Shown here piece by piece: positions 1 to 64,000 of a stretch of 64,000 nucleotides of DNA. The notes under the pieces were generated by a model. The model was not told the origin of the DNA. It worked only from the letters and a program-made list of their open reading frames with translations, and did not search any database. The number at the start of each line of letters is the position of its first letter. Within the stretch, counting starts at the first letter, position 1. The translations under genes were made by a program, and so were the position numbers. Origin of the DNA: Psococerastis gibbosa (taxonomy: Eukaryota; Arthropoda; Insecta; Psocodea; Psocidae). The stretch covers positions 4,154,001-4,218,000 of the forward strand of contig OZ020486.1 in the NCBI GenBank assembly GCA_963971405.1, written 5' to 3'.

Positions 1-383
1 AGTGGCACTCGGCTAATATGGTCTGGGCATTAATAAACAAAATAAATGAGTTTTCGGCTGCATGGCCACGCGAAATGTCACAATTAGGAGTAATGTACTT
101 CCAAATATTCGTGCTATGTTTTTTTTTCGTACCGTATCCCTAGCCTCAAGTTATTGAAACTGTCGCTTGTACGCATATCGGTAAATTATGGCCGATTAAT
201 ATACAATTATACAATTAATAATCACCTATCTCTATATATTAATTCACTACGTCCGTTTGTCTGTCTCCCTGTCTATGAATAGTTGAATACTACTGGCTGT
301 CCTGAAACACAAGCAGTCAAATTAAACTAAGAGTAACCCAGTCCCCGTGGTACTAAGTCCCTAGCAACGCACCTGTATAAACA
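1..383. other. no gene seen
   Basis: AT-rich sequence with no exon, conserved repeat or RNA gene that I can support. Open frames overlapping its right edge belong to the palindrome that starts near 430 and are not coding. Confidence 0.5.
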
Positions 384-722
384 ACTAAGGGCTCTATAAC
401 TGCAAAGGCTTTCACGGCCGGAGTCGAATGAGGAACCAGTAGAACCCGGGCTGATGGGCCGTGGTCGAAGTGAAAGTGAACTTCCAAACGTTTCGTCAAC
501 ATCTGCGGTCGACTCCGTCTCCACCCCCCACCACCCCGCATCTTAGTATAAATTTCAGAGCACAACCTCCTGCCCTCACAGTCGCTGCTGAGCCTACGAG
601 ATACAATCTTAGAAGTCTACGCAGTTCCACTGAAGATGTCGACCGCAGATGTTGACGAAACGTTTGGAAGTTCACTTTCACTTCGACCACGGCCCATCAG
701 CCCGGATTCTACTGGTTCCTCA
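384..722. mobile_element. PLE-3: Penelope-like element remnant, two opposed ends
   Basis: Positions about 433-513 and 637-720 are near-perfect reverse complements of each other, about 80 bp per arm, around a 123-bp spacer. The right arm carries a complete hammerhead motif (625-669), a hallmark of Penelope-like elements. The left arm has the equivalent region with a damaged core. The arrangement of two ends facing away from each other matches PLE-1 and PLE-2 in this window. Pieces of the same sequence recur at about 22326-22380 and 30551-30665. No RT or endonuclease frame remains, so assignment to PLEs rests on the ribozyme and the end-to-end architecture. Confidence 0.6.
625..669 (+). ncRNA. 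hammerhead ribozyme motif of PLE-3 (type I layout)
   Basis: Stem I is TTCCA (625-629) with TGGAA (665-669), fully paired. The core CTGAAGA (630-636) fits CUGANGA. After one T, stem II pairs GTCGAC (638-643) with GTTGAC (651-656), with one G-U pair and a 7-nt loop. GAAA follows at 657-660. Stem III is the self-complementary ACGT (660-663), then the cleavage-site base T at 664. All required core nucleotides are present. The very short palindromic stem III suggests activity as a dimer, as described for PLE hammerheads. Confidence 0.75.
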
Positions 723-736
723 ACTAAGGGCTCGCC

Positions 737-812
737 TGACCCTAATAGTTCAGTGGTAGTATGATTGTCAGTCACGCGGTTGACCTGACTTCAAGTCCCA
801 GTCGAGGCATAG
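737..812 (+). other. decayed tRNA-like sequence, possibly a SINE head
   Basis: The segment contains an A-box-like stretch (TAGTTCAGTGGTAGTA, 748-763) and a B-box-like stretch (ACTTCAAGTCCC, near 790-801). Between them the bases GTCACGCGG match the anticodon arm region of tRNA-Asp. The acceptor stem does not pair convincingly, so it is not called a functional tRNA. It could be a tRNA pseudogene or the promoter head of an old SINE. Confidence 0.35.
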
Positions 813-898
813 GTGGAGGTTTGTTTACTATATTACGATGAGGAGCCTATATTGCGAGTCCAGTACCGATTCTCCAGATCTTTTGGTGGCTGTTGGTA

Positions 899-1124
899 CA
901 ACCCAACCACATTAAAGTTCGCCCACCTATGATTTTTACGCTAAGTCCAACTTTGGATTTATTTTTTATCTAAACTAATGAATCTATCGAAATAATGATA
1001 ACTTAAATTAAATTTTGATAAAAGGACTGCCATTAAACTGGAGCAAAAAGATTTAAAAGAAAACAGACGAGAAAGTTATGGACAGAATCGCGGACCCTTG
1101 CGCCCACATTGAAGTTCGTCCATT
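899..1124 (+). repeat. left IR/DR of the Tc1 element
   Basis: Outer direct repeat near 908-926 and inner copy near 1106-1124, in the same orientation. The outer part (899-1003) matches the reverse complement of 2282-2386 closely. The middle is more diverged. Confidence 0.8.
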
Positions 1125-1248
1125 CTCTTATCACTAAATAAATTCACGTACTGTCATTAAAATGACTCATTATATTTGAAAACGAATGAATATGTTGCCC
1201 CAAAGAATATCTGTCTTATTCGCTATCTTTCATTGTCAAATTGTGAAA

Positions 1249-2140
1249 ATGGGACGAGGAAGAGACTTGACCGAAGATTTTCCGAAACAATAATTCTCCT
1301 TCATTGTGAAGTTATGTTTCAGCGACAAATAGGTTCCCAGTTGTTGCTGAGTCGATCCACCATCCAGTCAGTAATAAACCGTTTCAAAACGAGTGCGTCC
1401 CCCTTGCCAAAGAAAGGTTCAGGCGCTCAGAAGAAAATCGCTGATCGCGACTTAACCTCTTTAAGACGTTTAATTTCAAATAATAGTGGGAAAACAACTA
1501 AAGAAATTTCTACGCTTGAGGTTCAGTTTGCAAAGCGTCACAATAAATGGACTGAACAGCGAAGGAATAATGATGATGGTCTGATGAGTCCCGATTTGAG
1601 ATTTAGATTGGCGAGCAAAGAGGGAAAGTCGTCAGAAAAAAGGATGAAGCGTATTTGCAAGAGTGTGAGAAGCAAATGGATAAGTTTCCTACCAACGTTA
1701 TATTGTGGAGGTGCATGAGTGTAGCCAGGGTTGGACCTCTTCATGTTGTTGATGGACCTGAGAATAGCCTAAAGTACATAGGCATCTTGAAAAACCACAT
1801 AATTCCATCTTCGCGTCCTTGGTTCCCAAATGGTGGCAACATATTTCAACAGGACGGTAAGACATGTAACACTACCAAGTCAGCTAGGGCATGGTTCGGT
1901 GAGGAAGGCATTCCCGTTTTAACTTGGACACCAAGCAGTCCTGATGTATCACCTTTTGAAAATGTTTGGGGTGCAATGAAGAAGAGGGTACAGAGAGAAC
2001 GGCCGGGCACGGAAGAAGAGCTGAAGAGGGTCATTAAAGAAGTCTGGGACACCATAACACCGCAAGAATGTGCAGCCCTTGTGAATACGATGCCTAGCAG
2101 AATAAATGATGTTATTAAAGCCCGGGGACATGTCACATAA
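1249..2140 (+). pseudogene. Tc1-type DD34E transposase, frameshifted
   Basis: Once a cut-and-paste transposase of about 300 residues. An ATG at 1249 opens a typical Tc1 N terminus (MGRGRDLTEDF) that soon shifts into the frame encoding the helix-turn-helix region (STIQSVINRFKTS). A second shift near 1622-1630 leads into the C-terminal catalytic half. That half keeps the second Asp in FQQDGKTC, and the Glu in SPDVSPFENVWG follows after exactly 34 residues, so DD34E spacing is intact. At the first catalytic site the family's SDESRF reads SPDLRF, so the first Asp appears lost. At least two frameshifts plus that change make it non-functional. The last frame ends at TAA 2140. Confidence 0.85.
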
Positions 2141-2157
2141 TATTGATAGCACCTTCT

Positions 2158-2386
2158 AATGAATTGGACGAACTTCAATGTGGGTGCAGGAGTCCACGAT
2201 TTTGCCTGTAACTTTTTTCTGCGTTTCGTTTTAAATGATTTGATGAATGAATAATTATATTCTATCTATCGCTATTACATTTTAGTTATCATTATTTCGA
2301 TAGCTCCATTGGTTTAGATAAAAAATAAATCCAAAGTTGGACTTAAAAATCATGGGTGGACGAACTTCAATGTGGTTGGGTTTGTG
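2158..2386 (-). repeat. right IR/DR of the Tc1 element, forms the IR-a coding tail
   Basis: Mirror of the left end. Read on the minus strand it supplies the last 34 codons and the TAA stop of IR-a (2282-2386). The AT of TSD and the terminal CACAAACCC fall directly at the codon after the third membrane segment's basic tail. Confidence 0.8.
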
Positions 2387-4066
2387 TACCTTTATTTTTA
2401 TTGCTCGTGCTAATATTTCAATAAGAAAAACGAAAAAACTCACAAATAGTGAAAATGTTAAAATGTAAAAAGCCCATATGAGATTGCCTAGGCGTAAAGG
2501 CTGGTTGGAGTTAATGCGTTTAATTACCATTTCACGACTAAATTTCAAATCTCTCTCAAAACTCTCTAAATTTTTCCAATAATTATACAATCCTGACTCA
2601 GCAATTTGTAATAATTTTCTACGCATAACGGGAATTAATGGGTGGTTGCGAGGCATGTAAAACGTGTTGGGAAGTTTATTCAGGGGATCTTTGAGGAAAG
2701 AAATTTTGGAAGCTAAAGAAACATTAGGGTACAATCGTCTATAATCATATTCGTCTCTACTTCGAATTCCCATTCTTATATACTTTTTACTGTCTGCAAC
2801 TAGAGACAAGTTGAAGTAATTTTTTATTGACCCATTAGAATTTAAGATTGTTTTCCATGTTTTGGTTTTTGGCTCTTGGGGAATCCAATTAGTGTATGTG
2901 TCCATAATTACGACGTTAAGACCTGCGCGTACTGCATCACCTAATGTTGAATAAGTAGCCTCGTATTCGACTTTGAACAAATTAATAAGCAAAGTGGATT
3001 GGAAGAACCATACTATGAGCAAACTATAACCAGTGAATGACAAACTAAGAAATCTCGATAGATCGTTTTGTTTATTCAAAGCAAAAGACTGGCCAACACT
3101 GATGCGAATTGACTGTAGAATGCAATCCCCTTTAGATAAGTCTTTACGTGACGTAATGGAAAAAACTAGCATAAATAGTGACAAATTAATAATTATGAGC
3201 AACCAAATAGTTCCTGTAAACCCTGAATATATCCCTGATGTCATATACACTCGACTTGGTGCTGCAAGTGACCAAACAATCGTATTTTCAGAAAGACTTG
3301 GTAAAATCTCCCCGTAACGTGTTCGTTCGTAAGTGACCATTATACCTCCATATGCTACGTCAATTTTCCTGTAATGCAGATACAAGTTATACCCTGAAAC
3401 AGAGCCATTGGGGAGTTTAGCTTGAAAGAACGGATAATTATCTGGCCACAAAACCTGACGAACTTTATAACGAAGGTTTTCAGCTATTGTTGTAATGGCT
3501 TTGTCTTCCGGTCCTGTTAATGTGGCAGGGTATGAAAAAGTAGATGAAAATATAGAAAGAATTTTCAGTTCTGGGATTGGAAAACTACTTGAATATCTCT
3601 TATCGAAGAGTCCCGAGTTATTATTAAATACTCCTTGCTGAAAAGAATCAATAATTTGCAAGGTCAGTTTGTCGTCGAAGTTTGTAGCCCATGAATAGAT
3701 TTTGCAGCCTTCTAAATAAGGGACTAACAGGATGATGTCTAGAAGTTTATAATCGTCCCATAGCACATTATAGTCTTTGATTGTCCTTGTAACGATGACA
3801 ACTTTGCCTCGTATGCCTCGTAGTCTTCTATTTGATACTTTTTCGATTATCAAGATGACGTCTGTTTCCATATTGTTGTGAAACTCAAAATCGGTAGAGA
3901 CATAAAGAGGAGAGACTGGCCACATTGCTCGGGGAGGGGCTTCATTTTCTACGTACATGTACAAAGTGTCGGTACTTAGATACGTGGTTGCTACAGCCTT
4001 CAGACAAACCCATGTAGCCAGTGATATCCAACTTGAATTGGGATTCGTCAGTACATGCTGTAACAT
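2282..4066 (-). CDS. IR-a: divergent ionotropic receptor, intronless, transposon-derived tail
   Basis: Predicted 594-residue ligand-gated cation channel subunit of the iGluR-related IR family, which acts in chemosensory neuron membranes. The open frame runs on to 4105 but only through a TTG; the first ATG (4066) aligns with the starts of IR-b and IR-c. Visible in order are an extracellular N-terminal half, the S1 lobe (LRYKVRQVLWPDNYPF, then DVAYGGIMVTYERTRYGEILPS), TM1 (TIWLLIIINLSLFML), a pore-loop region (IRISVGQSFA), TM2 (YSLLIVWFFQSTLLINLF), the S2 lobe and TM3 (LIWAFYILTFSLFVSFFVF). The SYTANLAAF pore motif of true glutamate receptors is absent, as in divergent IRs. No signal peptide is evident, so a short upstream exon is possible. 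The last 34 residues, starting HKPNHIEV, are encoded by the Tc1 right terminal repeat and share nothing with the IR-b and IR-c tails. Confidence 0.88.
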   Translation of the reverse strand: MLQHVLTNPNSSWISLATWVCLKAVATTYLSTDTLYMYVENEAPPRAMWPVSPLYVSTDFEFHNNMETDVILIIEKVSNRRLRGIRGKVVIVTRTIKDYNVLWDDYKLLDIILLVPYLEGCKIYSWATNFDDKLTLQIIDSFQQGVFNNNSGLFDKRYSSSFPIPELKILSIFSSTFSYPATLTGPEDKAITTIAENLRYKVRQVLWPDNYPFFQAKLPNGSVSGYNLYLHYRKIDVAYGGIMVTYERTRYGEILPSLSENTIVWSLAAPSRVYMTSGIYSGFTGTIWLLIIINLSLFMLVFSITSRKDLSKGDCILQSIRISVGQSFALNKQNDLSRFLSLSFTGYSLLIVWFFQSTLLINLFKVEYEATYSTLGDAVRAGLNVVIMDTYTNWIPQEPKTKTWKTILNSNGSIKNYFNLSLVADSKKYIRMGIRSRDEYDYRRLYPNVSLASKISFLKDPLNKLPNTFYMPRNHPLIPVMRRKLLQIAESGLYNYWKNLESFERDLKFSREMVIKRINSNQPLRLGNLIWAFYILTFSLFVSFFVFLIEILARAIKIKVHKPNHIEVRPPMIFKSNFGFIFYLNQWSYRNNDN

Positions 4067-4349
4067 TTTATTATATTGTATCACCTGGTCGTAGACTTGT
4101 TTCAAGTATCAAGAACTCAAGCTTAAAAAACTTAGATTGAAAGTTTAATTCATTTAATTTGCATCTTCAGAGATGAATCTTCTCATTCGCATATTCTTCG
4201 ATGTTCATGGCATACGTGATTTGCCATTTTTGGCCTTTTAAAGTTTTAAATCCTATTTCTTGACATGTATCAGGAAAGGCGTATGAAAACTTGAAATATC
4301 TTTTTCATGTTCACAACATAAGCCGTGTGCTTTGACACATTACCTATAT

Positions 4350-4359
4350 ACATCAACAC
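4350..4359. repeat. candidate PLE-1 target-site duplication, left copy
   Basis: ACATCAACAC here and again at 7553-7562, in direct orientation at the two outer edges of PLE-1. Ten identical bases at both borders suit a target duplication. Confidence 0.45.
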
Positions 4360-4526
4360 AAATAATTAGATTACTCGTGACTTCGTGGTATTTCATTTTA
4401 ATAAACAAAAAATAACAAAAACTTAGAGTTTTAGAAAAACTTGTTATAACAACCCGAATTAGTAAAACCCAAATAATCGTTAAGAAATTAACTTTGTCCA
4501 AGAAACCCACTTGTGTTAGTATAAAA

Positions 4527-4565
4527 CCCTGAGCGCTTTCGGCAAGAACTGCCATCTACAGAGGG
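4527..4565 (-). ncRNA. hammerhead-like motif of PLE-1, main copy
   Basis: Reverse-strand twin of the motif at 7386-7424 with the same paired stems and the same CTGTAGA core, located 3' of the endonuclease frame. Identity of the variant core in both arms means the change predates or accompanied this insertion. Confidence 0.5.
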
Positions 4566-4707
4566 AAACCCACTAGCACAGTTACACCTTATCTGCGATT
4601 TGAGACTTGCTCAACTCGAGGAGAAGATGCAAATGTGACTAGGGAGAGGAAACCTTGGTTTATATAGGACTGGGAGCGGGGGGAGGAGGGGGTGGGAGGG
4701 GGCGTGG

Positions 4708-6820
4708 CTAGTTACCTATTCCTAACCTACTAGCTAGATCTATTAGAGGGGATGATTGTGTGAATGTTATGTCGTTTGTTAATTTTTCCCTATTGTGTAA
4801 AGCTCTTTTGATTTCAACATTTTCAAAAAAATTTAAAGTGTAACTTTTCTTTATTTTGTGTAGGGCTGTCCAATTGTGAGGATCGAATGTGTGGTTTTCC
4901 GAGTTAAGGTGTTTCGCGAATGTGCTGTTGGTGTTGAAGTCTCCTATACCTGTTATATGTTCTCTGACCCTAGTTTTAAAGCTTCTGCCTGTTTGGCCTA
5001 TGTAAATTGCGTTACAATCGTTACAATTTAGACGATAAACTCCATTGCCTTTTTCTTTTTCTGGTTTGGTTTTGCAGTTCATGAGTTTATTGGCCAAATT
5101 GTTGCGATTGTACGGGGCTGGTGTTTTGTCTGTTGTAGAAGAAATGAGGTTACTAATTTTTTGTGTGATTTTTTCTATGTATTGTATCCTGAAATATGAT
5201 TTATTGGTTACCGGGTTTAAGCTCCCTGGGGGGGTAAATTAGTTTGAGTTTGTGTTTGATTTTGTGATGTCGTAGGATTCTGTCTATTAGGTTGAGATTG
5301 AAATTGTTATTTTGGGCAATTTGTTTTATTGTATTTAATTCATTATTATAGTTGGTTTGATTCATAGGGATGTTAAGGAGTCGAAAAATCATACTATGGA
5401 ATGCTGCGTGTTTGTGCTGGAATGGGTGAGAAGAATCATCAGGGATTATATTATCGCTATGGGTTTCTTTACGAAATATCTTGAAGTCTAGGGTACTATT
5501 ATTTTTGGTGATGGTGAGGTCTAAGAAGTTCAGGGAGTTGTTTTCTTCTACTTCCATGGTAAATTGGATTTTTGGGTGAATTGTGTTGATAAAACTTAAG
5601 AAATTGTCTAGTTGTCTGTTACTTCCTGTCCAAATGCAGAAGATATCATCCACATACCTTGTCCAGAAAGATATACATTTAACTAGGGGATTTTTATTGT
5701 GTAGAAGTTTGTGTTCGAAGTTATCCATAAAAATTTCAGCAAGAAGGGGAGAAAGGGAAGAACCCATAGGTAGGCCTATTTTTTGTTGGTAGTAGTCGGA
5801 TTCGAAGCGGAAATAGTTTTGATGAGTGCATGTGTCTAACAGAAGGAGGGTCTCAGAAATAAGGCTGTTCGAGGTGTTATTGTGATAGAGTGACTGGGCA
5901 ACTAATTTACGTACTTCGGGTACGGGAATATTAGTAGACAGATTTTTGACATCGAAAGAGACGAGTTTGGCATTGCTGGATAAGGAAAGGTGCTTAAGGT
6001 GGGAAACCAACTCGAATGAGTTTTTGACGCTGTGGCGGGGTGAGAAGTTTGATAGCTCGCGAATGTGTTTGTTGAGAAAACTAGCTACTTTGCTGGCTGG
6101 GGCACTGTTATACGAAACTACTGGGCGGATAGGTTGATTGGGTTTATGAAGTTTAACCAGACCAAAAAATGAAGGAGCTACGGGGTTCATGTTGGTACAT
6201 TTATAGGCTATATCTTGGGGTATCGTGTTAGAGCTTTGTTTAATGGCTTTTTTGGTTGCTTTTTGGAATTTGTTTGTGGGGTCTACTTTAAGTTTTACGA
6301 ATGTGGATTCATCAGAAATGAGGTCTAAGACTTTAGAAACATAATCATGGGTAGGTAAAATGACAATAGAATTTCCTTTATCCGCCTTGGTGAGTGTAAG
6401 GTTATCTTGGGCTAGTTTCTTTTTTATAGATTTAGTGTTATCGTTTTTGTGTGTAAGTTTGACGTTTTTCAGAATATCTGCTGCTATGTGTTTTTCATTA
6501 TTGTGGTTTTTTAGGCTAAATTCAGTGTCTGACATTAAGTTGGTTAACGTGTTTTTGTTTAGACCTATATCGGGGCAATACTTGAGGCCCTTGTTGAGAA
6601 GTTCCATTTCTTTTGTGTTGAAAATCGTGTTAGATAAGTTGACGGTACGAGGATAGAATTTATGTGTTGTGATGGGTAGTGTAGTGAGTGTCTGCGCTGA
6701 AGGCGTGAGGCCTTGACCTACCCCAGTCTGCATCGATCGATGAAGGGGGTTAGACCGGGAACGTACTTTCGTCCTGCACATCTGATGTTTCGTGTCGCGA
6801 TGTGATGTGTGATAACTCAT
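4708..6820 (-). pseudogene. PLE-1 reverse transcriptase plus GIY-YIG endonuclease, one frameshift
   Basis: Encodes the RT-endonuclease fusion that drives target-primed insertion of Penelope elements. The RT part (6820-5201) starts with FYPRTVNLSN, contains motif A (FDVKNLSTNIP), motif B (GLPMGSSLSPLLAEIF) and the catalytic YVDD box (RYVDDIF), then LNFLDLTI. The endonuclease part (to 4708) has GVYRLNC...YIGQTGRSFKTRVREH and a downstream His/Asn block (FAKHLNSENHTF), the GIY-YIG core of PLEs. The two parts are in different frames. Reading across a run of seven G on the plus strand (5228-5234) one base shorter joins them through a linker beginning YPPGSLNPV and running into NNLANKLMNC. So one indel in a homopolymer separates this copy from an open frame of about 700 codons; a sequencing error there is possible. 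The 5' end may be truncated. Confidence 0.85.
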
Positions 6821-6858
6821 GAATATAAATAATATTATTGAATATTGTTATTGAATAT

Positions 6859-7243
6859 CAATAAACTCATGAACTGCAAAACCAAACCAGAAAAAGAAAA
6901 AGGCAATGGAGTTTATCGTCTAAATTGTAACGATTGTAACGCAATTTACATAGGCCAAACAGGCAGAAGCTTTAAAACTAGGGTCAGAGAACATATAACA
7001 GGTATAGGAGACACCAACACCAACAGCACATTCGCGAAACACCTTAACTCGGAAAACCACACATTCGATCCTCACAATTGGACAGCCCTACACAAAATAA
7101 AGAAAAGTTACACTTTAAATTTTTTTGAAAATGTTGAAATCAAAAGAGCTTTACACAATAGGGAAAAATTAACAAACGACATAACATTCACACAATCATC
7201 CCCTCTAATAGATCTAGCTAGTAGGTTAGGAATAGGTAACTAG
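6859..7243 (+). pseudogene. PLE-1 second copy: endonuclease domain only
   Basis: Begins inside the linker (NKLMNCKTKPEK) and repeats the GIY-YIG endonuclease to its stop at 7243, nearly identical to the minus-strand copy; one visible change is D-T for D-F before NTNS. It lacks the RT and an authentic start codon, so it is a 5'-truncated copy. Confidence 0.85.
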
Positions 7244-7283
7244 CCACGCCCCCTCCCACCCCCTCCTCCCCCCGCTCCCAGTC

Positions 7284-7292
7284 CTATATAAA
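7284..7292 (+). promoter_or_regulatory. possible PLE-1 TATA box in the 3'/pLTR region
   Basis: TATATAAAC follows a C-rich stretch (about 7246-7278) just after the endonuclease stop. The mirror copy is at 4658-4666 on the minus strand. Penelope elements are known to carry promoters in their repeated ends, so this may drive a downstream element copy; activity is inferred. Confidence 0.35.
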
Positions 7293-7385
7293 CCAAGGTT
7301 TCCTCTCCCTAGTCACATTTGCATCTTCTCCTCGAGTTGAGCAAGTCTCAAATCGCAGATAAGGTGTAAGTGTGCTAGTGGGTTT

Positions 7386-7424
7386 CCCTCTGTAGATGGC
7401 AGTTCTTGCCGAAAGCGCTCAGGG
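7386..7424 (+). ncRNA. hammerhead-like motif of PLE-1, variant core
   Basis: Stem I is CCCT (7386-7389) with AGGG (7421-7424). The core reads CTGTAGA (7390-7396) instead of CTGANGA. Stem II pairs GGCA (7398-7401) with TGCC (7407-7410), followed by GAAA (7411-7414), palindromic stem III AGCGCT (7414-7419) and cleavage-site base C (7420). The layout equals that of the PLE-2 and PLE-3 motifs, including the single T after the core. The T in place of the conserved A may weaken or abolish cleavage. Confidence 0.5.
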
Positions 7425-7585
7425 TTTTATACTAACACAAGTGGGTTTCTTAGACAAAGTTAATTTCTTAACGATTATTTGGGTTTTACTAATTCGGGTT
7501 GTTATAACAAGTTTTTCTAAAACTCTAAATTTTTGTTATTTTTTGTTTATTTACATCAACACCACAAACCATAATAATAAGTACC

Positions 7586-7740
7586 AGGGCCGTGCGGCTC
7601 TATGAGGCTACTGTTCTATAGGTCTAGCAATACAACCAATTACGATATGTCTAAAGGGGCGCCGGAGGGGGAGCGCCGGAGGGGGAGCGCCGTTTCCCAA
7701 ATCTTGCCTCAACCGGAAAAACTGCACCGCACGGCCCTGA
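7586..7740. mobile_element. short inverted-repeat element (MITE-like)
   Basis: About 155 bp with ends CAGGGCCGTGCGGC and GCACCGCACGGCCCTG. Near its centre the 15-bp unit GGCGCCGGAGGGGGA-like is repeated about two and a half times (7659-7692). No coding capacity. Confidence 0.6.
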
Positions 7741-7742
7741 TA

Positions 7743-8907
7743 GGTGCTACAATGCTATAGGCTACTAATAATTGGGACGATTGCCTAGAAGTCACAAACA
7801 CTACATTACCACATAGCATTAATACGGGCTGTGAAATGAATGCCAGTGTTACCTACCCCAAAAGAAGTGATTCAGGCTTTCGTAAATGACAATTAGCCTT
7901 TTCGTAATCGATAAATAATTTCAAAGAGTGTCCTGTAATTATATTGAAGGTGTATATCAGAAGCTAAAAGCTGCATTGTTGCATAAATAACTACAACGTC
8001 CATTTAATTTTAACTTTGCCTAATGAGTAATGGTCAACAGTACAACATATATGGGTACATATATAAGCTTATTGTCTGGTGGGCTTACATGCTATACGTA
8101 CGACACAATAATATGCTACGCGTACGACACGAGGCTATACAGTTATCCATTTTTATATCCATCGTCCATATGGGTCAAACAGACCAAATTTGCTTATTAC
8201 ACCATACTTCGATAGAATTTGCATTTATTCTTCGTAAAATTACTTATCTTTTCTAGCGCTCTCTCCTTCAATGTTATTAGTTTATATTGCTTAAAACTTG
8301 CCTACACTTTTCTTCTATTAATTAGGTACCGTACGTTTGGACCTGAATACTGTGAATGTCTGCACCATTGTGGTTACTCGAATCGTTTAATTTCCTATAC
8401 CTAACCAGAATTGTTTGGCAAACGATCCATTTGCGTTGTTCGGCACTTTCTCACATTTTCTCAGATTGCTTAATAGAATGCATCTTATCACATGGTGAAC
8501 AGGACGAAAATTGTAAGCAAATTTATCAGCAGTATAGAAACATTAAAAAATGTTGTGCGTTTTTACTGAACAAAGGGTAGTGTTTTCACTTTTCCAAAAT
8601 GGAGTCATGCATATCTCCAGCAAATCTATATTATTGTATTTAAGAACTTTTTATACTACCTATGATTTAAGAACCGCTGTCCTTGCAGTCTTGCACCCTG
8701 TGCTGTTATCTCGACAATTATAATTCATCTCTTTGCGATGTTCAGTAGCTTCTTTATCATGCATATCCTATACTATAACTTTACAATTACAACTACTCTA
8801 AGATATAACATTTAGAGCCTGCTGTCTTAGTGTCTTTGCAGTTTCACCCTGTGCTCGACATGATTTAATTATTTTTATCATTGAAAATGTGTAAATGTTT
8901 TACTTTC
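7743..8907. other. IR-b downstream flank, part of the tandem duplication
   Basis: No gene seen. Stretches around 8080-8300 resemble 13060-13260, which lies downstream of IR-c (shared words include GGTGGGCTTA, CAAATTTGC, CACCATACTT and CTCTCTCCT). The receptor duplication therefore carried its 3' flank along. Short open frames here are not conserved between the two copies. Confidence 0.55.
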
Positions 8908-8981
8908 CTAATGTGTTGAGTAGTAAAATTAAGCAAATTTGCACAATTTCCACAAAAATATATATAATTGAAAATTAAAAA

Positions 8982-9022
8982 TTAGTTACAGCTGTTTCGG
9001 TGTTACACCATCATCAGTCTAG
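8982..9022 (-). ncRNA. hammerhead motif of PLE-2, left arm, stem I damaged
   Basis: Same core (CTGATGA), stem II, GAAA and stem III as the right-arm motif. The 5' strand of stem I reads CTAGA, so only three of five pairs with ACTAA remain. Confidence 0.6.
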
Positions 9023-9169
9023 CAATTTTCTACCTGACATTAAGCTCTAAGCCAATGGGATGGGTGGGGGGAGGGGAACAGTTGCAGACAGGTCGAGGAG
9101 TGGGGAGGGATGTATGAAAGTTGTGTCATTTACCAGATTACAACCATTAAACAATGCTTTTTTATTTCA

Positions 9170-9378
9170 ATACACTCTAATCTGTCTAATAGCTTCCCCT
9201 TCCTGCAGTCATGTAAAAATTTTTAAAAGTTGAGAATTCCGAAGCATGTCCTGAGTTAGTTAAGTGTTCCGCGAGAGCTGAGTCGCAATCCTGTTTACCA
9301 ACTGCCCTGCGGTGCTTATTAATCCGATTTTTTAAATTGCAGCCTGTTTGGCCAATATAAGTTTTGTGTTTCTTTTTC
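9170..9378 (-). pseudogene. PLE-2 endonuclease fragment
   Basis: On the minus strand the frame reads KTYIGQTGCNLKNRINKH, then SALAEHLTNSGHASEFSTF, matching the YIG half and the His/Asn block of PLE endonucleases, then runs into stops. Only the C-terminal half of the domain is present. Confidence 0.65.
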
Positions 9379-9421
9379 GACCATGTCTAACTTAGGCAAG
9401 TCTTTTGTTAATTGTAAGGAC

Positions 9422-9528
9422 TTAGTTGAGAATTCCAGAAGGTCAGGTGTCTACCAACTGTACTGTGATAACTGCAATGTTACTTACATTGGCCAAACAG
9501 GCCAAAATCGAATTAATGAGATGAATTA
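9422..9528 (+). pseudogene. PLE-2 endonuclease N-terminal fragment
   Basis: Reads SGVYQLYCDNCNVTYIGQTG, the GIY-YIG N-terminal motif, and stops within about ten codons. It belongs to the plus-strand arm. Confidence 0.65.
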
Positions 9529-9829
9529 ATAAAATAATAATTAAAACATTTTACATAACTGCAGGAATGGGAAGCTATTAGACAGATTAGAATGTATTGA
9601 AATAAATAAAAAAAACATTGTTTAATGGTTGTAATCTGGTAGATGACATACTTTCATACATCCCTCCCCACTCCTCGACCTGGCTGAAACTGTTCTCCTC
9701 CCCCCTCCCATAACAAATTGGTTTAGAGCTTAATCTCCATTTCTTTTTTAATATTGTAAATGTTGTTTTGATTTGATTTAATAAATTTGAAAAATTTGAA
9801 ATTTGAAAATAATGTCAAGTAGAAACTTG

Positions 9830-9870
9830 TTAGTCTGATGATGGTGTAACACCGAAACAGCTGTAACTAA
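9830..9870 (+). ncRNA. hammerhead ribozyme motif of PLE-2, right arm
   Basis: Stem I TTAGT (9830-9834) pairs perfectly with ACTAA (9866-9870). The core is a consensus CTGATGA (9835-9841), then one T, stem II GGTG with CACC, GAAA (9854-9857), palindromic stem III ACAGCTGT (9857-9864) and cleavage-site base A (9865). All core positions are intact. It lies in the 3' region of the element. Confidence 0.75.
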
Positions 9871-9942
9871 TTTTTAATTATATATATTTCTGTGGAAATT
9901 GTGCAAATTTGTTTAATTTTACTACTCTACTCATTAAGTTTC

Positions 9943-10279
9943 GTTTCCACGAAGTCCCGAGAGAAACCCTACATTGGTTATACTTTCCAATTTTTTTAAT
10001 TACGCCTTATGATCTTACAGCACCCTTTCATATGTCCGTATCCCTAAAAACAATATCAAGTAGGTAGATCTATAAATTGTTCGCTTACTTTGAGTTGACC
10101 ATTTAAATTTAAGTTTGGCTTGATATTTGCTAAAAATACATTTTAGGTTGATAACCTTTGATGGTCGTAGTCACAGAATACTATAATATAAAGTGTATAT
10201 ATATAGTCTTAGTTGATGACTAGAATTTGTTGATGCTATCAAAGGGGGAAAAAAACAAACAAGAAATTACCGCCATTTC
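9943..10279. other. spacer between PLE-2 and IR-b
   Basis: Non-coding 3' flank of IR-b. No recognisable repeat or RNA gene. Confidence 0.4.
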
Positions 10280-11998
10280 TTATTTATTTATTATTTTATT
10301 CATCTGAGACTGCAATACATTTGACGTGATTTTTATAAACGTAGGATTCGAAAATAACTCCACAAGAAAAATGGAACAACTAGCAAAAAGAGAGAAGACA
10401 ATGAACCGAAAAGCCCAAATTAAATTACTCATATGCAAAGGCTGGTTAACATTAAAACGTTCTGAAGTCACTTGTGCATTGTACAGTTTATACCTTTCCC
10501 AGTTATACCAGTTTTCAAATAGTCCAGATTCGATAATTTGAAGTAATTTTTGACTGAAAACTGGTATAAGCGGATGATTCTTGGGCATATAAAATGCGTT
10601 AGGCAGTGTAAATAGAGGTTCTTTTAGAAAAATTATTTTTGATGCCTTAGAAACATTTTGAGACAATAATTTATAAGAATATTCGTCCGAATTTCTAATA
10701 CCTAACTTTATATACTCATTGGCATTTGTTACAATAAGTGACATATTGAAATCTTTTTTTATCACAGATTTGGAACTTAATACAGTTTCCCATATGCCTA
10801 CTGGTTCTACTGGAAGCCATTGGGCAAATGTGTCAGGTATTATTACGCTGAGACCTGCACTTACAGCTTCTTCCAAAGTTTCATAACCTGCTTCAAATTC
10901 TACCTTAAATAAATTAATTAGCAAAGTCGATTGATGAAACCATACAATGTGTGAACTATACAGAGCAAATATGAAACTGAGGAATCGCGATGAGTTATTG
11001 TGCGAATTTATTGGAAATGATTGTGATACACTAGTGCGAATTGCATATAAGATACATTGGCTTGGGGATAATTCCTTGTAGGAAGTAATAGATAAAGCTA
11101 TTGAGAATATGATCAAAGTAGTGATTATTAGTGACCAAATAATTCCAGAAAACCCTGAATATATTCCCGAAGTTACAGACTTGGGTCCTGGTGCTGTTAA
11201 AGACCACTCAATTGTGCTTTGTGAAAAGCTGGGCACAATATCTCCGTAGCGAAAGCGATCGTAGCTTATTATAATAGCGCCATATGCTATGTCTATATTC
11301 CTATAGTGTAAATATGATACAAAGCCGGAGATTGATCCGTTGGGAAGGAGAATCCGAAAAAATGAGTTGTCATCAGGCCAAAATACTTGGCGAATTGTAA
11401 ATCCCAAATTTGCAGCTATAGTTTTGATTACTTTATCTTCGGGCCCGGAGAGTGTGACAGGAAATGCATAACTGGCTGAAAATTTGGCAAGAACTTTTAG
11501 TTCCTTATCGGGAAAGTCAGCAAGGTTTCTTTTAGGGAATAAATTAAAATTATTGAATAACACATCCAGCTTGCCAGAATCCGTCGTATGAGCCGTGAGC
11601 TCAAAATTTTCAGTTCTAAAATAGATACGGCACTGCTCCAAAACCGGAACAATGAGAACAACATCCAATAACTTGTAACTGTCCCACAACACATGGTAGT
11701 CTTTAATGTCACTAGTTACAACCACAATTCGTCCTCTAATACCTCGTAATCGTCTATCCGATATATGTTTTATAATAATTATTGCATCAGTTTCAATGTT
11801 GTTATGAAATTCGAAATCATTTGAGAGATACAGAGGTGATGAAGGCCACATTGCTTTTGGAGAAGTTTCGTCTTCTGAGTAAAAATACAATGTATTGTCA
11901 CTTAAGTACTTGTTTGTTATGGTCTGAAGGCATAACCATGTAGTCAGTGATATCAAACTTGAAGTACGGTTGACATATACAGATAATAATTCTTGCAT
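10280..11998 (-). CDS. IR-b: divergent ionotropic receptor, intronless
   Basis: A 572-residue IR-family subunit starting at a true ATG (MQELLSVYVN). S1 covers about residues 185-270 (VIKTIAANLGFTIRQVFWPDD; DIAYGAIIISYDRFRYGDIVPSF). TM1 is about 284-304, the pore region about 314-330 (IRTSVSQSFPI), TM2 about 338-362 (ending WFHQSTLLINLF), S2 about 365-520 and TM3 about 524-547. The short basic tail ends LQSQMNKIINK. The iGluR SYTANLAAF motif is missing. It is a close paralogue of IR-c, and whole stretches are identical (LWDSYKLLDVVLIVPVLEQC). Single-exon structure and clustering are typical of lineage-specific IR expansions, usually linked to taste or contact chemosensation; the ligand is unknown. 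Like its relatives it begins without an obvious signal peptide. Confidence 0.9.
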   Translation of the reverse strand: MQELLSVYVNRTSSLISLTTWLCLQTITNKYLSDNTLYFYSEDETSPKAMWPSSPLYLSNDFEFHNNIETDAIIIIKHISDRRLRGIRGRIVVVTSDIKDYHVLWDSYKLLDVVLIVPVLEQCRIYFRTENFELTAHTTDSGKLDVLFNNFNLFPKRNLADFPDKELKVLAKFSASYAFPVTLSGPEDKVIKTIAANLGFTIRQVFWPDDNSFFRILLPNGSISGFVSYLHYRNIDIAYGAIIISYDRFRYGDIVPSFSQSTIEWSLTAPGPKSVTSGIYSGFSGIIWSLIITTLIIFSIALSITSYKELSPSQCILYAIRTSVSQSFPINSHNNSSRFLSFIFALYSSHIVWFHQSTLLINLFKVEFEAGYETLEEAVSAGLSVIIPDTFAQWLPVEPVGIWETVLSSKSVIKKDFNMSLIVTNANEYIKLGIRNSDEYSYKLLSQNVSKASKIIFLKEPLFTLPNAFYMPKNHPLIPVFSQKLLQIIESGLFENWYNWERYKLYNAQVTSERFNVNQPLHMSNLIWAFRFIVFSLFASCSIFLVELFSNPTFIKITSNVLQSQMNKIINK

Positions 11999-13783
11999 CG
12001 TTACAGCCGTTGATAACGTCTCCGCTGTTCTCGCGGACTTATTAAATTAAGTTATAGCTATCAAATTGATGCATTACATTGCCATGGATGTTCATCTCTT
12101 CTCAGACCATATTCATTTATTGCTTCTAATTGTGTGGAGCCATTGCCTAAACTTCATTATCATTATTATCATCATTGGTGCTCTTGAACAACATTTTATT
12201 TATTACACCTTTTTTGTCGGTGTCAACTATTAAAACTTGTGGGGATGGAAGGTATAGTGTTACACTTGAAAGGCTGCTTTACCAATTAATTCAAACTTGT
12301 GACTATTCTCAAATTTAAACTGCTTTATTGCAACCAATCCGTAGTGTGCCGTGGGTAATTATTCGTCTTTAAGTTTCTAAATCTGGTGCATGTATCGGAT
12401 GAATTCTTTACGATATAGATATTCTCCTTTCACATGCATTGAAGCCTGAATAGCTTATTCTTCTTCATGCAACGAAATATTAAGATAGCACTTATTAATA
12501 TCAGTATTGCTAATTTTTCTCACTCGAACTTACTCAACATGCACCGATGGATAGTCAGCATCATAACTTTTTCCCAGTGGTCTTATTAATCCGGTGTGGT
12601 TGTACCTACTTAAATCAGGTGCGATTTGTAGTAAAATCTTTCAAACCAATTTTTAATAATAAGTACATCGCGTAACTGTGTAAGTTAAGTCTGTTATCCA
12701 ACAAACCGATGGTGCGGAACTAAACTCAAATTCAAAAAGTCAATATAGAGGCAATGGCATCCAAACATGAAAACATGATAAGGGATTGTTAGGACTTCAT
12801 GTGTAAAAAAAAAAATAATAATAATTATGGGTTGCATCCAATTCAATAAATCAACATAAGTGGCAATTTTATTGGTATAATTACTGAACATAGCATCATG
12901 ATTATTATACAATAGGCCTATATCTGTTATACTAAAGTACGGCAATAATTGTTTGGGGAACTTCATCAGTCTACATCGTCGGCTAAATTTGATGGATTAG
13001 GCTATCTGTGGTAGATTCCCTGCTCATGAAGTATCTTTAGATTGTGGTATAAAATTTAGGTCTATTATTTGGTGGGCTTATATAGGTGACACAACACGGG
13101 GCTACACACATCTACTTTTATATGCACCGCCCATGGGACAAATATATCAAATTTGCCCATTGCACCATACTTTTTACTACTTAGCCTACTACTGAATTTG
13201 TGCATATACTCTACAAAATTGCGAAATTTTTCTAGAACTCTCTCCTTTCCTTAAATTTAAATGGTTAAAAATGTTATGATTAAAACTTGTCGATATTTTC
13301 TTATATTAATAGGGCAAGTAGGCCTATCATTAAGGGCGGCTTCATAGTAGGATCTCCAATCTTCAAGCACATCCGATACACAAAACTATAATTTATGTTT
13401 TTGCCCCCTGCGCCGTTATTTCGAAAATTATGATTTAATACTTTCCCTGAATACAATGGCTACTTATAGACTTGTTTTATTTAATGACTATTATCACTCC
13501 CATATTATTCCGTTAATGCCACTGGCGGTTATGTGCCAAAAATAAAGTCATGCGTGCACCAAACTACACATGGAATATCTACACTTTCCTTAAAACCCCT
13601 CATGTCATGTCAAAAATATCAAATATTAAATCTACATCGGTAATTTACTTTGTCTTGCCCATTTCATTATAAGTATGGCTTAATAATTTCTGGAAACACA
13701 GGAAGAACATTTCGTTGTAGCTGATGACTAGAATTTATGAACCCATCACAATGGAAAAACGACAGACATTACACAGCAATTTA
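11999..13783. other. IR-b upstream / IR-c downstream spacer, no gene
   Basis: 12060-12240 resembles 15585-15790 (IR-c upstream), and 12500-12560 resembles 16095-16150, so the promoter side of the receptors was duplicated with the genes. 13060-13500 resembles the IR-b downstream flank. Open frames here are not preserved between copies and are not called genes. Confidence 0.55.
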
Positions 13784-15499
13784 TTACTTATTGTATTCTT
13801 CATTCTGAGACTGCAATAGATTTGTCCTGATTTTTATACACCTAGGCTTCGATAATAATTCTATAAGTAAAATGGCACCACTAGCAAAAAGGGAGAAGAT
13901 GAGTAACAGAAAAGCCCAAATTAAATTACTTATACGCAAAGGCTGGTTAACATTAAATTGTTCAGTATTCACTTGCGAATTGTGCAGTTTAAACCTTTCC
14001 CAGTCATACCACTTTCTAAAAAGTCCGGATTCAAAGATTTGAAGTAATTTTTTACCAATAGTTGGAATAAGGGGGTGATTCTTTGGCATACAAAATGCGT
14101 TAGGTAATGTAAACAGAGGTTCTTTTAGAAAAATTATTTTTGATGCAGAAGAAACATTTTGGGACAATACTTTATAAAAATATTCGTCTGCGTGCCTAAT
14201 ACCTAACTTTATATACTCATTCGCATTTATTAAAATTAGTGACATATTCAAATCTTTTACTAACGCATATTTGGAACTTAATATGGTTTTCCATATGCCT
14301 AAAGGTTCTTCTGGAAGCCACTGACGAAATGTATCAATTATTATTGCATCGAGACCTGCACTTACAGCTTCTTCCCAAGTTTCATAGCCTGCTTCAAATT
14401 CGGTTCTAAATAAATTAATAAGCAAAGTCGATTGATAAAACCATACGATGTGTGAACTATACAGAGCAAATATTAAACCGAGAAATCGTGATAGGTTGTT
14501 AAGTGTATTTAACGCAAATGATTGTGATACACTAGTGCAAATTGTATATAAGATACATCTACTTGGGGATAATTCCTTGTAGGATGTAATAGATAAAGCT
14601 ATTGAGAATATGATCAAAGTAGTGATTATTAGCGACCAAATAATTCCAGAAAACCCTGAATATATTCCCGAAGTCACAGACTTGGGTCCTGGTGCTTTTA
14701 AAGACCATTCAATTGTGCTTTGTGAAAAGGTGGGCACAATATCTCCGTAGCGAAAGCTATCATAGCTGATTATAATAGCGCCATATGCTATGTCTGCTTT
14801 CCTGTAATGCAAATATGAAGCATAACCGGAGATGGATCCGTTGGGAAAATGAATTCGAAAAAATGTGCTGTCATCAGGCCAAAATACTTGACGAATCGTA
14901 AATCCCAAATTTGCAGCTATCGTTTTGATTACTTTATCCTCTGGCCCGGTGAGTGTGGCAGGAAATGCATGACTGGGAGCGAATTTTGCAAGAATTTTTA
15001 GTTCCTTATCGGGAAAGACAGCAAGGTATCTTTTAGGGAATAAATTAAAATGATTGAATAACATATCCAGCTTGCCAGAATCCGTCTTATGAGCTGTGAG
15101 CTCAAAATTTTCAGTTCTAAAATAGATACGGCACTGCTCCAAAACCGGAACAATGAGAACAACATCCAATAACTTGTAACTGTCCCACAACACATGGTAG
15201 TCCTTAATATCACTAGTAACAATCAAAACTCGTCCTCTAATACCTCGCAATCTTCTATCCGATAGATGTTGTATGATAAGTATTGCATCAGTTTCAATGT
15301 TGTTGTGAAATTCGAAATTATTTGAAAGGTAAAGAGGTGATGAAGGCCATATTTCTTTTGGAGGAGTTTCGTCTTCTAAGTAGAAATACAAAGTATTGCT
15401 ACTTAAGTACTTGTTAGTTATGGTCTGCAGACATAACCATGTAATCATTGATACCCAACTTGAGTTATGGTTGGTACATGATGATAACAATTCCTGCAT
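13784..15499 (-). CDS. IR-c: divergent ionotropic receptor, intronless
   Basis: A 571-residue IR-family subunit. The frame extends two codons beyond the first ATG through GTG, so the start is placed at 15499 (MQELLSSCTN), aligned with IR-b. The architecture is the same: S1 (VIKTIAANLGFTIRQVFWPDD), TM1 (GIIWSLIITTLIIFSIAL), pore region (ICTSVSQSFAL), TM2 (IVWFYQSTLLINLF), S2, and TM3 (LIWAFLLLIFSLFASGAILL), with tail LLQSQNEEYNK. Differences from IR-b gather in the N terminus and S2 (for example DAIIIDTFRQWLPEEPLG), the ligand-contacting lobe. The reading frame is intact, so both copies appear functional. The inferred role is a chemosensory receptor subunit that probably needs a co-receptor IR. 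Confidence 0.9.
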   Translation of the reverse strand: MQELLSSCTNHNSSWVSMITWLCLQTITNKYLSSNTLYFYLEDETPPKEIWPSSPLYLSNNFEFHNNIETDAILIIQHLSDRRLRGIRGRVLIVTSDIKDYHVLWDSYKLLDVVLIVPVLEQCRIYFRTENFELTAHKTDSGKLDMLFNHFNLFPKRYLAVFPDKELKILAKFAPSHAFPATLTGPEDKVIKTIAANLGFTIRQVFWPDDSTFFRIHFPNGSISGYASYLHYRKADIAYGAIIISYDSFRYGDIVPTFSQSTIEWSLKAPGPKSVTSGIYSGFSGIIWSLIITTLIIFSIALSITSYKELSPSRCILYTICTSVSQSFALNTLNNLSRFLGLIFALYSSHIVWFYQSTLLINLFRTEFEAGYETWEEAVSAGLDAIIIDTFRQWLPEEPLGIWKTILSSKYALVKDLNMSLILINANEYIKLGIRHADEYFYKVLSQNVSSASKIIFLKEPLFTLPNAFCMPKNHPLIPTIGKKLLQIFESGLFRKWYDWERFKLHNSQVNTEQFNVNQPLRISNLIWAFLLLIFSLFASGAILLIELLSKPRCIKIRTNLLQSQNEEYNK

Positions 15500-18460
15500 C
15501 CTCACAGTGGTTGATCACTTTTCCACAAACTCTTTTGGATGCCTATCGATTATTCTGCGATGTTAAGTGATGTTATTGATATCAATTTGAGGCATACATA
15601 ACATTGCAATCGATTGACATCGCTTCTCTGACCATATATTATAACTTTTATGCATATAATGGCATTCTTGGTTATTTTCCCGTTGGCGTCATTCTTTTCC
15701 TTAACTTTGCCTTAACTATCATTGGAAATGATGTTTTAGAAGAAAATATTTATCAACATCTTCTTTTTGTCGGTCTAGTAGCGTCAAAAATTTTAACTAT
15801 GCTATTTGAGCTTGCACGCGTAGGGGAGTTATAAATTGTGTTAACACTGAATGAGGGTTTTAACAATTTAAAGGCAATGTTAACTTGAATCTATTATCAA
15901 CTAGCCTATTTCTACGACCATTCCATATTTTGCTGTGAGTTTTTTAAGTAAGGTGTAAGTTTCTTAATCCGCGGTTGGTGAGGAGTATCCTCGCATATAC
16001 TAGTATAACTTGCATTGAACCTTTTGGAATAGCTGTCACAACATTTAGCATAGTATTGATTGACTCTTATTTAGGCTATCAGCAATGACTAAGAACAGCA
16101 TTGTTAACTTTTCTCACTTGAACTTGATTCAACATGCATTGATAGACAGCTGATGTGGTATACTAAAGACAAACTACCGTATAGCTACTGTAATAGTCTC
16201 CTACACTAAACAGGAAAAATAATTTAGTATGTGTATATAAATGCAAATAAATTTACAAGTGGTAATTTTATTACTGAAATCTGTATACCGGCCGGTACTT
16301 ATGATAATTTCTGCCATGCATTGAAGTATGGCAATATTATTGTGTGCTAAATTTGATTGATTTCCAACCTATAGTTTCCCTTATTAGTTGTTAGGCTTAA
16401 GCACACGAGTCTGGCAGCAATTATTAATAAAGGGCGTCAGACAATCAGACATGCTGCCACGCTCTTTATTGCATCTAGGCCTATTTTGCGATATATATAT
16501 TTTTTTCATTTATTCACATAGGGCTAGGGACAATTTATTAACGGGTGCAGCGCATGGGTAGAAGGGTGCTCTAAGCGACATTTTTTAATGAGTTATTTCA
16601 GTCAGAGGCGTGTATATACTCCCCCCCCCCCCAAATGGGAAAATGTAAGACGAATCGTAAGGCGATCGTATTGTCTGTACAGTTTGTACATAGTGAAATG
16701 GCACATGTCTGGAAAGTTCAATTTTATTGAAGTCAAGACATTTCAAGGATGGAGGGGGGGGGGCTGCAAATTCTGCCACCCTTGGCACACGCGTAGTCCG
16801 CCTATTTAGAAATTCATCATTTAGAGAGGGGGTCATAATTGATTACTGTATACGTACCTAACAATTCTCTATGCATGATATATACAGTATACAATGATAA
16901 AAACAATGGCGTTATTAGAAATTGTACAAAACTACAACACGACAATCAGCAACTTGAAAAACAATCCATTGCGTGTCAGCATATAAAATTCATCACAGTC
17001 CTCGATCTATTGAAATCAATAAACGCGTATAGCCTATAAAATTTGTACGTGACCGTTCTCAGATTGGTCTATATTGGCACGTGTAAAACTGCGCAAAGCC
17101 ATTGGTGATGTAAATAACAACCCCGCGGTGCGGGGGCCGGGGGGCACTATTGACTATCACTCATAAAAAAGATGAAATAATGAGCCAAAGTGGGACGCAC
17201 CAGAGGTCTTTCGGGGGCCTACGCAGAGCTCATATAGCCACCAACAGGTATTGCAATAGCGGATTCTGGATTTTGCTCCTGATGCCAGTGGGTGGTGTAG
17301 CCATATTTTTGTAGTTAGTTTAGTTTTAGTGTTTCGTCTCCGAGGTACAGACTCATGGTTTCTGGGATCAGTATTCTGCCACCCTGATGCCATTATTGTC
17401 AGTGCACTCCCAAAGGTCGTCCAGAGTGCGCATAGGTCAGAGGGCGCATTGAATATGGGTGACTGTTGTCTTGGGTCACAGACTCACACTGCATTCGCTA
17501 ATGGTGTCCTCTGAGGCCAGTCTATATATCGGTTCTGCGTGGGTGGCTCGACGACAGTTTGTTACCTGACGTCGTTGATGGTCTGACTGGGAACCAAGGT
17601 GGGGGTTCAATGGGTATTGACTGCCGGAACCTTATACAGGACTTGAGTTTTGTAGTGATAGTAGAGGTAGATTTAAGTAAAAACTCACCGAGTCTAAAAG
17701 GCAGGCCAGTATGCCGGTGGCCATATAGCTTGTGGAGACACAGAGAATTTTATCGGTACTTGACTGACTTGCAGCAACTCGCAGTTCAACCTATAGTTGA
17801 ACACTGTGTGAACCCACTAGCGGATCTAGAAATTTGTAAAGGGGGGGGGGCTGAACTTTTGGATGGAAAGCCTATAGTCAGGAGGTCTATGATGGAGTGA
17901 AGACTTTTTGAAAGTGAGTTTTATCTTGTGTAACTTGAGTAAGAGAAGAGGGGGGGGAGGGGCTTTCCCCCATTAGCCCATAGCTGGATCCGCTAGTGTG
18001 TGAACCCACTATACTGCTATGTTCACTGACCTCAATGACCGTGTACATATGATACATATTGAAATGAAATAAAATGAAAACGTCTGGACAGTAGGTGAGC
18101 TTTAGCCCGGAAGGGGTACTCGACAAGCTAACTTATTGCCAGTAACCTGTCAGACTTGTCACCCCAGCTGGTCCGCTGGCATTTGGCAATTTGTGTGGCT
18201 GTTTTTGAGTAGCCTCGCTATGGTATGGTAGGAATACCCGAACCATAGCATGTACAAATTGTTAGTTGAGCATACCCGAACTAGCTGAGACAAGTGCAAC
18301 CAAGCAAGAAAAGGAACCGGTATGGGCAAGTTGGACCGTGCCCCCCCCCCCCTCCCCAACTTTACGCCCCCGGTATAGCCCATAGGTACCTATAGATACT
18401 CATATGCTTTTATATATGTATTATGCATATGTACTCATATCTTATGTTATCTGACCCGGA
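15500..18460. other. gene-poor spacer with homopolymer runs
   Basis: 15585-16165 is the duplicated IR-c upstream flank. After that come AT-rich DNA and several long poly-C or poly-G runs (16620-16632, 16756-16763, 17840-17849, 18341-18352). No exon with convincing splice sites or conserved residues was found. Confidence 0.45.
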
Positions 18461-18462
18461 TT

Positions 18463-18976
18463 TAGGAAGAGGCAGAGTAGGCAGCTGCCTAGAGGCCCCC
18501 ATACAAAAGGGGCCTCCACAAAATTTAATCAAAAACACGAATTTATAAAGTGAAATGTAAGTAAATTTCTTATGACAAAAATAATTTTAAATGTTTATTA
18601 TGGCGGGAAATTTAGTGTAGTGGCATTAACTGCACCTGACAGTGACACGTTACCGTTACTAAAATGAAATTATACTCTTATTTTTATTGTTCCCTCTTTT
18701 CCTAATGCCTATTTCAATCAATCAATCAAAATATATTTCCATTTTTTTTTTTTTTTTTTTTTTTTTTACAGTTTTTGTCACTTCCCTATGGGCTAGGCCC
18801 GTTTTAGGGTGGAAATTTTTACAATGTTCTAAATACTAGTATAATACAATGCATGCAGTTTAAAATGCATAAATTGTAAATTATACCCTATACAGCCTAC
18901 ATCTGCAGTGCAACATAGGGAAAGCCAATGGTCACAGAGAACTGTGCCTAGGGGCCTCCGAAGCCTAAATCCGGCC
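18463..18976. mobile_element. non-autonomous inverted-repeat element
   Basis: The left end has CCGGATTTAGG and CCTAGAGGCCCC. The right end has the opposed GGGGCCTCCGAAGC and CTAAATCCGGCCCTG. About 510 bp with no transposase and an internal run of about 28 T (18743-18770). Confidence 0.55.
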
Positions 18977-21437
18977 CTGCATATTATAGTGACAAAATGT
19001 AAAAAAAAAAAATATTTCTTCATTTTCTTCAACTTTAGGAGATCTCGATCATTTATGGCTCAATAATAAATTCCCGTGAAAATTTATTTTTAGTCCCAGT
19101 AAGATTTTTCCCACCTCCGGTTGACTCTGAAATGATTTCACCCCCATATTTACTCTCCCCTTTACGCCCCCCCCCGAAATATATTTATTTTACTATAGAT
19201 TGAAGTTAATTTTCCCTAGACGTACGAACTTTTACTACATACTATAAGATCGTAGACCCCCCGCCCCCCCCCCAATAAATCCTGGTTACGGGCCTGATTC
19301 TACATAATATACAATCACTTACCCATAGTCCTCCCCCCCCCCCTTCTCTATAAGCATCCAGTATCCTATATCCACCTATACAGTGCTGGCTTTAGTTACT
19401 GTAGGTATATAGTAAAAACATTCCGAAAAGGCCGTGCTTATATTTTTACATAACCTACTGTAACGTATAACAGTCGCCGGCAACTTTTTTGTACAGGTAA
19501 GCCAAATTCCGGATTTTCTCAAGCTGAGACCCTTTTCAAAAGCGCCAAACATTGCAAAACTATTTTTTCCACAAATTGTAAATAAATAAATAAATATTTC
19601 TGTTAAATTATACAATACAAGTAATCAAAGCAAGTAATCTAAGCAATTTAGGGAAGTTAGAAGCATTTCTCGCTGGTCTCAGTTCAATGGGGATCGAGTG
19701 TTCTAAGGTATAGGCGAAACTTTATAGTATAGGATCCAGTCGCTCACACTTGGAAGTGCGTGGCGCTGGCATTACAAGGTCTCCCCGTTGCCTCGTGTTG
19801 TAATAGGTGTGAGTGTCCCCGTTTTGTTTAAATGTCATGATTTTTAATGATTTGAAGTGAGAGCGTATTGAGCATTATTCTCGTGAGTTGTGTCTTGTGG
19901 TAAACAAAGAACAGAAATAGGTAACATTCTATGTAGGCTATGTCATGCAATCATGTTAAAGAAAGTACAACAGATAGCCCCTTCATAAGCTAAACATGAA
20001 TATGTGAGTGTCCATACTGTCTATATTGAGAGTCCTTTATTCAATTACTATTCTAAATCTTTTTACCCTTTTATTTTAAAAATGGCTAAAATTATAGTTT
20101 TGCCGAAGTAATTGATTGCCAAAGGCCTACCATTACGTGCACACATTTTCTTGACCTTCTCATTTCATATAGCAGAAATGCAGGTACAGGCTCGTTCCCA
20201 TACTTGGTTAAATCGAGCTAACGCCTAGGCGTTAGCTGTTACCATGCCAATGTAAGCATGTCGAACTTACCTATCACCGCGTATTTCTTACAAGTAATGT
20301 TCAATATAACTGTGGCTCTGGCCGCTAACACCGATATAATGTATACATCAGCAGCTTCTTAATTCCTATAGCTATAGCCAAGGAAGGAGTGCGTGTGGCG
20401 TCATTGCTGCTGACTATTTACGTTAGCAAGAATCGTAGTAGGTAGGGTTAACACGCAGGTAAGGTAGTGTTGTACTGTACAACCCGGCAGGCGCGGATCT
20501 AGAATGAGACCAAGGAGGGGGCTAAAATTAATACGATTTTTTTTTAAATAGGGCTGAAATATTGGGGTTTTACGCATTTTCAGAGCAATAACGGTTCTAT
20601 GTTGGTAATTAATACAATCGAGCACAAGGGAGGCCCGGGGGTCTCCCCCAGGAGAAAATTTGTGAAAAATAGGACTGACATAGTGGGGTTTTACGCATTA
20701 TGAGAACCTAATAGGGGGAGGGAGCTATAGCCCCCCCCCCCCGTAGATCCACGCCTGCTGAACCCGGTACGGTTCAACCTGCAGCTGTATCAATTTTTTA
20801 ATCGTTTTTTCTAGTGTCTGTAGGAAGTAGGTAATGGCCTTGTCGTTTATAGTAGAATGCCAATGATCCACATCAAAGAGCACTAGAGACAGTATACTAT
20901 GGGGGGGGTGGGCGGTAAATTCGACCGTGACACCCCCCCCCCCCCTCCTTAAAAAAAACTCTGTGTCCGCCTCTGGTTGTACCACAATGCAAAGGTAGGT
21001 AGGTACTGTATATCTAGGTAGGTACCATTCACTGTACATCCTAGCTTTATTGATTACCGTTAACCGATGAAAAATAAATAAGTATAAAATAGAACAAAGA
21101 TTAATCCTGACATTTTACAGGCATAAAGGCTAGGTACCGGGTGCATAAAAGAGTTACGCCTATGCCCAGCGGCAGCAAAGGAAAACGTCATCTCCTTTAA
21201 GTAAACGTCTTCTGGGTAATCACTTGTTTACTTAGGGGGGGGGGGGGATTTGATGCCTTTTTTAAATGGGTTAATCCCATCCACTTGGCTTCTTCTTTCA
21301 TTCCAAACTAATCACTTGTTTATACATTGGGAGTGGGGAAAATTTTATCCCATTTGAAATGGGTTACTTTCTTCAATTATACGCTATTATTTCATTTCCG
21401 AAGATGCATCCAGTATTATTTTTTATTGTATCTACTG
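18977..21437. other. repeat debris, no gene
   Basis: AT-rich DNA with fragments around poly-G/poly-C runs (19170-19180, 19260-19273, 19330-19343, 20730-20742, 20933-20945, 21234-21247). Phrases such as CGCGGATCTAGAA and CCTGGTTACGGGCC recur elsewhere (17820, 50080) and mark dispersed repeats. No coding region is supported. Confidence 0.4.
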
Positions 21438-22188
21438 CAGGGGTTCCCAAGTGTTGGTCGCGACCCCTAGTTAGTTATTTAAGGACTGTTTATGGAACCA
21501 GGCCTACTTATAGTGAAGCGTAGGTCCCTTGCCCAATGCCATGGATTTCGGACATGATTTGTATTGTTTCCGTATGAATTTTCGGCCATTGGCAAACTGG
21601 TATACGATCTCGATGTCAATAACCTACATCGGCTACAGGCGATAATGTACAAGCTCAGACAAGCTTATGACGCAATGAAACAGGCGAAGGCATGACTTAA
21701 CCAAGTAGGCGACAGATACGAGTCGACCCCTAGGGGATTCGCGAAATATTTCCAAGGGGGTCACGGCGTTGTCTCATATGCGAGCTATCCACAAGATACG
21801 AAGAAATCAATTGCATCATTAAGTTAATTAAATTTATGTTCATTTTTCAAGTTTCTTAAATTTAATTCATCAAAGATCAACAGGAAAATGTCATAATAAT
21901 AAATAATTATATTTGGTAGGTATACCTACAATGATATCATAGTCGGTCAGGTCACAAAGGACGACAATATTTTCTGTAATTTATTTTTGACCTTTAGTTT
22001 TGAACTAGGTAGGTCAAGTTAATATCGGATTGTAACTTTTAAGTCTTTCAATTTGTAAGCCACTCATCTACAGTAGGTAAAAAATAGACCTACAATAGGC
22101 AGATAATACAATAGAATTAGGGGGTTGCGACACAATTTCATTTCATTGAGCTGTCCGTGAGGAAAAAAAAGTTTGAGAGCCTCTACTG
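21438..22188. mobile_element. hAT-type non-autonomous transposon
   Basis: Begins CAGGGGTTCCCAA and ends with the complement of CAGTAGAGGCTCTCAAAC, the CAG-GGTTCTCAAA type of end common in hAT elements. About 750 bp, no transposase. Contains a segment (21590-21710) that recurs at 22970-23090. A second hAT-like end (CAGGGGTCGGCAA) is at about 45586. Confidence 0.5.
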
Positions 22189-23331
22189 TACATCGACATG
22201 AAGAACATCCGATTTGGAGGTCAACGCCCCCTGACATATTGGATATGGCGCCAGACTATTGGGTTGCCTACTAACTACTACCAACTCAAAAATTGCTGCT
22301 CAATCCGAATAATTCTTGATTTTTTTTCCGGCCGTGAAAGCCTTTGTAATTATATAATTCTTAAAATATCCGGTCAGGTTTAAATCAGAACACGAAAATG
22401 AAGTTTCACAGACACTATAATATCAAGAACATTGAACATACAAAAGCACATACAAAATCAGGTAGCAAATTTTATCAAATTACAACCTATTTACAAAAAT
22501 AATTTAGTTAACCTAACAAAATTATTTCAAATCTACAGTATGTTTGTAAGAATCGTGTGGACGTAATTAATTGTTTGTTTCAATGTTGTGACCAAGTAGC
22601 CCCAATGAATATGGCAGAGCTAAAACTTTAATTAAAAGCTACTGTACTGTATATGTACAAGTATTTGGAACATCAATATGCAGGGTATGATTTTACATTT
22701 GTCACCTCTGTAATAAAATGGTTATGCAACTTCAAAAAGTTTCAAACGCTTCAAGAGGAAGGTATTGACAACCCCTGGATGACCCCTAAAACTGTTGGTT
22801 TTCAAATTGTAATTTAATTTAATACGTAAGCTTTCGTCTATCTAATTTATATAAGACAGTATTATTATTTTGAAGGGCATTTATGGACGTGGGCCAATTG
22901 AACCTGTCCCTGCCAACGACCCCATGTATTTTCGAACATTATTGGCTATATTTCTGTAAGAATATTTCTCCGCTGGCACACGTTATCGATGTCAACCTAC
23001 ACCGGATACAAGCGATAATGGACAAGCTGAGACATGCTTACTATTGACGCAATGTAACCGGTGTAAGCGTGACTTGACCAAGTTCTTTCTGTTATTATTT
23101 CAACTTGAATATGCAGACGTGTACCCTGGTGTATTTTGTAAATGTGATCGTTTTGACAACTGTGATTCACATTATATATATTATTTATCTATTTAAGTTC
23201 AAGTACGAGCGAATAATATTTCATACAAAGTGTTGAGAACTGAATAGAAGCAGTGCCTTTGAAATGTGGGTATACAGACGAATGCTGCGCATATCTTGAA
23301 GGGATCGTGTCCCTATAAAGAAAATTAAACT
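22189..23331. other. repeat debris, no gene
   Basis: 22326-22380 resembles the outer part of PLE-3 (GGCCGTGAAAGCCTTTG). 22970-23090 is a copy of a family also seen near 21600, 30920, 31320 and 53100 (CGCTTGTAGG with GGTGTAGGTTGACC-like words). No gene is supported. Confidence 0.4.
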
Positions 23332-24160
23332 AAAGAACCGGTCCGAGTTTACTCGAACATGCTTTCCAAATTATAAATTAGTAGATAGAAATAATGTGTA
23401 ATTTCATAGTAAATAATTTCAATATGGTTAAATTTCAGATCCCTCGAACGGGGAGGGGGGGGGGGTCCACCTCAATATATTAAAAACCCCTTAAAACTCA
23501 ATTGCATATTCTGGAACGAACCGACCAATACATTGTAACAGTAGTAACAATGACACATGGCACGTAATATATTGGAGCGTGAATTTTCCATAATTTCTTC
23601 GAAAAATAATTTTTTGCACAGAACCAAATGTTTTTTTGGGAATGCAGCCTGTCCGGTTTTGTTACTCTATTGAACACCTAAAACATACCCTGAAGGTAGA
23701 AATCATCGATAGAAAGGTTCCGCAGAAAAATTATTTTTAGTAATTTTTCATGAAAATTGACTTATTTTTATTTTTTTACCCCCAGAAGCAAACTATCAAG
23801 GGGCAAGCGACCCCCCGCATTTTGTTAACATTAGTAACGACTACAATATATGTGAATTTAAAAGAAATAGTTGGAGCCGTTTTTGAGAAAAAAATGTTTT
23901 AGACGTTTTTTGATAATAAAACCCCCCCAAATTGAGTTAGCCAAAAATAAAAAAAATTGTCTGGAGGCATGATTTATGTGAACCTACAAGCAAAATTTCG
24001 CCAAAATCGGCCGAGTAGTTTGCCCGGAAATAGATGAACAGACAAACATTTCGTAAAAACCACTTTTTTGGGTTCCTGGGACCTCAAAACGTGTATCTCG
24101 GTATCAAAAATTTGGACCATCACAAAGCTTTCCTTATACTACGTATAAATTGGAAAGCAA
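23332..24160 (+). mobile_element. element X, copy A (about 0.83 kb)
   Basis: Family defined by AAAGAACCGGTCCGAG at its left edge, then TGCTTTCCAATTTAT, and ATAAATTGGAAAGCA at its right edge, which form a 15-bp inverted repeat. Interior marks are a poly-G run, CAAACTATCAAGGGGC, a GACAGACAGA tract and CCACTTTTTTGGGTTCCTGG. No transposase is found. Other copies are at 54893, 55935, 60059 and 60620. Confidence 0.7.
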
Positions 24161-24186
24161 TAAATATGGTGCATCTCCTCTACTAC

Positions 24187-24317
24187 CAAGGCCGTGCCCA
24201 GGTATTTGTTTGGGAGGGGATTCATAATTTTTTTTACGTATTTTATTAATGAAAGTGTAAAACCCCTTTATTTCGGAGGGTCCGCACCCCTTGAACCACC
24301 CCTTGGGCACGGCCTTG
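24187..24317. mobile_element. short inverted-repeat element (CGTGCCC type)
   Basis: Starts AAGGCCGTGCCCA and ends TGGGCACGGCCTT, a perfect 13-bp inverted repeat around about 105 bp. A longer, interrupted relative lies at about 38789-39035. Confidence 0.6.
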
Positions 24318-24829
24318 TCTACTTCCTACTTGAATAGAAGAAATCAGAATGTCAGTGATGGCGGGGCGGCATCCCGGATTTGTGTGGTTGCAAGTTTTAT
24401 CAAAATGCCCCAATTCGCGTTACATAGCCATGGTTTTGCATAGGGACGAGATGTAAAATCAACCCTTAGTTAGCCTATAGATTGTAGTTATGAGAATAGT
24501 AATAATGTTGAATTGTTTAAACAATTTTGGTCATCATTTGGCAGTCACAATGTAGATACACGTAATTCAAAATATACTAGATAATCCGTATTTCTGGAAT
24601 TTTATGTTCCATTTTTAGTTGTTTTACACACTACATTACATATACACATTTGCTAAAATATCGAATATTTTTACTTTCCGTCAATCATAAAGAGCCAATG
24701 CGGCGTGGCCAATCCGTCGGTCAACAGTTATTTCCACCTATTTCGTGTATCAACAAGTGTTGAGTTAAGATCGCATATAGAGACTTGCACAAGTACAAGC
24801 ACGCTACCACCTTAGCATCGAAGCCGATT
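24318..24829. other. no gene seen
   Basis: AT-rich spacer. Nothing recognisable. Confidence 0.4.
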
Positions 24830-25130
24830 GGTCGGACTGCAGGTTGCTGCCATAGGAAATATATTAACTGGAATGGCAGGAGCTATAATATCCCTTAAGG
24901 GGCACCCGTTAACCATAAGCCAACTATCAGAGACAAGTGCCAACGTAAAAAATATCCAAGTCTTAAACATTGCAGCATAGCAGAACGGATACCTGGACCC
25001 GGTCAAAACTATGTACTATGTATATATATATATGTAGCTTATGCAGGCTATTCACCCAGCGAAATTGCGTACTTATCATGTGCAGGCTACTATAGCCGCC
25101 ATATTGATAACGGTCTACAGCCCCGAGATG
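24830..25130. repeat. dispersed ~300-bp repeat, copy 1
   Basis: Similar over its whole length and in the same orientation to 59420-59705. Both share GGCACCCGTTAACCATAAGC, CGGATACCTGGACCCGG and ATATTGATAACGGTCT. On the minus strand both keep the peptide SDSWLMVNGC in a short open frame. The origin is unknown; it could be an old transposon end or a duplicated exon. Confidence 0.6.
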
Positions 25131-26479
25131 GATGCTGCAATGGCATCTTTAGACTTAATTTGCACAAAATAACTTGAAAAGTATCTACAGGGAGCACTAG
25201 ACGGCACCGTCACGCATATTAAGATGGCGGTGCCACCCATATAAGATACCGAAAACAAGCGATGCTGGGACCAGCTCTTACAACAAATTGATTTATCATT
25301 CTTTGAAGAAAGAAAATTTACGCCCAACTAAAGATGGAACAGTGTCTTAGATCAGCAGTCTATAATAATCATATATAAACTAAATGAAGGTGCCAGATGA
25401 AAAAGAGAACATTTTTCTTAAGTAAAATATCAAAAAGATTTCGTCGAAAAAAAATTGTCAACATAATTCCCCCTGATGACACATTCTAATATTGTTCCAA
25501 TATTCGATCAAATAAATATGGTTGGAAGAAAAATTGGAACGTGCAGTGCCAAATTGAAATTGTAGTATATTCAAAATTAACATTCCAGATATTCGATCGA
25601 ATAAATACTAGAGTATGTTTTACAATACATGTGTATAGTAGGTATATATATTATGTACGATATACTGTATATCGAAATTGATCAAAAATCTTTAATATGC
25701 GTCTGAAATAAAAAAAATTTGAAGTTTAGTAAAAAATTATTTTTCTACGCATTAAAAAGTTTATATTTTTTTCAAAAAGGACCATAAATGCTCGTAACAA
25801 AACATTTGACTAATTGCAAGAGCTAAAAAATGTTATAAATGTTAATGAAAATGCTGAACAATTTACAACCGACACAAGAGATCATGCTAACATTTTTAGC
25901 TGAAGAAAATAGACTTATTGCGCCTAAAAACCATGGCAACATATTTAGCTTAAGGAAGCGCAGCAAAATAGACAATATCAGCTCAATGCAAAATACTCGT
26001 ATCTTATTGGTTCATGAACAAGTGCAAACCCCATAAAAAGGGCTAAACATACTGTATCTACTTATCTGTCCATAAACGTAATCAATCGTATAAAAGGAAT
26101 ATTATATTGTACCAATTCGACTGCTCGTACCAAAAAAATTGGCTTATTACAAAAGCTAAAAATATGTTAGACGTAGATGTTTGTAAAAAATTTACAAAAA
26201 AAAAACGATACAAGAGATCGTGCCAACATTATGGCATATTACAAAACCTACGGGAGCGTTCAAAGTCAGTGCATTTAAGTGTAAGAGAAGCTAACTGTCA
26301 ATTAATTGCAGTAACCAATGAGCGGCAAGAATGAGTGCTAACGTCAACAAGTCTTCTTGGCCCTCATTGGCTATCATTATCAATAATCTAGTGATTAGCG
26401 CAGAGATATTGGGCTTTGTTTCCTTTCAGGAGAATATGCTGAGCCTGCGTGGCACAAGTCGGCCCGTGCCAATCAGGTG
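25131..26479. other. AT-rich spacer, no gene
   Basis: Two loosely similar segments (25850-25990 and 26190-26280, sharing ACAAGAGATCATGC-like words) suggest a worn repeat. No supported coding sequence. Confidence 0.4.
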
Positions 26480-26862
26480 CCCATTCCATTGACCGGCTAG
26501 GGCTATTTCCAACAATGGTGACGTGGTAGCAGACATTCAAGACTTAGGTGGGGTTTCCACCGACCTCGCATTGCAGAATTGACGGAAATGCTTATTTTCC
26601 TCTATGCAATAGTTAAAATTGATCAATGATCATACAGTAAAATCACAAACAAACAAACTAAAATTAAAAAATGGCGTCATGGGATATGTTAAGTACAAAC
26701 ATTTTAATAGATTTCTATAAAAAGAAAAATTCTAATTTCCGTCAATGTCATTTTTATTCTGCAATGCGAGATCGGTGGAAACGCAACCTAAGTCTTGAAT
26801 GTCTGCTACCACGTCACTGTTTTTGGAAATAGCCCTAGCCGGTCAATGGAATGGGCGCCCTC
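26480..26862. mobile_element. palindrome holding a nested GGCGGGG-type MITE
   Basis: The outer arms (26480-26546 and 26789-26862) are reverse complements containing GACGTGGTAGCAGACATTC. Inserted at their centre is a MITE (26547-26788) with ends GGTGGGGTTTCCACCGACC and its complement and inner marks TTGCAGAAT and TGACGGAAAT. The same family and the same kind of nesting occur at 50816-51218. Confidence 0.65.
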
Positions 26863-28446
26863 AACGACAAAGTGCGAATTTATAACGAGGTGCTTTAAAC
26901 CTCTGCCACTGAACAAGTTGCACCCAACTGCTGGAATTGTCCTCGACAACAATGAGGCGAGCCACAGCTGCTGCTGATGAGTACTAAACAGACCAAGAAC
27001 AGGAAACACATGATGCAATACGCAATTGACGTCTATATCAGAAATTGTTTAATTGACAGTTAGGCTATCGTATACGTTGTCATACTGACTTGAAACATAA
27101 TCTAACAATGGTACAAAAAGAGATCCATAAATATTCAAAGTCATGGCAAGAACAAGCATTTTAGTCTACAATAATATCAGCCGCCTAAAAATTCAATTTT
27201 CGTTCTTGAGATCTTGAGAAAATCAACTGCAATAGTGGCAGAGTGCTTAAAACTGAGGTCACTTTAGGTTAGTGAAATTACAGTACCCTAAATACTTTAA
27301 ATAGGCTAAGATATGTTCTACCTAAAACTAATCAAGCGAGCCAAGCCAAAAAATGGATTTTTGTCACACTGAAAATCCGCTTTTTCTCAGCAGTTTTCCC
27401 AATCCTAAAACCATTGCTGATATTTCCATATACCCCGGGACATTTCTTTATTATTACTCGTGCAATAAGTGTCAATTTTCGCACACTGGATATTTCCAAC
27501 TACGCAGAACAATAAAAAATAAGTTACACTGCAAAAATTAAAATTAGCTTAAAAAAACTTAAATATTTAATTTAATAAGAGTATTTTTTCTCGTCCTTCC
27601 CAATCCCTGGTTTTCACCATAGTATTATTTAAGAATGCACAATGAATAAACTTGTCGTTGATAACGAAGTCGATACATTTCGAAAAACACTCGAATAGCC
27701 TCTCCTAGAGTTTTCTCTAGAGAGACGAGGTACACACGCCCACCAAAAATATATTTTTGAATTACAGATGCCACCAGATGCGTCGAACTTGTGACATAAA
27801 CATCTGAAAAGTTAGCAATATTATTTATAGGCCTAGTAGTATTTAGTATTTTAAGTAACATGTATTCTGTGCCACAAAAACAATTCTATCGTGGCTGCAA
27901 GGCGTGCTCTCTGATTGATCCCAGTTCGACAGGCCTGCTGGAACCAGGAATTCAAAAAATATATTCCATAAAATAAAATATATTATATTCTCGTATCTCT
28001 TAGATCTCCTGCCTCTCCATTGCGGATTTGACGGTTGGCATAGGATTGGCAATATTATAGGTCATACAGTACGACTCCAGGGAATCGCCACTTAAATACA
28101 TAAAATAGTATAGTAAAATTAAAGTAATGCCTTTGTAGTTCCAGGCTATTAATAAACCAATCTAGCGTAGTTACAGTCAGTTTCAAAGTATTTTAAAAAT
28201 GTCATATAAATAAATATAAGCAAGAAAAACTAGGATTATGCATGGAAATACATTTCTTTGGGATTATAAGAGTTATAGACACCTTAAGGAGTATCTTTGC
28301 AATTTTTTGGAAAACATGGCATGAGAGCTAATTAATTAAATTCTCGTTTCACGGTGGCTATATGAGCAAAATCCCACTTTAACAAATCCAGAAAGATATA
28401 CTCTGATAATACACCATACATTTGGTTATAGTTCACAAGACTATCT
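26863..28446. other. spacer, no gene
   Basis: AT-rich DNA without recognisable genes. Short open frames lack conserved residues and splice context. Confidence 0.4.
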
Positions 28447-28678
28447 ATCTATTTAAATAAATAAATAAATAAAGACTTTTTGTTCTATTACTAAGCCAAC
28501 CTAGCGGAGTTAGGGCTATAAAGCCCTCTCTTACACTCAACTAGGAAGGCCCGGGACCGCCTGCTTTACATGCCCTCCAAAGCATGGCCAGAAAATGTAG
28601 GACTCTAACCAACAACCTTTCGGGTGAAAGTCAGAGTCCGTACCACTAATCTACGTATGTCCTGACTATCCTATCCTG
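28447..28678 (-). mobile_element. tRNA-derived SINE
   Basis: On the minus strand the head near 28678 shows an A-box-like TAGATTAGTGGTACGG and a B-box-like GGTTAGAGTCC about 40 bp apart, as in a Pol III tRNA promoter. A body of about 120 bp follows, then a (TTTA)n tail at 28447-28475. Partial copies of the body occur at about 37155-37255, 42598-42645 and, inverted, 59895-59975. Confidence 0.6.
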
Positions 28679-29654
28679 ATCTATTGTGTATAATGACAGT
28701 TTATATATTTTAAGAGGTGCTTAAAGAACATTTTTGTCAATATAAGGGCTCCGGGTCGTTAAATAAAATAATTAGCCTATGCTCTTTTCAAAAGAATTGG
28801 AAAAGATTACCTTAGGTATTTTATAATTTTATAGTACGGTTACATACGGATTAGGTACGTTGCATTGTACTATATACTGTATGTGTAAATATATTGTATG
28901 AATGATGAATATGTAATTTACTTACATTTTTTGGGAGTATAGGAGTCTAGCTACCTTAGTCTTTTCTTACATACATGGGTACAGGTCTAATCATGCTCAA
29001 AGAGCGGTTACGGATTTGAAATGTTTTCCCCACAAAATACACCATGAATATATTGTTTAGGACTTCAGGTGATGACTATAAATAATAAATAAATAAATAA
29101 CGGCTTTATTTTTACTTGGGCGAACCGTAAGACTAGGAAGTCTTCTATATTTTAAATCCATTTTTTTTAGGAAGAAAAAGAGCCTAGACACTTTAATCAC
29201 ACGCACGTATAAGTTATGTGTTTTTTTCGATCTGTTGGACAAACATATCTGAGTATGGGTATTGTACGGGTCAAAAATAGGTATGACCTGTTTTTGGAGA
29301 GTAAAAGAACCTAGATGCCATAATCCTTTCTACTTTTACTTTACTTTTTCCTCGCTTTTATCCCTAAGAGGGGTCAGCGATACGGCATGTTCTTTTCCAC
29401 TCCTTGCGATTTTGTGCTTCGACTACGGGTGCTCCTAAAATCCTGAGGTCTTGGCCATAATCCTTTCTAGCATATATATTGTATTTAGACGCAGTTCTAC
29501 TTATGCCAAAAGAACGGTTTCACACGCATTAGGGAGGTATGTTTTTCTTACACCTTTAGCAAAAATGTGGGTGAGTATGGGTGATTATGTTGCATAAGTG
29601 ATGAATATGTACGTAAAGACCCTTTTTTGTGGGGATTACAAGAGCCTAGATACC
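28679..29654. other. downstream of the neurotactin-like gene; LINE scrap
   Basis: 29345-29455 is similar to 46560-46665 (CTAAGAGGGGTCAGCGAT, TTCCACTCCTTG), a dispersed repeat probably from the 3' end of a non-LTR retroelement. A minus-strand 3' UTR of the neurotactin-like gene should lie here. Phrases such as GAGCCTAGA and ACCTTAATCCTTTC repeat three times between 28940 and 29670, a weak tandem pattern. No clear AATAAA signal was fixed. Confidence 0.4.
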
Positions 29655-29808
29655 TTAATCCTTTCTTGCATACATGGGCACAATATTGTTAGCGATCCAG
29701 AAGTCGCAGTTCGACGAATCCTGCACCCATTCGGTGGATCTAGATATGTTCAGGAAGGGCTGTTGCAGTTGGGCGGCTTTCTTCGGCAGTTCTCCACTTT
29801 CCACGTAC
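29655..29808 (-). CDS. Nrt: Nrt exon 12, stop
   Basis: Acceptor GTTTAG|GTACG. Encodes YVESGELPKKAAQLQQPF, then NCDFWIANNIVPMYARKD and TAA at 29655. The Cys of NCDFW is the usual final disulfide Cys of the fold. Confidence 0.85.
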
Positions 29809-32800
29809 CTAAACAAGGACACATGTTACACACCAATATTACTACTATATTACCGGCTCAGTCTAGTTGGTAGGGGACTAGACTACGAAACAGAAGGGAA
29901 AAGTTCTAGACCCAACTAAAAAAGAACATTATTTTTCCCCGGGGTCAACTTTTTTTTAAAAACTATCTTTCCCATTTACGCTCCTAATGCAGTTCCCACC
30001 ATTGCAAGGTCAGTGATACTGAACGTCATGTTTTATTATATGCATGGCAACGGCTTGCAGCCGTGGTTGCATTCCACTTACCACAACTTGACACACGGTT
30101 GGGTACCTTAAAAGGAAATCGGACTACGCGATTTTTTACAAGGTCAATGTTCACAGGCAATATCAATCTTAGAGCCGTCAAAAATATTTGTTAAATTAGC
30201 AGAAATGTTCCTGTACATGTCGATACATGATATGTGGAATTCACAACACCACTAGGCCAATGTTCTTCAACTCCTTTCTCTCGGGAATACCAGACAATTG
30301 TTTTTTATACAAATCAAATTCAATAATTGTGGCCAATCTGTGTCAGCCGCTTATTCCACCCACGTCAATATCAATAATCAATTGATTTTTACACAAAGAA
30401 GGCTTTTTTCCTACGAGTGTCTGTTAACTTCACCGGTACTCCTCTCCAAATTGGAGAAAGGAAGACATGGAGAAATGTACGGAAACGAGATTCAAACCCA
30501 AGTTTTCACCTTGCCTGGGTGCTATGCTGACTACTGCACTAAATCAGATCCGCCAGGTGTCGTCCGCAGATGTTGACGAAACGTTTGGAAGTACTTTCCA
30601 ATAATCCTGGATTCTACACCTTCATCAGTAACTCCGGCAGGGAAAGTCTTTGAAAAGTTATAAAATCAAGCAATAGATTTATTATATACGGTACAATAAG
30701 ATGCTTACTTGTAGAAGAGATCTTGCATGGCCCTGACGAAGTCCCTCTGCGCGGGGGCCTGGGGCTCGTAGGTCCCCATAATAGCTGACACATCCAAGTC
30801 AACGTCAGCAATGTTACCGATTCCGTTGTGTTCCCGGGTCATTGTTGCCACGTAGAACGTGATGTTAGGCTGCGGAAAACATACACATCAAGTCTCGTTC
30901 ACGCCAGAATGTGCCAATGGTAAGCATGTCTCAGTTTGTTCATTGTCGCTTGTAGGTGTTGTTTCCAACGCCTGCTTTCAGCATTTCTGCTTTAAGCAAC
31001 CCTGTCAGCCTGGCGAGGGGCGTGAGTCTGTTTGTTAACCTGAGGCACCCTAAGGGCAGACTCTTTCACCTCGGGGGAAATGGGAGTTGACTGACCGGGT
31101 GGACCTCCTGATTATAGAGGATTCCGAACCACTTGGGGAACATGATAAAGTCACACGATTAAATCGGAGGCGACCAGGACTCGACACGTACTTATACTTA
31201 AATAAGCGCATTATCAGGTCCCACCATGTTCCCCTGCCAATGCTGTGCACACTACCAAGTTTGCCGCAGTTTGAAACATGCTCTGTTCTAATGGAATCAA
31301 CATGGTAAGGCCGTTGGCATGTCGCTTGTAGGTGGTGTGGGTTGACCCAGAGGATGTGTTTCCAAAGGACTAAATGTATGGGTAAAAAAATGACCTGGGG
31401 TGGCTGGCATTCAATGTTTACGTAGGTTGCATTCATTAAGGCCCGGTACACACGGAGAAATTTGTGATGGGTTGGTGCTAGGTCGCTGGTGTGTCGTTGG
31501 CGTTTGGGGGGAAAACCCAGCACCTACGACAAGCCAGCTATAAAAATCGGCTGCAGTAGACGCTAGAGTTTAGCACCAACCCATTTGGCTCCAAGACAAA
31601 CTTCTCAGCGAATCACTGCCATTCGAATCGTCCATGTGTACCGGGCTAGGTCCTTCAAAATAACAACGCATTTTTAAATTAACAAATCGGTATTTGTGGC
31701 GATGGACGGAACATATTCGTAAGTAAATGCACGAAGTTGCGGCAAGTTTTTTAAATGGTTCTTCTACCTCTTATACATATATTCAATGCCCTAACATATC
31801 TATTAAAAGTTCAACTCACCCTAGCTCTGGACATCACCAGTAGTGGACAGACCGTTTTAATATCAGAAATCATCGTAACCAAGCCTTCCCACGTAGCGTT
31901 GTAGCGTTTCAGTGCTTCTGGCGCCAGCTCAGTCCTACCCACAATACTATCCGTGACATGGGTTCGAATAGTCTCTTCTCGCTCACCCGAAAACTTCTTG
32001 TTCATTTTCTCCCACAGCGCGACCGTGGCTTCGCTTTGTGCCGTAGAGCCTGCAAATGTTGTAATAAAATAAGGTCCGGTACAAACGGTACGCCTTGCCA
32101 GTGACGCGCTGGGAAATTTGCTTTTGTAGCAAATAGGTAGTTGGAAAACCTGAGAGCTAACTTCAGAAGATTTCTAAGGCTGGCGTGAAGCCAACCGCAC
32201 GCAGGTGCACGCTTTCCACCTCGACACGGCCAGAACTCACCTCAGCCTCACCTCTTCCGAAGTGCGTACAGAAGTAGGCTGTTTCTTCACACTAGCCCAT
32301 TTGTTCCCATGATGACAAATTTCCCAGCGCGTCACCGGCGTCGGGATCGTCCGTGTGTACCGGGCCTTAGTGACGAATGCGCCAGCAGCCAGGATGAGAT
32401 TTAGACTTACACCTTACTACAAAATTCACTATAGTCTTAAAAGTCCAACTACATTCCACAAAGTGTTATCTTAAGTACGGCTGACTTCTCCAATGATCTA
32501 CAGTAGACTTGTTCTTCTAACCTAAAATCTCGTCTGAGAGCATTTACCTACAACCAATTACCCCTTGAGCCTTCCACACAGGACCTCAAAGAATAACTCC
32601 ATCCACGACCAGCAAATGCCGGATTTAGTCTGTAGCATCATCAGTTTTGTAGTACTTCAGCCCTTGTGGGTCAGAAGGGATGCTGCAACATCGCGCGATT
32701 GAATGCACGCTTACCTCCGGGCTCAGACTGGTTGTAGAATGGCACAGGGAGGGTCTCCACCAATGAATTGGTTAGTTTGTTGGCCTGCTCATTGAGACTG

Positions 32801-35800
32801 GCCTATCTGGTTCCTGGAGGATGCAGAGCTAAAACTATGATCGGCCGACCCCTGGCACTGGCAGTCACAATATCCAGTGAATGAATAAATTCAGAAAGTC
32901 TACACCTCTTATGCTACTTACAGCTAATCTAAGAACACTTACCAACAACCAGTTGCGCTTGAGCGTCAGCCTTCCACACGTGATCTCTAAGAATAACTCC
33001 ATCCACGGCTAGCCAATCCCGAATTTTGTCTGTAGCTTCGTCAATAGTCGTTGGAAGATCGACAGCAGCAGGCCTCCTCCACTCTTCGTCTGTGCCCTCT
33101 ATCAGCGTCTCTGCGTTCTTCTCCTCGAGACATCTTCTTTTGAGATCATCAAAATCTACAAAAGAAAGGCAGTATGTTAGTTGCTTTGGATTCCCGACCC
33201 TGCGCCCGGACTTTCTATCGCTCCACATGGCCTACCAACCTCATTCAGTTCTTTGTTTCCGCCATGCACTCAGAAGTTCGCCAAGACTACGATGGGTATA
33301 CGATGCGACGTCAAGAAGGGTCCACCCAGCGCACCTACCTCATTCAGTTCATCTCGTATCTCGCAATCCTCACAGTTGTTCCATATCCTGCACTACCCAT
33401 TCTCACACGTAAACTTCGAACTTAGCTCCAGCAACAAATCGTATGCTTAGCTTACCCTTCTTCTTCTTCAGCCAACGCCCGTCCTTGGCTGGTAGGCCAT
33501 TTGACGCCGTGCCGCATAGTAGAGCTGAGTTAATCCCTCCTGTGTCGTAGTTCAGTTTTCTACCTCAATGCCAGTGCAGCTGAATAGGTGATGGGCATTC
33601 CTCTCCCCTTAGCTTACCCAAAATCAATACATACCCATGCAAAAGCTATCGACATAGCGCTGATTGGCCAGTTCCTGTTTCGTCACAGAATCGCCAGGGA
33701 AGATGGACGAGCCACTGGAAGCCCAGGCCCTGCTGAAGAGACCTTTAGCCAAGGGACTCGTCACTAGTGCAGTAACCAAAGTGGCACCAGCTCGGTGTCC
33801 GAGGACTGTCACTTGTTTGGGGTCTCCACCAAAGTGTAGAATATTCGTCTGCACCCAGCGAAGAGCGACGAGGATGTCGGACAGACCGTAGTTTCCAGAT
33901 CTGTAGAACAAGAATAAAAATAATTAGTTGAAGAAGCCTGGTGTCCAAAGAGAGCTGCTTGCTTGGAGCTTCCACCAACGTGGTGTGTAGTCTTTATGTG
34001 GTCTGTTACTCACTGATAGAAAGAATCTTCAGAAAAAGGCTATATGGTACCTTTGTGGGCGCAAGTTAGACTAAAAAAACATGCACTCCACTTCATCTCC
34101 AAGCTCAAGAGGTACCTAAAATCATGTTTGAACAGGTAGTTCGTTCTGAGCAACTGTACAGAAGTGCACCATATCTCAAGTGGGACACTCGCGCTACATA
34201 CGTACCCCTAAAGTTCTACATGGGAGAGATGGGACCCTTTTCTAATTTCTGGTGACACTTATCACGCCATCATTGACCAGTCAGTGCAGTAGTTGAAAAA
34301 GGTGGCAGGAAGCTTTCAGACAGGGAATGCCCCATCTCTCCTTAATAGAACTCTATATATATCCCTACAACAAAAAAGAAGAAAGCACTGACCTGGGCCG
34401 ATCAGCATCTTCCCTCAGAGCAGACGCAGCCAAAAAGCCAAGGACGCCTAGCCGGAAGTTTGGCTTGACAATGACGACTTCTTTGCTGAGTACAATCTTA
34501 GGTGTTGGCTGGAGTGCGCCTTCAGTACCACCAATGAGAGACGCGGCATCGATGAGAACCACCACAGGCATGGGATTGATGTAACGGACCTCGCGAGAAT
34601 AAATCTAGAAAAAAAACGGTTAAATAATAAAGAAAAATAGTTAGGTCCAGCACACAAAGGCCGTGTAATCTGAGGTAGGTACAAAATCGCTACTTCTGCG
34701 GTTTTTTCCCCTACCAATGAAGGAACCAGATTGAGGACGATCTCAGATGAGTGGGACTAATGCAAGAAGAAGTGCTGAACCAATCAGAAGTGGAGAGAGT
34801 GTAAGAGATTAACAAATCACATCCGGGCAACTGGAACTGATTATTAATGATGATGAATGAAGGTAAGGCAGCCATTACGGTTGGGTAAACCAAGGGCAGT
34901 CTCGATACTGATCCTGCCCCTCATACCTTTTTCGTATGTAGAGGATGGGATGTGAAATGAAAACGGTGTGAAGACACAGCCTTTAGGTTTAGACGTTCAC
35001 ATAGTCCTGAGAATACTGGACAGAATTGAACCTTGGCGGCTTTCAAAGAAATGACACACAGCATCCTGAAGATGAGCGAAGAACTGCAGGATCGACCATA
35101 CTGCTGTCCAGTTCCAGATCAGACCTGTTTCAGAGGGCTCCTAGATGTATACCTGGGGGCAGGAAAGGACTTCGGTGACAAAGCCTCACCCACCATGACG
35201 CAAAAGGCACTGAAAAATGGTTCCAGGGTGGCGAATAAAAAAGGAAAGCCGTGACCGTCAGATTCTTAGTCCAGTTCTCCACCAAATGGACTATCTTGAC
35301 CATCATTCCAGCCTTAACTAGGGTAGAGCTCCTATACTTACATCCAAGGTCAAGCAGTCCTCGTAGCCGTCGATTCTCGAAGGCCCCGTGTATTGCCAAC
35401 ATAACCGCGATGCATTATGCGCCAAATACGTTCCGTCCCAGCACAAATCAATGTTATTCAACTCCTGTGCATGCTTCCATCGTCTCTCTTTAACGGGCGG
35501 AACCGCGTACGGGATCCCTTTAAACACATGGATGCCATCCCGAGCAATTCTATAAATATAACATACATAATATTAGTTAATGGAAAATAGGAAATGAAAA
35601 GGCTAATGGACCGCCACAATATCCGTTTTTTGTTGTTGCTTCAAAGTCAAATTTCTCATGACATTTCAATCGTAAAGTCATAAATGAAAGGAATTTTAAT
35701 TTACATTATGTGACTGTGACCAATGCCAATTAGCCACAGTTTAGGAATCTATAATAATCTATATATATATATAATCTATAATAAACACCTTAGACTTTTG

Positions 35801-38800
35801 GCGCCCGTCATGGGAGTTGTGCGCATGCGCTGGGAGGCAGCGACGCCCGTGCTTTGATCTATGCGATGAAGGCTTGATGTTTGAAATATAATCTTTTCTT
35901 TTAAGTTGAATCTGTATTAATTATTAAGCGGAAGCTGTTACATTTTTTTTTTTTTTTAGCTAATTCCACAACTGGCCGACGTTTAGTGACGACGCTTATG
36001 GCACATCACAGCATAGAGGAATATATTATCTAGTTGATAACACGCTATTTATCGTTCTACGATCCATATTTCATGATAAATTTGACTTTGCGCAAGAAAG
36101 GAAAATGGAGGGCTCCACTGGCCCTTCTTCTTGTAATGCCTTTCTATCGAAAATTGGCGATCATTATGGCAATTTCGACCTTGGAGACTGAGGCTCTGAA
36201 AAGGGAAGTCGCGCTCTTGCCAAACCACCGCCGGTTTATCTTCCCATGGATTATTACATGCAGGAGGCGATACTTTTCGTTCATAAGAAGGCCGAAGTAT
36301 GTTAGTTTCCGTTTCTTAACCGTCAGCATTGGCCCTTTATATAAAATCGTTCTGACCTGTCTGTTGATGATACTATTATTATATTATATTCTACAAAGAC
36401 CCATTTAAAACTAAAAATACTTACCCTTCAACGGGGCCGCATTGCGTGGTTGTCACAACTTTGCCATCGACGACAGGTGGTGCCGTCGGCGGTGGCGAAA
36501 GCGGTCTCATACACAACCCAATAATGAGCACTAGGAGGATCAGAAAAACTATAACGAAGCCTGAAAAAATCAAAACCAAACAAATAAAATATGGTTTCAA
36601 AAATGGACTAGCGGAGACATGTTTACCAATAACACGAACAACAGGAAAGCCAGTAGAGTGACAGAGATGAAGGTGATATCTTTGTAAAAAAAGGCTATAC
36701 TGCCAACATTTTCCAATTGTAAGGGACCTTTTTTGCAGTTGTACAAAACCGAGTGTTGTCGAGCAGGCCAAAGCTTATCAATGGCTGCAGAGCCAGAAGA
36801 AGAAGTTTTTATAGTTACTAAAAGCTTACAGTATCTTCATCAAAATCTTACACAACTTTCCTAAAACAAACCGTCTCAGAGATATATAAAAGAAATTTAA
36901 CTTACCCACAGCCTTTTCGTGCCTCGACAAGTTCGTCAGCCGGTCCAGCCAGAGGCGGGGTAGCGGTCGTTTCGGTTCTCCCGCCACTCCCCCCTTCTCC
37001 GCGTCCTTGTCCTCATCTCCGTCCAGCTTGACCGATTCCATTTCATCGTCCACAGACGGTTTCCTGTCTTCCAATGTCTCGGACGACGCGAGCTCGGCTC
37101 CGTTCTCCAACGATTGTTTCTGCAGGATAAATGAAATAATTAATTACTTCTTGTTATACTACTGAACCAGCCTAGCGGAGACATAGACATAACGCACTCT
37201 CTTATACTCAACTAGGGTGGCCCGGCACTACCTGCTTTACATGACTTCCGATGCATCATTACATCGTTCCTGCAATATTTTTACCGCTTTCTGTACAACC
37301 ACCACCTTCAAACCACCCAGATTACGGACAAGTTTCAACCAGCAGCAGCAGCAGCAGATTCAGCAAGTTCTGCTCCGGCATGGGAGTGAGTAAAAAACTC
37401 ACACTACCTGTGCTATTCAGCAGGTAGGCCAAGATGCAGCACAGGAAATCAAAAAGCATGGGAGTCTGTTAGCACTTCCGTAGCGAGAAAATTTGGAACA
37501 ATTACGAACCTCGAATCAGCAAACAACAGTTAAAGTCAGAAGAGGCCATAATTGGATGCAGTAGTTCATAAGGCGCCATCTATCCGTGTGTGACAAACAA
37601 TAATATCTAATGAAATGCCGCGCTTTGGGACGGCGTAAAACAAGGCAGAGGGCACGTTTTGCCGCGGAATTTCAACTGTCAGACAACTGGTCGAAATCCT
37701 CCTAAGGGGTGCTTTGGATACCCCCATTACGGTAACCCCACCTACCCATCTGCCAAAGAAACACTGGAGGACAATTAATTGGTATCGACCAGGCGGGTAT
37801 CTACAGAGCATGCAATGAATCAGTACAAAATCGTGACCGAAATTAAGCTTGGAGGTACTCGCCATAAGCTGAATACAGTCAAAAGAAAGCAATTACTATT
37901 GCCACGGACCCAAGGTCAAGTGCGCAGAACTCGCTGCGCCTGTATTCTGTTATCAGCCCTGCCCGTTGGATTGTTCATTTGTTTTTCCACTTGCCACTAT
38001 TTTTTTTTACCATCACCTTTGCCATTTCCCCCTACGTTTCACTGCAATCGGCTTTACTCAGCCAATTTTATATTCATTGGCATCGACATACCTGGTTTTT
38101 ATTTCCACGTGTAAACTTCTTTGGCAGTACAGCAACAGCTGCAGGCATTTTAATCCTGTCCAGCAGCCTAGGTTTAGGTTCTTCACCCTCAGTAGCCGTA
38201 GCAGAAGTTGCATCTTTTTTGGCAAACGGATTCTTGGACGCAATTGTTTCCAGTCTTTTTGCTATCGAAGCTCTAAGCCCCGATGGTTCCTCGGTTTTCT
38301 CAGCACTGGGCTGCAGTAAGTCGGTTCCCTCTTCAACGGTGCCTTCCGCATCCTGAAACGGGAAAATGAAAGGTACCTCAAGGGCTTTTACAGGAAAAAA
38401 AGGTATCCTACCGAGGGTTTAGGCAGGAAGTGAGTATCTTCTATCACGAACACCGCTCTTTTCAGATTTTAGATCGGACATTATTGACTGCTTTACGATC
38501 GATATTTCCTATGAAAATACGTACAAAATGTAGTGGGGGTACTACGATTTGCTCTTAAGAATATAGGCTACAATAATTTTTTAATTGAAATGTTATAGAA
38601 CAGCCGTTTTTTTTTTAAATAATTATGTCGTGTGACTGTGAGTAAAGTTGTAGTAATTTTCAATATTATGATAAAATTATGCAAAATTAACTTTACCCCC
38701 GCGATGCAAGTCTCTGTATAGAGTATTTAGTGCTGGGGTTGACATTTTAAATGTAAAATATGTAAATTGTATACATTATCCACTTAAAAGGCCGTGCCCG

Positions 38801-41214
38801 GGTTTTTTGTTTAGAGGGGGGGGGGGGGGGGTCCAAAAATTTATTTACGTTTTTTATTAATGAAAGTCCATTCTATCCAGTGTTCGAATTTAATTAATAT
38901 ATTCCAATTCTTAAAAAAATACAGGTTTACATAAAATGATAAATGGTAACACTAAAATATAAAATAAATATAAATATGTGTAAAGCCCTTTCATTTCGGA
39001 GGGGTCCGGACCCCATAGACCTCCCCCCTGGTCTAATTACTTAGCCTACTCAACTTGTGTCCTGTGGGCCCTCGCCGTTGCCGTGGCCTGGGACTTTGTC
39101 AAATTTACTAATACTACTACTTACTCACTTTATTTGAACTGTAAAAGGTACTACTACTTACTCACTTTATTTGAACTGTAAAAGGTATCATTGGGATCTA
39201 GACTCGAGAGACATTAGGGGCTTCCCCAATCGAAGGATTCAGTCATGCATCATCATTCATTCATTCATTCCCTACTTAAGTTTATTGGCATACTATACCT
39301 TGTTCTTGTCTTTTGAGCGCAGGAATCCAGGTATCTTTATCGCACCAATCGGAACACGTATCTTGCCCCTCCCCTCCTTTTGTGACTCCTCCAGCTGTTT
39401 TTTCCTCTTTTCCACCTCTCCAGTCTTCAGCACTCCCTCCTCCTCGTCATCCCTCTTTTCAGATTCTCCTTCCGCTTCTTTTTCCTTCTCAAGTTCCTTC
39501 AAATCCCTTTCAATTTCTTCTATCTTGTCCTACAAATAAAAATATTGCCCAATTGAGAAGTTGCATCATTTTGGTCTTCAAAGTAGTCGAGCTTCTGAGT
39601 AATGGCTCAGAGGTGTTGATGCGAAAATTGTTCATAGGAGGCGTGGCGAGGGGCCCCACAAATTACAAAATATATTTTTGGTGAGAAGCGAATGTCCCAT
39701 CTCTCCTATGTAGAGCTATAGGTAAAGCCTAAGTCTTTCACGCCTTCAAAGGCAATGTTAGCACTACATGCCAGCTACAATGTGTACACCATGCTGATCA
39801 TTTTATGTTATACTACATCTAATTTCATGTATGCCACAATGATCGATATAAATCATTATCATTAGACTTTGAGCAAAACAACGCATAATAGGGGTGTCAA
39901 ATATGCCCTAGACTCCTAGAGAAATACAATCCAAACTGGGAATGTTGAATACAATTTTTCAGGTCAGAGTCCCATTACAGATATCTAATCTCCAGCTAAG
40001 TAGGAACACATACGCAGTATTTAGGGAGCAGAAGCAAAACGGTGTAGCCTAGATAGTAATAAACAAGTCCTCTAAAGCCTGAGAAATACCAGAACAGAAA
40101 AATAATTAACTAAAGAAATGGCCCAGGGCTAAGATAGGCATGGGAAATCAGGATTGTACCTATCATCTAGAGTGCGGCTGGCGCCTACACAGAAACCACG
40201 AAATTTTAGGCTCTTCTTACTTCAGGTATGTTTCAGGCTTCAACGTAGTGGTTAATGAACTGGACCAGAGTGTTCAAGCGCGGGGGCGTGCCGTCCAGTA
40301 GCACTGTTTATTATAGAGCCAACGGCCGTCCCATGTTGACCAGAACAGAGCCAGTTCCAAACTGCAGCAAATTTGGTAGTGTCTACAGCTTTGGTAGGGG
40401 AACAACGTGCAGAGACTACCAGTCATATTCTAAGTGTGTGTCGAGTCCTGGTCACCTCATACGTAATCGTGTGGCTTCACTATGTTCCCCAAGTCGTTCG
40501 GAATCTACCATAACCAGGAGATCCACCCTGTCAGTCAACTCTCCTCCTCCTGAGGTGAAGGAGTCTGCTCTTAGGGTGCCTCAAGTTAATAAACAGACCT
40601 ACTCCCCCCGCCAGGCTGACAGAGTTGCTTAAAGCAGAAATTCTGAAACCAGGCGTTGGAAAACAACAAATTTCTCATTAAACATCGATCGGAGAGTCAT
40701 TTAGATGTCATAAACTACGATATATAATAAATTCCTCGACTCATTGATGTAAATCACTTGCAGGCCAATTTCTCATGAATTATCGATCGAAGAGCCATAA
40801 TTGAGGTGCCATAAACTGGAAAAAAGGTTCCTCTACTATTTGATATACATTAGGCTATGTTGCAGTCACTAACACCGATCGACCAGTTATCGAGCTAGAT
40901 TTTTAAAAAAATATTGGTCACTGGAGATGTCATGTCGAAGGAGCTCCAAAACAGTGGCCAATTGGTGTTAGCCACGGCCAGATACTATACATCAAAATGA
41001 AGAGCTAAACATTTCTTCTTCTTTATCTCATGTATGACCCTACAATTGAAATTGTATGAGAAATTTGACTTTTAAAGAATTTCATAATTACTTAATTAAA
41101 ATCACTTACTTTGGTTTCTTCACGAATAATATTCTCAGCGTTAAGCATTTTCTCACGCTCCTCATCAGCAATAATCTTCTTGTCTTCATTCTCAACGTTG
41201 TTTGTGTCAGTCAT
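29655..41214 (-). CDS. Nrt: neurotactin-like cholinesterase-domain adhesion protein, 12 exons
   Basis: Complete gene assembled by joining 12 exons whose GT-AG junctions agree in phase; the spliced CDS is 2391 nt, 796 residues. Residues 1-270 are a highly charged cytoplasmic region (DKIEEIERDLKELEKEKEAE; repeated RLWLDRL/RLLDRIK-like motifs). Residues 272-288 form one membrane segment (FVIVFLILLVLIIGLCM), followed by a Pro-rich stalk and an extracellular esterase-fold domain from about 305. Family marks are FKGIPYAVPP, YEDCLTLD, VKPNFRLGVLGF and GNYGLSDILVALRWV. The nucleophile elbow reads GHRAGA (Arg492 in place of Ser), and no catalytic His is seen near IMGTYEP, so it cannot be an esterase. 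Order, topology and the C terminus (NCDFW, IVPMYAR) fit Drosophila neurotactin, a neuronal adhesion protein that binds amalgam. Introns carry many transposons. The alternative is another cholinesterase-like adhesion molecule. Confidence 0.9.
30551..30665 (+). mobile_element. PLE-3 remnant in Nrt intron 11
   Basis: CCGCAGATGTTGACGAAACG and GTTTGGAAGT match the hammerhead region of PLE-3, followed by TGGATTCTAC and CTCCGGC words of its flank. The CTGAAGA core is lost, so it is a dead copy. Confidence 0.6.
30709..30869 (-). CDS. Nrt: Nrt exon 11
   Basis: Acceptor TTTCCGCAG|CCT and donor CTACAA|GTAAGC. Encodes PNITFYVATMTREHNGIGN through FVRAMQDLFY. An in-frame TAA would follow at once if the donor were not used; the family's continuing C terminus and the matching next exon support splicing. 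Confidence 0.85.
30985..31312 (+). repeat. dispersed ~330-bp repeat in Nrt intron 10
   Basis: Reverse complement of 40318-40660 at roughly three quarters identity, with shared words such as CCCAAGTGGTTCGGAATC, CGAGTCCTGGTC and CCTTAGGGTGCCTCA. It may be a SINE or short LINE end. Its twin lies in intron 1 of the same gene in the opposite orientation. Confidence 0.65.
31440..31646. mobile_element. MITE, GGCCCGGTACACACGG family, copy 1
   Basis: Ends GGCCCGGTACACACGG and CCATGTGTACCGGGC are inverted repeats. Lies in Nrt intron 10. Relatives are at 32073-32366 and, partly, 53682-53901. Confidence 0.65.
31820..32049 (-). CDS. Nrt: Nrt exon 10
   Basis: Acceptor TTTGCAG|GC and donor GCTAGG|GTGAGT. 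Encodes STAQSEATVALWEKMNKKF through VCPLLVMSRAR, the helical part of the fold before the position of the catalytic His. Confidence 0.87.
32073..32366. mobile_element. MITE, GGCCCGGTACACACGG family, copy 2
   Basis: Inverted arms GGTCCGGTACAAACGG and CCGTGTGTACCGGGCC with paired inner segments GACGCGCTGGGAAATTTG and its complement. In Nrt intron 9. Confidence 0.65.
32540..32645 (-). pseudogene. decayed duplicate of Nrt exon 9 (3' part)
   Basis: Shares AGAATAACTCCATCCACG and GCCTTCCACAC with the end of exon 9, and a donor-like GTTGTAG|GTAAATG at the matching place. The frame has a TAA after GATGCTACAGAC and other changes, so it cannot replace exon 9. Upstream, 32715-32800 has an open segment (EQANKLTNSLVETLPVPFYN) ending in GGAG|GTAAGC that may be another lost or alternative exon. 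Confidence 0.65.
32943..33155 (-). CDS. Nrt: Nrt exon 9
   Basis: Acceptor TTTTGTAG|AT and donor GTTG|GTAAGT. Encodes FDDLKRRCLEEKNAETLIE through WLAVDGVILRDHVW. A decayed copy of its 3' part is in the following intron at about 32540-32645. Confidence 0.87.
33635..33900 (-). CDS. Nrt: Nrt exon 8, dead nucleophile elbow
   Basis: Acceptor TCTACAG|A and donor CATGG|GTATGT. It encodes SGNYGLSDILVALRWVQTN, FGGDPKQVTVLGHRAGA and SRAWASSGSS. The G-x-S-x-G motif reads G-H-R-A-G. Confidence 0.92.
34393..34604 (-). CDS. Nrt: Nrt exon 7
   Basis: Acceptor TTTCTAG|ATT and donor CCCAG|GTCAGT. Encodes IYSREVRYINPMPVVVLID, then EVVIVKPNFRLGVLGFLA. The oxyanion-hole Gly-rich loop of active esterases is replaced by DAASLIGG. 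Confidence 0.9.
35342..35549 (-). CDS. Nrt: Nrt exon 6
   Basis: Acceptor TTTATAG|A and donor TTGGAT|GTAAGT. Contains FKGIPYAVPPVKERRW and GYEDCLTLD, the second esterase signature with its conserved Cys. Confidence 0.9.
36110..36340 (-). pseudogene. non-LTR retrotransposon (LINE) C-terminal fragment
   Basis: The minus strand reads KKRKLTYFGLLMNEKYRLLH, then NRRWFGKSATSLFRA and KVEIAIMIANFR, the zinc-knuckle-adjacent tail of LINE reverse transcriptases found in many animals. In Nrt intron 5. A second, more worn copy lies at about 47150-47400. Confidence 0.6.
36425..36560 (-). CDS. Nrt: Nrt exon 5, membrane segment
   Basis: Acceptor TTTTTTCAG|GC and donor GAAGG|GTAAG. It encodes the only transmembrane helix, a Pro/Thr stalk (RPLSPPPTAPP) and the first residues of the esterase-like domain (TTTQCGPVEG). 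Confidence 0.88.
36906..37119 (-). CDS. Nrt: Nrt exon 4
   Basis: Acceptor CTGCAG|AAA and donor TGTGG|GTAAG. It encodes KQSLENGAELASSETLEDRK through LWLDRLTNLSRHEKAV and ends with one base of a Gly codon. An apparent start (MENGAEL) inside the frame is a TTG codon, not a real start. Confidence 0.85.
38092..38352 (-). CDS. Nrt: Nrt exon 3
   Basis: Acceptor TTTCAG|GAT and donor CAG|GTATGT, exactly 87 codons. Encodes cytoplasmic sequence starting DAEGTVEEG and including LRASIAKRLETIASKNPF and PRLLDRIKMP. Confidence 0.82.
38789..39035. mobile_element. CGTGCCC-type element, long copy
   Basis: Starts AAGGCCGTGCCCGGG, carries a run of about 17 G (38815-38831), and later CATTTCGGAGGGGTCCGGACC like the element at 24187. 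In Nrt intron 2. Confidence 0.5.
39299..39529 (-). CDS. Nrt: Nrt exon 2
   Basis: Acceptor TTTGTAG|GAC and donor AAG|GTATAG. It encodes 77 residues, phase 0 to 0, very rich in Glu and Lys (ELEKEKEAEGESEKRDDEEE, then KIRVPIGAIKIPGFLRSK). Probably a helical cytoplasmic segment. Confidence 0.82.
40318..40660 (-). repeat. dispersed ~330-bp repeat in Nrt intron 1, inverted twin
   Basis: Pairs with 30985-31312 as a reverse complement. The two copies flank exons 2-10 of the Nrt transcript. Confidence 0.65.
41110..41214 (-). CDS. Nrt: Nrt exon 1, start codon
   Basis: ATG at 41214 in a fair context (AAGAAATGACT). It encodes 35 residues beginning MTDTNNVENEDK and ends at ACCAAA|GTAAGT in phase 0. There is no signal peptide, as expected for a type II membrane protein. 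Confidence 0.82.
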
Positions 41215-41262
41215 TTCTTACGGTACTACAACAAATAATAACAAATCATATAATCAAATCAA

Positions 41263-41292
41263 TATAATATATATATATATATATATATATAA
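41263..41292. repeat. (TA)n microsatellite before the Nrt start
   Basis: An uninterrupted TA run about 30 bp long, then three ATAATCAAAT-like units, about 50-100 bp upstream of the Nrt ATG and so in the 5' UTR or promoter. Confidence 0.8.
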
Positions 41293-41399
41293 TCAAATAT
41301 AATCAAATATAATCGCAACGAAACTAGTATTTAAAAAAAACTTCTATCTCTTCTGAGGCCATTTAAGATCACCAAAGGTGAGGAGAGACCCCTCAACTG

Positions 41400-41600
41400 A
41401 AAAAGGTTGAGGAGATGGTGGTCCCAGGAAGCAGGAGAAGAGGAAGACCAAAATTGACGCTGCCGAGAAAGATCCAGACAGATATTGACCAACGCACACC
41501 CACAAACCAGGACGCCCTAGATAGAGGGTTGTGGAGGTGCCGTACCGACGACACCCCGAAGGGGATAAGGCGCGGAAAAGTAAAAGTACTTCGCAGTTCG
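41400..41600 (+). pseudogene. LINE C-terminal fragment
   Basis: Reads VVPGSRRRGRPKLTLPRKI, then DALDRGLWRCRTDDTPKG, typical of the extreme C terminus of non-LTR ORF2 proteins. Stops lie on both sides. Confidence 0.6.
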
Positions 41601-41739
41601 CTCTTGAGTCTGGTTGGAGCGTGGATCCAAAGAACATGAATACATTGCGAGATAGACCCTTTTTCAAATAATGACTACACAACGAATGTACATTAAAGGC
41701 TTTGTTTATTGGAATAATAAAGACAGTCTTTGAATGCAC

Positions 41740-44684
41740 AGTAAAGGGTACATTATTTTAGGAAAAAAAGGACACATTGTAAGATGGCCCCTCCGTACTA
41801 TAAGAGGCTTCCAAGCACAAGGTATTTCCGAGTTGCTCACGTACTCGTGGACCCTTGAAGGCTGGAATTTCACACCGTATCTCGTTCAATAATATAGAGA
41901 AAAACAAAAACATATTCCCCCATATTCTCCATGGGCATGTAAAACGGGCATTAGCATAGCTTTAAACGCGGACCACGTAAATCAATTAAAAAACAATAAT
42001 GCCTTCATTGGCTGAGGAGAAGGCAATACCGACTATTAACCCAGTTCACCATCCAACACGATAATTAAATAACGGCATACTACAGAATTAAACGCGGTCG
42101 TGAAACTTGGCATCATGATCAGATCTTAACAACAGCAGGCTACGGCAGGTGGCGTGGGGTTGCCATGGTGACGCGAGGGAGGACTGTAACCCGAGTAACA
42201 CATGACGTAGAGACAGTGGCAAAATTCACAACCGCTCTGCATTGGATGGTACGGCATTTGTGTTCACAATAGCTGAACACAGCCGATGGCTATTGGGGGG
42301 GGGGGGGGGGGGGGGGTTGGAGGTTCACTAACCTTACCCACCGTTAGAAAGGGGTTATGCCGTTTCGGAATGTGGAACAATGGAATTTACTTAAGAATAA
42401 GCTCAAAGAAATACAATACTAATACAATAGTAAGTTATATTGTACTATAAAAATAAAACAAAAACGGCGTGGCGCGACACTATTAGGATCTATCCCAGTC
42501 TAAAATAGAATAGAATGGAATAAAAAATATATGTATTGATTCATTTTGAATACAATAGGCGTTCAAATACGATATTTAAGAAATGTATATTTGACGGGAC
42601 CGCCTGCTTTACAAGCGCTCCGAAGCATGGCCAGAAAATGTAGCATGTTTTCGCATGCTATACCAATGACTATGTTAGTCCTTTAGAATGTCCAACTCAA
42701 ACAAACCTCTAAATAGATAACTGACAAATAGTTTACAGTTCATACTTTTCACTGTAATTAACTAAAGCAACAAAAAAGTCGTAAGTGTCTCTGTTATCAG
42801 ATATAGTCGATAATTAGTAGCCCCCAATGACTGTGTAAGTTTAGTGAGGGGTCTAGAGGTTAAACTCCGTTGATGACTCCTAGTTAAAACGTATTAACGG
42901 CAGCGCCACTTATTTGTGCACCGTGGGAGCGCCATAGACATTAAAAACAATAGACTGATGCCACGTTATGGGTGAGATAAAGTACCAGGACTTTGACTTG
43001 ACATGACTTAGGTTGGCGCGTCCAGCCCGGGGGGACTTTTGGCCGCTACCACTACCAGGACTTTACCGAAGAAAAAATTGGACTTGGTTTAAGCTACCTC
43101 AGCTGAGAATTTGTAATATATACAGTACATACATATCTACTTTACTTTTACGTCGTCTTTGTCCTCAAGGAGGCTCGGCCGCACGGCAGCGGAGTTTCCA
43201 GACTGGTTAAGAGCGTCTTCTCAGTTTAGGGCTCCTCAGGTCATGCTCAACTTTTCTGGGGAGTGATTTGGTTGGTTTTCCTTATACACACAGTATATAT
43301 ACAAATATATGAATACCCTCAAGATCTTTAAGGAGATACAGAAGGTCTCTAGGAACTAATGAAGTAATTACAATCTGTAGGGAGCATAAGAGGCCACAAG
43401 CTTATCATGTACCTCAAGGAAGAAAACGAAACAGGGTGTGCCCTATAGACACACAATAGCGAAGTGAAACTTTTGTATTACAGGGAAACATTTGAATTAT
43501 CCATCAAAAAAATTCGAATAGTAACCCAGGACAACAAGGAATGAAAGCGAGGAAAGGGTATGTCTCTCACTTCACCGATACTCGAAGGCAAGCGTGACTC
43601 GACACACCTAGCGGGCAACCCCAACACTAAGTTACCTCCCGACAAACAGGATAGTCACCCAAAAAGGTTGCAGTTCAAAATTTCAGAAGTTTCCTGTAAG
43701 ACGTTTCACCTCAAAAAGTTTCGTCCTATATATACCATTAAAGTATGGAATATAAGAGTACCATATAATTAAAAACACGTGTCGGTGGTGTTGGCTACAA
43801 ACACCCTCACTATTAATTTTATCGCATTCGAATTTGTAGAATGGGTAACATACAAACATCCGGTCCGTTGTCATCTACCATTACCAAAACAATTACTCCG
43901 CAGAGTAGGGACTTCCCCTACTAAGACTGGTCTTTAACTCACCGGGGGTTCCCCCCCCCCTCCCTCTGACTTGACCTTTACATTGGCTGGTGGTAAATTG
44001 TAGGTGACTGTCATAGGGGAGTTTCTTTTTTTTAAATCGTGAGTCATTTGATTCGTGCCCACGCGCCCTTAAAAAACTGCCCAAAGAAATGAACATCAAC
44101 TTAAGAGACAATAAGACACACCAACAGTGATTCATTTTAATAAACTCCCATTTCATGAGAAAATTCGATCGTTGGACAAAATTGGGATAATAATAATAAT
44201 AACAATAATACATGCCACAAAGCAGAAGAAATGTTCCTTTACATTTGGGGTCAGTATCTGACCGGCTCTAGCATCTAATTTCAGTTTCAGAACTCCCTCA
44301 ACCTGACATTCAGTGGCGGATATCGGGGTCGTGACCCCCTTCCAGCGCCCCAAAGGGCGCCGAATTTAGACAAATTTGATAAAAATAAATATTATCTAAT
44401 TAACAAACAAAAATCGGTAACAAGAAATAGGCCTCCATAAACTTCGTTAGCAAAGTGCGCCAATTTCGGCCATGACCTCCTTCAAATATAAAGCTGGATC
44501 CACCATTGCTGACATCCTCAGTGTCCGTTATTTTTAACAATTCAAGTTACGTTACGGTAACTAAAAAAAAAAATAATAATCACCATGGTCAATCTGTGCT
44601 AGTGACAGTCACATTCTCTAAAATCTAAATCAAGAGGTTGGGGAACAATTCCGCCTCTTTCCAACGTTTCATGTACGATTTTCT
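41740..44684. other. repeat-rich intergenic DNA, no gene
   Basis: Contains a poly-G run of about 23 bases (42295-42317), a SINE body fragment at 42598-42645, and a poly-C run at 43951-43960. No exon is supported. Confidence 0.4.
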
Positions 44685-44775
44685 TCTCTTCAAGTTACAG
44701 CCGGCTGGCTGGTTGGCAGCAGCATGTGGCATCGATGCCTCCAATCCCCTCGATCCTGGCACGCCCTCTTCAGCT
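44685..44775 (-). repeat. inverted pair with 45838-45925
   Basis: Both contain AAGAGGGCGTGCCAGG, CATCGATGCCACATG and GGCTGTAAC words in opposite orientation. On the coding side they read like a LINE C-terminal end (KRACQDPG...MHRCHMLLPTG). Probably two fragments of one retroelement family. Confidence 0.5.
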
Positions 44776-45837
44776 CCCCTACATCCTCCGTCACTTGCAG
44801 CGCGCAGATCGGTTGACACCTTTTATGGTTCCTCATATGATGCAGCTTACGAAGTTCTCGTATCGTAGCAAATATCGACTTCGAAGGCCAGGTGGTAACG
44901 TGCTTGCAATTGTGCGAGTCTTTACAGTCTTTACACGCCGTGCGATCGGAGACGTGTCGTAACTCAACACGGGTACTAACCTACAGATCCGACTGAAGAG
45001 GTCAATCGGATACATTCATTAAATTGTTTGTATGTGATTAATCTTTTATTAAAAAATAAAAATAAAAAAATAAAAATGTCTGATCAAGTGAGCTCTTCTT
45101 GTACATATGGATGCAACCAGAGTTTTGTTTTCGCTTATTCCAGCTAGAGCCTCCTCATTGGTAACATGGACTCGCCCAGGTATTAGAAGAATGCGACGAT
45201 AGCCCCTCATCTCAAACACTCAGTATGCCTCTACGATCGGTATTTCCTGTGTGACAATGAATTTTTTAAACGGTAGGGTGTGCGATTGTCTTTCACGGGT
45301 AGCGTAAATCATATTATGGATGAGAGCACGAGGATTTGCGGGCCGTAGACTATGGAAGGCGAGCGCAACCATGGGTAACCATATGGCCACAAAAGCCTTG
45401 CCAGGTCCACAGACTACTGACAGGTCTAACTCGCGGTTGTTGTATGGCTTTCCAGGTCGTAATTGTCAATTGGGGCACGTTCGAAGTCAGTACCATAAAG
45501 CGTCCACTGAGTCGAAGTTCCACTAAGTACCCAGAGGCGCCAATACTCTTGCTACTTGCCGCCAACTCGCCGTTGATGTACTGCAGGGGTCGGCAACGTG
45601 AGGCTCCCTTTGTCCAATTGAGTGCGGCTCTAAAAATACCAGAACCAGTTGCTTTCCCAAACAAAGTTGGTTTTGGATAAAAAAAAAAATTTTGACGAAA
45701 TTATGGATAGTTCAAGTACCAATACATTCCATACGCTGCCATTATTACTGTAATATAATGGTCTCCTCGTTCTAGACTATGCAATCGGCCCATCGATCAA
45801 TTCAGTGCCTTGGGATAGGGACAGTCGAGGCAACCGT

Positions 45838-45925
45838 GAAGCTGAAGAGGGCGTGCCAGGACCCAGGGAATTGGATGCATCGATGCCACATGTTGCTGCC
45901 AACCGGCCGGCTGTAACTAAGAAGG
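45838..45925 (+). repeat. inverted pair with 44685-44775
   Basis: See the mate. Here the frame EEGVPGPREL or KRACQDPGNWMHRC is readable, ending in TAA. Retroelement scrap. Confidence 0.5.
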
Positions 45926-46377
45926 CAACCTAGCAATAACCCTAGGACAATTATTTGCCATTGAACTTTACTCATATTATCAAATCGGTACCTATACTAA
46001 GGCGGCTATTCCATTTGTCAATATTCCGTCATTGGTGCATCAATAATTGATTAGATGAAAAAATTATTGAAGAAAAATTGACAAGTGGAATAGCCGGCTA
46101 ATTGATAAATAGGAAAACATGTACGGGTTCTCTTGTACCGGTTCTTGGTTTGGGGTAGGTTTGCTGCGTATGCCAGGTTCAGGCAGTCTCTAAACATGTA
46201 CACGATTAATTTGACTAGAGAAGTCTCAAATACTGCCGGAATACCATTTTTTTTTAACTTTTTTTCCTCTTATCGTAAGTAAGTAAGTACCTACGTATGT
46301 AGGTATGTATGAATGTGTAGCTAGAAATAGAAATATATGTTAACAACTTGTATCTGCAGTTGGGCCATTGACACGAA

Positions 46378-46519
46378 GGCGGGGTTTCCACATACGTCAA
46401 TGGTCAATGAGAAATATGGTTTTGACGTGGTAGCAGACATTTTTAGTATGTCTTTAATGTCTGCTAAAACGTCAATTTCATACTTTTCATTGACCTTTGA
46501 CGTATGTGGAAACCCCGCC
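46378..46519. mobile_element. MITE, GGCGGGGTTTCC short subfamily, copy 1
   Basis: 142 bp; ends GGCGGGGTTTCCACATACG and its complement, inner GACGTGGTAGCAGACAT and ATGTCTGCTAAAACGTC. Almost wholly self-complementary. Second copy at 53902-54042. Confidence 0.75.
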
Positions 46520-49500
46520 TAACTACGCTGCTAATAAAGACGATATTATGATTATGATCCTTTTTCCTTTTATCTCTAAGAGGGGTCAGCGATGCTATAT
46601 GTTCTCTTCCACTCCTTGGGATACTTTGCTTCGGCTACAGTTGCTCGTACAATTCTGAGTTCGTGGCGGACTTTTGATTCTACCGTTAGCCTGGGCCGAC
46701 CCCGTCTTCCTTTTCCCTCAGCTTCGATATGTTTTATCCGCCTTATCAGGTGGCTGCCTTCTTTCGACGTGGCCCCACCATAACAAAATATTTAAAAAAA
46801 AATCAAACACTGAAAAGCAGCCGAATATTCGTGGTATCTCTACATAACAGAAATCGGGTGCACAGCGTACATATTGCTCAGGCTGCAACTTGGCCAGTGG
46901 CTTGTGCAACATTTAATCCGCCACTGGATGAGATTTGATATAAAACCCCCGGGATTTTGATTAAAGCAGACATAAGGCTTCACCGCCACTGCTGTTGTAA
47001 TCTCATTAAAAGGCAGGGGTATTGTCTGCTGATACCCCACCACTATACTGAACCTTTTTCATTAAATTAAGCTCACAATGACGACTAACTATCGTCGTAA
47101 AGTGTGAGTAAATAGTTCACATGGTGATTAAAAGGCTCGACTAGCTTCTCCTTTATATGCCTCTTCTGGTGAATCATCATGACAATTTAGGCCTTGGAGA
47201 TTTCTGCTGGGATACGGGAAGTCGTGCTCACTGCCCTAGGTTTATATCCACAAGGAGGCCCGAGTCAATTTATCTCCTCTTGGATTGTTACATGCAGAAG
47301 GCTGTAATTTTCGTTCTTCATCACATGGCCGAAGTATGTTACTCTCCAATTCTCAACCGTCAGCAGCAAATCGGCTCCTGTATCCCTCGGCATTAGGGAC
47401 ATGATCTCTCCAAGTTATGGGCAGCATTCGTCTGTACATCCACATTTGAAATGCACTGATTCTGTTCTCAATAGCTTAGAGTCCAATCATCCATACCATA
47501 TCTAGAATGACTAGGGAATACTTCACCAATCTCAATGGAACCTCCAACCACAGACAAGCTAGTAACAACTACCCATCATAATATCCGATCGCGCAGGCCT
47601 CCTTGGTTCCATCATTCACTTTATTAGACGGATAGGTGGAAAGAGGAGTAAAACCAAAATCCGTCTGCAAATGGAGACATCATTGATGATACAAGCGTGA
47701 AAGTGGCCTTAGTGAATCTCTCCCGTCGGTAATGGTCAACCTTTAATCTAATTCGGACAGGTCAGGGAGACCGTATGTGGGGTGTGTCTAAGGCAACTTC
47801 AATGAGCATGGTACACATTCTGGAGACATTCCCTCCTGACACCTTCCTCCTCACTTCCTGGAACCTGAATGAATCCTGTAATGTCATGTATTAGAAGCTC
47901 TAGTACTGTCCTGGTGGCAAAAATTATTGTTCACAATGTCTCCGTGAATGAGTTCCGGGCCATGCAGGAATCCTTGGCAACAAAACGACTGATGGACTTG
48001 TGGGGCAGCTACCATTTCCGTGGCTAGACCAGAACCCCTTGTGTCAATCTCATGGAGTCGTGTAAGGTCGATACCGTCAAAGTCTGGGTGTATATTGTTG
48101 TCTATTCCGAGTATTCCTGTTTTAATATGAAGCTAAGGCTTAAAGTTACCTACTGTAACCATAATTTTAACATCAATTATTCAATTAATATATTATCTTG
48201 TCCATGATCTATGAACGTGGGATGGACGGTATGAATAATGGCATGGCATGAAGCCCCAAGGGGCCTGGGGGCACGGGGGTCTGCCATTTGCGGGTACCCT
48301 CCTACATTTTTTGTGACATTAGAAAACTCCAAATAATAGCGGATAACCTACTTCAGCTGTTTCTTTTATAGCAAGGTCATAGGCACACTGAACACACATG
48401 CCATTTAATAAATAATAAATGCATTTTATCGGTAACAATGGTAACATGAGCTAGTGAAAATATAAAAAAGTAAATTTGTGCATGACCTACAGTAAATAAC
48501 TCAAAATGGAATTATCAACCAAAATATTTAAAAAACTAGTTTACTTCAGGATATTTGTCAAAAAGAAAGAGATCCTTGCAAACAAGGTAGGGTTATCTCG
48601 CACTGAATAAAAATTTTCACAAAAAACGCTAAGCTAAGATGTTTGCCAGGGGACTTAATTAGAAGTTTGAATGTTATACGGGTACAATAATTTATTTATT
48701 TATACAATATCCAGTAATTTGGAGTGAAATCATTAGATTTAGAGGTTTGACATGAAAACAGGGGTGCATTTCTATGAAATTTTCGAAGCTGCTCGATTCG
48801 AGTCCACCTCGACTATAACCCATTTCAAAATTAATGTACCAAGTATAATATCCGTTAAAAAAACGTCTAATAAATGTGTAAACTTACCAAATTTCCTATT
48901 TGTTAAATAAAAGACGCTACAGCTAAACACAAAAACAACCGGCCTCTTGCTTTGGTTTGGTTTCAGGGTTTCAGACTGTCAGAATAGAACTGGACAGAAT
49001 TGAAGTCAAGTAAAAAGATATACTCTCCTATGCTTTGCTTATAGAGGAACACTTTACTTTACGTTACACTGGAACAAGCTTATTTTTCAAGGTGACAAAG
49101 TTATTAGTGCAGAAACCTCCTATTTCCAAATTTTAATTTTTGTTTTATTGCTGTTGTGATGTTTTGCCTCTTTGGAATTTCGAGTTTGGATTTTATTAAT
49201 TTGTAATGGCACCTTTAGATTGCAGTCAGGCTTAAAAAATAGACATCAGTGACTGAACTAACTGATTATGATAATATTTTGACGATTTTACATTAAAATA
49301 TACTTTCTTGTTACATCTTGTTACATTATAAAAAGAGTTAACCGGGCTGCAGAGGTGGCAATCGCCAGTCCTGAGACGCAATCTGGGGTGGAACACGGTC
49401 GAGGAATATATTTTCATAGAAGGCATGAGATTTCTGTTTAAAATAGCTAAGGGTTCGCTTCCATCGTATATAAATTCCCTTTGCCAGTATATTTAACTCG

Positions 49501-50815
49501 GACATCAACTAGGCTAACACGCTACAAGAAATTTTACAGGATTTGCACAAGTTTCGACCACTGGCTCATCCTCAAAGTCACTTTTTGCAAATGGTGTAGG
49601 CGCGTAATACAATCGACTGAGTCACGCTATATTCGTGCGTGTGGAATGGTGTCGTCATTTAAAAAGAAGATATATTAGGAGAAGAAAGTCGACTGTTCAA
49701 CTTCAGCTGTAGTACAGCGGGAGCAGACATTTATTCCTTATTCGAGACATTAGGACCAAGAGGTTGTTCAAATTAGCCTTTGCCTCCTGTAAGGAACAAC
49801 ACAACAACAACAACTTTATAAAATATTACATATTTTCATACAATCATATTACATACATAGGCCTATAGGCCTATGTACTATAGTAATATTTTTATAAAGT
49901 TAACTATTATTATCAATTGTTTGAAATATTACAAAGATCAAAGTTAAAAAGGACCTTTATATACTTCCTTGTTGATTACGGCCTACTTGTAGGCCTACTT
50001 GCTGATTTACCGTAGCCTACTTAATTGTATAATTTAACAGAAATGCGGATTTATTATTTATTTATAGGCTAAACACAGGCCCGTAACCAGGATTTAGGAT
50101 GCCTGTAGGATTTTGAGAAATGTATGCGAAATATTACAAAGTTACGTTAAAAAGGATAGATTTTACACCCTTATAGTCTACTTATGGTCGTATTTCTTAC
50201 AATTTCCTTTCGCAACATTATTTTTGTTCAATAGGGTGGGGGGGGGGGGTGGAGGCGCTGGAAGACCTGTTGCCCAAGGTGGCGAAATCTGAAGGTTGGG
50301 GCTTGATGAGGAGTAGGGTTGCCAAGTGTACTATTTTTAAAGTATACCTATTATACTATATTTTTAGCTGAAATACTTTGTTTACTTTATTTATTTTCAA
50401 CTCATTAAAAATGTACTTTATTTTTCCAAATTCAAGCTGCTGTAAAAATTATTGTTAGCTGTTTGCCATGTCTAAAAGCCAAGAAAAATACACATTTTTT
50501 TCTTAAATAAATAACTTGCCTTTGTTGAAATTGTCATTAGGTACTTACTTTAGGTGGGCAGCTGCATGATCCCCATTTTAGTAGGCTTAGGTACTCTATT
50601 TTCCTTCCAGGTACTATATTTTTTCTGGCCAAAACTTCTATTGTCCTATAATTGAATTAGTAGGCCTAAAACTTGGATGGCAACCCTATTAGTCACGTGG
50701 CACATTGCTGATGGCACGCGCCGACCTCAGTTTGTCTTGGGCACTCGATCTTGTCATTACCACCTATCCTACTACGTACAGGATGATCAGGCCTAAAGTC
50801 TTTCACTTTAGCATA
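46520..50815. other. intergenic DNA with LINE scraps, no gene
   Basis: 46560-46665 repeats 29345-29455; 47150-47400 is a LINE relative of 36110-36340. The rest is AT-rich. A poly-G run is at 50239-50249. No supported host exon. Confidence 0.4.
49541..49595 (-). ncRNA. possible decayed PLE hammerhead
   Basis: Minus strand reads TTGAGGA, GAGCC, loop, GGTC, GAAAC, similar to a hammerhead core with C3 changed to T. TTTGCA upstream and TGCAAA downstream could pair as stem I, but not directly next to the core. No other PLE sequence is recognisable nearby, so it is only a candidate. Confidence 0.25.
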
Positions 50816-51218
50816 GGCGGCGTTTCCACCGACCTCTCATTGCAGAATGCAAAGACATTGACGTGGTAGCAGACATTCAAGACTTAGCCGGGGTTTCCAT
50901 CGACCTCTCATTGCAGAATGCAGATGACATTGACGGAAATTTGAATTTTTCTTTTTAAAGAAATCTATTAAAATGTTTGTACTTAACATATACCATGGCG
51001 CCATTTTTCAATTTTAGTTTGTCTGTTTGTTTGTTTGTGATTTTACTCCATGATCATTGATCAATTATAACTTTGGCATAGAGTAAAACAAAAATTTCCG
51101 TCAATGTCATTTGCATTCTGCAATGAGAGGTCGGTGGAAACCCCGCCTTTATTAATGATATCTGCTACCACGTGCACGTATGTGCATTCTGCAATGAGAG
51201 GTCGATGGAAACCCCGCC
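50816..51218. mobile_element. MITE nested in a MITE of the same family
   Basis: The outer copy has ends GGCGGCGTTTCCACCGACC (50816) and GGAAACCCCGCC (to 51218). The inner copy (50887-51147) has the same ends and is inserted in the outer one's centre after GCAGACATTCAAGACTTA. The inner interior matches 26547-26788. Confidence 0.75.
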
Positions 51219-52400
51219 ATACTGTATTCTCCGAGATGGTTTTTAGTTGGTATTTTATCGGCTTAAGCATATCCTGCAGTATCATGATTAGGCAACTAAG
51301 TATTCTGTAGCTCCAATATGCTAAAAAGGCACGTGCCCATTTGAATTTCGTTTGCTTAATTTATTCCAATGTTCATTTAGAAATTACAATTTTTAAAATG
51401 CTTGAAAGTAGCCTATTGTCCAATACTGATCATTTCAATTTAATCATGAAGATTGGTATTTTGATTCCTTTCTAAACTTTATTCCATTGTATAGGCTGTT
51501 ATATATTATTCTGTTTTAAGTAATTAGGCAGAATGATCCAAATTTACGAGTAAAGCTATACTTACTGCCCAATACCGGCAATACCTACTTTATTACTACA
51601 TTAGAATGTCGCGCCTATACTTTTAGGGAATGACCTTCATGCTTCTATTTACACGACGTCGTGGCTGGTTGCTATGGAGATGGAGATGAGGTCGGCGTCG
51701 TTGGCTCGTAACGTGTGTAAACAATTTTTTTTTTAATTTCCACTGTAAAGGTATTTTTTGTATTTTTCTTCTTTTGATAAAAAAGAAAAAAATCTGCTTC
51801 AAACATGAATTTGTAAATTACGAATAAATAAGTGCAGAATAGCTGTTGGACCAGCATAAAAGGGGCTCCTAGGAAATAAGGTGAGTTTTTTTTCCTTCAA
51901 ACCGTCGGTGCTGTTTCTTAGAGCGGGTAATTTAAATGTTAAAATAAGCTCGCCCTGGCCAATATTTAATCTAATAGGTAGGGCCTATTAGGTTATTATG
52001 AAAGTTATTACGGTATACCGTATAATACAGCTTGAAGCTGGACACGAATCACACGATCAAAACAAAGGTTATTGTGGACAGCAGTATAGAGACGGTCTAA
52101 AATTTATAGGTTGTAATTATAATAAGTGTTTTGCGTGCCTTGGCCTGACAGTAAAATAATTACCAAATTGAAAAAAAGTAAGGAAAATTAGTCTGCTTTA
52201 ATTCAGTAGTGAGCCGCACATTGCTCTATGGCCCCGAAATAGGCTATGGTACATAATCTTTGCAAAAAAGAAAAAAAAAATAAGGTGGTGTTATCCAACA
52301 ATGCTGAAAACATCGCGGAGACCGAGAGATAAAAAAAACACATAACAATACAGGAAGAACAAAAGTATAAACAAGGGAAGTTCGCATTTAACCAATAAAT
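51219..52400. other. AT-rich spacer, no gene
   Basis: Nothing recognisable. Confidence 0.4.
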
Positions 52401-52404
52401 TATG

Positions 52405-52530
52405 GTCTTGAATAGAGCCAAATGGATAGTGCACCTGACCCGATATGAAGGACTCCTTAACACCATATTAGAAGGCGCCAATGATGGTGCCAAAGGCAGG
52501 GATCGATCAGTAACGGTGTACTATGTAGCA
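52405..52530 (+). pseudogene. probable LINE C-terminal scrap
   Basis: Reads WIVHLTRYEGLLNTILEGA, then a short basic stretch, resembling the RHDSLLKTILEG region of LINE ORF2 C termini. Short and isolated. Confidence 0.4.
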
Positions 52531-52698
52531 AATTCAGAAGACTCTAGACCTCAAGCAAAGGTATATGAAATACGCAACCTACTTGGAACTATATACTATA
52601 CTTGGCAATATTTGCTACAACCCAATCAGTAGACTGTGACCAATGAGGATGAAGTTGACAGTACTATTTAAAATAAGAATAACACAAAATTGTATAAC

Positions 52699-52982
52699 TT
52701 AAAATCTTATGTTTTGAAATTTTTGCAACCGTCGCAGTACTTCACAGAAGTCAGGTCCAGAGCCGCACCATCCATTTGGTGAATAGTAGTTGAATTTCGA
52801 AAGTTGCTTCACATTCAGCCTCGTAGATACCATCAACTTTTGGTGCTTTCGGACCACATACTGACCCCCCAAGTCATCTCCATCTTCCGAAGTCCACCAT
52901 TTCTTCGGTCCAAATTGGTGTTTCGGGTCTATTTTGAAGTCAATGCATCCATCGCATTTGCAATTCTGTGTTGCCACAGTAC
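52699..52982 (-). CDS. terminal exon, cysteine-rich hevein-like module protein
   Basis: Acceptor TTTGTTTCAG|GT in phase 1, stop TAA at 52699. It encodes TVATQNCKCDGCIDFKIDP, then WWTSEDG and FNYYSPNGWCGSGPDFCEV. The GWCGSGPDFC block resembles chitin-binding hevein-type modules (WCG-x-G-x-x-FC), and C-K-C-D-G-C-I-D-F matches the C-x-C-x2-C-x-D-Y ending of such modules in invertebrate secreted proteins. It shares sequence logic and intron phase with the exon at 54213-54391, so the two may be tandem modules of one gene or neighbouring paralogues. I cannot find the upstream exons. Chitin binding is an inference. Confidence 0.6.
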
Positions 52983-53681
52983 CTGAAACAAACGATACTG
53001 TTACACTAGTAAAATGAGCGTTGCCATACAATTTAGACTTTGGTGAAGTCAAGCTTATTACGCCTTTTACATTTGCTTCAAAGAACAGTTGTCTATATTA
53101 TCGCTTGTAGGCGGTGTAGGTTGACCTGTTTGTGCAGGTACATGTACCTCTTTGAGCGGGTACATGTATCTGTTTGCCGATGCCCAAAAGTTCATACTGA
53201 AAAATGGTTCAATGGGCCTACAACTAGGGCTCTATATTAGACAGGTATTGTCATCCGCCATTTTTTATCCATTATAAGTCTGGTGTATAAGCCAAGCATT
53301 GGGCGTTTACCTATTTATTATTAGAAATTTATCATTGTTTATTTATTTTTTATATAAAAAACGTTCTACCAATTAGGGAAGTGTTTCATAAAAAAATACT
53401 AAAACTTGTTTTCGTTTTTTTCAATCTTTTACTTTTCTTAAAAATAATTACAATACTTAGCATATAGGAAATATAGGATAAAAAATAGCGGATGACAATA
53501 CCCGGGTATATAGTGCCTTACCTACAACCATACAAAGCACTTCATACCTGTATAATAACAAGGGACCTCCCTGCTTGTAGTTAAGCTGCCTATCAACACA
53601 GGGGCAACTACTAAGAGCCCTTTCAAGCATTTAAAGAAGCATCTATTAAAATAACTGGCAGATTCCTTGCGATTGGCTTTA

Positions 53682-53901
53682 AGCCCGGGAAACACGGACG
53701 ATTCGGTCGCCGACGACTCCTCGTTGACAAATTTGTCATGGGGACAAATGAGTTGGTGCAAAACCCAAGAGTCTATTTCAGAAGATTTCTGACGCTGGCT
53801 TGACGCTGACCTCACGCCGGTGCACGGTTTTCCCATTGGCAAGCCCGCACGACTCGCCAATTCGGTGAAATATTCTGATATGGGTTTGCACCAACTATTT
53901 A
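53682..53901. mobile_element. MITE, GGCCCGGTACACACGG family, partial copy 3
   Basis: Starts AAGCCCGGGAAACACGGACGA and shares GGCTTGACGCTGACCTCACG-like inner words with 32180-32220. It is interrupted at 53902 by the short GGCGGGG MITE; sequence after 54043 (CGCCGGCGTC) may be its continuation. Confidence 0.5.
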
Positions 53902-54042
53902 GGCGGGGTTTCCGCATACGTCAATGGTCAATGAGAAATATGGTTTTGACGTGGTAGCAGAATTTTTAGTATGTCTTTAATGTCTGCTAAAACGTCAATT
54001 TCACATTTCTCATTGACCATTGACGTATGTGGAAACCCCGCC
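53902..54042. mobile_element. MITE, GGCGGGGTTTCC short subfamily, copy 2
   Basis: 141 bp, near identical to 46378-46519, flanked by TTA and TAA. Confidence 0.75.
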
Positions 54043-54212
54043 TAAGCAGCACATTTCCTCCAATGACGCCGGCGTCCTCAACTCCTATCCTCAACTTAGC
54101 CCATTACAGCCTCATTACCATGCATATTTTGCACATATAAGCCTCATTCATCCTCATTTTGACTCCTACCCTCCGTTTCAGCAGCAGTGTGTATTTTCAT
54201 CGTCAGGGTTGC

Positions 54213-54391
54213 TTAAGTTGGGTAGACATCTCTTATTTTCGGTATCTTTCTGCCACATCTTCCACGTTTTCCATCAGGGTCGTTGAGGAGGTACCAGGTT
54301 ACAGGGATAGAAGGCTTGATTGGTTCCTCAAGTATCAATTTCGGGTCTTCCGTGTAGTCCTTGCACGTTGGGCAGTCACAGAATTTCGGTC
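54213..54391 (-). CDS. exon of a cysteine-rich hevein-like module
   Basis: With acceptor GGTACAG|GA (phase 1) the frame reads GPKFCDCPTCKDYTEDPK, then PVTWYLLNDPDGKRGRCG, RKIPKIRDVYPT and TAA at 54213. FCDCPTCKDY corresponds to the end of a hevein-like module, and DGKRGRCG to the start of the next. Homologous position and intron phase match the exon at 52699-52982. The stop may be bypassed by a donor, for example at AGAGAT|GTCTAC, joining the two exons. Not tested by any other line of evidence. Confidence 0.5.
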
Positions 54392-54892
54392 CTGTACCAC
54401 ATTAGCCTGCCCCTAGAACGTAATAGTAATAGATAGTAATAAACACAAATAAATCATTATTTAATTTAAAATTTTGAGATAACATCGGTAACCACAAGCT
54501 ATATATTTTTTAATTTGCTTGTGACAGCCAGTGCCAGGGTTTGTCGTACTAACCAATAATTAATTTATAATGTGAGCCCGTCATCCTCCAGGAATTACGT
54601 ATTAGCATTGAATATATAACACTAGTGTATATACAGGGTAAAATTGGGACGTGCCGTGGCATTAATGATTAATCGCCTTATTACAATATCCTATTTGGCA
54701 TTCTGAGTCTCGATTTTATAAATGATTGTGGAATATTCGTGTAAGGGTGCAAGACGTTTCTGCCGGAGAATGGGCCCCCACACAATTGCGGCCCAGGAGC
54801 CCCCACACGGCCAAATTCGGCACTGGAAAGCATTCTCGGGTGTCAGAGCGCGCAATTGAATGCGCAGTAGTCTTTCCTCTCTCCTGCAAATA

Positions 54893-55757
54893 AAAGAACC
54901 GGTCCGAGTTTACTCGAACATGCTTTCCAATTTATCAAAATTAGTAGATTGAGAAAATGAGTAATTTCATGGTAAATAATTTTCCTATGGTTAAATTTCC
55001 GATATCTCGGGTGGGGGGGGGGGGGGGTTGTCCACCTGACGTCACTGGTGGTGCGGTAAATTCTAGATAGGTCAGACCAACACATTACCACACAGCAATA
55101 CTGGCAGGGCACGCAATGCATTTGACCGAGAATTTTCAATCATTTTTTTCAAAAAAACTTTTTTTTTTTTACAAAACCAAATACTTTTTTGGGAAAGCAA
55201 CCTATCCGGTTTCGTTACTCAATTTAACACCTAAAACATACCTGAAGGTAGAAATCATCGATAGAAGGTGTCGCAGAAAAATTATTTTTTAGTCATTTTT
55301 CATTAAAATTTAGTCATTTTTAATTTTTTACCCCCAGAAGCAAACTATCAAGGGGCAAGCGACCCCCCGCATTTTATCAACATTGACAACAACTACAATA
55401 TATGTGAATTTAGAAGAAATCGTTGGGGCCGTTTTTTGGAAATAATTTTTTTAGACGTTTTTTTGAAGTTTTTTGAAAATAAAATCCCCCCAAATTGAGT
55501 TAGCCCAAAATAAAAAAAAGGTCCCGAGGTATGATTTTTGTGAACCTACATGCCGAATTTCATCAAAATGGACCGAGTAATTTGCCCGGAAATCGACGAA
55601 CAGACAGACAGACAGACAGAGAGACAGGCAGACATTTCGTAAAAACCACTTTTTTGGGTTCCTGGGACCTTAAAACGTGTAAATCCGTTGAAATCTTGGA
55701 ATCGAAAATTTCGACCGTCACAATGCTTTCCTTATACTACGTATGAATTGGAAAGCC
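54893..55757 (+). mobile_element. element X, copy B
   Basis: Full-length copy from AAAGAACCGGTCCGAG to GAATTGGAAAGCC, with a poly-G run (55012-55027) and a GACAGACAGA tract (55602-55620). Faces copy C across about 175 bp of unrelated DNA. Confidence 0.75.
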
Positions 55758-55934
55758 AAAATAAAGGAGTCATTTACGCGGTTGTGCATAATCAGCGACG
55801 AAAAATGCATAGAAGCAATGCACGAGGTTAGCATCCTGTTGCAAGTAGATAAAGTTGCGGTTTCCGGGGCTGCGGGACCGCAGGCATTCCATGAGTACTT
55901 AGTCTTTGTAGCATAATGCAATTAATTTATGTTT

Positions 55935-56760
55935 ACTTTCCAATTTATACGTAGTATATGGAAAGCTTTGTGATGGTCCAAATTTTCGATACCGAGATTT
56001 CAACGGATTTACACGTTTTGAGGTCCCAGAAACCAAAAAAACTGGTTTTTACGAAATGTCTGTCTGTCTGTCTGTTCATCGATTTCCGGGCAAACTACTC
56101 GATTTTGATGAAATTTAGCATGTAGGGCCTAGGTTTACAAAAATCATACCTCGGGACCATTTTTTTTATTTGGGGCTAACTCAATTTGGGGGGTCCTATT
56201 CTCAAAAAGTCCAAAAAAAACGCCTAATAACATTATTTCTCAAAAACGGCTCCAACGATTTCTTTTAAATTCACATATATTGTACTCGTTATTAATTTTA
56301 ATAAAATGCGGGAGGTCGCTTGCCCATTGATAGATGGCTTCTAGGGGTAAAAAAATAAAAATAACTAAATTTTAATGAAAAATGACTAAAAAATATTTTT
56401 TCTGCGAAACCTGCCTATCGATGATTTCTACCTTCAGGCATGCTTTAGGTGTTAAATTGAGTAACGAAACGGGACGGGTTGCTTTCCCAAAGAAACTATT
56501 TGGTTCTGTGAAAAAAAATGTTTTTTAAAAAATGATAGAAAATTCACGCTCAAATGCATTGTGTGCCCTGCCATTATTGCTGTGTGGTAATGTGTTGTTC
56601 TGACCTATCTAGAATTTACCTCACCTCCAGTGGCGTCAGGTGGACACCCCCCCCCCCCAGATGACCGAAATTTAACTATAGGAAAATGATTTACCATGAA
56701 ATTTCTCATTTCCTGAATTTAATTGATAAATTTGGAAAGCATTCGAGTTGTTTTATTAAT
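55935..56760 (-). mobile_element. element X, copy C
   Basis: Inverted relative of copy B, starting CTTTCCAATTTATACGTAG and ending near GGAAAGCATTCGAG. Its left edge (reading minus) is diverged. Copies B and C together form an inverted repeat with arms over 0.8 kb. Confidence 0.75.
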
Positions 56761-57651
56761 TTCATTGCTTTCCTATACAGCTTACGCGTTTCGAGTTGCC
56801 TGTGTTAAATGCACCTGGAGAATACATATAATATATACTGTATTTATAGAATAATACGCATTTCCCTATACTTACTAGATTAAGGAGATCCATCCTGCCT
56901 TCCAAAGGGCCCACGCGTATCTGGCTTTTCAGTGAGAGGGCAACCACATTAAATTAAGTCAAATCTGTCCTTTTTATCCCAAACAGGCACAGGCACAGCC
57001 TATATTGCGCATTATTAATGCAGTCATAATTAATTATTAATTTATTGGCGTAAATTGCCGAAATCCCGGGGGTTATAACCCCGTGCCCCCAGTTGTCAAA
57101 ATACGGGGGAGGAATGAAGGCTTACTACCCCAAAAACTTTAAGATATTAATATCCGAGATTGCAGGGCAGATTCTAACATTAATATTGACAATAGGACAG
57201 TCTGAAACTCCGAAATTGCCAATATACTCGTAATACATAAAAATAATGGAATTTTTGCGCTAAAATGATTTTTTTTAAATTATATTAGCTTGTGCTCTGC
57301 AAAAAAAACATGGCATTTTAAATTTTTCGCTTATTTATTAAAGTTTTTCCATCAATTTGTTTTTATTTTAATTGTATGTTTTGGTGTTATACGTAGAGCC
57401 TGGGAAAATATTATTTTGACTTTGAAATATGGGTGCGAAACAGTGGAATTTTATTAATTTGTTGTGCAATTGGGGCAGGGTGGATCCTCTAATAATAATA
57501 ATAATAATTATTCAAGTAAAGGAAGAATTCCGCTCTGTTCCTCATGAGTATGCAGCACGGGCATTTCTTTAGATGGAAACAGAATACGTAAAGCGCGAGT
57601 GCACACATTTCCTTATATACGATACTTCCAACGCACCCTTATAGTTGCTAC
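56761..57651. other. spacer, no gene
   Basis: AT-rich; (TAA)n-like run at 57492-57508. The 3' UTR of the CWW-repeat gene should start at its right edge. Confidence 0.4.
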
Positions 57652-57749
57652 TTACTCAACATCTACCTGTGGAGGTGGCTTGCCACAACATTCGACCATC
57701 ATCCCTTCCGGGCAGTCCTCCCTTTCCCTGCTGTACCCATCGGGACAGG
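57652..57749 (-). CDS. CWW-repeat gene exon 3 (tentative)
   Basis: Acceptor TTCTCTTGTAG|CC. Encodes CPDGYSREREDCPEGMMVEC, CGKPPPQVDVE and TAA at 57652. Cys density and the CPDG/CPEG motifs agree with the preceding exon, but the junction is not proven. Confidence 0.5.
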
Positions 57750-60700
57750 CTACAAGAGAACTATTTCCCGGCGCAGGCATTCAGACCACAGACATTCATC
57801 TACCAGTCCTTCTGGGCAACTTGGCTTTTCCGGAACTTTCTTCTCACAGCAATTGTATTCGTACCCATCTTCGCATGACTTTCTCTCAGCTTCTAACCTC
57901 TGATACTGATCACATCCAACGACCGCCCAAGTGATTGGTTGGCAGCCAGTCCACCAACAGTTGGTCAGCCCAGTCTTTGGCGGTTCCGTTGTCGTTGCAG
58001 ATACCACCGGTTTACTGACGTCTGGACAGCAGAGGAATTCGTGCCCGCCGTCGCGTGACCGTTTACTCTTCTCCAAACGTTGGTACTGCTCGCATCCTCG
58101 TACGCCCCATATGCTAGGGTGGCATCCCGTCCACCAACAGCCGGCTGCTGTTGCTTCTGGGGCTATTGTGGTCGTCGTCATCCTCTCATTACAGCAGAAG
58201 AATTCGTCTCCTCCGTCGCAGGCTCTTTTCCCCTCTTCAAACCTCTCGTAAGACTCACATCCTCGTATTCCCCATGTTTTCGGCTGGCATCCTGCCCACC
58301 AGCAGTCCGGATCTGCTCTCGAAACTGTGGACCGATTCACTGTTGGATGTTGCTGAGGTGATAGCTCGGAGAGAGCTGCTGTGGACCAAGAGAAATTTTT
58401 TTGTTGATGAATATAAATGGTAGTATTATGCATCTGATTGAATTTAATTGTGACTCAAGCATTCAAATAGAAAAAATAAAAAATCTGCTTATGCTTTACG
58501 TTATGGGGCCATTTTCGCTCCAAGGGAAAGACCCTCATTTAAGCACGCCTCATTAACAATTAAGGTGAAGAAGAGCAGCACACCTAGTAAATAAAATAAA
58601 TAAATAAAAAAAATATTTATTATATTACTAAGCCATGGGATTGAATGAAACCCTTTGTTTATTCCAATACACCCATAATTAATTAAATCGAACATACTCG
58701 GTGTTCCGTTCCATTCAATGGGTCCAGCTACTCCCACTAAAGTTTTTTTAATAAATCTACTGTTAGTTGATTTATGACACTGTAATTGAATCTATACTAC
58801 ATACTGTATGTTACTTCTATTTTGACCCACCATTAACCCCTCACCCCCTCAAAAAATGGGCTGGATCCGTCCCTGTCCATGAGTGAGACCTGGGGGACTC
58901 GTTTACTCATAGTTGAATTAATCGCCTGTGTATAAGAGTACCCAGGGGTATTCATTGACCCACAAAACAGCGGTCAACGGACTTACTAACTTAAAATATG
59001 GAAATATGCAATTTAACTAGTCAGACCGTTTGTCCTATATGAGGAAGTCGTATAGCGGTATAGGAAAGTAGGGGATTCCCAGATACTTAATAATGAACCT
59101 GGAAAAAGAGGAAAATCCAGTTACTGGAATATTGATGTTATACTGATTGTCACACTAGGCACGGGATGATGGCAAGAGCGGTGGCAATTTGCCAGGTTGG
59201 CCTGGACTCCGACAGGTCCCCAGTGCACTGACCCTTTCCCATTTTCCTTCTTGTCAGCACACACTGCACCGTATAAATCACTAACTTAGTGGTAACTGCT
59301 CTATCTTCCTTCCTTGAGGTTCTTCAAAACGTGTTAATCAGTTGAAATCTCGGAATCGAAAATTTCAACCTTAAGGCCAAACCGGAGACTTTTGACCTTG
59401 AACGTTGAGCGTTGAATACATAGAAATATAATAGAACTGGAGCGGCGGGAGCCAAAATATGCCTTACGAGGCACCCGTTAACCATAAGCCAACTATCAGA
59501 GATAAGTACCAACGCAAAAAATATCTTAAAATATCTTAAAAGTCTTACACACTGCAGCATAGCAAAGCGGATACCTGGACCCGGCCCAAAACTCTGTAGT
59601 TTAGTAGTTAGCTTGTGCAGGCTATTTCCCCGCCGATTTGGGTACTTATCTTGTGCAGGCTACACTAGCAACCATATTGATAACGGTCTCTAGCCACGGG
59701 ATGGTTGAATATCCATTTTACAAACAAAGCCCCGCGTCGCGTACCTGTTCCGTATTTCACTTTTTATTATTTCAAATAATTGCAGTTTTACCTATTGCTG
59801 GCGCTTTACTGTCAAATTAAGTGTTCACATTTCAAGGCATATGCATTTAACTACAAATTACAAAATACAAATTAAAAATTAGTTCAGCCGAATGTTCCGG
59901 GGGTAAGAGAAGGCTTTATAGCCCTAACGCCGCTAGGTTGGCTAAGTAATAGAACAGAAAGTCTTTATTTATTTAATACAGTATTGTTTTAATACAGTAT
60001 CTCTAACGAAAGAAAACACATTTTTTAGCATGTAAGATGTTTAATGCAATGCCAGTGGAAAGAACCGGTCCGAGTTTACTTGAACATGCTTTCCAATTTA
60101 TCAAGTAGTAGCTAGAGAAAAAGAGTAATTTCATGGTAAATAATTTTCCTATTGTTAAATTTCGGATACCTCGGGGGGGGGGGGGGGGGGGGTTGTCCAT
60201 CTGACGTCACTGGAGGTGAGGTAAATTCTAGATAGGTCAGACCAACACATTACCTCACAGTAATAATGGCAGGGCACGCAATGCATTTGACCGTGAATTT
60301 ACTTTCATTTTTTCAACAAAACTTTTTTTCCACAAAACTAAATAGTTTTCTGCGAAAGCAACCTGGCCCGTTTCGTTACTGAATTTAACATCTAAAACAT
60401 GCCTGAAGGTAGAAATCAACGATCGAAAGGTTTCACAGAAAAATTATTTTTTAGTCAATTTTCATTAAAATTTAATTATTTCTATTGTTTTACCCCAGAA
60501 GCAAACTATCAAGGGGCAGCGACCCCCCCCCCCCCGCATTTTATTAACATTAATTACAGCTACAATATATGTGAATTCAAAAGAAATCGTTGGAGCCGTT
60601 TTTGAGAATTAATTTTTCTTGCTTTCCAATTTATACGTAGTATAAGGAAAGCTTTGTGATGGTCGAAATTTTCGATTCCCAGATTTCAACGGATTTACAC

Positions 60701-62182
60701 GTTTTGTGGTTCCAGGAACCCAAAAAAGTGGTTTTTACGAAATGTCTGTCTGTCGCTCTTTCAGTCGCTCTGTCTGTCTGTTCGTCGATTTCCGGGCAAA
60801 CTGCTCGGTCGATTTTGATGAAATTCGACATGTAGGTTCACAAAAATTATGCCTCGGGATAATATTTTTTATTTTGGGCTAACTCTATTTGGGGGGGGGG
60901 GGCGGGTTTATTTTCAAAAAACTCATAAAAAACGTCTAAAAAAAATATTTCTCGAAAACGGCTGCAACGATTTCTTATAAATTCACATATATTGTATTCG
61001 TTATTAATGTAAACAAAATGCGGGGGTTCGCTTGCCCCTTGATAGGTTGCCTCTAGGGGTAAAAAAAATAACTAAATTTTAATGAAAAATGACTAAAAAA
61101 TAATTTTTCTGTGAACCTTTTCCATCGATGATTTCTACGTTCAGGCATGTTTTAGGTGTTAAATTGAGTAATGAAACCGAACAGGTTGCTTTCCCAAAAA
61201 ATTATTAGGTTGTGCAAAAAGAATGTTTCTGAAAAAATGATAGAAAATTCACGGTCAAATGCATTGCGTGCCCTGCCATTATTGCTTTGTGGTAATTTGT
61301 TGGTCTGACCAATCTAGAATTTACCTTACCTCCAGTGACGTCAGGTGGGCAACCCCCCCCCCCCCCCCGATTTAACAATAGGAAAATTATTTACCATGGA
61401 ATTACTATTTTTCTCTAGCTACTACTCGATAAATTGGAAAGCATGTTCAAGTAAACTCGGACCGGTTCTTTGAGTATAAAGCCCCCCCCCCCCCAAATTG
61501 ACTTAGTCCAAAATAAAAAAATTGCTAAATTTCATCAAAATCGACCGAGTAGTTTGCCCGGAAATCGATGAACAGACAGACAGACAGAGCGACAGACAGA
61601 CAGACAAAGCTACAGACAGACATTTCGTAAAAACCCCTTTTTTGGGTTCCTGGGACCTCAAAACGTATAAATCCGTTGAAATCTCGGAATTGAAAATTTC
61701 GACCATCGCAAAGCTTTCCTTATCCTACGTATAAATTGGAAAGCAATAAAAGTATTAAAAGGCAATGTAAAACTATTTAAGGCAGCAGTGAAAAAACGCA
61801 TAACCAAATCACCTGCTTGCCATATTGTCGTAGCTTTTTAATTAACGCTCTTTTTTGTAACCTTTTAATTTTGTTTTTTGTTTTATAAGTTATACTTTCC
61901 ACATTTTATAATTACGACTGTATAATTTATGTTTTTCATTGTTCATTTTAAATGTATCCCGACAACACAAGTCCTATTGAGGAACTTAGGGCCTGGAGTG
62001 CATTTTTTTTCCCAAATAAACATTAAAGGAACTAGCATCCTGGATGCGTTCCTGTACTTTACCAATTATTTCAGGATTCTGCATTCATTGATAAAAATGA
62101 TGAACTAACCTGTTGTGTAGTTAACGATTAAAATAGACGTAACGACCAGACACCATATCTGGAAACCATGGGAAACTTCCAT
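57652..62182 (-). CDS. secreted protein with three CWW six-cysteine repeats
   Basis: Spliced gene on the minus strand. Exon 1 (62182-62110) encodes a signal peptide (MEVSHGFQIWCLVVTSILIV). It ends in phase 1 at ACAG|GTTAGT and joins GTCCACAG|CA at 58378, which restores the repeat frame. Three 38-residue repeats follow at about residues 50-87, 105-142 and 165-202, with pattern C-W-W-x2-C-x9-C-x12-C-x7-C-C plus GC-x-x-Y-x-R and D-G. They are separated by Thr/Pro-rich linkers likely to be O-glycosylated. Repeat 2 has Arg instead of the fourth Cys (TGC to CGC). A last Cys-rich piece (CPDGYSREREDC, VECCGKPPP) probably comes from a third exon. I do not recognise the domain. A secreted extracellular role, for example in cuticle, mucus or immunity, is inferred only from architecture. 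The 3.7-kb intron is full of element X copies. Confidence 0.7.
57794..58378 (-). CDS. CWW-repeat gene exon 2
   Basis: Acceptor TTGGTCCACAG|CA. Contains the three repeats and SCPEGLVDE. The 3' limit is uncertain: GAAT|GTCTGT keeps the frame into the next Cys-rich piece but leaves a 44-nt intron. The better-looking donor CTG|GTAGAT would put the next exon out of frame and end the protein about 16 residues later. Confidence 0.7.
58441..59419. other. intron of the CWW-repeat gene, AT-rich
   Basis: No coding sequence seen. 59315-59375 resembles the right end of element X (AAAACGTGT, GAAATCTCGGAATCG, AAAATTTC), a small fragment. Confidence 0.45.
59420..59705. repeat. dispersed ~300-bp repeat, copy 2
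   Basis: Second copy of 24830-25130. Like that copy it sits close to an element X piece (59315-59375 here, 23332-24160 there). Confidence 0.6.
59895..59975 (+). mobile_element. SINE body fragment
   Basis: AGGCTTTATAGCCCTAACGC, CGCTAGGTTGGC and AGTCTTTATTTATTTA match the body and tail of the SINE at 28447-28678, in inverted orientation. Confidence 0.55.
60059..61746 (+). mobile_element. element X, copy D/F split by copy E
   Basis: 60059-60618 is the left two thirds of an element X and 61475-61746 the right third, in the same orientation and continuing where the left part breaks off. The inverted copy E fills the gap. So one element was hit by a second of its own family. Confidence 0.7.
60620..61471 (-). 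mobile_element. element X, copy E, nested
   Basis: Complete inverted copy from TGCTTTCCAATTTATACGTA to CTCGGACCGGTTCTTT with poly-G and poly-C runs (60891-60903, 61353-61368). Confidence 0.75.
62110..62182 (-). CDS. CWW-repeat gene exon 1, signal peptide
   Basis: ATG at 62182, 24 codons plus one base. Hydrophobic core WCLVVTSILIV, then NYTT. Donor ACAACAG|GTTAGT. Confidence 0.68.
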
Positions 62183-62334
62183 CACGCCCCCACATATAAT
62201 TTAAATAAACAAATAAATCATAAATAGGCCTGCTAACTTAACCAAGCCCTTCATAAGTCCTAACTATTGCAGTACTTAGGTACTCAATGTGCACAAGAGA
62301 GACTATACTCATCGCAGATGAGGCAGTAACAGTT

Positions 62335-63602
62335 GTTGGCTTGTTGCCGGGTACTGGACACTCGTGTAGGTTGTAATGGACAATATGTATACCGCTAAAC
62401 TGGTCTCTGGCTTGCTGTAGGCTATAATGCTCAGTATGTTTACCGCTAAACTGGTCTCTGGCTTGCTGTAGACTATAATGTTCAGTGTGTTTACCGCTAA
62501 ACTGGTCTCTGGCTTGCTGTAGGCTATAATGTTCAATATGTTTACCGCTAAACTGGTCTCTGGCTTGCTGTAGGCTATAATGTTCTGTATGTTTACCGCT
62601 AAACTGGTCTCTGGCTTGCTGTAGGCTATAATTTTCAGTATGTTGACCGCTAAACTGGTCTCTGGCTTGCTGTAGGCTATAATGCTCAGTATGTTTACCG
62701 CTAAACTGGTCTCCGGCTAGCTATAGGCTATAATGTTCAATATGTTTACCGCTAAACTGGTCTCTGGCTTGCTGTAGGCTATAATGTTCTGTATGTTTAC
62801 CGCTAAACTGGTCTCTGGCTTGCTGTAGGCTATAATTTTCAGTATGTTGACCGCTAAACTGGTCTCTGGCTTGCTGTAGGCTATAATGCTCAGTATGTTT
62901 ACCGCTAAACTGGTCTCCGGCTAGCTATAGGCTATAATGTTCTGTATGTTTACCGCTAAACTGGTCTCTGGCTTGCTGTAGGCTATAATTTTCAGTATGT
63001 TGACCGCTAAACTGGTCTCTGGCTTGCTGTAGGCTATAATGCTCAGTATGTTTACCGCTAAACTGGTCTCCGGCTAGCTATAGGCTATAATGTACAGTAT
63101 TTATTCCGCTAAACTAGTCTCTGGCTAGCTATTGGCTGTAATGTACAGTATTTATACCGCTAAACTGATCTCCGGCTAACCATAGGCTGTAATGTACAGT
63201 ATTTATACTGCTAAATTGGTCTCTAGCTTGCTGTAGGCTAAACTAGTCTCTGGCTAGCTATTGGCTGTAATGTACAGTATTTATTCCGCTAAACTAGTCT
63301 CTGGCTAGCTATTGGCTGTAATGTACAGTATTTATACCGCTAAACTGAACTCCGGCTAACTATAGGCTGTAATGTACAGTATTTATACTGCTAAATTGGT
63401 CTCTAGCTTGCTGTAGGCTAAACTAGTCTCTGGCTAGCTATTGGCTGTAATGTACAGTATTTATACTGCTAAACTGATCTCCGGCTAGCTATAGGCTGTA
63501 ATTTACGGTATGTATATCGCTAAATTGATCTCTGGCTTGCTGTAGGCTATAATGTTCAGTATGCTTACTGTTAAACTGGTCTTTGGCTAGCTATATGCTA
63601 TA
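62335..63602. repeat. 51-bp tandem array upstream of the CWW-repeat gene
   Basis: About 24 units of CCGCTAAACTGGTCTCTGGC... with a 51-bp period (for example units at 62392, 62443, 62494). Unit variants recur in blocks: TGTTCTGTATG, ATTTTCAGTATGTTG, ATGCTCAGTATG and CTCCGGCTAGCTATAGG follow in the same order two to three times between 62570 and 63090. A 180-bp block is repeated at 63237 and 63417. The array begins about 150 bp upstream of the ATG at 62182. The period is a multiple of three, so open frames across it are not evidence of coding. Confidence 0.9.
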
Positions 63603-64000
63603 ATGCACGTAGACGAACGGTATTTCATATCAAATAATAAAAAAATCGTGCATTAATTCGTTGTTGATCCATTCCCCTGAAGTAGGTTCATCTGTAACTG
63701 AGTTAGGCTTCAAAGGAGTATTTTATTAATGAAATATTTCCAAAGTCAGCATAATAATTTATGATTTATTACCATACTTCATACAGTTCTCAAAATATCT
63801 TAAAATATTTACAACTGTCATTGACATAAGCCAATATTCATTAAATTCTTTCCATTTGTTTAACAGCATAGTTATTGTGGACAATTTATCGAGTGAATAT
63901 TTCCTGTTCGATTAAAACGCATTAAGTCCTTCCCCAGAACAAAATTGTAATATATCGTATATACGATTTATTGTCGCTTAAAAACTTATTTAAAAGCTGA
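63603..64000. other. no gene seen
   Basis: AT-rich DNA to the window end, nothing recognisable. Confidence 0.4.

Follow-up and report, generated by a model that had tools for sequence, protein, structure and literature searches.

How does an ionotropic receptor gene come to take its last codons and its stop codon from a transposon, and is the receptor still a working gene? The question is raised by IR-a, a receptor ORF of the psocid Psococerastis gibbosa, and we address it here from the window, that is, the whole stretch of 64,000 nucleotides that was analysed, bases 4154001-4218000 of contig C3, and from searches of the genome around it. The features discussed are collected in Table 1.

A receptor frame that ends in a transposon arm

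On the minus strand, the IR-a ORF ends ...IKIKV-HKPNHIEVRPPMIFKSNFGFIFYLNQWSYRNNDN-TAA. The V is codon 560 (GTA, 2389-2387), and its last two bases are the TA at which the Tc1-like element begins; everything that follows, stop codon included, belongs to the right terminal repeat of the element. The earlier note on this DNA had described exactly this arrangement, both for the last 34 codons with their TAA and for the TA target within the preceding Val codon, and the coordinates bear it out. The end of a Tc1-like transposon closes the receptor ORF, and this observation is correct and more than a chance resemblance.

Table 1. Features of the IR-a locus and its surroundings (window positions unless a contig is given)
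Feature	Position	Strand	Remarks
IR-a, complete ORF	2282-4066	minus	594 codons + TAA (560 host codons + 34 transposon codons)
IR-a, host part	2387-4066	minus	560 codons; ATG first, GTA (Val) with the TA target last
IR-a, tail	2282-2386	minus	34 codons + TAA within right terminal repeat of Tc1-like element
Tc1-like element	899-2386	plus	internally deleted; inverted arms, TA on both sides, dispersed relatives
Left inverted repeat of element	899-1122	plus	
Left TA flank of element	897-898		
Right TA flank of element	2387-2388		inside Val codon
Place of 5-bp deletion	2343/2344	minus	shifts tail frame; from comparison with 28 copies and genome pattern search
CAA codon	2309-2311	minus	shifted frame typically has TAA; extends tail by 9 codons
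Candidate splice donor	2384-2392	minus	AAG then GTACAC; exon would end at 2390
Two AATAAA motifs	2391-2402	minus	in last host codons; starts at 2402 and 2396
IR-b	10280-12046	minus	paralogue with own tail; uninterrupted ORF
IR-c	13784-15514	minus	paralogue with own tail; uninterrupted ORF
Fourth receptor ORF	C3:4152125-4153789	minus	just left of window; 40% identical to IR-a

The ORF belongs to a tandem of four on the minus strand (IR-c, IR-b, IR-a and a fourth one outside the window), and IR-a is apparently a single-exon gene that was tandemly duplicated. Queried alone, IR-a matched no Pfam family and no PDB entry, and its identity as a receptor therefore rests on a 23-member profile, built from IR-a and 22 of 29 paralogue loci (seven were left out, and several members consist of the matched stretch only). 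This profile matches ionotropic glutamate receptors, with iGluR delta-1 as the best match (E 1.4e-26). At E <= 0.01, Pfam finds PF24061, a putative ionotropic receptor ligand-binding domain, in eight of the 23 members, PF00060 in six and PF00497 in one. At the level of the family profile, the matches point to IR/iGluR homology, ligand-binding and channel parts alike; by gene family, these would be ionotropic receptors of the insect type. The family is large: searched at E <= 0.001, the 409-Mb genome gives 72 matches, IR-a counted, and two of them (C14:9045775 and C67:49157) sit at copies of the transposon arm. A search of this one genome returned a single IR-a locus, and no second one that could represent an empty allele.

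IR-a shares 55-56% identity with its two neighbours in the window, and the alignment extends through the last hydrophobic segment. The TA at which the element inserted lies about 10 residues past the conserved Glu that ends the last membrane helix, such that 10 host residues are kept and 34 are added. The earlier note had held that the tail was replaced and that the membrane segments were left intact: the frame is indeed cut past the last helix, and in the alignment with IR-b and IR-c the membrane segments appear intact. A structure predicted from the alignment of the three window receptors reached a mean pLDDT of 31.9, too poor to use.

The element itself bears the TA target duplication of the Tc1/mariner superfamily and terminal inverted repeats that are common to its dispersed copies. 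Its arms are 92% complementary between 900-938 and 2344-2382 and 83% complementary between 942-1035 and 2252-2345, which agrees with the mirror-image relation described earlier. The 109-bp stretch at 2282-2390 is a dispersed repeat in the same genome: counting itself, it has at least 40 scored matches, which are 90-100% identical. We aligned the window copy with 28 other copies, namely 27 of 30 matched loci and L002, some of them truncated at one end; of the three loci omitted, one was the window and two were left halves of copies that the alignment already contained. Relative to the majority of these copies, the window element lacks 107 bp after 1519 and 18 bp after 1537; these gaps are complete in no other copy, and L047 shows a separate loss that overlaps them. 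The coding frames of the window copy are interrupted: one piece of the broken frame yields a weak DDE_3 match (22.3 bits against a curated cut-off of 28.6; E 0.00013) and the other matches no Pfam family. In the genome, 810-898 of the left flank matches nothing else, and 721-809 has six short matches. The latter segment is tRNA-like (SINE-like, as judged by eye), with pieces 78-94% similar to six other places; ARAGORN found no tRNA in the window. Further out, an inverted repeat (481-513 and 638-670) is visible in the sequence and possibly marks another mobile element; the repeat search, which started at 500, gives 500-513/638-651 for it. Beside its left inverted repeat, L002 carries a hairpin-like insert (L002:2856-3001) that L008 shares and the window copy lacks.

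Other repeats lie in the window. Between IR-a and IR-b (4340-7605), minus-strand ORFs match RVT_1 (E 6.4e-12) and GIY-YIG (E 4.1e-05) and belong to what we take to be a Penelope-like element, whose GIY-YIG end recurs in inverted orientation at 6842-7243. Related inverted segments lie at 4340-4555 and 7396-7605, the nearest beginning about 270 bp upstream of the IR-a ATG. At the far end, a tandem array (62365-63240) repeats a 51-bp unit 17.2 times with 90% matches, related rows continuing to 63605, and a 160-aa open frame with a 17-residue repeat (62238-62720) runs through part of it. In a 234-aa ORF at 57750-58454, a motif rich in Cys and Trp (CWWxGCxP) occurs three times; this ORF has no Pfam match.

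Making of the 34-residue tail

The typical right end of the family reads GGTTGGGTTG-TA and that of the window copy GGTTGGGTTTGTG-TA. The first tail codons of IR-a span three bases that are absent from the family arm, and these extra bases make the right end of the element non-canonical. Read in the phase of IR-a, a typical arm would encode 24 codons followed by TAA, and hence a tail of 24 residues. The observed tail has 34 codons because a 5-bp loss after 2343 shifts the frame and because the TAA met in the shifted frame reads CAA. The changed base of this codon (2311) is shared with one of the 28 other copies, L065, and is absent from the other 27. Judged against these copies, the present tail is not simply the product of the insertion; the frameshift, the three extra bases and the stop-to-sense difference are needed too. 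The 5-bp deletion, the 3-bp gain at the junction and the CAA may each have arisen either before or after the insertion.

A genome-wide pattern search allowing up to two mismatches found the exact deleted form at the window locus only; the other two places that it met, C14 and C67, differ by one base. These two share their flanks (98.8% over 3.1 kb) and represent one locus or its duplication. L073 and L002 (together with the near-identical copy of L002 on C67) have a 5-bp loss at the same spot that leaves GGACG rather than GGACT, while L048 has lost 4 bp and L051 8 bp there and L047 is truncated at this point. By the look of these copies, this spot of the arm is prone to deletion. We also considered the 5-bp deletion as an inherited trait of a subfamily and rejected it: L002 and L073 are placed elsewhere in the tree, and the copies nearest to the window copy are without it, L048 and L051 among them carrying their other losses; the branch supports around the window copy are moderate (61-73) and leave this reading some room.

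Among the 29 copies examined, the window copy alone has a long open frame entering its right arm. At the right edge of the window copy it measures 574 codons (from stop to stop, hence including the stretch before the ATG) versus at most 72 at the 28 other copies; frames at left edges reach at most 65 codons in the other copies and 38 in the window copy, the tested edge being different from the true element end in truncated copies. As for the tail that was lost, we tried to read it from the left flank: joining the empty site gives a 22-residue tail unlike those of the paralogues; since this reading changes if the three extra bases hide a different TA, we do not assign the lost tail from it.

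The paralogues provide a measure of what a tail may be in this family. IR-a has 44 residues after the last-helix Glu, IR-b 25 and IR-c 24, in line with the earlier description of their tails as different and shorter. Across 22 members, IR-a included, the tails past the conserved Glu run from 4 to 65 residues (23 members were examined, L016 being left out for a gap at the Glu position). Past the last helix, the paralogues show no conservation of their tails, which suggests that replacement of a tail is easily tolerated.

Age of the insertion and state of the receptor

The element copy carries 46 private substitutions in about 1490 bp, private meaning common to at most one other copy, and 2384-2385 being left out as a misaligned junction. 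Its private divergence is thus about 3-4%, and its terminal branch in the tree is 0.041. Because some of these changes may be older, the private divergence is an upper bound on the divergence since insertion. Under the same load, the 560 host codons would be expected to have gathered 3.2 stops and 3.4-5.6 indels (the latter from the 3-5 private indels of the element); no stop and no frameshift is observed, an outcome whose neutral probability is 0.0004-0.0025. That the host codons stayed open despite this load argues that the receptor was probably under selection with the element already in place, an argument which is weaker if part of the private divergence predates the insertion. Over the longer term IR-a has evolved as a gene, its unique differences being distributed 140/103/243 over codon positions 1/2/3 in 554 codons; dN is 0.329 to IR-b and 0.342 to IR-c, with dS undefined for the former and saturated (2.4) for the latter, YN00 giving values for the IR-b/IR-c pair only.

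The tail offers a different picture. It holds one true substitution in 105 bp for about three expected (four more, at the misaligned junction, are not counted), a low count that fits constraint weakly and is yet within chance, and the mirror-image left arm is equally low with two private changes in 105 bp. The tail also contains two indels in its 105 bp, the frameshifting 5-bp deletion and the 3-bp gain. Neither the private changes nor the comparison with the left arm gives any sign of constraint on the transposon tail, in a test of 105 bp from one genome that has little power.

Taken together, we consider it probable that a Tc1-like insertion replaced the tail of a receptor that still works, and that the new tail is a tolerated, neutral appendage. 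The element, now internally deleted, would have inserted at the TA past the last-helix Glu and severed the original cytoplasmic tail, leaving the frame to run into the right arm up to the first stop that it met; the further changes of the arm would then account for the 34 residues seen today. The receptor body would have stayed intact and probably functional because the family lacks constraint on tails after the last helix. Transcription to the transposon stop, translation of the tail and its neutrality are what we infer from the DNA.

Other readings and comparison with known systems

The earlier note had called this a clear case of transposon sequence turned into receptor coding sequence. That the ORF ends in the arm stands; the word clear exceeds the evidence, given that both a candidate splice donor and polyadenylation motifs fall at the junction. 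The element could be spliced out if the donor at the junction paired with a left-flank acceptor, which would give a host-encoded tail. Removal of Tc1 by splicing has reportedly been seen in a C. elegans study, the sole AG/GTR between 2281 and 2500 falls exactly at the junction, and candidate acceptors exist in the left flank, e.g. CAACAG with an exon start at 889. However, the acceptors have poor pyrimidine tracts (8-11 of 20), the paralogues have uninterrupted ORFs and motifs this short easily arise by chance, and we regard splicing as unlikely. Alternatively, transcripts could be cleaved and polyadenylated at or just past the junction, in which case the tail and stop would not be translated as drawn and the gene would be impaired. 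Beyond the two AATAAA motifs of the last host codons, a scan from 2420 to 1 meets only one other AATAAA, at 963, and one ATTAAA, at 1474, and IR-c has an AATAAA that overlaps its own stop; yet the motif alone says little and the host frame was kept open, which makes early polyadenylation distinctly unlikely.

The remaining readings concern the fate of the protein. IR-a could be a young pseudogene that the insertion silenced or disabled and that has yet to decay: the insertion falls within the coding sequence, the native 3' end is lost and the Penelope-like element lies close upstream. The absence of stops and frameshifts from the 560 codons speaks against this, unless much of the private load predates the insertion, and we hold it to be quite improbable. 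At the other extreme, it is very improbable that, after a one-step swap of the tail in a receptor that kept working, the frameshifted, stop-to-sense arm now tunes trafficking or partners. A tail recruited to serve the receptor in trafficking, stability or binding would fit the open frame and the few substitutions, but it has to contend with a frameshift and a junction change inside the tail, with conservation not above that of the left arm and with family tails that are unconserved, and is extremely improbable. Exaptation, or a functional new part of the receptor, is unsupported. The tolerated appendage on a working receptor thus remains our preferred reading.

The IR-a case overturns nothing established. 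Host coding regions are known to contain transposon sequence, a kind of event of which IR-a is a well-bounded example, and one study cautions that the coding potential of such TE-derived sequence is low on average (PMC2203978). A literature search of partial coverage, conducted chiefly by title, returned no published title that describes a transposon-encoded IR tail. The locus exemplifies a receptor family that tolerates a transposon insertion where the protein lacks evident constraint, and it indicates that indels, and not the insertion alone, can alter a transposon tail. Should IR-a be expressed, the locus would be a simple natural experiment on the importance of IR tails.

Comparison with known systems places the locus at the meeting of three of them. 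Like the divergent insect ionotropic receptors (IRs), the genes described here are tandem uninterrupted ORFs with an iGluR-type body by profile and variable tails; unlike them, IR-a has its tail and stop within a transposon. The element resembles other Tc1-like elements of the Tc1/mariner superfamily in its TA flanks, long inverted repeats and many copies, its weak DDE_3 match lying below the curated cut-off, and departs from them in being internally deleted and in a right tip that differs from the typical one by three bases. Finally, as in other transposon-derived coding ends of host genes, a host ORF runs into the TE and there acquires its final codons and its stop; in contrast to exonised TE cases, the IR-a frame, as drawn from the DNA, reads directly into the terminal repeat of a DNA transposon and would need no splicing.
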